A DNA stretch of 37,999 nt from Ignavibacteria bacterium (GTDB taxonomy: Bacteria; Bacteroidota; Ignavibacteria; UBA10030; SZUA-254): assembly GCA_003235555.1 (NCBI GenBank), contig QJVY01000017.1:1-37999 (forward strand), given 5' to 3'. This document shows, piece after piece, positions 1 to 37,999 of this stretch; the stretch's first letter is position 1; each line of letters opens with the position of its first letter. The notes beneath the pieces were generated by a model, which made no database searches, was not told the DNA's origin, and saw nothing but the letters and a program-made list of their open reading frames with translations. A program made the position numbers and the translations under genes.

Positions 1-1567
1 AAAGAGCTCGATTGTTTGTAAGGGCGATAAAACCATTGTGCGCCTGGAACAACGGTGAGATGTCGTTGTACGATAGAGAGAAGTACGCATCCCGACCCGA
101 TGAACCCACCTGAAGTGTGGTCGCATAACCATTGAGGATTTCGCCGTCGTAGGTTGCCGATTTCTGTGTCGAGCCGTACATCCGCGTATCAGAGAAGATC
201 GAGGGATCGTTTGGCTCTTCAGAGCGGGACAGATAGACAACACCCTTGAACGAGTAGTTCTCCCAAAACCTGAAGCCCCAATCCGTCCCGACAACCAGAT
301 TGGATCCTGAACCGCTCAGATGCCGGGTGGACGCCAGTCCACCTATGAACGAGGCGTCTCCGAAACTGTATTGTACCCTCGCCATGTTCACGAGAGAAGT
401 GCGGCCGGTTTCCGCGAAGTCGCTTTCCTCCTCACCGGGGACGAGCAGATTCGTGTTTCGGTCCGAAGCCGACAAGACAGCATAGGACAATGCCCCGGTT
501 TTTCCGATCACCTTCCCGGCGACGAGGGGATCGTTGACGGTCCGTGAGTAGAAAACTCGCAAAGGAGGTCCACCAACCCCCTGGATGCTCGGCTGAAATA
601 GCTCCGATCCTTCGAGGAAGAACGGCCGGCGTTCCGGATAGAACAGCGCGAACGTGGTATTGACACTGATCAGCGAGGCATCCGACTCGATCTGGCTGAA
701 ATCGGGATTGATCACGCCTTCCAACGCCAGGTCGGGTGTCGGTAATACCTTCAGTCCGATTCCCGCGCGTCCAAGCAGTTTCTCCTCCTGGAAGCCGGCG
801 GCCGGATCGCTCCAATTTGCAAGACTGCCACGTTGCGTCCCGATCAAATAGGGGAGCACATCCACAGCCATCGTGGATCGGATCCCCTCGACTCCCTCGA
901 CCGATATCATCTGACAAAGGAGACACGGATTGTTCCTGTCCCACGGATGGGGTGTATACGTCGCGCGCGTTTCCCGGGGATAGCCGCGGCTGAGATAGAC
1001 GTTCCACGTCTGTTCTTCTTTGTCCGGAAACAGGATGCTGCTGAAAGGAATCGCCATCTCAACGGTCCATGAAGAATCGTTCATTGAGGCGGCAGAGTAC
1101 CAGACCAATTCATACGAGATGTCTTCAGAGTGCCCTCCGGCACTCTGAGAAATCACTCCATCCGCCTGGATGTTGCGCGGATTCACGACAAAATCATACG
1201 CCTTCTGCTGATCACCATATGTATCGAGGATCATCGATACGAAGTCGTCTTGCCACACATTGTCACGGTCGGCCACATGTGCTCTGAGTTGTGACATATC
1301 CGAGTCGTAGCATACGAACGAAACAAAGAGGTGCTCGTCAGTGTATGCCATTCGTATCGCGGTCATTTGTCGTGCCGGGACATTTTCTGCGGGATCGACC
1401 TCCAGCCCGGCGAATATGGGTGTGGTTCGCGCCCACCCGGGATCAGATAATGATCCGTCGAGGTCGATCGGCTCGGACAGGCGTGCCGCTGATATCGTGT
1501 ATTGGGCTCCCGCCCTGACGGATGCTGAGAGCAGGAGAACGATGACCAAAGTTAATACTCTAATCAT
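1..1567 (-). CDS. Secreted protein with N-terminal CBM9-like (DOMON-type) domain followed by DUF5916-type outer-membrane region; 3' part truncated by window edge
   Basis: Reverse-strand translation from ATG at 1567 is open to the window edge: MIRVLTLVIVLLLSASVRAGAQYTISAARLSEPIDLDGSLSDPGWARTTPIFAGLEVDPAENVPARQMTAIRMAYTDEHLFVSFVCYDSD... Signal peptide plus 'IDLDGSLSDPGW' and 'AYTDEHLFVSFVCYDSD' are typical of the CBM9-like/DUF5916 family. Not in the supplied track because it has no stop inside the window. Confidence 0.85.
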   Translation of the reverse strand, partial: MIRVLTLVIVLLLSASVRAGAQYTISAARLSEPIDLDGSLSDPGWARTTPIFAGLEVDPAENVPARQMTAIRMAYTDEHLFVSFVCYDSDMSQLRAHVADRDNVWQDDFVSMILDTYGDQQKAYDFVVNPRNIQADGVISQSAGGHSEDISYELVWYSAASMNDSSWTVEMAIPFSSILFPDKEEQTWNVYLSRGYPRETRATYTPHPWDRNNPCLLCQMISVEGVEGIRSTMAVDVLPYLIGTQRGSLANWSDPAAGFQEEKLLGRAGIGLKVLPTPDLALEGVINPDFSQIESDASLISVNTTFALFYPERRPFFLEGSELFQPSIQGVGGPPLRVFYSRTVNDPLVAGKVIGKTGALSYAVLSASDRNTNLLVPGEEESDFAETGRTSLVNMARVQYSFGDASFIGGLASTRHLSGSGSNLVVGTDWGFRFWENYSFKGVVYLSRSEEPNDPSIFSDTRMYGSTQKSATYDGEILNGYATTLQVGSSGRDAYFSLSYNDISPLFQAHNGFIALTNNRAL

Positions 1568-1769
1568 GGATTCCCTTTTTGATTTGCTGAACGGGGTGTG
1601 CGTAATGCAAACAAGTACGTAAAAAACATCGATTTGTTACGATTTTGGGTAACTGGCCCAATTTGAGGGGGCAGGTGAGTTTGCGGCAGTTGAATCCTAT
1701 CTCTATATTTCTACGAGATGTTCAGGCGTAATTATCTTCTGGTTTACTTCTCTGAGTTTGGGCGTTCTT

Positions 1770-2030
1770 CTATGAAGGATATATGCCGCCATGGGAAAAA
1801 CTAATATATGCATTGGCCGAATACGGGGGCTGGTCACTCGCGAGTAAATGGCGGAGGGAGTGGAAATGGAGCCCCTTCCTCGAGAGGCCAGTCAGGTCAA
1901 TGTATCGTTTAAACAGGTGCGTACGCCGACTCTCACCGATTAGTTGATACCGTAAAGTGAAGACGTATTCATTCTGCCTCTTCCCATGACGTGACCGTAA
2001 AAGGTGGAAGACTGAACTCCCGCGTCGCAC
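1770..2030 (-). pseudogene. Degenerate tyrosine recombinase (phage integrase/XerC-D family) C-terminal fragment
   Basis: 86-aa ORF contains NEYVFTLRYQLIGESRRTHLFKRYIDLTGLSRKGLHFHSLRHLLAS, matching the tyrosine recombinase box II (HSLRHTFAS); the following residues do not continue into the LGH...Y region. Confidence 0.65.
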
Positions 2031-2163
2031 TCTTGTAACTCATCCCCGGTATGGTTACATTGTCCTGTCATCAATGCCGTGAGCGGCCCCGCGGGCCGCG
2101 CATCACCGGCCGCCCGTCACGATTCATCCCGCGTCGTTCATACAGTACACATCGGGAATACCC

Positions 2164-2760
2164 ATGCTGCCTGAAATACTGACACGCAACCTTCGCGTAC
2201 TCTTCGTCGGGACGACCGTCTCCCGGACTTCCAATGACCTGGGGTTTTACTACCTCGGCCCGAACAACCGGTTCTGGGGGCTCCTCGAGTATGCCGGCAT
2301 CACGCCGGAACCCGTGGTCACCCCGCAGGAGCGCAAGATCCTGGTGGATACGTTCAAGACGCACGCCCTGAACGATATGTACAAAAAACTCTTCTTCGAA
2401 AAGAAGGAGGCTGCGCTGGCGAAACACCGCATCGGCCTGACGGACCTCAACCGCCGCCGCGTCGTCAGCAATGACGACGAGCCGGGCGCGAAACCGACCG
2501 CCGATGACGTCGGGAAGTTCATCCGGAAGGTGGAGAAATTCTCGCCGGAGGTCGTCGCGTTCACGGCGGGGATGGAAATTTTCGAGGGTTGTTTCAAACC
2601 CCTCTATCCGTCCGCCAGCCGCAACCGGGGGAAACAGGATTTCATGATCGGCGGGTCGGAGGTCTGGCTGATGGGCAGTCCCAGCGGACGCGTCAGGGAT
2701 ACCGAGGCCCTCGAGCAGGTGTTCGAGGACCTTGCGGAGCGGATCAGGGCCGCCGCCTGA
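2164..2760 (+). CDS. Mug/TDG-like uracil-DNA glycosylase superfamily protein with substituted motif I
   Basis: LRVLFVGTTVSRTSNDLGFYYLGPNNRFWGLLEYAG and RGKQDFMIGGSEVWLMGSPSGRVRD align with E. coli Mug [29 protein letters not shown] and [24 protein letters not shown] (recalled). Confidence 0.8.
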   Translation: MLPEILTRNLRVLFVGTTVSRTSNDLGFYYLGPNNRFWGLLEYAGITPEPVVTPQERKILVDTFKTHALNDMYKKLFFEKKEAALAKHRIGLTDLNRRRVVSNDDEPGAKPTADDVGKFIRKVEKFSPEVVAFTAGMEIFEGCFKPLYPSASRNRGKQDFMIGGSEVWLMGSPSGRVRDTEALEQVFEDLAERIRAAA

Positions 2761-2808
2761 ACCGCATTGACCCTGCCGGTTCCGTCGAACCCGACAAAGG
2801 AGAACCTG

Positions 2809-3396
2809 ATGAATGCGAAAATGATCGTCGTCCTGGCCGCTTTCCTGTGGTGTGCATTCACCACGTCCGCCCAGGTCCGGACGGAGGAAACCCGCGTCAC
2901 CGTCGATTCATTGAAAGGCGACACCACCTACACAAAATCGGTCACGATCTCGGAGAGTGAGGACATTACGCCCCGCAACTCGATGATCGTCATCAATCCG
3001 CTGAAATTTTTCCTCTTCTATAATATCACCTACATCCACAAATTTTCCCCCGCGATGGCGGGAGGGGTGGGATTCCAGGTCCCCACGCTCTCTGGCCTGG
3101 ACGGCTTCGGCGTGAGCGCCGAGCTCCGGCTCCACCCTTCGGGGAAGTCCCTCCGGGGGTTCTACGTCGCGCCGAATTTTTCATACAACCACCTCACCAG
3201 CGGTGACGTGGAATCCTCACCCTCTTCGGTCGGGGTGCTGGTCGGCTGGCAGTGGTTCCCGGGTGACGAGTTCGCGATGGGCCTGGGACTGGGTGTGGAT
3301 TACTATGTCGGTTCGGTTTCCGACAAGAGCCACGATTTCAGCAGTTACGACGGCACGGCGCCGCTGGTACGTTTCGACATCGGCTACGCGTGGTGA
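2809..3396 (+). CDS. Outer-membrane beta-barrel-like protein
   Basis: ATG 2809 preceded by AAAGGAG; signal peptide MNAKMIVVLAAFLWCAFTTSAQ; alternating amphipathic glycine/aromatic-rich strands. Confidence 0.6.
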   Translation: MNAKMIVVLAAFLWCAFTTSAQVRTEETRVTVDSLKGDTTYTKSVTISESEDITPRNSMIVINPLKFFLFYNITYIHKFSPAMAGGVGFQVPTLSGLDGFGVSAELRLHPSGKSLRGFYVAPNFSYNHLTSGDVESSPSSVGVLVGWQWFPGDEFAMGLGLGVDYYVGSVSDKSHDFSSYDGTAPLVRFDIGYAW

Positions 3397-3398
3397 AC

Positions 3399-4484
3399 AT
3401 GCAGATCGGGATCGTGGGCCTGCCATTCTCGGGAAAGTCAACCCTCTTCCAGACCATCACCAGGACGCACATCGACCCGGCGGCGCTCGCGCGGTCGGAG
3501 AGCCACCAGGCGATGGTCAGCGTTCCTGACGCCCGGCTCGACCGGATGACCGAAGTCTTCAATCCGAAAAAAACCGTCCACGCGGTGATCGAGTTCGTCG
3601 ACGTCGTGGGTTTGAGCAGGGGGGACGCGGGGTCCACGCAGTTCACGACCAAATTCCTCGCGGACGTGAAGACCAACGACGCGCTGGTTCAGGTCGTCAG
3701 GCTCTTCGCCGACGAAACGGTGGCACACCCGGACGGGCCGGTCGACCCCCTTCGTGATGTTTCGAGTTTCGAAACCGAGTTCATGCTCTCCGACATGGCG
3801 ATCATCGAGACGCGGATCGAACGGATCAGGAAAAACCTGCAGAAAGCGGGCGACGAGGTGGGGAAGCGCGAACTGCCGGTGCTCGAACGCTGCAATGACC
3901 TGCTGCAGGCGGGCACACCGCTCAGGAACGCGGAATTCACGAAGGAGGAGGGGGCGATCCTGAAGACCTACCAGCTCCTCACCGCGAAGCCGATGCTCAT
4001 CGCGCTGAACGGCGACGAGACGCAGGTCGGTTCCATTGAAGAGATTGCCGGGAAAATCCGGGCCGCGCACGGCGGTCCGAACGTGAAAGTCCTGGGATTT
4101 TTCGGAAAGATCGAGCTGGAGATGTCTGAACTTTCAAAAGAAGAGGCCGCGGTCTTCATGACCGAATATGGGATCCGGGAATCGGCGCTGGACACGCTGC
4201 TGAGGGAGGCGTACGACCTGCTCGGTCTTCAGTCGTTTTTCACCGTGGGCGAGGACGAGTGCCGGGCGTGGACCATCAGGAAAGGGATGACGGCCCAGGA
4301 GTCGGCGGGGGTCATCCATTCCGATTTCGTGACCAAATTCATCCGGGCGGAGGTCGTGCATTACGACGACTTCGTCGCCAACGACGCGTCGTTCGCAAAA
4401 GTCAAGGAGAAGGGCCTTTGGCGGCTGGAGGGGAGGGAATACGTCGTCCGGGAGGGCGACATTATTTCGATCCGGCACGGGTAG
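3399..4484 (+). CDS. ychF: YchF/Obg-related P-loop NTPase with C-terminal TGS-like (DUF933) domain
   Basis: MQIGIVGLPFSGKSTLFQTITR at the N-terminus, FVDVVGLSRGD (G3-like), C-terminal SFFTVGEDECRAWTIRKGMTAQESAGVIHSDFVTKFIRAEVV typical of YchF. Confidence 0.85.
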   Translation: MQIGIVGLPFSGKSTLFQTITRTHIDPAALARSESHQAMVSVPDARLDRMTEVFNPKKTVHAVIEFVDVVGLSRGDAGSTQFTTKFLADVKTNDALVQVVRLFADETVAHPDGPVDPLRDVSSFETEFMLSDMAIIETRIERIRKNLQKAGDEVGKRELPVLERCNDLLQAGTPLRNAEFTKEEGAILKTYQLLTAKPMLIALNGDETQVGSIEEIAGKIRAAHGGPNVKVLGFFGKIELEMSELSKEEAAVFMTEYGIRESALDTLLREAYDLLGLQSFFTVGEDECRAWTIRKGMTAQESAGVIHSDFVTKFIRAEVVHYDDFVANDASFAKVKEKGLWRLEGREYVVREGDIISIRHG

Positions 4485-4505
4485 GAGCTCCGGACGAGGA
4501 CGGGC

Positions 4506-5825
4506 CTACTCCACGGTGACGAACCCCTCCCGTGAGACCATTTCGAACACCGGCAGTTCCGTGACGTATGCCCCGGCCCCGAGCGACCGGAAGAGGTAGG
4601 GACCGAACGGCCGGAAGAGGAGACGGGCCCTCACGTTCCACACCCCGGCGGTCGGGGGGATGAAGGCGTATTCGGCGACCCGGGATTCGAAGGGGGCGAG
4701 GGTCCGGTTCACCAGAGAATCCAGTTCGAAGACATTGGACTCGTGTCCGTCCTTGTAGAGCGTCCCGTTGAAAATCGTGAGGAGGGTGTCCTCGTTCGGC
4801 CTGAGCGCGCTGTTGTTGTCCATCAGGTCGCCGTTCGCGTCGAGATATCCGCTCCTGCAGACAGTATCCTCCCCCTTCCACACCGTCACCTCGATCCACA
4901 TCTGCCTGTTGAAGAAGACCGACGTCGGAAGGTTATGGCCCGTTTTGTCGTTGGTGACGCGGACGCCGACGAGGAGGGTGTCGCCGGCGCCGCCCGGGAC
5001 CGGTGGCACGAGCTCCATCGACGCGGCGTTTTTCAGCAAAGAGTCCACCTCGGCCAACTGTTCCGCCTTCCCCGGGAAATCCGTGATCGCCACGTCCACA
5101 CCGGCGAACGAATGCCGGTGCAGGTCGCTGCGCACCGGCCCGGTCGGCGCCGCCCTCCCGGAATATTTCCGCATGTGGCAGTCCTGGCATTCCACCGACA
5201 TCCCGCCCCAGGCGCTGTTCTGCCATTCGGTGAAGGTCACTTCCACGGGAACGTCGTTGACCGTCAGGTCGTGGCACTGCCGGCAGACGTCCGACCGGTC
5301 GTAGTCGGAGTCGTACCCGTGTTCATGGGCGGAAGTGGGCTCCGGGTCGGTGAGCGTTCCGTATTTTACCGGCCCCGGCTCCACCGAGTAGCGGATCAGC
5401 TGGTCGGTCGACAGGAAGGGGGGACGGAGGACGTGACAGAGGTCGCAGGTGATCCCCTCCCTCACCAGCGGATCGAGATCGGGGAAATCGAACGTCGGTT
5501 TCGTGTTTCCGGTCAGGAACCCGACGGGGGCGTGGCACTGGAAACAGGTTTCCCCGAGTTTCCCCGCGGTGCTCTGCTGCAGGGAATTGTTCGCCAGCAT
5601 CCAGATCGGGTCCGCGGTCGAGTATTTGTGCATCGAGCCTTCCCATTCGGCGACGTACCGCGCGTGGCACGGTGCGCAGGCGTCCGCCGAACTGAAATCG
5701 GACAGGGCGTACGCCGCCGCGGGCGGGGGAGCGATGGCCGTTTCGTCCCTGCCGCACCCGGACGTCAGGCCCAGGGCGATGATGGCGGCGAAGGCGCGGA
5801 GCACGGCGATGTGATTGAAGGTCAT
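4506..5825 (-). CDS. Multiheme c-type cytochrome lipoprotein (five CxxCH)
   Basis: Lipobox-like LTSGC at the N-terminus; heme motifs CAPCH, CFQCH, CDLCH, CRQCH, CQDCH. Confidence 0.85.
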   Translation of the reverse strand: MTFNHIAVLRAFAAIIALGLTSGCGRDETAIAPPPAAAYALSDFSSADACAPCHARYVAEWEGSMHKYSTADPIWMLANNSLQQSTAGKLGETCFQCHAPVGFLTGNTKPTFDFPDLDPLVREGITCDLCHVLRPPFLSTDQLIRYSVEPGPVKYGTLTDPEPTSAHEHGYDSDYDRSDVCRQCHDLTVNDVPVEVTFTEWQNSAWGGMSVECQDCHMRKYSGRAAPTGPVRSDLHRHSFAGVDVAITDFPGKAEQLAEVDSLLKNAASMELVPPVPGGAGDTLLVGVRVTNDKTGHNLPTSVFFNRQMWIEVTVWKGEDTVCRSGYLDANGDLMDNNSALRPNEDTLLTIFNGTLYKDGHESNVFELDSLVNRTLAPFESRVAEYAFIPPTAGVWNVRARLLFRPFGPYLFRSLGAGAYVTELPVFEMVSREGFVTVE

Positions 5826-5838
5826 GCGGATTGGATCC

Positions 5839-7275
5839 CTACGGTGAGACCGACAGCCCGGTCGGCATTTTCCCCACCTCGAGGACCCGGACGATACCGG
5901 CGAGGAGGTTGTCGATGACCACCACGTTTCCCACGAAATTGATGTTGTACCGCGGGACGAACGAGTGCCCGGAGTTCTCGTTCGAGACGAAGGTGTACCG
6001 TCCGTCGGGCGTGATGTCGCACCCGTGCGGGTAGTTGAACACCCGGGGCTCCGCGGGGGATTCGTAGACCTTCGCCACCCGGCGCAGTGGGATGCTGATC
6101 GCCGACACCGTGTGATCGCGCCGGTTGGTGACGTAGCAGAGCGTGTTGTCGGGTGTGAACTGCAGGTGCCAGGGCTGGTCCCCGACGGCGAAGGAGTCCA
6201 CCACCGTCATCGATGCCGTGCTGATCATCCGCACCTCCCGGGTCTCCGAGCAGGCGACGGCCAGGACCGAATCGTCGGGGGAGACCGCGAGTTCCATGGG
6301 CAGGTACCTCGGAGTCCCGGTCGGGTTGACGTCCCAGGCGAGCGGTATCGTTGCGACGACCGTATCGCCCGCCACGTCGATGACCGACACGTTGTCGGAC
6401 ATCATGTTCGCCGCGTAGACGGTCGTGCCGGCGTGGTTCATCCGGAGCCCGTGCGGCATGGACCAGAGGGTGATCTCCCCGACGAGGGCCATGGTCGCCG
6501 TGTTCACGACGGACAGTTTGTTGGTGAAAGCGGTGGTGAACTGCGAGACGTAGAGTTTCGACCCGTCGGGCGTGAGGGCGAGGAGGGCCGGGGCGCCGGG
6601 AATCGACGCCTTCCCCACGAGGGTGTCGGTCCGGGCATCGAACTTCCAGACCTCCCCCGCGTTGATCAGCGAGACGTACCAGTAGTCGTCGTTCGCGGTG
6701 ACGAAATGGGGGCCCTCGACGATCTGTGTGGAGCCGACGTCGATGATCCTCGTGACCAGAAGGTGTCCGGCGTCGATGATCGACACGTTGTCCTCACCCT
6801 GGTTCGGCACGTACACCCTCTTCGCGGTTCCCGCATAGGGGGCCGAGCCCGCGTCGTTCACCGCCCCTTCATCGATCCATCGCTTCAGGAAATTCACTTC
6901 TGCCGCGGTCGGCGTCGTCGCCGTAGGGGGATGGGATTTCCGGAGGGGCGTGCCGTCGAAGAGCAGGGTCAGGAGGCTGTTCCTCGCCCTCCGGCTGACG
7001 AGGACTTCTCCGTGGTCCGACCCAGCGATCATTCCGGTCCAGGAAGCGAGCGAGAGTCCCGCGGCCCGGTCAGCCGCGGAATGACATCCGGCAGTCGCGC
7101 AGTTGCCGGTCAGGATCGGCTGGACGTGCCGGGAGTAGACGATCGTCGTGATTGCACCGTAGTCGATGACCGCCACGGGGGATTCATTCTCCGAGCACCC
7201 CGGCGTGATGGCGAGCAGCGCAACGAGGAGTCTGGCGCCCGGGCGGGCGACGCTGTGGAATGTCCTGAACATCAT
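5839..7275 (-). CDS. YVTN-type beta-propeller lipoprotein with N-terminal PSCyt1-like cytochrome module (CATAGCH)
   Basis: Likely start MMFRTFHS... at 7275 (AGGA upstream) rather than 7659; lipobox ITPGC; VQPILTGNCATAGCHSAADRAAGLSL; repeated YVPNQGEDNVSIIDA / LYVSQFTT..LSVVNTATM / VYAANMMSDNVSVIDVAGD propeller blades. Confidence 0.85.
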   Translation of the reverse strand: MMFRTFHSVARPGARLLVALLAITPGCSENESPVAVIDYGAITTIVYSRHVQPILTGNCATAGCHSAADRAAGLSLASWTGMIAGSDHGEVLVSRRARNSLLTLLFDGTPLRKSHPPTATTPTAAEVNFLKRWIDEGAVNDAGSAPYAGTAKRVYVPNQGEDNVSIIDAGHLLVTRIIDVGSTQIVEGPHFVTANDDYWYVSLINAGEVWKFDARTDTLVGKASIPGAPALLALTPDGSKLYVSQFTTAFTNKLSVVNTATMALVGEITLWSMPHGLRMNHAGTTVYAANMMSDNVSVIDVAGDTVVATIPLAWDVNPTGTPRYLPMELAVSPDDSVLAVACSETREVRMISTASMTVVDSFAVGDQPWHLQFTPDNTLCYVTNRRDHTVSAISIPLRRVAKVYESPAEPRVFNYPHGCDITPDGRYTFVSNENSGHSFVPRYNINFVGNVVVIDNLLAGIVRVLEVGKMPTGLSVSP

Positions 7276-7444
7276 GTGGTTCCTGAACTGTCCTGACTTG
7301 CCGGACGTGAAAAAAAGTCCGTCCGGGGGGAAATCCGTCGAATGTGATGAGTGCCGGTGGAAGTAAAGAACTGCGGGAGTGGTGAAATTTCCCGGTTTCG
7401 TGATGGGGACGCCGGGCACCGCTTCGGGCGGGTGGCCTGGTGTG

Positions 7445-7463
7445 GCGCGACTGATCGTCGCGC
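7445..7463. promoter_or_regulatory. Inverted repeat GCGCGAC-TGATC-GTCGCGC in a divergent intergenic region
   Basis: Perfect 7-bp arms with a 5-nt spacer, between the divergent propeller and hydroxyacid dehydrogenase genes. Confidence 0.35.
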
Positions 7464-7733
7464 GTATGACATGAATGTACTCCATTTTACGCGGGCAGAC
7501 AAGTCCCGCACCGGTCCCGACTGACCGTGAATGTCGTGGAGGAACCGGAATCACGCCCCGGTTCGCGTCTCCGGCCATGAATGTCGGCCATCTCCCGAAT
7601 TTCTTTGAAATTGCGTGATTTTTCACCATTTTTACGATGGTGATGTTGATTCCCGGCACATTTTGGGGTGGATTTTATGACTATCCTGATGACGGGGGCA
7701 TTTCCGAGACGAATTATATTCAGGGTGTAGAAA

Positions 7734-8690
7734 ATTACCGTCCTCATAGCAAGCCCGGTCTCCCCGGCGGCGATCGGTGAACTCAGGAAAAAATACGGGG
7801 TAAAAACTGCGATCGGCGTTCCCGCGGCTGAGCTGCACCGGGAATTGTCCACCGCCGAAGTGCTTGTTTTTCGCAGCGGCGTGTCGCTTACCGCGGAGGT
7901 ACTTTCGAAGGCGAAGCAACTCCGGTTGATCGTCCGGGCCGGGTCCGGGATGGACAACATCGACCTCGACTACGTACGGGAAAACGGCATCACCTTCGTC
8001 CGGATCCCCGAACCGGGGGCGAGGGCGGTTGCCGAACTCAGTTTTACGATGATGCTCGCCCTCGCCAGGAACCTCTTCCGGGCGGACGCCGAATGGCGGG
8101 CGGGACACTGGGTGAAGCACGACCTGCCGGCCTACCTCCTGGACCGGAAGGTCCTGGGGATCGTCGGGGCCGGCAACATCGGGACGGTCGTGGGCCGGCT
8201 CGGCGCGGCCTGGGGCATGACGGTGATCGGCTGCGTGGATGAAAGCGTGCGGACCCCCGAAATCGACGCGGGCCTCCTGGCCAACAACATCCGGCCGGCG
8301 GATTTTCGCGAAGTGGTGACGACATCGGATTTCGTGAGTATTCACGTTCCGCTGATGGCGTCCACCAGGGGGTTATTCGACGAAAAGGTCCTCCGTTCGA
8401 TGAAACCGGGATCGTTCCTGTTGAATCTCGCGCGGGGGGGCGTGGTGGACGAACGCGCGCTCCTGAAAATACTCAGGGAGGGCGGAGGCATCGCGGGCGC
8501 GGGCCTCGACGTCCATGAATCCGAGGGCGAGGGAAAAATCTCGCCGCTGGCAGCGCTTCCGAACGTCATCCTGACCCCGCACATGGGGGCGCAGACCGTC
8601 GACTCCCAGCGGGAGATCGGCGAAAGGATGGTCCGGATCGTGGACGACTACGCGGCAAACCGTTCCCCGGCGGGGAAGGACCAGGCATGA
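7734..8690 (+). CDS. D-isomer-specific 2-hydroxyacid dehydrogenase family protein
   Basis: [11 protein letters not shown] (Rossmann), [13 protein letters not shown] (Arg), [11 protein letters not shown] (Glu), [11 protein letters not shown] (His). Homologous-looking sequence extends upstream of the track's TTG start (7845): [36 protein letters not shown]; proposed ATT start at 7734 with AGGG about 8 nt upstream. Confidence 0.85.
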
Positions 8691-9592
8691 AAGGTGCGAC
8701 GGAGATGAAAAAGAAAACGACTCAATTCAGGGAAATGCTCAACTCTCCCGGCCTCGAGTTCCTCATGGAAGCCCACGACGGGTTGAGCGCGAAGATCGTC
8801 GAGGAAGCAGGTTTCCGTGGGATCTGGGCGAGCGGCCTGGCGATCTCCGCGTCCCTGGGGGTGCGGGACAACAACGAGGCGAGCTGGACGCAGGTCCTCG
8901 ACGTCGTCGAATTCATGTCGGACGCGACCGGGATACCGATCATGCTCGACGCGGACACGGGTTACGGGAATTTCAACAACGTCCGGCGGCTTGTCCGGAA
9001 ACTCGAACAGCGCCGGGTGGCCGCCATGTGCATCGAGGACAAGCTCTTCCCGAAGACGAATTCCTTCATCAAGGGCGATCAGCAGCGGCTCGCCGACGTC
9101 GCGGAGTTCTCCGGCAAGATCCGCGCGGCGAAGGACACGCAGCAGGATCCGGACTTCTCGGTGGTGGCGAGGATCGAGGCGCTCATCGCCGGCTGGGGGA
9201 TGGAGGAGGCTCTCTCGCGCGCCGAGGCGTACCGCGCCGCCGGGGCGGACGCGCTCCTGGTGCACAGCAAGCTACCGACGCCGGACCAGGTCCTGGAATT
9301 CATGAAACACTGGGGGAAAAAGTGCCCCGTGGTGATCGTACCCACGATGTATTTCTCCACGCCGGCGGACGTCTTCGCGAAGGCCGGGGTGAGCCTCGTG
9401 ATCTGGGCGAACCACCTCCTGAGGTCTTCGATCACCGCGATGCGCGAGACCGCCAGGACCATCCACGCGGAGCGGTCGATCGCGTCGGTGGAGCCCCGCA
9501 TTGCGTCGGTGAAGGAGGTCTTCAACCTCCAGGACGCGGCCGAACTCGAACGGGCTGAAGAAACCTACCTTCCCAAAAAACCTTCACGCTGA
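8687..9592 (+). CDS. pepM: Phosphoenolpyruvate mutase
   Basis: [12 protein letters not shown] (PepM signature EDKxFPKxNS), [81 protein letters not shown]...YLPKK. ATGA overlap with the upstream gene. Confidence 0.96.
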
Positions 9593-9596
9593 ACTG

Positions 9597-10802
9597 GTGA
9601 AGAACGGGACCCATCGTCCCCCCGCCGTCATCCTGGGCCTCGACGAACTCGTCGGGATCCAGACGGCCAGGATCCTGGCGCGGGAGGGGGTTCCGCTGAT
9701 CGGTGTGGCGAAGCGGCCGTCGGAATACGGCTGCAAGACGAGGTACGTGAAACGCATCGTCGAGGCGAACACCTACGGGGACGAGATCGTCCCCGCCCTC
9801 GTCGAACTGGGAAAGACGCTCGGGGAGAAGGCGGTGCTCATCCCCTGTATCGATGAGTGTGTCCTCCAGGTTTCGCGGCACCGCGCCGCGCTCGATCCGT
9901 ATTATCTCTACGCGCTCCCCTCACCCGGGGTCGTCGAAACGCTGACGGACAAGGAGCGGTTCTTCCGGTTCGCCCTCGAGGAAAAACTCCCGATCCCGAA
10001 GACCTTCCTCATTTCGGGGAGGGAGGAGGCGCTCGAAGCCGCGGCCGGCCTTCGTTATCCCTGCATCCTCAAGCCGTCACTCAAATCGTCGAAGTGGTGG
10101 GAGGCGCTCATGAAGAAGGCGCTGATCATCGCCGACCGGGAGGAGTTCATCCGGACCTACGACCGGGTCGGTGGCCTCGCGAAGGTGCTGATTGCACAGG
10201 ACTGGATTCCCGGCGGGGAGGGGTCGCTCTTCTCTTCGAACTGTTATTACGACCGCGGCGGGAAACCCCTGGTCACCTTCATCGCTCGGAAGATCCGACA
10301 ATGGCCCCCCCTCACCGGTTTCACCAGCCTCGGGGAGGAGGTCCGCAACGATGCCGTCCTGGAGCAGAGCCTGATCATCTTCGGCAAGGTCAGTTACCAC
10401 GGCCTGGGGTACCTGGAGTTCAAGCGGGACGAACATACCGGTGAACACCTCGTCATCGAGGCGAATATCGGCAGGCCCACGGGCCGTTCGGCCCTGGCCG
10501 AGGGTTGCGGGGTGGCGCTCCTGGAGACGATGTACTGCGATGTCGTCGGCCTGCCGCTTCCGGAGAACCGCGAGCAGACCTACCGGGGGGGAAAGTGGAT
10601 CCAGATCGTCAACGATACCCGTTCCGCCTGGTTTTTCTGGCGGCGGGGGGAGCTGACGGTCAGTGAGTGGCTGAAGTCCCTGAGGGGCATCAGGGTCACC
10701 GCGATCTTCTCCTGGCGCGATCCGCTGCCGTTTTTCGTCGACCTCTTCAGCAAGCTGAACAACACCTTTCAGATCGCGATTGGCAGGCGCCGGCGCCTGT
10801 AG
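9597..10802 (+). CDS. ATP-grasp family carboxylate-amine/amino acid ligase
   Basis: GTG start 4 nt after pepM. PreATP-grasp N-terminus (AVILGLDELVGIQTARILAREGVPLIGVAKRP), YPCILKPSLKSSKWWEALMKKALI, LIAQDWIPGGEGSLFSSNCYYD, GLGYLEFKRD...LVIEANIGRPTGRSALAEGCGV. Confidence 0.85.
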   Translation: MKNGTHRPPAVILGLDELVGIQTARILAREGVPLIGVAKRPSEYGCKTRYVKRIVEANTYGDEIVPALVELGKTLGEKAVLIPCIDECVLQVSRHRAALDPYYLYALPSPGVVETLTDKERFFRFALEEKLPIPKTFLISGREEALEAAAGLRYPCILKPSLKSSKWWEALMKKALIIADREEFIRTYDRVGGLAKVLIAQDWIPGGEGSLFSSNCYYDRGGKPLVTFIARKIRQWPPLTGFTSLGEEVRNDAVLEQSLIIFGKVSYHGLGYLEFKRDEHTGEHLVIEANIGRPTGRSALAEGCGVALLETMYCDVVGLPLPENREQTYRGGKWIQIVNDTRSAWFFWRRGELTVSEWLKSLRGIRVTAIFSWRDPLPFFVDLFSKLNNTFQIAIGRRRRL

Positions 10803-10809
10803 AAATACC

Positions 10810-11001
10810 CTACTCCGCCTTCCTGAACACCGTCGCTTTCAGGATGTCCTCCATCAGGCACCAGCCGGTGAAAGCGGACTGGATGAGGTTCACGCCGACG
10901 AAGGCCGTGAGCAGGTACCAGCCCGGATGGACGAAATACGCGAGGAGAAGGCTCGTGACGATGATACATCCCGCGATGGCGCGGATGGTCCGTTCGATCA
11001 T
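10810..11001 (-). CDS. DUF2892-type small inner-membrane protein
   Basis: MIERTIRAIAGCIIVTSLLLAYFVHPGWYLLTAFVGVNLIQSAFTGWCLMEDIL matches the DUF2892 pattern; downstream of the RND operon. Confidence 0.75.
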   Translation of the reverse strand: MIERTIRAIAGCIIVTSLLLAYFVHPGWYLLTAFVGVNLIQSAFTGWCLMEDILKATVFRKAE

Positions 11002-11012
11002 GGATATTCCTT

Positions 11013-11324
11013 TCAGATAAATTGTTCGACATTCACCAGGAAAGCGTGGATCGGATTGAGGAGTCCCCTGTCGCGGGAGTACGCGGCTACGGCCTCCATC
11101 GCCGTGCGGGCCCTGCCCGCCTCCACGACCGAGAAAAAGAGGTGTGAGTAGACCGCCGGGTCGGTGTGCGCGAACCAGTTGCCGCGGTCCCCGGCGTCCT
11201 CCTCCCCCGGGAATGTATACCCCCTGATGTCGGTTTCACTGAAGACGATGACCCCGTGCTCCCGGAGCAACCGCCTGATCTCCGGGGAATGTTCATCAAT
11301 GCTCATCACGACGAGTAATTTCAT
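11013..11324 (-). CDS. PII-like small protein encoded downstream of the RND permease
   Basis: MKLLVVMSIDEHSPEIRRLLREHGVIVFSETDIRGYTFPGEEDAGDRGNWFAHTDPAVYSHLFFSVVEAGRARTAMEAV...; ATG overlaps the RND stop (ATGA at 11321-11324). The track's longer ORF start (11894) lies inside the RND gene. Confidence 0.65.
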   Translation of the reverse strand: MKLLVVMSIDEHSPEIRRLLREHGVIVFSETDIRGYTFPGEEDAGDRGNWFAHTDPAVYSHLFFSVVEAGRARTAMEAVAAYSRDRGLLNPIHAFLVNVEQFI

Positions 11325-14300
11325 GAGACGGTCTCCGTTGCTCTGATTGTTTCCCGGTCCGCGGGGGTCGGGGAGGACTTCGGCGGCTTCCGCGATTCGG
11401 TCATGTAGTAGATCAGGGGCACGATGATCAGCGTGAGCGCCGTCGAGGCGATCGAACCGCCGATGAGGGCGATGGCCAGCCCCTGGAAGATCGGGTCGAA
11501 GAGGATCACGAACGCGCCGATCACGACGGCCCCCGAGGTGAGCAGGATCGGCGTCGTCCTGACGGCCCCGGACTCGATGATGGCGTCGCGCAGCGCGATG
11601 CCCTGTTCCAGGCGGAGGTCGATGAAGTCGATGAGCAGCACCGAGTTTCTCACCATGATGCCCGCCAGCGCGATCATCCCGATCATGGATGTGGCCGTGA
11701 AGAACGCCCCCATGATCCAGTGCCCGGCAAGAATGCCGATCAGGGAGAGAGGGATGGCCACCATCATCACGATCGGGACCTTGAACGACTGGAACCATCC
11801 CACGATGAGCAGATAGATGATCAGCAGGACCACCATGAACGCCGCCCCGAGGTCCCTGAAGACCTCGTACGTGATGTGCCACTCGCCGTCCCACTTCATG
11901 GAATACGATTTTTCGATGAACGGCTGGTTCGTATAGAGCTGGTTCACCGTGAACTCCTCACCGGCCCCGAGCGCGGCGATCCGCTCGTCCATGTCCAGGA
12001 TCGCGTAGACGGGTGACTCGAGCGTGCCGGCAACGTCGGCGGTGACGTACACGACCTCCTGCTGGTTCTTCCTGTAGATCGACCTGGCTTCCTCGGTTTT
12101 CCGCACGCGGACGAGGTCACCCGCCGGAATCATTGAACCCGACGGGGTCATGACATGGACTTTCAGCAGGTTGTCGATTCCCGAACGTTCCCCCTCGTCG
12201 AGCCGCAGAACGATGTTGACCGGTTCGAGCGCACGGGGACGGTAGAGCGATCCTGCGGTATGACCGCTGAGGGCGAGCCCTATCACGGCGTTGATCTGTT
12301 GTGTTGAAACGCCCGCGAGCATCGCCTTTTCCTTGATCACCTCGACGGCGTACTTCGGCTGCGCGTCCTCGACGAGCCAGTCGACATCCACCACCCCATC
12401 GGTCTCCTCGAAGATTTGCCGTATGCGACGTGCGAGTTCAGTCCGTCGTTCGCCGTCGGGGCCGTACACCTCGGCGACGAGAGTGGAGAGGACGGGGGGC
12501 CCGGGGGGCACCTCGGCGATTTTCACCCGTGCGCCGAACCGCCGCGCGATCTGCTCCACCCCCGGCCGGATGCGCTTTGCGATGTCGTGGCTCTGCGGGT
12601 CGCGCTCCCCCTTCGGGAGGAGGTTCACCTGGATGTCCGCCACGTTCGATCCGCGTCGCAGGTCGTAATGGCGGACCAGGCCGTTGAAGTTCATCGGCCC
12701 TGCGGTGCCCGCGTACAGCTGGAAATCGACCACCTCCGGCTGTTTCCTCAGGAAGAGGGCGATCTCCCTCGTGACGGCCGCGGTCCTCTCGAGCGTGGTG
12801 CCCTCCGGTGTGTCCACGATGACCTGGAATTCGTTCTTGTTGTCGAACGGAAGCATTTTTACGGGGACCAGCCGGAACGCGAGCAGGAGGGTCGAGAGCA
12901 GGAGGAGCGCGCTGACGCCCCCGAGGAAAATCCAGCGCTTCTTCGGGGACTCGATCAGCGGCACGATGGCGCGTGCATACCACCGGTAGATGGCCGTTTC
13001 CTCGAGGCGGTAGTGCCCGTTGCCCTGTCCGTGGGGGTCGTTTTTCAGCAGCCGAAATGCGAGCCAGGGGCTGATGATCAGCGCCACCAACAGGGAAAAC
13101 ATCATCGCCATGGCCGCCCCGATGGGCATGGGACTCATGTACGGCCCCATCAACCCCGAGACGAACGCCATCGGGAGGACGGCCGCGATCACCGTGAAGG
13201 TGGCGAGGATCGTCGGGTTGCCGACCTCGTCGATCGACGTGATGGCCGCCTGCAAAAACGGAAGGCGCTTCATTTTAAAATGACGGTGCATGTTCTCCAC
13301 GATGATGATCGAATCGTCGACCACGATGCCGGTCACGAAGACGAGGGCGAAGAGCGTAATGCGGTTGAGTGTGTACCCGAAGAGATAGTAGACGAACAGC
13401 GTCAGGGCGAAGGTGACGGGTACCGACGCGAAAATCACGACCCCGCTGCGCCACCCCATCGTGAGCGCGACCAGCAGGGTGACCGCCAGGATCGCCACCG
13501 ACAGGTGTTTCAGGAGTTCCGACACCTTCTCGGACGCCGTCTCGCCGTAGTTCCGTGTGACGGTGACGTTGATGTCCGAGGGGATCAGCGTACCTTTCAA
13601 TGCTTCGGTTTTCAGGAGCACCTCTTCGGCGATACGCCTCGCGTCGGCGCCCTTGCGTTTCGACACCGACAGCGTGACGGCGGGATAGTCCAGCTGTCCC
13701 GGCCCGGGTCCGGCCGTCGCCGCGGCCGTCCGGTCGCCGGCGCCGTAACGGACGTAGTCCGTGACCTCGCCGTAGCCGTCGGTGATCTCCGCGACATTGC
13801 GGAGCCGGACGGGCAACCCGTCCCGGGCCCCCACGACCAGGTCGCCGATCTCCTTTGCGCTCCTGAAAAAATCTCCCGTTTCGACGAGGAACTCCGCATC
13901 CCCGCTCGAGAATTTTCCCGCGGCCGACTGTCTGTTCGCCGCGCCGAGCTGCTGTACGATCATGAGCGGGTCCAGCCGGTATGCGGCCATCCTCTCCATG
14001 TCGAGGGTGACGCCGACCTCCCTGCGCCGGCCACCCGTCAGGCGAACTTCACCGACGTCCGCGATCTGCTTGACCTCTCCGGCGAGTTCATCGGCGACGC
14101 CCCGCAGGATCCGGCCGTCCGGACCGGCGCTCCAGAGCGTCAGCGCAAGGATGGGGACGTCGTCGATCGATTTCGTCTTGATGAACGGGGGCATCATGCC
14201 GGGGGGCATGACGTCCATGTGTTTCTGGATTTCGTTGTAGAGTTTGAAGAGGCTCCTCTCCAAGTCCTCTCCCACGTAATACCTCACGATGAGCATCGCC

Positions 14301-14581
14301 CGTCCCGGCATGGACGTCGAGTAGACGTATTCCACGCCCGCGATGGAGGAGACGATTTTTTCGAGGGGTTTCGTGATCCTGTTTTCGATTTCGCGGGGGC
14401 CCGCGCCGGGGAAGGCCACGAAGATGTCCGCCATGGGGACGGTGATCTGCGGTTCCTCCTCGCTCGGAGTGAGGTAGATGCTGTAGAGCCCGATCGCCAT
14501 GAAACCGGCGATGAACAGCGGCGTCAGCTTGGAGTTGATGAACGCCCGCGCGATCCGTCCGGAGAGGCCGTCCTTCGTCAT
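11321..14581 (-). CDS. RND-family efflux transporter permease
   Basis: 1086 aa; FVTGIVVDDSIIIVENMHRHF, two blocks of TM segments, IGMIALAGIMVRNSVLLIDFI, SGAVVIGAFVILFDPIFQGLAIALIGGS. Confidence 0.96.
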   Translation of the reverse strand: MTKDGLSGRIARAFINSKLTPLFIAGFMAIGLYSIYLTPSEEEPQITVPMADIFVAFPGAGPREIENRITKPLEKIVSSIAGVEYVYSTSMPGRAMLIVRYYVGEDLERSLFKLYNEIQKHMDVMPPGMMPPFIKTKSIDDVPILALTLWSAGPDGRILRGVADELAGEVKQIADVGEVRLTGGRRREVGVTLDMERMAAYRLDPLMIVQQLGAANRQSAAGKFSSGDAEFLVETGDFFRSAKEIGDLVVGARDGLPVRLRNVAEITDGYGEVTDYVRYGAGDRTAAATAGPGPGQLDYPAVTLSVSKRKGADARRIAEEVLLKTEALKGTLIPSDINVTVTRNYGETASEKVSELLKHLSVAILAVTLLVALTMGWRSGVVIFASVPVTFALTLFVYYLFGYTLNRITLFALVFVTGIVVDDSIIIVENMHRHFKMKRLPFLQAAITSIDEVGNPTILATFTVIAAVLPMAFVSGLMGPYMSPMPIGAAMAMMFSLLVALIISPWLAFRLLKNDPHGQGNGHYRLEETAIYRWYARAIVPLIESPKKRWIFLGGVSALLLLSTLLLAFRLVPVKMLPFDNKNEFQVIVDTPEGTTLERTAAVTREIALFLRKQPEVVDFQLYAGTAGPMNFNGLVRHYDLRRGSNVADIQVNLLPKGERDPQSHDIAKRIRPGVEQIARRFGARVKIAEVPPGPPVLSTLVAEVYGPDGERRTELARRIRQIFEETDGVVDVDWLVEDAQPKYAVEVIKEKAMLAGVSTQQINAVIGLALSGHTAGSLYRPRALEPVNIVLRLDEGERSGIDNLLKVHVMTPSGSMIPAGDLVRVRKTEEARSIYRKNQQEVVYVTADVAGTLESPVYAILDMDERIAALGAGEEFTVNQLYTNQPFIEKSYSMKWDGEWHITYEVFRDLGAAFMVVLLIIYLLIVGWFQSFKVPIVMMVAIPLSLIGILAGHWIMGAFFTATSMIGMIALAGIMVRNSVLLIDFIDLRLEQGIALRDAIIESGAVRTTPILLTSGAVVIGAFVILFDPIFQGLAIALIGGSIASTALTLIIVPLIYYMTESRKPPKSSPTPADRETIRATETVS

Positions 14582-15708
14582 CTGGACACCCCGACCCTGA
14601 CTCCGTCGGCAATCCGCCGGTCGGAGGTCGTGATAACTTCATCCCCGTCTCCGAGGCCGCTGAGGATTTCGACCCGACCGTCTTCGAAACGCCGCCCCGT
14701 CCGGACCCAGCGGAGGAGGGCCTCGCCGTCCCCGGTGCGGATGAAGACGCCGTCGAGATCTCCCCGCCGGACGAGGAGGTCCTCGGGGATTGCAACGACG
14801 TTCACGTCCCGGGATCCGCCCCCGGCAGCTATGAGGCTGACCGACGCGTACATCCCCGGATGGAGCCGCACGCGGGGTGGCGGCTGGATGGCGGCCTGGA
14901 CCCGGTACTGCCTGCTGCCGGGATCGCCCGAGGGATTCACCCTGTCGACGGTTCCCGGGATGATCGTTCCCGGATCCGCCGCGTCGACAACCACTTCCAC
15001 GGCTCCGCCTGTACTGACCGCGGCGATTTCACTCTCCGGGACGCTGAAATTCACCCTCAGTTCACGCGTGTCCTCGACCGCGAGGAGCGGAACCCCGGGG
15101 CTGGCGAGGTCACCCTCCTCGACGTACTTCCCGACGACGGTGCCGTCGATGGGTGAGGCGATATCGGCATATTTCAGCATGTCGTCGATTTCCTTCGCCA
15201 TTTCCTCCACCGATTTCGATTTCGCCCGCGCGACGTCGTAGGCCATCTGCATGTCGTCCATCTCCTTCTGCGTCGCACTCTTCCTGGCGTAGAGCTCGCG
15301 GATTCTGTCGTAATTGGAGGTGATGTTCGCGAGCGCGGCTGCCGCCTCGGCCCGACCCGCCTCCACCTGGGCCTTTTTCGCCTTCAGGTCCCCGCTCCGG
15401 ATGGAGATCAGTACCTGTCCCGCCGATACCCGCGCTCCTACGTCGAAGGGGATGGAGGAAATCTCTCCCATGAGTTTGGTGCTGATGGTGACGCGGGTCC
15501 TGCCTTCCACCGTCCCGGCGTACCTGAACTCGCGGGCGCGGGGGGCGGCGGCGACCCGCATCGTGGTGACGGCCAGAGGCGGCGTACCCCCCTGGTCGTC
15601 CCCGTTTCCGCACGCAGTGAACAGAAGGGAGAGCGCGGGAAGGAAAGCGATGATGGCAATGCCGGGACCGCTGAACCGTCGGGACCGGATGGTATTCAGG
15701 AAGCTCAT
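14578..15708 (-). CDS. RND efflux periplasmic adaptor (MFP/HlyD-like)
   Basis: REFRYAGTVEGRTRVTISTKLMGEISSIPFDVGARVSAGQVLISI; ASPIDGTVVGKYVEEGDLASPGVPLLAVED; lipoprotein-like LLFTACGNG. Confidence 0.93.
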   Translation of the reverse strand: MSFLNTIRSRRFSGPGIAIIAFLPALSLLFTACGNGDDQGGTPPLAVTTMRVAAAPRAREFRYAGTVEGRTRVTISTKLMGEISSIPFDVGARVSAGQVLISIRSGDLKAKKAQVEAGRAEAAAALANITSNYDRIRELYARKSATQKEMDDMQMAYDVARAKSKSVEEMAKEIDDMLKYADIASPIDGTVVGKYVEEGDLASPGVPLLAVEDTRELRVNFSVPESEIAAVSTGGAVEVVVDAADPGTIIPGTVDRVNPSGDPGSRQYRVQAAIQPPPRVRLHPGMYASVSLIAAGGGSRDVNVVAIPEDLLVRRGDLDGVFIRTGDGEALLRWVRTGRRFEDGRVEILSGLGDGDEVITTSDRRIADGVRVGVSR

Positions 15709-17066
15709 AAGGTGACCTTTCGTTCGAGGAGAAATTCGAGCATGAAAACCGATGCTGTATGCTGGTAGAGAGCCTGCAGGCGTGAAAGACGCGCGTTGAG
15801 GAGAGACGCGTCGGACTGGAGGAGGTCGGACGTGCGTTCGAGTCCCGCTTCGTACCGGTCCGACATCACCCGGAAGGATTCGGCGGCCTGTTCGACGGCC
15901 CGGGACGCCATCTCAATCCGCAGCCTGGAACTTTCCAGCGCCCGGAGCGCCGAGGAGATTTCGCGGCCCCCTTCCGCCTTCATTTTTTCGTACTGTGTTT
16001 CGAGTTCCGACCGTCGTGCCGCGGCTTTCTGGATTTCGCCGATCCGGTCGAAACCCGAAAAGATCGTCCAGTTGATGCTGGCGCCCAGCGTCCAGTTCCT
16101 GGCCGTCGCGCCGGACAGGTGTTCGTTGTCGAGTTCGTAACTTCCGAAGGCGTTCACCGAAGGGATCCACCCGGACTGGTGCATGCGGAGGGCCGCCGAA
16201 GCCGCGTCGATTCCGTTTTGGATGGCCACCATGTCCGACCGCGCCGCGAACACGCGGCCTGCGTCGACGCTCGTGTCGCCCACCGTCAGGAAGGAGAGCG
16301 TGTCCGTCGGTACGAGCGTGAGCGAATCCGGCAGCCCGAGCAGGATCCGAAGGCGGTCGCCCGCGTCGCGCGTGGCGTCCCGCGCCTCGATGCTCCTGAT
16401 GCCGAGCTCGAGAAACCTGACGTCGGCCATGAGGTAGTCCGACATCCGTATCATCCCGCGGTCGAGAAAATCCTTCGCCTGGTCGCGGTAGGTCTTCGCC
16501 GCCTCGAGTGACGCCGAGATCACCTCCTGGCTGTTCGATGAGAGCACGAGGGCGAAGTAGGCGTTTTTGACGGAGAGTTCCATCCCATGACGCGTTCGGA
16601 TGATTTTCGCCTCCGCCGCGTCCGCAGCTTTCGCGGCGGCGTGCCTGCCGAAGAAACCGTTCAGGTTGAGCACCGGCTGCTGGAACTCGATTTTCGTCGT
16701 GAAGTTCTGGAATTCCGGGGGGTCGTTCAGCAGCGCGGGATTGAAGTCCGCGGGGCTCACCCGTTCCTGTTTCAGTTTCAGCCCGAAGACGGTGAGGGGG
16801 TCGTCGCTGGAAACGAACGTTTCAGAGAGCCGGATGCGGGGAAGGAAGACCGAGGCTGATTTGTGGAAGTCAGCGGAGGCCTGGTCCCTCTCATGAACTG
16901 CGAGACGGATGTCGAAATTCCCCCGGGAGGCCAGGTCGAGCGCCTCGGCGAGAGATATGTGGACGGCATCGCCACCGGATACCGGGTCTGGAGTCTGGGC
17001 GATCCCCCCTGTAGACCGGAGAAATGACAGTAGTACGAGAACAGCGGCTATTTTCTTCAAATTCAA
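15705..17066 (-). CDS. TolC-family outer-membrane efflux protein
   Basis: Signal peptide; SLAEALDLASRGNFDIRLAVHERDQA; coiled-coil repeats ending RYEAGLERTSDLLQSDASLLNARL. Confidence 0.93.
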   Translation of the reverse strand: MNLKKIAAVLVLLSFLRSTGGIAQTPDPVSGGDAVHISLAEALDLASRGNFDIRLAVHERDQASADFHKSASVFLPRIRLSETFVSSDDPLTVFGLKLKQERVSPADFNPALLNDPPEFQNFTTKIEFQQPVLNLNGFFGRHAAAKAADAAEAKIIRTRHGMELSVKNAYFALVLSSNSQEVISASLEAAKTYRDQAKDFLDRGMIRMSDYLMADVRFLELGIRSIEARDATRDAGDRLRILLGLPDSLTLVPTDTLSFLTVGDTSVDAGRVFAARSDMVAIQNGIDAASAALRMHQSGWIPSVNAFGSYELDNEHLSGATARNWTLGASINWTIFSGFDRIGEIQKAAARRSELETQYEKMKAEGGREISSALRALESSRLRIEMASRAVEQAAESFRVMSDRYEAGLERTSDLLQSDASLLNARLSRLQALYQHTASVFMLEFLLERKVTL

Positions 17067-17275
17067 TGTGTTTTCGGGATATCGTCATGGTTGATGATCG
17101 AAGATGAGATGCAGGAATGCCGGAATGGATTCGGGGAAAACAGGTTGCCGGCGGGGGTTTCCCAGGCCTGAGATTGCGGATGTCGAAATTTTCAACACCA
17201 TCGGGGGGCACCGTACCGGGTTATCCCCGGTCGGCGGTCACCGTAAAAAATATTTTCAGGATTTCCTCCGGTCTC

Positions 17276-17304
17276 TTGCGGCCGTTCCGGGAATGTTCTA
17301 TATT
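17276..17304 (+). promoter_or_regulatory. Sigma70-like promoter TTGCGG-N17-TATATT
   Basis: Boxes at 17276-17281 and 17299-17304 with a 17-nt spacer; precedes a small ORF and terminator upstream of the giant gene. Confidence 0.5.
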
Positions 17305-17352
17305 TCCGGTCGATGTTCCCGGGGGGCGGGCCGTCAAGGGAGTAAAATCATC

Positions 17353-17448
17353 ATGGAAGTGATCATGTTCTCCGCCGCGATCCTGCGCTCCGCGTCCCAT
17401 GGGAGCGATCTTACCCATTCCCTCACACGATATTATCAGACCGGCTGA
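17353..17448 (+). CDS. Putative 31-aa leader peptide/small ORF
   Basis: MEVIMFSAAILRSASHGSDLTHSLTRYYQTG*, AAGGGAG about 11 nt upstream; stop codon lies in the loop of the following terminator hairpin. Confidence 0.35.
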   Translation: MEVIMFSAAILRSASHGSDLTHSLTRYYQTG

Positions 17449-17465
17449 CGCCGGTTTCTTTTTTT
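17438..17465 (+). terminator. Intrinsic terminator
   Basis: ACCGGC-TGAC-GCCGGT followed by TTCTTTTTTT. Confidence 0.8.
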
Positions 17466-17549
17466 CGGTCCCTTCCTGCACGGCCGGTCGGTTCGCGGGA
17501 CTCCCTTGCATGCAGCATTTCCACCTCCACCAACTTATCAGGAGTGTTT

Positions 17550-20500
17550 ATGAACCGTTCTTTATGGTTTTTCGTGTTTGTCCTCGGTATGACGATGCTG
17601 TCTGTCGCCAGTGCGCAGGTCCCGGCAGGGACCACGGACGGCGCCCCGTCCGCCGAAGTGTTCGTTACAACTGCCCCCTGCCCGCCGGAACTCGTCCCGA
17701 ACCCGTCGATCATCGGAAATTTCACCCCCGACACGAGCTGCCTGTCGCACGAGCCGGGAGGACCGAGCGATGAAAAGCGCGACTGCCTCGTCGCCTGCGA
17801 GATGCAGTATTCCACCTTCTGCACAGCACTGAACGGTTCGAACACCTACACCTGGAACGTTACCGGGGGCATCATCACCGGCGGGGCGGGGACAAACTGC
17901 ATCACGGTCCTGTGGGGGCCGACGGGCAGCGGCAGCGTCAGCGTTCTCGAGACCGCAAACGACAGTTGCAATGGTGCCGACACCGCCTGCGTGGAAATCA
18001 TTGCGTCGCCGGTCGCATCCTTCACCTCGAACTCGACCGTCTGCCTGAACACGCCCGTGAATTTTCTCAACACCTCCACCGGAGCGACAGCCTACACGTG
18101 GGACTTCGGTGACGGGAGCCCCGTCGTCACTACGTTCAACGCCTCGCATCCCTATTCCACCCCCGGCACCTACGTCGTCACGCTGGTGGCCTTCAACGCG
18201 TGCGGCTGCTCCGACACCGCGACGGCGACGATCGAAGTCAGCCAGGATCCCGGTCCCGAGATCGAATGCGCCTCGACCGTCTGCGCTTACGAAGAAGCGT
18301 GTTACTCGACCCCGAGCGGCTGTCCCACCGCCGTGTACACATGGATCGTGACCGGCGGGACGCCGGTCGGACCGACCAACACGCCGAACATCTGCGTGCA
18401 GTGGGGCGCCGGCCCGGTGGGGACGGTCTCCCTGGTGATCACCGGCTGCAGCGGCCTCTGCCCGGACACCACGACCGTCATCGTGCCGATCGTAAGCCCG
18501 TCTGCTGCCATCGCGGGGCCCAACCCGGTCTGTCTCGGCGCCGTGGGGACCTACACCCTGCCCACCTGGCCCGGCACCTATTACAACTGGACCCTTTCCG
18601 GCGGCGGAACGATCGTCGCCGGGCTGAACACGCAGGCCCTCACGATCCAGTGGGGCCTCACGCCGGGGAACTACGTCCTTTCCTGCTACTGGAACGACAC
18701 GACCCTGGGATGTTCCGGCATGGACTCGATTCTGGTCAAGGTCCGCGACGAGTTTTCTATCTTCGGACCCCCCGGACCATTCTGCCTGGGGGACAGCACC
18801 CAGTACTTTTCGTCCGGTAACGCGAACTGGACCGTCAGCGGAGGCAACTCCTTTACCGGAAACGGGACGAATTCCATCGTGGTCACCTGGTCGGTACCCG
18901 GAACCCATACGGTGACGGCGACCTCCACGACCCCCGGTGCCTTCTGCAACCCGAGCGACACACTCACCGCAACGGTGATCTCCGTTCCTCCTGCGAGCGC
19001 CATCACCGGTCCCGACACGGTCTGCTCCGGCACACCCTACCAGTACACCGCAACGCCTTCCGGTGCGGGGTACACCTTCCTCTGGAGCGTGACCGGAAGC
19101 GGCACCATCGTGGGATCTCCGACGGCAAACCCCGTCACGGTCCAGTGGAGCGGTCCCGGCACGATTTCGGTCCAGCAGGTGCAGGTCAGCCCGCCCTCAT
19201 GCCCGTCGGCACCGATCTCGATGAACGTCGACCTCTTCTCCGTCGCGGCCATCGCGGGCCCGGACACCGTCTGCATGGACCAGACGACCGTCTTTTTCGC
19301 CGGCGGCCCGAACCCGTACATCGATTACCAGTGGACGATCGAGGACGGTTTCGGCAGCCCCTCGTCGGCGGGGAGCATCGTCTCCGGACAGGGGACCAAC
19401 CAGCTCACCGTCCAGTGGAACGGACCCGGGGGTAACGCCGTAGTCGTCCTCAACGTCTGCGGCACCACGCTCACGCATCCGGTGGTGATCATCCCGAAAC
19501 CGTCCCCGACCATCCTGGTCGCCGGGACGGTCTGTGCCGGCGGCGGCGGTTCGGCGCTCCTCTCACTGGCGGGGAGTTACAGTTCGTACCTCTGGTCGGA
19601 CGCAACGACCGGACCGACGCTCCCGATCACGGCTCCGGGAACGTACAGCGTGACGGTCACCAACGCCAACGGATGTTCGGCGACCGCGTTCGTGACGGTG
19701 GCGGGCACACCGGCGCCGGTGGCGAGCATCACCACGCCCGATCCGACCGCCTACTGCCTCCCCGCGTCGATCAGCACAACGTTCTACGCGCTGGTGGGGA
19801 CGGGCTATTCCTACACCTGGTACCCCGGCGCGATCGCCGGCGGTCCCACGTTCACGGCCACCGGTACCGGGACGTACTACGTGGTCGTGACGGACGCGAA
19901 CGGCTGCACCGCGACCTCGAACAGCATCACGGTGTCGGCGGGGACGTGTCTCCCGGATTCGTGCACGCCTCAGGCGTACACGCTGGCCATCGCGGACACC
20001 GCGCAGACGCCGAACTGCAACGCGATCGACTTCACGGCGATCGTCTCGAACGTCACGAACCTCTCGTGGAGTTTCGGAGACGGTAACACCGCCGGGAACG
20101 TGACGACGACGACGCACACCTATACGTCCGCCGGGTACTACACGGTCACGCTCTGCGGCGAAGTCCCCGACACGGGCGGGGGGACCTCCTGCGTGGTCTG
20201 CACGACCATCACGGTGGCCATCCCGATCGCGGCGGATTTCGACTATGTCGCCTCGTGCGACTCGGTGACCTTCACGGAGCTGGCGACCAACCTGCCGGCG
20301 AACACGATCACGTCGTACAGCTGGAGCTTCCCGGGCGGTTCGCCCGCATCATCGGGGCTCCAGGTGCCGCCGACGATATATTACGCCACCCCCGGAGCCT
20401 ACACCGCCACCCTGACGGTCTCCGACGGGTCGTGCACCGTGGCGATCACGAAACCGGTGAACGTGGGGGGTGGTCCGGCGCCGTCGTTTACGATGCCCCC

Positions 20501-23447
20501 CACACTCTGCGCGGGCGTGAACATTCCCCTCAACGGCACGGGGTCGGGCATCACCTCCTGGTCGTGGGATTTCGGCGACGCGAGCACCTCCGCGCTCCAG
20601 AACACCTCCCACACCTGGGCGGTCGGGGGGACCTACGTCGTGACGCTCACGGCGACCGACACCGGCAACTGTGTCGGGGTGTTTACGGATACCGTCACGG
20701 TGTTCCCGGCCGACACGACCTGCACGATCACGCCCCCCACGACGTCGCCCCTCTGCCAGGGGGATTCGGTCCTCCTGACCGCCTCCGCGGGAACGGCGTA
20801 CCAGTGGTTGCTGAACGGCAACCCGATCGGAGGCGCGGTTTCCGGGACCTACTACGCCGGCGCGACGGGCAACTACTCGGTCATCGTCTACGACGCGAAC
20901 GGTTGTCCGTGCACCACGGACGTCGTGGCGGTGACGGTGAACCCGCCGCCGGTGGTGACGCCGTCCTCGCAACCCGGCCCCGTCCTCTGCGGTCCCGAGC
21001 CCGTCACTCTGACGACGTACTATGATCCGTCCTACACCTACAACTGGACGTACGTTTCGGGTCCCGGCGCGCCCTTCATGGCCGGTACGACCAGCTACTC
21101 GGCGTTCGCCGCCCTGACGCTCCCGGGCACCTACGTCTTCCAGGTCCTGGTCACCGACGGGTACGGCTGCAGTGACAGCGCGACGGTGGCGATCCTCGTC
21201 CACCCGGCGCCCGCGGCACCCTTCATCACGCCCTCCGGACTCACCACACTCTGCAAGGGCGATTCGGTGACGCTGACGAGTTCGAGCGCGACGTCGAACC
21301 TCTGGAACACCGGCGCGACGACGCAGAGCATTACCGTCAAGACGGGCGGGGTGTACACCGTGACCGTCACGGACTCGAACGGGTGCACGGCCAGCGCCGG
21401 CATCACCGTGACCATGTCGATCGCCGATTTCAGCCTTTTCCCCTTCGGCTGCGATTCACTCTGCGACTCCGCCCTGATCCCCGGCCCGATCGGCCCCTAC
21501 CTCGGGTACTACACGTACCAGTGGCAGCTCAACGGGGTGAACATCGCGCCCCCGGCCGGGACGTCCCAGCAGCTGACGACGACGACGAGCGGAAATTACT
21601 CGCTGATCCTCACCGGCCCCGCGCCGACCTTCTGCATGGACACCTCGGGGCTGTACATGGTCACGATCGGGAGCTGCGACAGCGTCTGCAACAGCACCAT
21701 CTGCGGCCGGAAGTGGAACGACAAGAACGGCGACCACAAGTTCAACTACGGCACCGAATCCGGCATCTTCGGGTGGAAAATCTGCCTGGTGGAATGCGAC
21801 GAGAAGGGATTCCCGACGGGGGACACGATCGCGTGCACCACGACCGATTCGAACGGGTTCTACTGCTTCACAAACCTCTGCGCCGGGGACTACTGCATCG
21901 TCGAGGAGCACAAACCGGGATGGCACCAGACCTGGCCGGTCAGCCCGCCGTTTTACCACGTCACGGTCGGGGACAGCTCGGTCGTCATGGGGATGGACTT
22001 CGGCAACAAGTGGAAGAAGCTGAAGATCTGGTCCACCAAGGACACCGTCGGCGTTCCGCCGAACGCGATCGTCCTCCCGTCGGACGTGGTCTACCCGGTC
22101 TGTTACCCGTGGCCGTACCTGGTGGAGCATTCCACCGACGACGGAACCTCCTGGGATACCGCCTTCAGCGGTGTCGTGACCGACAACTCGGACGTCATCC
22201 CCGGGTTCCTCCCGGGAATGTACCGGGTCACGCGGCAGGGGATCGCGAACTACGCACCCGACCGGATCTACGTCAACGACAGCCTCGTCTCCGACGGGAC
22301 GAACAACATCGTGATCATCAACTTCCCCGACTCGTCACACGGCGCCTCGCTCCTCTTCCTGAACACGTACGCCCCCGACACGACCCGGGCGTACCGGACG
22401 TTCACCGCCGCCCAGCTCGGCGGCGACGACCAGAAGAAACCGGTGAAGCGGGCGAGGAGCGGCAAGCCGGTACTGATGCCGAACACGGCGAACGTCGTGG
22501 ACGAGCTCCTGAAACAGGGGTTTGCGGTCGTCGTGGGGCTTCCGAACGAGCTCAACGACGCCGGGAGGACGATGGGGTACCTGCTGCCCGGCAAGCAATC
22601 GAACGTCTTCAAGACGTTCAATTATAAGAGCATCCGGCACACCGGGACTCCCCGTGGCTTCGACTTCAATGAAAAGGGGAAGAAGATCGAGAAAAGGAAG
22701 AAGGTGATGCAGCCGACAAAGCACAACAACCGGTTCCTGGCGAACCTGCTGGCGCTCAAGATCAACATCGCCGCGTCGGACGCCGGAAAGACGCCCGGCG
22801 GGTTCGGGGACTTGATCTACCTCGACACGCAGTCGTCCCCCTGGTTCACCGGCCAGGCGGACTGGACGGTCGAAGACATCGGCGGGCTCGCCGACCGGAT
22901 CTTCACCGACTGGCAGGGCGTTCCCTACCAGGAGTACGAGGACGTCAACGCGGTGCTCGAGATCCTGAACGCCGCGTTCGCCGATTCGCTCCCGATCGGG
23001 CCGGAGGACACCCTCTCCTGGATTGGCGGAAAACTTGTCCTCAACGGGGCGAGGCCGCTGACCGACGTTCCGGTGTTCATCGACGTCGACGGGATGAGCG
23101 CCCCGCGGGCGGTCCGCTTCCTGAGCGAGTTCCCCGAGGAGCCGGGCATGTACGCCCTTGAGCAGAACTACCCGAACCCCTTCAACCCGACGACCACCAT
23201 CCAGTTCTCCCTCGAGGAACCGGCGGTGGTGTCGTTGAAGATCTACTCGATGCTCGGAGAAGAGATCGGGACGCTGGTGGGGAACGAGTTCCTCGACGAG
23301 GGTTCGTGGGAGTACGACTTCGACGCGGCGCGGCTCTCGTCGGGGATCTACATCTACCAGCTGACCGTTCAGACGCAACCCGACCCCGACGAGGGGACCG
23401 GCCCGCAGTCGTACAGGGAGGTAAAGAAGATGCTCCTCCTGAAATAA
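17550..23447 (+). CDS. Giant secreted multidomain protein: PKD/Ig-like repeats, SdrD B-like domain, T9SS type A C-terminal sorting signal
   Basis: Start MNRSLWFFVFVLGMTMLSVASAQ with AGGAG; PKD motifs (YTWDFGDGSPVVTTFNASHPYSTPGTYVVTL, LSWSFGDGNTAGNVTTTTHTYTSAGYYTVTL, WSWDFGDASTSALQNTSHTWAVGGTYVVTLTA); repeated (I)xGPDTVC units; RKWNDKNGDHKFNYGTESGIFGWKICL; C-terminal EQNYPNPFNPTTTIQFSL...GIYIYQL. Confidence 0.95.
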   Translation: MNRSLWFFVFVLGMTMLSVASAQVPAGTTDGAPSAEVFVTTAPCPPELVPNPSIIGNFTPDTSCLSHEPGGPSDEKRDCLVACEMQYSTFCTALNGSNTYTWNVTGGIITGGAGTNCITVLWGPTGSGSVSVLETANDSCNGADTACVEIIASPVASFTSNSTVCLNTPVNFLNTSTGATAYTWDFGDGSPVVTTFNASHPYSTPGTYVVTLVAFNACGCSDTATATIEVSQDPGPEIECASTVCAYEEACYSTPSGCPTAVYTWIVTGGTPVGPTNTPNICVQWGAGPVGTVSLVITGCSGLCPDTTTVIVPIVSPSAAIAGPNPVCLGAVGTYTLPTWPGTYYNWTLSGGGTIVAGLNTQALTIQWGLTPGNYVLSCYWNDTTLGCSGMDSILVKVRDEFSIFGPPGPFCLGDSTQYFSSGNANWTVSGGNSFTGNGTNSIVVTWSVPGTHTVTATSTTPGAFCNPSDTLTATVISVPPASAITGPDTVCSGTPYQYTATPSGAGYTFLWSVTGSGTIVGSPTANPVTVQWSGPGTISVQQVQVSPPSCPSAPISMNVDLFSVAAIAGPDTVCMDQTTVFFAGGPNPYIDYQWTIEDGFGSPSSAGSIVSGQGTNQLTVQWNGPGGNAVVVLNVCGTTLTHPVVIIPKPSPTILVAGTVCAGGGGSALLSLAGSYSSYLWSDATTGPTLPITAPGTYSVTVTNANGCSATAFVTVAGTPAPVASITTPDPTAYCLPASISTTFYALVGTGYSYTWYPGAIAGGPTFTATGTGTYYVVVTDANGCTATSNSITVSAGTCLPDSCTPQAYTLAIADTAQTPNCNAIDFTAIVSNVTNLSWSFGDGNTAGNVTTTTHTYTSAGYYTVTLCGEVPDTGGGTSCVVCTTITVAIPIAADFDYVASCDSVTFTELATNLPANTITSYSWSFPGGSPASSGLQVPPTIYYATPGAYTATLTVSDGSCTVAITKPVNVGGGPAPSFTMPPTLCAGVNIPLNGTGSGITSWSWDFGDASTSALQNTSHTWAVGGTYVVTLTATDTGNCVGVFTDTVTVFPADTTCTITPPTTSPLCQGDSVLLTASAGTAYQWLLNGNPIGGAVSGTYYAGATGNYSVIVYDANGCPCTTDVVAVTVNPPPVVTPSSQPGPVLCGPEPVTLTTYYDPSYTYNWTYVSGPGAPFMAGTTSYSAFAALTLPGTYVFQVLVTDGYGCSDSATVAILVHPAPAAPFITPSGLTTLCKGDSVTLTSSSATSNLWNTGATTQSITVKTGGVYTVTVTDSNGCTASAGITVTMSIADFSLFPFGCDSLCDSALIPGPIGPYLGYYTYQWQLNGVNIAPPAGTSQQLTTTTSGNYSLILTGPAPTFCMDTSGLYMVTIGSCDSVCNSTICGRKWNDKNGDHKFNYGTESGIFGWKICLVECDEKGFPTGDTIACTTTDSNGFYCFTNLCAGDYCIVEEHKPGWHQTWPVSPPFYHVTVGDSSVVMGMDFGNKWKKLKIWSTKDTVGVPPNAIVLPSDVVYPVCYPWPYLVEHSTDDGTSWDTAFSGVVTDNSDVIPGFLPGMYRVTRQGIANYAPDRIYVNDSLVSDGTNNIVIINFPDSSHGASLLFLNTYAPDTTRAYRTFTAAQLGGDDQKKPVKRARSGKPVLMPNTANVVDELLKQGFAVVVGLPNELNDAGRTMGYLLPGKQSNVFKTFNYKSIRHTGTPRGFDFNEKGKKIEKRKKVMQPTKHNNRFLANLLALKINIAASDAGKTPGGFGDLIYLDTQSSPWFTGQADWTVEDIGGLADRIFTDWQGVPYQEYEDVNAVLEILNAAFADSLPIGPEDTLSWIGGKLVLNGARPLTDVPVFIDVDGMSAPRAVRFLSEFPEEPGMYALEQNYPNPFNPTTTIQFSLEEPAVVSLKIYSMLGEEIGTLVGNEFLDEGSWEYDFDAARLSSGIYIYQLTVQTQPDPDEGTGPQSYREVKKMLLLK

Positions 23448-23478
23448 ACCTCCCGGGCCGCACCACCGGGCCACGGCC

Positions 23479-23504
23479 CGGCGTCCCTGAATTCGGGAAC
23501 GCCG
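23479..23504 (+). terminator. Hairpin downstream of the giant gene (no clear U-tract)
   Basis: CGGCGT CCC TGAATT CGGG A ACGCCG, adjacent to a second GC-rich hairpin GGGCC-AC-GGCCC. Confidence 0.35.
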
Positions 23505-23779
23505 GGTCGCGGCACCGGGAAGGGGAAGGGTCATCACCGACGCGCGGGGAGGGGGGACCTCCCGGCCCTGGACCTGTTCCCCTCTCCTGCACCTCCGGAG
23601 GAACAATCCACCGTCATCCGGTCACTCCGGGAGGGACACCACCTCCACATTTTTTCAGCGTTCCCGGCTATTATCGAATGATCGGCCCCGTTTTCCGTCC
23701 GGCACGATGGTTGCTGTATCGATCCTCATGAACACCCTGTTCCGGCCCCGATGAACGCCCATTGCCCGAGGAATCCCCT

Positions 23780-24805
23780 CTGAAATACGTTCCCCTCTCC
23801 CTGGTATTTCTGACGATCCTTTTCGCCGGTCCTCTCGATGCGCTGCCCCGGTACGCGTATCGCATGCTCGTCTCGTGCCAGAGCTGCCACGTGAACCCGG
23901 CCGGCGGGGGGATGAGGAACATCTACGGTGTGACCTACGGCCAGGAAACCCTCCCGATGAAGGCCCTGCGGGAGGAAACCGGGATCGATAATTTCAGCAC
24001 GCAACTCTCGGAGATCATCGCCGTGGGGGCCGATATGAGAACGCGCGTCATCTATAGGGAGACGGACGGCAACACCTCCTTCATCCAGACGCAGGGGGAC
24101 CTCTACGTTTACGCCCGGCTGAACAGGCTGCTCGGCGTGTACCTGGACAAGGGGATGAACGGGGGGACGGAGGTGTTCGGGATCTTCCGGGTCCTCCCGG
24201 CGAAGGGATATCTGAAAGTCGGACGGTTCACCCCGGCGTACGGCATCAGGCTGGAAGACCGCAACAACCGGGCCGAGGATACGGGATTCGAGGTCGGTGT
24301 CGCCCCCGGTAATTTCACGGCGAGCGCGGGGGTCTTCAACGGAGGGGGGCAGAACGCGGGGAAGGTGTTCGCCGCCCGGTCGGACGTCCGGGTCGAGCTC
24401 GCTGGGGTTCAGGCGTCCGTCGGCGGTTCATACCTGCACCGGCCCTCGGATGCTTTCGACGTCAGGTCGTTCGGCGTCTTCGGCGGTGTCGATTACTCCG
24501 GGGTGACCGTTTTCGGAGAGGTCGACTTCCGGAGGGACGAGACCGAAGCGGGGATCCGGGACGGCGTCGGGTCCTTCGTCGAAGCCGATGTCCTCGTCAC
24601 TCCCGGCGTGGACATCAAGTTCGTCTACGAATACCGGGACCCGGACGTGGACATCAAGTCCGGAAGTTTCTCGTTGTACACGATCGGCCTCGAATGGTTT
24701 CCCGTCGCGGGCCTCGAGGTCAGGCCTTTGTACCTGATCAGCACTCAGGAGCCGGACGGTGGCGCCGGCAATGAATTGCACCTTCTCTTCCATTTCTACC
24801 TCTGA
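23780..24805 (+). CDS. Single-heme (CxxCH) N-terminus fused to an outer-membrane beta-barrel (Cyc2-like architecture)
   Basis: Signal peptide KYVPLSLVFLTILFAGPLDA, then LPRYAYRMLVSCQSCHVNPAGGGMRNIYGVTYGQETLPM, then about 270 aa of amphipathic strands (LYVYARLNRLLGVYLDKG, GYLKVGRFTPAYGIRLED, VDIKFVYEYRDPDVDIKSGSFSLYTIGLEWFP) ending in HLLFHFYL. Track start is TTG 23762; CTG 23780 has GAGGAA 6 nt upstream. Confidence 0.75.
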   Translation: MKYVPLSLVFLTILFAGPLDALPRYAYRMLVSCQSCHVNPAGGGMRNIYGVTYGQETLPMKALREETGIDNFSTQLSEIIAVGADMRTRVIYRETDGNTSFIQTQGDLYVYARLNRLLGVYLDKGMNGGTEVFGIFRVLPAKGYLKVGRFTPAYGIRLEDRNNRAEDTGFEVGVAPGNFTASAGVFNGGGQNAGKVFAARSDVRVELAGVQASVGGSYLHRPSDAFDVRSFGVFGGVDYSGVTVFGEVDFRRDETEAGIRDGVGSFVEADVLVTPGVDIKFVYEYRDPDVDIKSGSFSLYTIGLEWFPVAGLEVRPLYLISTQEPDGGAGNELHLLFHFYL

Positions 24806-25462
24806 ATGAGCAGCCGTCGGATGGTGAAGATCCGCGTTGCGGGGATTGCGGCGCTGCTCGTCTGCCTGCTCCCGGGGTGCGGGGACATGGGGATCGATCC
24901 CCCGGCTGCGAAGGCCCCGGTGATCGCCTCGGTCCTGCCGGACACCGGGACGGCCGGTGACACCGTGCGGATATCGGGATCCGGTTTCGGGGCCGCCCGT
25001 TCGACGGGGATCGTCCGGTTCGGGGGTATCGTCGCCGGGGCGTACGTCGCGTGGAGCGACACGCTGATCGATGTCATCGTCCCCGGGGGCGCGACGACCG
25101 GGGTCGTCACCGTGACGGCGGATGGCGGGACGAGCGGGGGAAAAGCGTTCGTCGTTCCCGGGTCGGCGTCCGTCGTCCGGTCTTTTTCGAACGACGTCCT
25201 GCAGCTCTTCAACCGGTTCGGCTGCACCGGATGTCACGGGGGGAACGGCGGGCTGGTCGTCGGCACCCGGGCGCAGTTACTCTCCGGCGGCGACCACGGT
25301 CCGGCGGTCGTTCCGGGGAACTCCGGGGGAAGCCTGCTCGTTCAGAAATTGTCGTTGAATCCGCCCTTCGGGAGCCGGATGCCGCTCGGGGGTCCGTACC
25401 TTCCGGACAGCAGCGTCCGGGTCATCGCGGAGTGGATCGACCAGGGTGCGCTCGATAACTAG
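24806..25462 (+). CDS. Lipoprotein with IPT/TIG domain and C-terminal PSCyt1-like cytochrome module
   Basis: Lipobox LLPGC; PVIASVLPDTGTAGDTVRISGSGFGAARSTGIVRFGG (IPT/TIG); LQLFNRFGCTGCHGGNGG; MPLGG...VRVIAEWIDQGALDN. Start abuts the previous stop. Confidence 0.85.
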   Translation: MSSRRMVKIRVAGIAALLVCLLPGCGDMGIDPPAAKAPVIASVLPDTGTAGDTVRISGSGFGAARSTGIVRFGGIVAGAYVAWSDTLIDVIVPGGATTGVVTVTADGGTSGGKAFVVPGSASVVRSFSNDVLQLFNRFGCTGCHGGNGGLVVGTRAQLLSGGDHGPAVVPGNSGGSLLVQKLSLNPPFGSRMPLGGPYLPDSSVRVIAEWIDQGALDN

Positions 25463-25467
25463 TCTTT

Positions 25468-25935
25468 GTGAAAAACACCGTGAAATATTCCATGGGAGCA
25501 CGATCACGTGTCATCGCCCTCGCCCTTCTCCTTTCGGTCGGCGTGCCGTCCGTCGGGGGGCAGGTGAAGGGGGGGAAGACGAAACAGGGGAAAGGTGATC
25601 CGGGCGCAGTCCGTCCGTCCGCCGCCGATACGTCCCTCCCGTCGTTTAAAAATGACGTTTTTCCGATTCTTAAAATCCATTGCCTCCCCTGTCATTCCGA
25701 GGAGCAGATGAATCCCAGTGAACTCTACCTCGAATCATATGAAGGGTTGATGAACGGCGGGAAACACGGAAAGGCCGTCGTCCCGGGAAATGCCGACTCG
25801 AGCCTCCTCGTGCAGAAGCTCCGGGAACCGCCCCCGTTCGGCGACCTCATGCCCCTGAAGAGCAAGAACCCGCTCTCTCCCGATTCGATCAGGATTCTCG
25901 GGGATTGGATCGCCGGCGGTGCAAAGGACAACTGA
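25468..25935 (+). CDS. PSCyt1-like monoheme c-type cytochrome
   Basis: FKNDVFPILKIHCLPCHSEEQMNPSELYLESYEGLMNGGKHGKAVVPGNADSSLLVQKL...DSIRILGDWIAGGAKDN; GTG start. Confidence 0.85.
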   Translation: MKNTVKYSMGARSRVIALALLLSVGVPSVGGQVKGGKTKQGKGDPGAVRPSAADTSLPSFKNDVFPILKIHCLPCHSEEQMNPSELYLESYEGLMNGGKHGKAVVPGNADSSLLVQKLREPPPFGDLMPLKSKNPLSPDSIRILGDWIAGGAKDN

Positions 25936-25960
25936 ACGTCGTTCCGCGGGGGAGGGGGAC

Positions 25961-25994
25961 AAAAAAAGGGTAGCCGTGAAAATCACGGCTACCC
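25961..25994 (-). terminator. Intrinsic terminator of the BNR-repeat gene
   Basis: On the minus strand GGGTAGCCGTGA-TTT-TCACGGCTACCC followed by T7; perfect 12-bp stem. Confidence 0.92.
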
Positions 25995-26032
25995 GGTGAG
26001 TTCAGGTCCGGCGGGGGTTCCGCGCCGGATCC

Positions 26033-29000
26033 TTAATTTGGTTTATCGGATTTTTCCCACTCCGGCCGTGTCAGCACCTTGATGGCGTCGAGGTTTTTCT
26101 TCGCCAGCTCCGCGCTGATGCCCGGCAACTCCTTCGCCGCCCACGCCTCGAACTCCCCGGAGACGTCGGTGAGTTCCTTCCCGAGCGAGACGGTCCTGTC
26201 CTGCTGCATCTGCGACGGGCGACCCGCGTAGCCGTTGACGCTGCCGTAGAGTTCGGCCAGGTATTCCCTCAACCGTTCCTCGCCGGTGATCATTCCCCCC
26301 TCCTTGGTGGCGACGATCTTCTTCCGGATGGCGTCCGCCTGTTCGGAGGCGGCCTCGAGCCTCGCGACGAGCGGGTCGCCGGCGGGGAGTTTACCCTTCA
26401 GTTCGGAGAGCGCCGCCCGTACGTGGTTGACGCGGTCGACGGTGAACGTCATGTCGCCCAGCATACCGTGCAGCTTCATCGCCAGGTCGAACTGGGCCTG
26501 CCGGTCCGCGGGAGTCGCCGTCGATCTGGGATCCGGGAGAACGTCCAGCGTGGTCGTATAGACGTTTTTGTCCTTGGTCATTTTGACGGTGTATGTGCCC
26601 GGCAGGACCCGGGGCCCGGTGGCCGCGCCGAAGGCCGCGGTGGCGGCGGTGGGCACCTTCGGGGCCTTCAACCGCATCCCCCAGGTGGCCCGGTTCATCC
26701 CGCGGCGTTTACTGCTGGGGATGACGCCCATGGAATTCCCCGCCGCGTCGAAGATTTCGATCTTGAGGTCGCCGAAAATGTGCCGTTTCTTCTGGTAGTA
26801 GGTGATCACGGCGTCGTCCGTCGGGTTGGGTCCGCTGAACATCGCGTCGCCTTCCGCCCAGCCGCCCCAGGACTCGATGCGCTGCACCGTGGGCCGCCCG
26901 GGGATGAAGACCGCTTCGGAACCGAGGGCCCCGGCCGTGAGTTTTCTCAGCGGGCTGATATCGTCGATGATCCAGATGCCGCGGCCGTGCGTGGCCACCA
27001 CCAGGTCATGGTCCCGCGGGTGGACAACCAGGTCGTGCACCGGGACCTGGGGGAAGTTGCCCCCCTTGTAACGCGCCCACCGCGCGCCGCCGTCTATCGA
27101 CATCCACAGCCCGAACTCCGTTCCCGCGTAGAGGAGGTCCTTGCTCACGATGTCTTCCTTGATGACGTGCGCGAAACCCCGCATCGGTGTCTCTTTGTCC
27201 AGGAGCGAGGTCCAGGTTTTTCCGTAATCGGTCGTCCGGTAGAGGTAGGGTTTCATGTCGCCGAAGGTGTGCATGTCGAAACTGGCGTATGCGGTCCCCT
27301 CGCTGAAATGGCCGGCGTCGATATTCGAGACCCAGGCGTTCTTCGGCAGGCCCCCGATGTTCCCCACGACGTTGGTCCAGCTCTTCCCGCCGTCGCGGGT
27401 GATCTGGACGTTCCCGTCGTCTGTCCCCACCCAGATGATCTCACCGTTGAGCGGCGATTCGCAGATCGAGTAGATGCTGGTGTGCATCTCGGCGGCCGAG
27501 TTGTCCACGGTGATGCCTCCGGTCTCCTCCTGCTTCTGTTTTTCGGGGTCGTTGGTCGTCAGGTCGGGGGAGATCCGGTCCCAGGTCTGGCCCTGGTCGG
27601 AGGAACGGAATAAAAACTGCGCGCCGATGTAGATCGTGCCCTTTTTGTTGGCGCTCATGTGGATCGGCGTGTTCCAGTGGAAACGCAGCTTGCCCTCGTT
27701 GTAGCCGGGCAGCGGTTTGATGTCCCGGACCTCGTGCGTTTTCCTGTTCACCCGTCCGACGTACCCCCCCTGCGCCTCGGCGTAGAGGTAATCGTTGTCC
27801 GTCGGGTCGGCGAACATCCAGAACCCGTCCCCGCCGTACATGTTTTCCCACGTGCTGTTGGCGATGCCGCCGGGGTACTGCGACGGCCCGACCCAGGAGC
27901 TGTTGTCCTGGAGGCCGCCGTAGACGTTGTAGGGGACATCCATGTCCGTACTGACGTGGTAATACTGCGAGATGGGGAGGTTCAGCGCCATCACCCACCC
28001 GTTTCCGGCGTCGTACGAATAGTACAGCCCGCCGTCGGTGCCGGTCATGATGTGGTCGGAATTCCTCGGGTCGACCCAGACGTCGTGGAAATCGCCGTGC
28101 GCCCCGCCGGAGATCCCGCTGAAGGATTTGCCCCCGTCGTTGCTCACGATCAACGGTCCGTTCGGTTTGTAGATCTTGTTTTCGTCGTTCGGGTCCACGA
28201 TGAGGTTCGCGAAATAGAAGGGCCGCCACACCATTCCCTGGCTCCTGTCGAGCGCGGTCCACGTCGCTCCGCCGTCATCGGACCGGTAGAGGCCGTTCTT
28301 CGGCGGTTCCGCCTCGATGAATGCATAGACGACCATCGGGTTCGATGGAGCGACGGTCACCGCGATCCGTCCCCACGGCTTCGTCGGGAGGCCCTTCGCA
28401 GTCTGGTCGGTCAGTTCGGTCCAGCTCCCGCCCCCGTCGGTGGTCTTGTAGAGCCCGCTCGCGCTCGGCGCGTCCGGCCCCTCTCCCCCGGAGCGGAATG
28501 TCCAGCCCTTCCGTCGGAAGTCCCACATGCCCGCGTACAGGACCTTCGGGTTCTTCGGGTCCATGGAGATCATCGAACTGCCGGTGGAGGGGTTGGCCCC
28601 GGCGAGGATCTTCTTCCAGGTCGTCCCGCCGTCGGTGGTCTTGTAGACGCCGCGGTCGTCGCTGTCGCTCCAGAGTTTCCCCGGGACGGCGACGTAGACC
28701 ATGTTGTGATCGGTCGGGTCCACGATGATCTTCACGATCCTTTCGGATTCGGGGAGTCCCATGTTGGTCCAGGTCTCCCCGGCGTCGGTCGATTTGTAGA
28801 TGCCGTCGCCGATGGAAACCGTATTGCGGGTCCACGCCTCGCCGCTCCCGACCCAGACGATGTTCGGGTCCGTCGGGTCGATGGTGACCGCCCCGGTGGA
28901 CTGGACCGGCTGTTTGTCGAACATCGGCTTGAAGGTCGTCCCGCCGTTGGAGGACTTCCAGACTCCCCCGGTCGCGGCGGCGACGTAGATCGTCAGGCGG

Positions 29001-29197
29001 TTGCCCTCGTGGACCGCGTCGATCGCGGATATGCGGCCGCTCATCACCGCCGGGCCGATGTTCCTGGCGCCCAGTCCCGAGATCGTTTCGGAATCGAACC
29101 GGACCGGGCCGGTTTTCTGCTGTGGGAACGCGACGGCCGCCGTCAGGATGAGCGCGGCCGCCACGATGACGTTCCGTGTGAATGAGAATGTTTTCAT
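26033..29197 (-). CDS. Secreted BNR/sortilin-like (VPS10-type) beta-propeller repeat protein
   Basis: Likely start MKTFSFTRNVIVAAALILTAAVAFPQ at 29197; repeated 'YKSTDAGETWTNMG', 'YKTTDGGTTWKKIL', 'YRSDDGGATWTALD' BNR motifs. Confidence 0.92.
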   Translation of the reverse strand: MKTFSFTRNVIVAAALILTAAVAFPQQKTGPVRFDSETISGLGARNIGPAVMSGRISAIDAVHEGNRLTIYVAAATGGVWKSSNGGTTFKPMFDKQPVQSTGAVTIDPTDPNIVWVGSGEAWTRNTVSIGDGIYKSTDAGETWTNMGLPESERIVKIIVDPTDHNMVYVAVPGKLWSDSDDRGVYKTTDGGTTWKKILAGANPSTGSSMISMDPKNPKVLYAGMWDFRRKGWTFRSGGEGPDAPSASGLYKTTDGGGSWTELTDQTAKGLPTKPWGRIAVTVAPSNPMVVYAFIEAEPPKNGLYRSDDGGATWTALDRSQGMVWRPFYFANLIVDPNDENKIYKPNGPLIVSNDGGKSFSGISGGAHGDFHDVWVDPRNSDHIMTGTDGGLYYSYDAGNGWVMALNLPISQYYHVSTDMDVPYNVYGGLQDNSSWVGPSQYPGGIANSTWENMYGGDGFWMFADPTDNDYLYAEAQGGYVGRVNRKTHEVRDIKPLPGYNEGKLRFHWNTPIHMSANKKGTIYIGAQFLFRSSDQGQTWDRISPDLTTNDPEKQKQEETGGITVDNSAAEMHTSIYSICESPLNGEIIWVGTDDGNVQITRDGGKSWTNVVGNIGGLPKNAWVSNIDAGHFSEGTAYASFDMHTFGDMKPYLYRTTDYGKTWTSLLDKETPMRGFAHVIKEDIVSKDLLYAGTEFGLWMSIDGGARWARYKGGNFPQVPVHDLVVHPRDHDLVVATHGRGIWIIDDISPLRKLTAGALGSEAVFIPGRPTVQRIESWGGWAEGDAMFSGPNPTDDAVITYYQKKRHIFGDLKIEIFDAAGNSMGVIPSSKRRGMNRATWGMRLKAPKVPTAATAAFGAATGPRVLPGTYTVKMTKDKNVYTTTLDVLPDPRSTATPADRQAQFDLAMKLHGMLGDMTFTVDRVNHVRAALSELKGKLPAGDPLVARLEAASEQADAIRKKIVATKEGGMITGEERLREYLAELYGSVNGYAGRPSQMQQDRTVSLGKELTDVSGEFEAWAAKELPGISAELAKKNLDAIKVLTRPEWEKSDKPN

Positions 29198-29251
29198 CTG
29201 TGCGAATCCCTTAAAATGGATGTCAGAGTTGGTCATGGGTGCCCCTCCGCG

Positions 29252-29998
29252 TCACTTCCCGTCCGCCTGCGGGGCGGCGGCCGGTTTGCGGAACCGTGAA
29301 TCGTCGATCGGAATGTTCGCCTCGATCGTCTCGTAATTGATTTTCTGCTTGAACTGGCTCCCCTTCGAACCGAATTCAATGGAGAAGGGGATGTACCACC
29401 CGTTGACCTCCTTGTAGTCGCCGAGGATGGTCTCGGACTCGCGCTCTGCGCCCCGGACCAGGCGCTTGGTTTCCACCTTGATCGGCACGTAGTAGTCGGT
29501 GTCCATATAATAGTAGTAGACGTCGCCGTTGGGCACGGAAACTTTCAGTTTGATGGCGTCGGTCCCCTCCACCGGTTCCATCCCGACGTACTCCACCGTG
29601 TTCCCCTTGGACGCATAGTTCACCAGGGGGCCGTCGAAGTCGGAGTCCTCGATGATCGACTTCAGTTCGTCCTCGCCCATCTCCTCGGGGTCCTTCTTTC
29701 CGCCCCACGGCTCGATCTTCCAGCCGTTCTTCCCGTCGTAGGCGCTGACGCCGGTCATCCCCTGGATCTGGAATTCGGTCCGTACCATGTTCGGGCGCTT
29801 GTTTTCCTGGACGTAGACGGCTTCGAAACCTCCTCCGCCGATGTATTTGCCCGTCCGTTTCAGCGTGGAGACGGCGGAGATTTTGTCGGCGCCGCCGACG
29901 GTCCTGACGAACTTCGCGATGACGTCGTCGGCCGTCTGCGCCCCGGCCGTGACGGCCCAGAGCGACAGGACGACGAGCTGGATCAGCGTTCTGTGCAT
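29252..29998 (-). CDS. LolA-like/outer-membrane lipoprotein-sorting family protein
   Basis: MHRTLIQLVVLSLWAVTAGAQTADDVIAKFVRTVGGADKISAVSTLKRTGKYIGGGG...; AAGGAG upstream of ATG 29998. Confidence 0.75.
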   Translation of the reverse strand: MHRTLIQLVVLSLWAVTAGAQTADDVIAKFVRTVGGADKISAVSTLKRTGKYIGGGGFEAVYVQENKRPNMVRTEFQIQGMTGVSAYDGKNGWKIEPWGGKKDPEEMGEDELKSIIEDSDFDGPLVNYASKGNTVEYVGMEPVEGTDAIKLKVSVPNGDVYYYYMDTDYYVPIKVETKRLVRGAERESETILGDYKEVNGWYIPFSIEFGSKGSQFKQKINYETIEANIPIDDSRFRKPAAAPQADGK

Positions 29999-30261
29999 GG
30001 CATACTCCTTTTCATGTAATTGCGTGTAGGGCATGATGTCCGCTTACAGGACATGACGGTTGTGGATGGCTGTGAGTACGGTCGTGGAAAAGAGAATCCC
30101 GGGGTTCCCGCACGGCCGGTGTGACGGCGGGGGAACGCGGGAACAATGTAGCATAAAGTCCCCGGTCGGGCAAGTCTGTACCCGGCCGGGGGTCGATCTC
30201 CATGATGTACGGACAGGGGCGGGCGGTTGTTGCGGGAAGGATCCGGGGGGTCGGAGCGGAC

Positions 30262-31482
30262 CTACCTGCGAAACCTTCTCTGTCTGCCTGATTTCGCCTG
30301 TTGTCCGCCACGGGAGGTCCCTGACCGACCACCGGTCGAACGCGCCTGGTGGGGGACCTCGGCGAGTTTCGGGAGGTCGGCCGCTTCCACGGTTTTCAGG
30401 TCGATTTTACCGCTGTAATTGAAAAGGATCTGCTTGAAGAACTTCCTCTCGTCCTCGGTCGCCACCAGAGAAATCGCCTCTCCCTTGCGGCCCGCCCGGG
30501 CGGTACGGCCCACGCGGTGCGTGAAGGAATCGACGTCCTTCGGGATTTCATAATTATAGACGTGGGAGACGTCTTCGATGTGCAGCCCCCGCGCGGCCAC
30601 GTCGGTGGCCACCAGGACGCTGAATTTCTTTTCCTTGAACTCCTTCGTGGTCCGGTCCCTCTGCGGCTGGGACATGTCCCCCTGGAGGGCCCGGGACTGG
30701 ACGCCCTGCTGCGTCAGTTTTTTGGCGATCTTCCGCGCGATGTGTTTTCGATTGCAGAAGACGATGGAGAGATCCCGTTCGGATTTCAGTAGATGCAACA
30801 ACAGGGGGAGCTTGACCTCCGGCGTGGTCTGGTAGTAGGTCTGCCGCAGGAATTCCGGTTTGAGCGCCGAGGGGAGTCGGACCTCCTCGGGGTTGTTGAG
30901 GTACTTCTTGCTGATCTGGAGGATTTCTTTTGATATGGTCGCGCTGAAGAGGAGGGTCTGCCGTTCCCTGGGCACCTGCCTCACGATTTTTTCGATGTCC
31001 GGCTGGAAGCCCATGTCGAGCATCCTGTCCGCTTCGTCCAGCACCAGGTGCCTGACCGCGGAGAGGGACATGACGCGCTGCGACAGTAAATCGAGCAGCC
31101 GGCCCGGGGTGGCGACGATGATCTGCGTGCGCTGGAGTTTCTTGATCTGCGGTCCCATCGCGACGCCGCCGTACACCGCCGTGACGGTCAGGCGTTTGCC
31201 GCGTGAATACTTGTCGAACTCGTGCGCGATCTGAACCGCGAGTTCGCGCGTCGGTGCGAGGATGAGGGCGCTGATACCCGCCTTGTCGTCGATCGCCTCG
31301 ATGAGGGGGAGTGCGAAGCTGAGGGTTTTTCCGGAGCCGGTTTCCGCCTGCGCGATGACGTCCTTCCCCGCGAAGACGTGGGGAAGGGAGAGGTCCTGGA
31401 TGGGAGTGGGTGTGATGATGCCGTGTTTTGTCAACAGGGCCAGCGTCGGTTTTCCGACGCCGAGTGATTCAAAAGTGTGCAT
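30262..31482 (-). CDS. rhlE: DEAD-box ATP-dependent RNA helicase, RhlE-like
   Basis: Q-motif GIITPTPIQ, AQAETGSGKT, PTRELAVQI, DEADRMLDMGF, SATI, ATDVAARGLHIEDVSHVYNYEIP, HRVGRTARAGRKG. Confidence 0.95.
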   Translation of the reverse strand: MHTFESLGVGKPTLALLTKHGIITPTPIQDLSLPHVFAGKDVIAQAETGSGKTLSFALPLIEAIDDKAGISALILAPTRELAVQIAHEFDKYSRGKRLTVTAVYGGVAMGPQIKKLQRTQIIVATPGRLLDLLSQRVMSLSAVRHLVLDEADRMLDMGFQPDIEKIVRQVPRERQTLLFSATISKEILQISKKYLNNPEEVRLPSALKPEFLRQTYYQTTPEVKLPLLLHLLKSERDLSIVFCNRKHIARKIAKKLTQQGVQSRALQGDMSQPQRDRTTKEFKEKKFSVLVATDVAARGLHIEDVSHVYNYEIPKDVDSFTHRVGRTARAGRKGEAISLVATEDERKFFKQILFNYSGKIDLKTVEAADLPKLAEVPHQARSTGGRSGTSRGGQQAKSGRQRRFRR

Positions 31483-31770
31483 AAGGGTAGAAAATGAATG
31501 AAAAATGTGGTTTTCCGCCGGATTGGATCTGTCGGCCGGAAGCCGCAGAAGGGTACGAAGGATGAGTGAAGATAACGAAAGGGGGGACCAACTCCTAATT
31601 GTAGCCCGCGAGTCACAATCGGGCGCACGTCGCTGTCACACCGACGGGACATCGCTCCGTCGAATTTCCGTCGCGTTGGAATCTTTGTCGGCGGAGTCCA
31701 ACGGGTGTCACACGCGGGCGGCGTCCGCGCTCTCCGGTTGCAAAAGAAATAAATATTTTCACAGAAACTC

Positions 31771-31799
31771 TTGACACTCACGCGACCGCGTGATACCTT
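31771..31799 (+). promoter_or_regulatory. Promoter TTGACA-N17-TACCTT with an operator-like palindrome in the spacer
   Basis: TTGACA 31771-31776, TACCTT 31794-31799; spacer contains TCACGCG-AC-CGCGTGA (31778-31793). Confidence 0.6.
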
Positions 31800-31841
31800 C
31801 CAATGGTCATCCTTCGTCGTTCACATCAGAGGCGCTCCGTC

Positions 31842-34196
31842 ATGCGAACCCTTTCGTTCTTCTTCGCCCTCTTCTTTTGCTGCACGCTCCCGGCCCGTGC
31901 GGCGGTCCACGAGATCCTGTCCTCGGGATTTACGTTCTCGCCCTCGTCGATCACGATCACCTCGGGAGATACCGTGGTCTTCACGATCTCGTTGAGCCAC
32001 AACGCGGTCGAGGTCAGCCAGGCGACATGGGATGTCAACGGGACCACGCCCCTCGGGGGAGGGTTCTCGGTCCCGTTCGGGGGAGGGAGCGTCGTTCTGA
32101 CCGCGGTGGGGACGCGCCGGTACGTGTGCACGAACCACGCGGGGTCCGGGATGAAGGGGACCATCACCGTCAATCCCGCCACTCCCCCCCCGAACACCAT
32201 CACCATCAGGTCCGTCGCCGACCAGGACGGCCTGACGGCGAGTTCGGGGGACCGGGTATCGAAGCCCTGGTCGCTGAAACTCTACCAGGATTCGGTCGGC
32301 TCGGGAATCGTGCTCGATTCGGTCTCCTCGGACACGATCCTGAGCGTCGTCGGTCTTCCCGCCGGCACCTACGTCGCCGTCGAGGCCGACAGCGTCTCGT
32401 GGACCCACGTCTCCATCACCGCCGATGGCGTGCCCCAGGGGGCTACGGCACAGAATTTCTGGTCATTCACGGTCGACAGCAGTCAAAACCGCACGGTGAC
32501 GTTTTACAACACGGCGCCCAACATGATCATCAGCTCCGGATTCACCTTTTCACCGGAGACACTGACGGTGGACAACGGGGATTCGGTCTTTTTCGTCCTC
32601 GACCCGGTCCATACGGCGCGGGAGGTTTCCCGGGCGACGTGGGAATCGAACGGCACGACCTCCAACGGCGGTTTCGACCTCTCTTTCGGGGGCGGGACGT
32701 ACATCACGTCTTCCGGCGGGATCGACTATTACGTCTGCGTTCCCCACGCGGGTTCGGGGATGAAGGGCGTCATCATGGTGAACCCCATCCCCCCCTCGAC
32801 CATCACCCTGTCGTCGACCGCGGACCAGGACGGGAACCACGTCACGACGGCCGACCGCATCGCGAAAACCTGGGGGATGAAGGTGTATAAGGATTCCGTC
32901 GGATCGGGCGTCGTTGTGGACTCGGTCGCGTCCGGCGACACCCTCGTCGCCTCGGGCCTTCCCCCCGGGACGTACGTCGCTGCGGAGGATGACAGCGCCG
33001 CGTGGTCGCACGTCTCGCTGGTCGCCGACGGATCGCCGCAGGGCGCGACATCGCAGAGCACCTGGTCCTTCGTACTCGGGTCGGCGGAAAGCCGCTCGGT
33101 GGACTTCATCAACCACGTCCCGAACATGATCATCAGCGACGGCTTCACCTTCTCGCCCGACACGCTCGTCGTCGACAGCGGGGAGACGGTGTATTTCGTC
33201 CTCTCGCCGATCCACACAGCCCGCGAAGTCGATTCGACGACCTGGGCCGCGGACGACACGACCTCCAACGGGGGATTCGACCTGCCGTCGCGTGGCGGGC
33301 GGGCGGTGATCGACGTGAACGGGACCGTGTACTACGTGTGCGTGCCCCACGCTTCGGGCGGAATGAAGGGGATCATCATCGGAAACGTCGATCCCTCCCA
33401 GGGTAAGTTGACTGATACGCTCTCGGAGGGATGGAACCTCCTCTCCCTGCCCTACAGCGTCACCGACAGCAGCGTCGCGACGCTCTATCCAACGGCGGTG
33501 TCGCAGGCCTTCGTCTACTCGGCCGGGTATCAGCCGCGCGCGGCGGTCTCGCCGGGGGAGGGGTACTGGCTGAAATTCGGCGAACAACAGCCCGTGATGC
33601 TCGGGGGACTGCTCATCGGGACGGACACCGTCGGGGTGGGGCAGGGCTGGAACATCATCGGTTCGGTCAGCAGCCCGTTCCCGGTGGGATCCGTCCAGAG
33701 CGACCCGGGCGGGCTCGTCACGTCGTCGTTTTTCGGGTACGATCTCGCCTACAGTGTAGCCGACACGATTTTCCCCGGCAGGGGGTACTGGGTGAAGGTG
33801 TCCGGCGCGGGGGACCTGATCCTCAACGCCTCCGCGGCGGTACCCGCGGCGGGCAGGATCCGGATCGTACCTGACGGCGAGAGGCCTCCGGATCCCCCTT
33901 CCCGCCGGGCGGCGGCGCAGGACGGTCCCGCGGAGTTCTCCCTGGGAAGAAATTATCCGAACCCGTTCAACCCTGTTTCGCGCATCACGTTCTCCGTGCC
34001 GGTGGAATCGCACGTGAGGCTCGTGGTGTACAACACGCTCGGGGAAAAGGTCGCAACGCTCGTGGACGGTGTCCGGGGAGCCGGGGAGAGCACGGTCGGG
34101 TTCGACGCGACGGGACTCCCGGGGGGGGTGTATTTCTACAGGTTGACGGCGGGGAACCGGACCTCGGAGACGCGGAAGATGCTGCTCGTGAAATAG
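31842..34196 (+). CDS. Secreted protein with three tandem cupredoxin (plastocyanin-like) domains alternating with prealbumin-like domains, plus T9SS type A sorting signal
   Basis: Signal peptide MRTLSFFFALFFCCTLPARA; three copies of GFTFSPxxLxVxxGDxVxF...H(N/T)AxEV...Y(V)CxxHAxxGMKGxIxxN; C-terminal NYPNPFNPVSRITFSV...GVYFYRL. Confidence 0.92.
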   Translation: MRTLSFFFALFFCCTLPARAAVHEILSSGFTFSPSSITITSGDTVVFTISLSHNAVEVSQATWDVNGTTPLGGGFSVPFGGGSVVLTAVGTRRYVCTNHAGSGMKGTITVNPATPPPNTITIRSVADQDGLTASSGDRVSKPWSLKLYQDSVGSGIVLDSVSSDTILSVVGLPAGTYVAVEADSVSWTHVSITADGVPQGATAQNFWSFTVDSSQNRTVTFYNTAPNMIISSGFTFSPETLTVDNGDSVFFVLDPVHTAREVSRATWESNGTTSNGGFDLSFGGGTYITSSGGIDYYVCVPHAGSGMKGVIMVNPIPPSTITLSSTADQDGNHVTTADRIAKTWGMKVYKDSVGSGVVVDSVASGDTLVASGLPPGTYVAAEDDSAAWSHVSLVADGSPQGATSQSTWSFVLGSAESRSVDFINHVPNMIISDGFTFSPDTLVVDSGETVYFVLSPIHTAREVDSTTWAADDTTSNGGFDLPSRGGRAVIDVNGTVYYVCVPHASGGMKGIIIGNVDPSQGKLTDTLSEGWNLLSLPYSVTDSSVATLYPTAVSQAFVYSAGYQPRAAVSPGEGYWLKFGEQQPVMLGGLLIGTDTVGVGQGWNIIGSVSSPFPVGSVQSDPGGLVTSSFFGYDLAYSVADTIFPGRGYWVKVSGAGDLILNASAAVPAAGRIRIVPDGERPPDPPSRRAAAQDGPAEFSLGRNYPNPFNPVSRITFSVPVESHVRLVVYNTLGEKVATLVDGVRGAGESTVGFDATGLPGGVYFYRLTAGNRTSETRKMLLVK
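31911..33390 (+). repeat. Intragenic repeats: cupredoxin units about 31911-32180, 32520-32786, 33122-33390; spacer domains about 32194-32516 and 32800-33117
   Basis: Translated repeats are highly similar (NMIIS(S/D)GFTFSPxTLxVD(N/S)G...; SxADQDG...DR(I/V)xKxWxxKxYxDSVGSGxVxDSV...GTYVAxExDS). Confidence 0.9.
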
Positions 34197-34202
34197 GTCC
34201 CT

Positions 34203-34219
34203 CCGTCCCGCCGGGACGG
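34203..34219. terminator. Hairpin CCGTCCC-GCC-GGGACGG between convergent genes
   Basis: Perfect 7-bp stem in the 28-bp gap between converging stops. Confidence 0.5.
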
Positions 34220-34224
34220 GGAGG

Positions 34225-35106
34225 TCACTGGCCTTTGATCCGGAATTTTTTCATCCTGTACCGGAGATTCGCCTCCGACAGGTTCAGGATGTCGGCGGCG
34301 CGCGACTGGTTGAAGCTCACCAGCTGAAGCGCCCGTTCGATGAGCGTCTTCTCGAGGTTCGAGAGGGCCTTGTCGAACGAAAATCGTTTCTTGTCGCGGA
34401 TGTTCGACAGGATCCCGTCGAGCTGCGCGGACTCGTTCACGAGCTCCGACGGCAGGTCGATCTGTTCCCCCCTCGATTCCAGCACCGCCTTTTCGACGAC
34501 CGACTTCAGTTCCACGATGTTGTCCTTCCAGGTCCGCCTGGTGAGGAAGTCGAGGACGTTGATGTCGATCGTCTTCAGGTTCATCTTGGTCCCCGCGCAG
34601 GTGTTGCGGATGAACGCCTCCACGAGCATCGGGATATCCCCGGTCCGCCTGCTCAGCGGTGGGATCTCGATCACCGAAAACCTCACCAGCTCCTCGGCCA
34701 TCTCCGCGTGTATCCTGTTGCGTTCCGCCAGCGTCTCCAGCGGTGTTTTGATCGTCGCGATGACCCGGGGTGACCGTTTTTCCGACAGGCCGCGGAGGGT
34801 CGATGCGAGCAGCGACTGCTGGAGGAAGGAAAAATCCTCGATGTCCGCGAGGATGACGACCTCCTGGCCGGCGATCTCCTCCAGGGATTCACGGAAACCG
34901 AAATCGTTCAGGCCGTGGGGATTGATCCGGAGGGCCGGCCCGCGCGGGGAGGCGAGCTTCTGAATGATGCCCGCGACGGTCATTTTCCCCGTCCCCCGTT
35001 CGCCCACGATCAGCAGGTCGTCCTTCCTCCCGGCGATTTTGGGGAGGTCCTTCCGTAATTTCGAGATGCTCGCGCTCTCGCCGATGAGTACCTGTTCTAC
35101 GTTCAT
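34225..35106 (-). CDS. Degenerate NtrC/bEBP-like AAA+ regulator with C-terminal Fis-type HTH
   Basis: IVGERGTGKMTVAGIIQKLA (Walker A), VVILADIEDFSFLQQSLLASTLRGL, PLSRRTGDIPMLVEAFI, C-terminal LIERALQLVSFNQSRAADILNLSEANLRYRMKKF (Fis HTH). No GAFTGA motif. Confidence 0.85.
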   Translation of the reverse strand: MNVEQVLIGESASISKLRKDLPKIAGRKDDLLIVGERGTGKMTVAGIIQKLASPRGPALRINPHGLNDFGFRESLEEIAGQEVVILADIEDFSFLQQSLLASTLRGLSEKRSPRVIATIKTPLETLAERNRIHAEMAEELVRFSVIEIPPLSRRTGDIPMLVEAFIRNTCAGTKMNLKTIDINVLDFLTRRTWKDNIVELKSVVEKAVLESRGEQIDLPSELVNESAQLDGILSNIRDKKRFSFDKALSNLEKTLIERALQLVSFNQSRAADILNLSEANLRYRMKKFRIKGQ

Positions 35107-35107
35107 G

Positions 35108-36280
35108 TCAGCCTTCCGGTTTTTCTGTCGGTTGTTGTTGTGCGAGGGTCCCCCGTGGTCCGCCCGGGAAAAAGGCGGTGAGGACCAGTTTGTCGATGTC
35201 GTCGATGAGCCGGGTGGTCTCCCGTGGGTGTTTCGCGATCGCGAGTTCGTAGTAGCTGCCCGCCCCGATCGCGAGGAAGCGGAGCTTCAGCGCCAGGACC
35301 CCGGTCAGTGCGAGCAGGATCAGGATGGTGAAATACTGCCCCGCGTGCGCCAGGGTGCTGTACCCTGCGAGGGTGTCGCTGTAGGCGAACCCCAGGTGAT
35401 GGAACACCTCCAGGCATTCCGCCACTCCCAGGCCCAGCAGGATCTTGTCGAGGTACGACTGCACCGGCCGGCCGGACCGGTAGATGGAGATGAGTAAAAG
35501 TACGATGATCCCGGCGCCGACCGCGTGCACGCCGGCGACCGATATTTCCACGGGCCTCCAGAAGAGCGTCGTATAATTGAGGTCGGAGAGGTACGGCGCG
35601 TATGTATCGACCTTCTCGCTGATCTGGTCGGGGGTCTTGGCGTCCCACCCGTGTTCGATGAGCCCCGCCCTGATCGCCGCGGGCGTCGGATCGACGCCAT
35701 TGCCGGTCAGCTCCCCGGCCATCCATTTCACGACCCTGAAATCCCGGTACGCGGGTTCCTCATAGATGCTCCGGGGATTGACGGCGTTCCGCCCGAGAAA
35801 GGGCGTGACCACCATGACCGCGATTGCCGCCGCCGCGAGATATTTCCGCAGGGGTGCATTCGTCCGAAAATAATAGTCGATCCCGATGAAGACAATCGTG
35901 AACGCGGACATGAGGGGGGGGATGACATGGTTCAGGTAGAGGTGGGTGTAAAACTGCGCCCGGGCGTCCCCCGGCAGTATGGATGTGCCGATGTATGAGC
36001 TGAGCAGCATGAAGGGTGTCAGGCCGAACAGGACAGTGAAGTTCAACCACAGGAGCATCTGGCTGCCCCTGCTCATCCGGAAAAGGTGATAGCAGATGAG
36101 AGCCATCAGCGACTGGGTGAACACGTTCACGAAACCAATCCACCCGAAGTCGCGGTGTGGCACCTCCATCGCGAGCCTCAGGAGAACAAAGATCGCCAGC
36201 CAGGTGAGGAGTATTTTCTTTTCAAGCCGCAAGGTCGTTCGGGATGTCTCGGGGATTACAATAATGTCAAATATATCCAA
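35108..36280 (-). CDS. Multi-TM integral membrane protein of unknown function, possible sensor
   Basis: 390-aa ORF, TTG start in the track; several hydrophobic segments (ILLTWLAIFVLLRLAM, LWLNFTVLFGLTPFMLLSSYI, YLAAAAIAVMVVTPFL, GVHAVGAGIIVLLLISIY, FTILILLALTGVLALKL); stop 1 nt from the ATG of the regulator. Confidence 0.75.
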   Translation of the reverse strand: MDIFDIIVIPETSRTTLRLEKKILLTWLAIFVLLRLAMEVPHRDFGWIGFVNVFTQSLMALICYHLFRMSRGSQMLLWLNFTVLFGLTPFMLLSSYIGTSILPGDARAQFYTHLYLNHVIPPLMSAFTIVFIGIDYYFRTNAPLRKYLAAAAIAVMVVTPFLGRNAVNPRSIYEEPAYRDFRVVKWMAGELTGNGVDPTPAAIRAGLIEHGWDAKTPDQISEKVDTYAPYLSDLNYTTLFWRPVEISVAGVHAVGAGIIVLLLISIYRSGRPVQSYLDKILLGLGVAECLEVFHHLGFAYSDTLAGYSTLAHAGQYFTILILLALTGVLALKLRFLAIGAGSYYELAIAKHPRETTRLIDDIDKLVLTAFFPGGPRGTLAQQQPTEKPEG

Positions 36281-36343
36281 TATATTACGAAATATCCACC
36301 ACCGACAGGTCGTATTTAAATATTACGGAAACTCGAAATAATA

Positions 36344-36372
36344 TTGACTTTTGTACTAATTCGCGATATATT
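36344..36372 (+). promoter_or_regulatory. Sigma70-like promoter TTGACT-N17-TATATT
   Basis: Boxes at 36344-36349 and 36367-36372 in an AT-rich divergent intergenic region. Confidence 0.75.
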
Positions 36373-36394
36373 CAAAAAACAACAGGGCGGGAAT

Positions 36395-36655
36395 ATGTTC
36401 AAGAACAGCTCCACATTTTACAGGCTCGTCATCCATTCCATCGGCGTATTGGTCCTGGTCGGCGTACTGGGGTCTACCGCCATCAGCGGGGAAGGAATAC
36501 TCTCGACGGTCGTTCAGACGCTCTACGAGGCGACGTTTGGAACCGGCACGGTGGAGACCACCACGGAGGGCACGAGCCCGCTGTCAAACCCTCCTCCGGC
36601 GCCGATGTCCAGCGGTCCGGGCGATAATCCCCCACCCCCAGATTCTTTGCGGTAG
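36395..36655 (+). CDS. Small exported or membrane-anchored peptide with Thr/Pro-rich tail
   Basis: MFKNSSTFYRLVIHSIGVLVLVGVLGSTAISGEGILSTVVQTLYEATFGTGTVETTTEGTSPLSNPPPAPMSSGPGDNPPPPDSLR; GGGCGGG about 7 nt upstream and a near-consensus promoter. Confidence 0.6.
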   Translation: MFKNSSTFYRLVIHSIGVLVLVGVLGSTAISGEGILSTVVQTLYEATFGTGTVETTTEGTSPLSNPPPAPMSSGPGDNPPPPDSLR

Positions 36656-36663
36656 GCGAAGAA

Positions 36664-36738
36664 AAGGCTCCCGCGCATGTGTCCCCCATCCGGTCGTTTC
36701 GCAGCGGCCGGGCCTCACAGAAACGGGAGCCTTATTTT
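36664..36738. terminator. Bidirectional terminator-like hairpin with a long loop
   Basis: AAGGCTCCCG (36664-36673) pairs with CGGGAGCCTT (36724-36733); T-rich tails on both strands. Confidence 0.65.
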
Positions 36739-37466
36739 CCGTGCAACGATTCCCGCAACATTGCGGTGATCTGGGGTTTATAGGTCAGGATAATCGATTC
36801 CGAGACCGAGCGGGTGAGCCTCGTCAGGAGGTTCCCCAGCGTCAGGTTTACCGCGAGGTGCGCCAGCGCGGAAATCCAGCAGATTGTGAAAAACGTCCTG
36901 ACCTCCGATCCGCCCCCCGCGAACATCACCGATGAACCGACGAGAGTCAGGATGGTGAAGGTGAACGTCCCGTAGTTCATCACCCAGTACCAGATCCAGT
37001 ACCTGAAAATCCCGCTCTCCATCAGGGTATCGAAAAGCCTGAAATTATCGGCCAATTTCGAAAAGATGGCCCTGATCACCGAGTATTTCTCATCCTCCCC
37101 CAGGTCCGCCGGAAAGGACCGGTCTCCCGCTTCCAGGACCCGCACGAGCGCCTGAAAGATGATTTCGTTCGATTTGTCCAGGAACCCGAAAAAACGCTGA
37201 TCTAGCCAGATATGCATGGCGCTGAGCCTGTGAACCCGGCTGACGATGAAATATGTCAGTCCGAAAAGGACCAGGAAACAGAGAGTCAGTAGCCCGGCCG
37301 GGTAGGGTACACCGGAAAGAAGGGTAACGGTCTTTCTCAACCCGAACGAGAGCGACAGAACCCCCCCCGAAAGAAGGACAAGATACACCGCCAGGGAGAT
37401 TTTGATCGTCCGTTCGAGACTTGAAAAATAGGCGTATTGCCCTCTTTCACTATCGCTGATGGCCAT
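36732..37466 (-). CDS. Four-TM-like membrane protein of unknown function
   Basis: MAISDSERGQYAYFSSLERTIKISLAVYLVLLSGGVLSLSFGL...; two hydrophobic hairpins flanking a soluble region. Confidence 0.75.
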   Translation of the reverse strand: MAISDSERGQYAYFSSLERTIKISLAVYLVLLSGGVLSLSFGLRKTVTLLSGVPYPAGLLTLCFLVLFGLTYFIVSRVHRLSAMHIWLDQRFFGFLDKSNEIIFQALVRVLEAGDRSFPADLGEDEKYSVIRAIFSKLADNFRLFDTLMESGIFRYWIWYWVMNYGTFTFTILTLVGSSVMFAGGGSEVRTFFTICWISALAHLAVNLTLGNLLTRLTRSVSESIILTYKPQITAMLRESLHGK

Positions 37467-37678
37467 ATCCGTCGTGGAACATAGTGATTTTAGCCGGCCC
37501 GAACAACCATGGTTTTAAACAACCCGTTAAACCCCCGGTATTTCAAGATGTTGCGGCAGGTCACCCTGTGATTGAGGACACAGCCTGGGCGGGAAAAAGC
37601 GGGTAATTTAGTACAGTCAATGCGGATGGTACGCAGCTAACTCATAGAAGAAATTCATCACCACCACCAGGAGTGTAC

Positions 37679-37999
37679 ATGGATCCCCAGCAGGCACTGG
37701 TATGTCTCAATTTCGGCCGCGTCGACGGCGAATCTGACAACAGGTTCAACACCTGCTTCATCGGAACCGAAATGCTTCGGAGCATGCTCCAGCCCCAGCA
37801 CACACTCCTCGTCGGGAACAAGGGGTCGGGAAAGAGCGCGATCTGCAGGCTCCTCATCGAGGACCTTTCGAAAGTCAAACCCCTGTTGCCGAAGAATTTC
37901 AACGCGATCTTCTGCATCCCCTCCTACGGCCTCCAGACCGAGGAGGACGTCCCGGAGATGACCCTCAGGGAACTCTCCCCCGAGACGGTGGACGATTTC
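37679..37999 (+). CDS. P-loop ATPase (possibly Sll1717/KAP-like), truncated by window edge
   Basis: ATG 37679 with AGGAG; MDPQQALVCLNFGRVDGESDNRFNTCFIGTEMLRSMLQPQHTLLVGNKGSGKSAICRLLIEDLSKVK... open to the window edge; Walker A GNKGSGKS. Confidence 0.75.
   Translation, partial: MDPQQALVCLNFGRVDGESDNRFNTCFIGTEMLRSMLQPQHTLLVGNKGSGKSAICRLLIEDLSKVKPLLPKNFNAIFCIPSYGLQTEEDVPEMTLRELSPETVDDF

Follow-up and report, generated by a model that had tools for sequence, protein, structure and literature searches.

A conserved dehydrogenase, PEP mutase and ATP-grasp gene set and a candidate phosphonolactate route toward surface polymers in Ignavibacteria and other bacteria

We describe a compact operon in an Ignavibacteria genome that encodes a 2-hydroxyacid dehydrogenase (HDH), a PEP mutase (PepM) and an ATP-grasp ligase (ATPG), and we propose that the three act in the order PepM, reduction, ligation. 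On balance we think it probable that this is the pathway and that its product is, most likely, part of a polysaccharide or surface polymer. The case is built on the gene identities, their conserved order, their dedicated clades and the absence of the decarboxylase Ppd, each of which is established by sequence comparison. The window analyzed is a whole contig of 37,999 nucleotides (QJVY01000017.1, assembly GCA_003235555.1), and the source metagenome-assembled genome (MAG) comprises 2.77 Mb in 269 contigs and is about 90% complete. The operon consists of three plus-strand frames that together span 7734–10802 and lie away from the contig ends (Table 1).

Table 1. Features of the HDH–PepM–ATPG operon, numbered as in the window
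Feature	Coordinates	Strand	Remarks
HDH, PGDH-like D-2-hydroxyacid dehydrogenase, candidate phosphonopyruvate reductase	7734..8690	+	probable ATT start; Pfam 2-Hacid_dh/2-Hacid_dh_C
PepM, PEP mutase, motif [10 protein letters not shown]	8687..9592	+	TIGR02320; alternative start ATG 8705
ATPG, ATP-grasp ligase, cassette-specific clade, motif EANIGRPTGRS	9597..10802	+	GTG start
ATGA stop/start overlap of HDH and PepM, given PepM start 8687	8687..8690	+	sequence
4-nt gap, PepM stop to ATPG GTG start	9593..9596	+	sequence

The original prediction, made from this DNA alone, placed the three genes in a single operon between a cytochrome locus and an efflux operon, and both statements stand. The frames, the ATGA overlap and the 4-nt gap are where it had put them, and the cassette is flanked by a multihaem cytochrome and a beta-propeller gene at one end and, at the other, by an RND efflux operon on the opposite strand. 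The overlap itself is uncertain in this contig because a second ATG, at 8705, matches the N-termini of relatives of PepM as well as the ATG at 8687 does; two related loci (L046 and L070) have the same kind of HDH/PepM overlap. A promoter scan found nothing, and the terminator-like matches were uninformative. A chimeric contig or late insertion is unsupported, as the GC content of the operon equals that of its flanks (0.62–0.65).

The middle gene was correctly named a PEP mutase. Its product, of 301 residues, scores 390.5 bits against TIGR02320 (curated cut-off, 319.55), its best PDB match is the Mytilus PEP mutase 1m1b (E 3e-125), and the predicted EDKxxxxxNS signature, here [10 protein letters not shown], is identical in the Mytilus enzyme within a full-length alignment. 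We rejected assignment as a phosphonopyruvate hydrolase (TIGR02321, 243.9 bits versus a cut-off of 374.4). The protein, the only PepM in the ~90% complete MAG, is predicted to convert PEP to phosphonopyruvate. In our tree it is nested among Pnt-type fused PepMs; it is itself unfused, the next gene being ATPG, and no nucleotidyltransferase was found fused to or beside it.

Neither Ppd nor a 2-AEP transaminase or cytidylyltransferase had been seen near the cassette, and the genome as a whole agrees for the first two. Over the source MAG (~90% complete), where a search for Ppd had been suggested, none exceeds the cut-off, the best candidate reaching 23 bits against 312.5 (TIGR03297); the best candidate for the 2-AEP transaminase PhnW, which lies beside SerA, reaches 106 bits against 400.8. 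At E 1e-20, Ppd was found in 0 of 12 genomes (ten cassette genomes including the source, plus those of loci L041 and L044, described below), and the same search recovered it in 12 of 12 control genomes with the usual fused PepM, in two of them as split halves. For ten cassette versus twelve control genomes, the chance of so clean a split is ~1.5e-6 if relatedness is ignored.

HDH is a member of the 2-hydroxyacid dehydrogenase family (Pfam PF02826 and PF00389), although its start codon is irregular. The frame is open over 7731–8690, after an in-frame TAG at 7728 (positions 7725–7736 read GTG TAG AAA ATT), and its first ATG, GTG or TTG is the TTG at 7845, where initiation would remove the first beta strands. 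Because the ATT at 7734 aligns exactly with the start Met of nine relatives, the start given in the original prediction is reasonable, and reflects either the use of ATT, a rare start codon, or a base error. The catalytic Arg/Glu/His triad, described as intact in the original prediction, is indeed so in the alignment, and the PGDH-like RS and RAG arginines are retained, whereas an active-site loop, DVHxxEGEG (also given as DVHExEGEG), is specific to the clade and replaces the DVFxxEP found elsewhere. The window HDH is 48–61% identical to nine PepM-adjacent HDHs and at most 43% identical to other 2-hydroxyacid dehydrogenases of the same genomes, the one exception being a short fragment (45% over 95 residues). 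HDHs from cassettes group together in a single clade (support 100/99), separate from the housekeeping phosphoglycerate dehydrogenase, and HDH lies beside PepM in every cassette seen.

The best PDB matches of HDH are phosphoglycerate dehydrogenases, and the folds nearest to its model are those of PGDHs, among them human PHGDH bound to NADH and 3-phosphoglycerate. This 3-phosphoglycerate ligand is the one-oxygen-longer analogue of the product that we propose. Nevertheless, we rejected the identification of HDH as SerA. The two are alike in fold, catalytic triad and best PDB matches, but HDH has no regulatory domain, falls in a separate clade and scores 221.6 bits against a TIGR01327 cut-off of 454; a SerA-type enzyme is encoded elsewhere in the source genome. 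In most cassette HDHs, the second Rossmann strand has an acidic residue close to its end, which suggests that the cofactor is NADH.

ATPG gave weak library matches only. It is 44–52% identical to other cassette ligases and no more than 30% identical to other homologues, and the cassette ATPGs form one clade (support 100/99) in which 88 residues are invariant. Among these, Lys-159, Lys-174, Glu-274, Glu-288, Asn-290 and Arg-293 are candidate catalytic residues, and a C-terminal GRPTGRS stretch is absent from background homologues. The model (pLDDT 88.8) has an ATP-grasp fold, with PurK, RizA and CarB as nearest matches; the family is broad, and neither sequence nor a modeled fold can reveal the substrate. 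On plasmids, PepM matches reach up to 67% identity, and the best ATPG matches are 28–29% identical and annotated as carbamoyl-phosphate-synthase-like.

The synteny that the original prediction had proposed to look for is present. A PepM search of 84,980 species genomes, from which the nearest 80 loci were kept, together with a search described below, gave nine further genomes from several phyla in which HDH, PepM and ATPG occur in the same order and on the same strand. The phyla include Chloroflexota (loci L038, L040, L046 and L048), Planctomycetota (L049, the named-strain record of Candidatus Laterigemmans baculatus JC640), Ignavibacteriota and Acidobacteriota (L074), among others; L039 is from BMS3Abin03 and L042 from Ignavibacterium, and in both, PepM and ATPG are separated by two additional genes. 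In a Pirellulaceae locus (L070), the contig ends after PepM. The ninth complete cassette, L169, turned up when 400 genomes from the L046 phylum were searched with an ATPG profile. Its PepM is divergent (motif EDNLFPKRNS; 248.6 bits, below the TIGR02320 cut-off), so that HDH and ATPG accompany PepM across phyla even where, as here, PepM is divergent.

The cassette is rare. It was found in 2 of these 400 genomes, one of them the L046 genome itself, and an ATPG-profile search of 392 Planctomycetota genomes found it only in that of L049. In the host class, 12 of 294 genomes have PepM, and an HDH homologue lies within its 1.5-kb flanks only in the source genome; in the host phylum, 22 of 396 genomes have ATPG homologues, which lie beside PepM, within the flanks examined, again only in the source genome.

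Elsewhere, the cassette is surrounded by genes for surface polymers. FemAB and exopolysaccharide-export genes lie around L039 and L042, a PgaB-like deacetylase lies by L038 and L049, a PgaC-like glycosyltransferase lies by L074, and alginate-lyase-like proteins are encoded around other cassettes as well. In L169, a single same-strand operon (1510–15488) comprises a flippase, an HprK-like protein (F5), a thymidylate-kinase-like protein (F6), HDH, PepM, ATPG, a polysaccharide deacetylase, Wzz, an epimerase and two glycosyltransferases. At least one of F5 and F6 is also present with L039, L042, L046, L048, L049 and L074; in L042, the pair occupies 9012–10882. F5 weakly matches HPr kinase and the phosphonate kinase FomB, and the latter match was set aside as evidence, being weak (E ~1e-4) and limited to the P-loop region. 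F5 and F6 are possible phosphonate kinases.

The source genome differs in this respect. Its cassette lies outside any polysaccharide locus, and F6 was sought in the genome and not found. Such a locus is present on a separate contig, C135 (L153), where, along with an ATP-grasp paralogue (30% identical), there are FemAB-like genes, a deacetylase, glycosyltransferases, a flippase and a polymerase-like gene, all but the paralogue assigned by reading the sequence. On this comparison, the operon in the window is a pared-down version, with three genes, of a set usually found in surface-polymer loci. If F6 is essential, the product in the source genome may differ, or the cassette may be incomplete.

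In the pathway that we favor, PepM would rearrange phosphoenolpyruvate to phosphonopyruvate, and HDH, as a dedicated relative of phosphoglycerate dehydrogenase, would use NADH to reduce phosphonopyruvate to phosphonolactate, replacing decarboxylation by Ppd. ATPG would then activate a carboxylate, in the simplest case the one on phosphonolactate, for coupling to an amine or hydroxyl. The natural substrate of PHGDH has just one oxygen more than phosphonopyruvate, so phosphonolactate formation should need no new chemistry, and phosphonopyruvate is the likely substrate of HDH. The PepM equilibrium lies more than 500-fold against phosphonopyruvate (PMC12871164). From standard potentials, reduction by NADH favors the hydroxyacid by about 1e4; if NADH in the cell amounts to a few per cent of NAD, the PepM and reduction steps taken together come out roughly even. 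ATP-driven ligation would pull the unfavorable PepM equilibrium forward and push the route onward, which would be a reason for the presence of ATPG in the set. The biosynthetic direction is thus likely; the substrate and acceptor of ATPG we can suggest only tentatively. The acceptor would most likely belong to an extracellular polysaccharide or another surface polymer, as a component or as a precursor; this is favored because the same cassette lies inside exopolysaccharide operons elsewhere.

The original prediction had left the reduced and ligated product as either a small phosphonopeptide-like molecule or a surface decoration. Synteny, the lack of Ppd and the separate HDH clade speak for the reduce-then-ligate scheme, but the context makes decoration of a surface polymer the likelier destination. 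A free phosphonolactyl-amino acid or ester, phosphonopeptide-like, made by the same first two steps and exported by the neighboring RND pump, is rather unlikely, although it has several points in its favor. In known pathways, phosphonopeptides and DHPPA-valine are products of ATP-grasp ligases (PMC11867202, PMC12723261), and the L-amino-acid ligase RizA is among the generic ATP-grasp folds that the ATPG model resembles. In L048, the start of a second ATPG-like gene (5847–6258) lies in tandem with the first and is truncated by the end of the contig. In the source genome, moreover, the operon stands apart from polysaccharide genes and adjoins the efflux operon. This position, like the irregular HDH start codon, counts against the surface-polymer pathway that we favor. 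However, the efflux genes are on the other strand, none are seen beside cassettes elsewhere, and the related cassettes lie among polysaccharide genes.

The remaining alternatives question the pathway itself. It is improbable that HDH acts on another 2-oxoacid, such as 3-phosphohydroxypyruvate, leading to a different phosphonate, or that the PepM product passes directly to the ligase or to the kinases seen elsewhere; the proximity of HDH to phosphoglycerate dehydrogenases in sequence and fold and the weak FomB-like match of F5 would fit such schemes, but the source genome already has a SerA-type enzyme, the active-site region of HDH is clade-specific, and HDH adjoins PepM in every case found. 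Operation in reverse, from phosphonolactate through phosphonopyruvate to PEP with release of usable phosphorus, is very improbable. The failure to find Ppd and a PepM equilibrium lying more than 500-fold toward PEP (PMC12871164) would suit catabolism, whereas the presence of an ATP-consuming ligase in every complete set and the biosynthetic character of the polysaccharide setting do not, and no uptake genes were seen adjoining the source cassette. Oxidation of 2-hydroxyacids by NAD+ is, in addition, uphill. We give least weight of all to an ordinary 2-AEP/Pnt route, with Ppd in the missing 10% of the MAG and HDH and ATPG as unrelated neighbors. A genome that is 90% complete and in 269 contigs leaves room for a lost gene, and PepM is nested among Pnt-type fused PepMs; against this, Ppd is found in 0 of 10 cassette genomes versus 12 of 12 controls with fused PepM, and HDH and ATPG track PepM across phyla, that of L169 included.

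The analogy of the favored pathway to known systems is close in parts. Zhang et al. (2022) reportedly described a valinophos pathway in Streptomyces durhamensis (cited in PMC11867202, PMC12723261 and PMC12871164). Like the route that we propose, that pathway combines a PepM, a phosphonopyruvate reductase, VlpB (PMC11867202), and an ATP-grasp enzyme, VlpF (PMC12723261); unlike the cassette, it continues to 2,3-dihydroxypropylphosphonate and a valine ester. The cassette differs in being a three-gene core, in other phyla, with a polysaccharide setting elsewhere. That a 2-hydroxyacid dehydrogenase can reduce phosphonopyruvate to phosphonolactate has already been described as a branch point (PMC12871164), so the predicted phosphonolactate branch is not new as chemistry. 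VlpB- and FrbC-type genomes are together put at about 8% (PMC11933879), and published surveys may already include members of the cassette.

In the phosphonoalamide pathway (PnaD PepM, PnaA transaminase and PnaB/PnaC ATP-grasp ligases; PMC11867202), PepM is likewise followed by a non-decarboxylating enzyme that uses phosphonopyruvate and by ATP-grasp ligation, although a transaminase takes the place of the dehydrogenase and the products are free tripeptides. Closer to that pathway than the window cassette is a Myxococcales locus (L044, 7977–11360), in which the genes after PepM encode an aspartate-aminotransferase-like enzyme and then a different ATP-grasp protein. Its PepM groups with the window PepM in the tree, and we regard the locus, by its gene content, as a candidate phosphonoalanine-peptide set. 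The arrangement implies that the enzyme using phosphonopyruvate is exchangeable, with ligation in both. A Paenibacillaceae locus (L041, 7998–8879) also has an unfused PepM, with neighbors that include a sulfatase and a 6-phosphogluconate-dehydrogenase-like NAD protein; no HDH was found among these neighbors and no Ppd or ATPG in the genome.

Surface decoration is the presumed role of most bacterial phosphonate gene sets, and the activation that has been described for it is nucleotidyl transfer (PMC6697681). In Pnt tailoring (PepM, Ppd, AEP transaminase and the cytidylyltransferase PntC; PMC6697681), the PepM belongs to the same broad clade as ours, and the likely destination, a surface glycan, is shared. 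In contrast, the cassette has no Ppd, no PhnW over the cut-off and no fused nucleotidyltransferase domain, and ATP-grasp ligation would replace nucleotidyl activation. In the papers that we could search, we found no description of the HDH–PepM–ATPG core, its kinase-like partners, its polysaccharide setting or its exclusion of Ppd. More broadly, and with less confidence than in the pathway itself, we entertain the idea of a second, non-nucleotidyl surface route, in which a Pnt-type PepM would have lost Ppd and the cytidylyltransferase and gained a reductase dedicated to phosphonopyruvate and ATPG (in the full version, also two kinase-like partners), such that the extracellular polysaccharides of several phyla would bear phosphonolactyl groups; at present the odds seem to us somewhat against it. 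The presence of the cassette in a named strain, Candidatus Laterigemmans baculatus JC640, makes the idea directly testable. If it is true, a further surface phosphonate route would exist across several phyla, poorly cultured ones among them, and HDH–PepM–ATPG without Ppd would provide a rule for genome mining. Phosphonolactate would then be a building block of environmental polysaccharides and a possible source of organic phosphorus.
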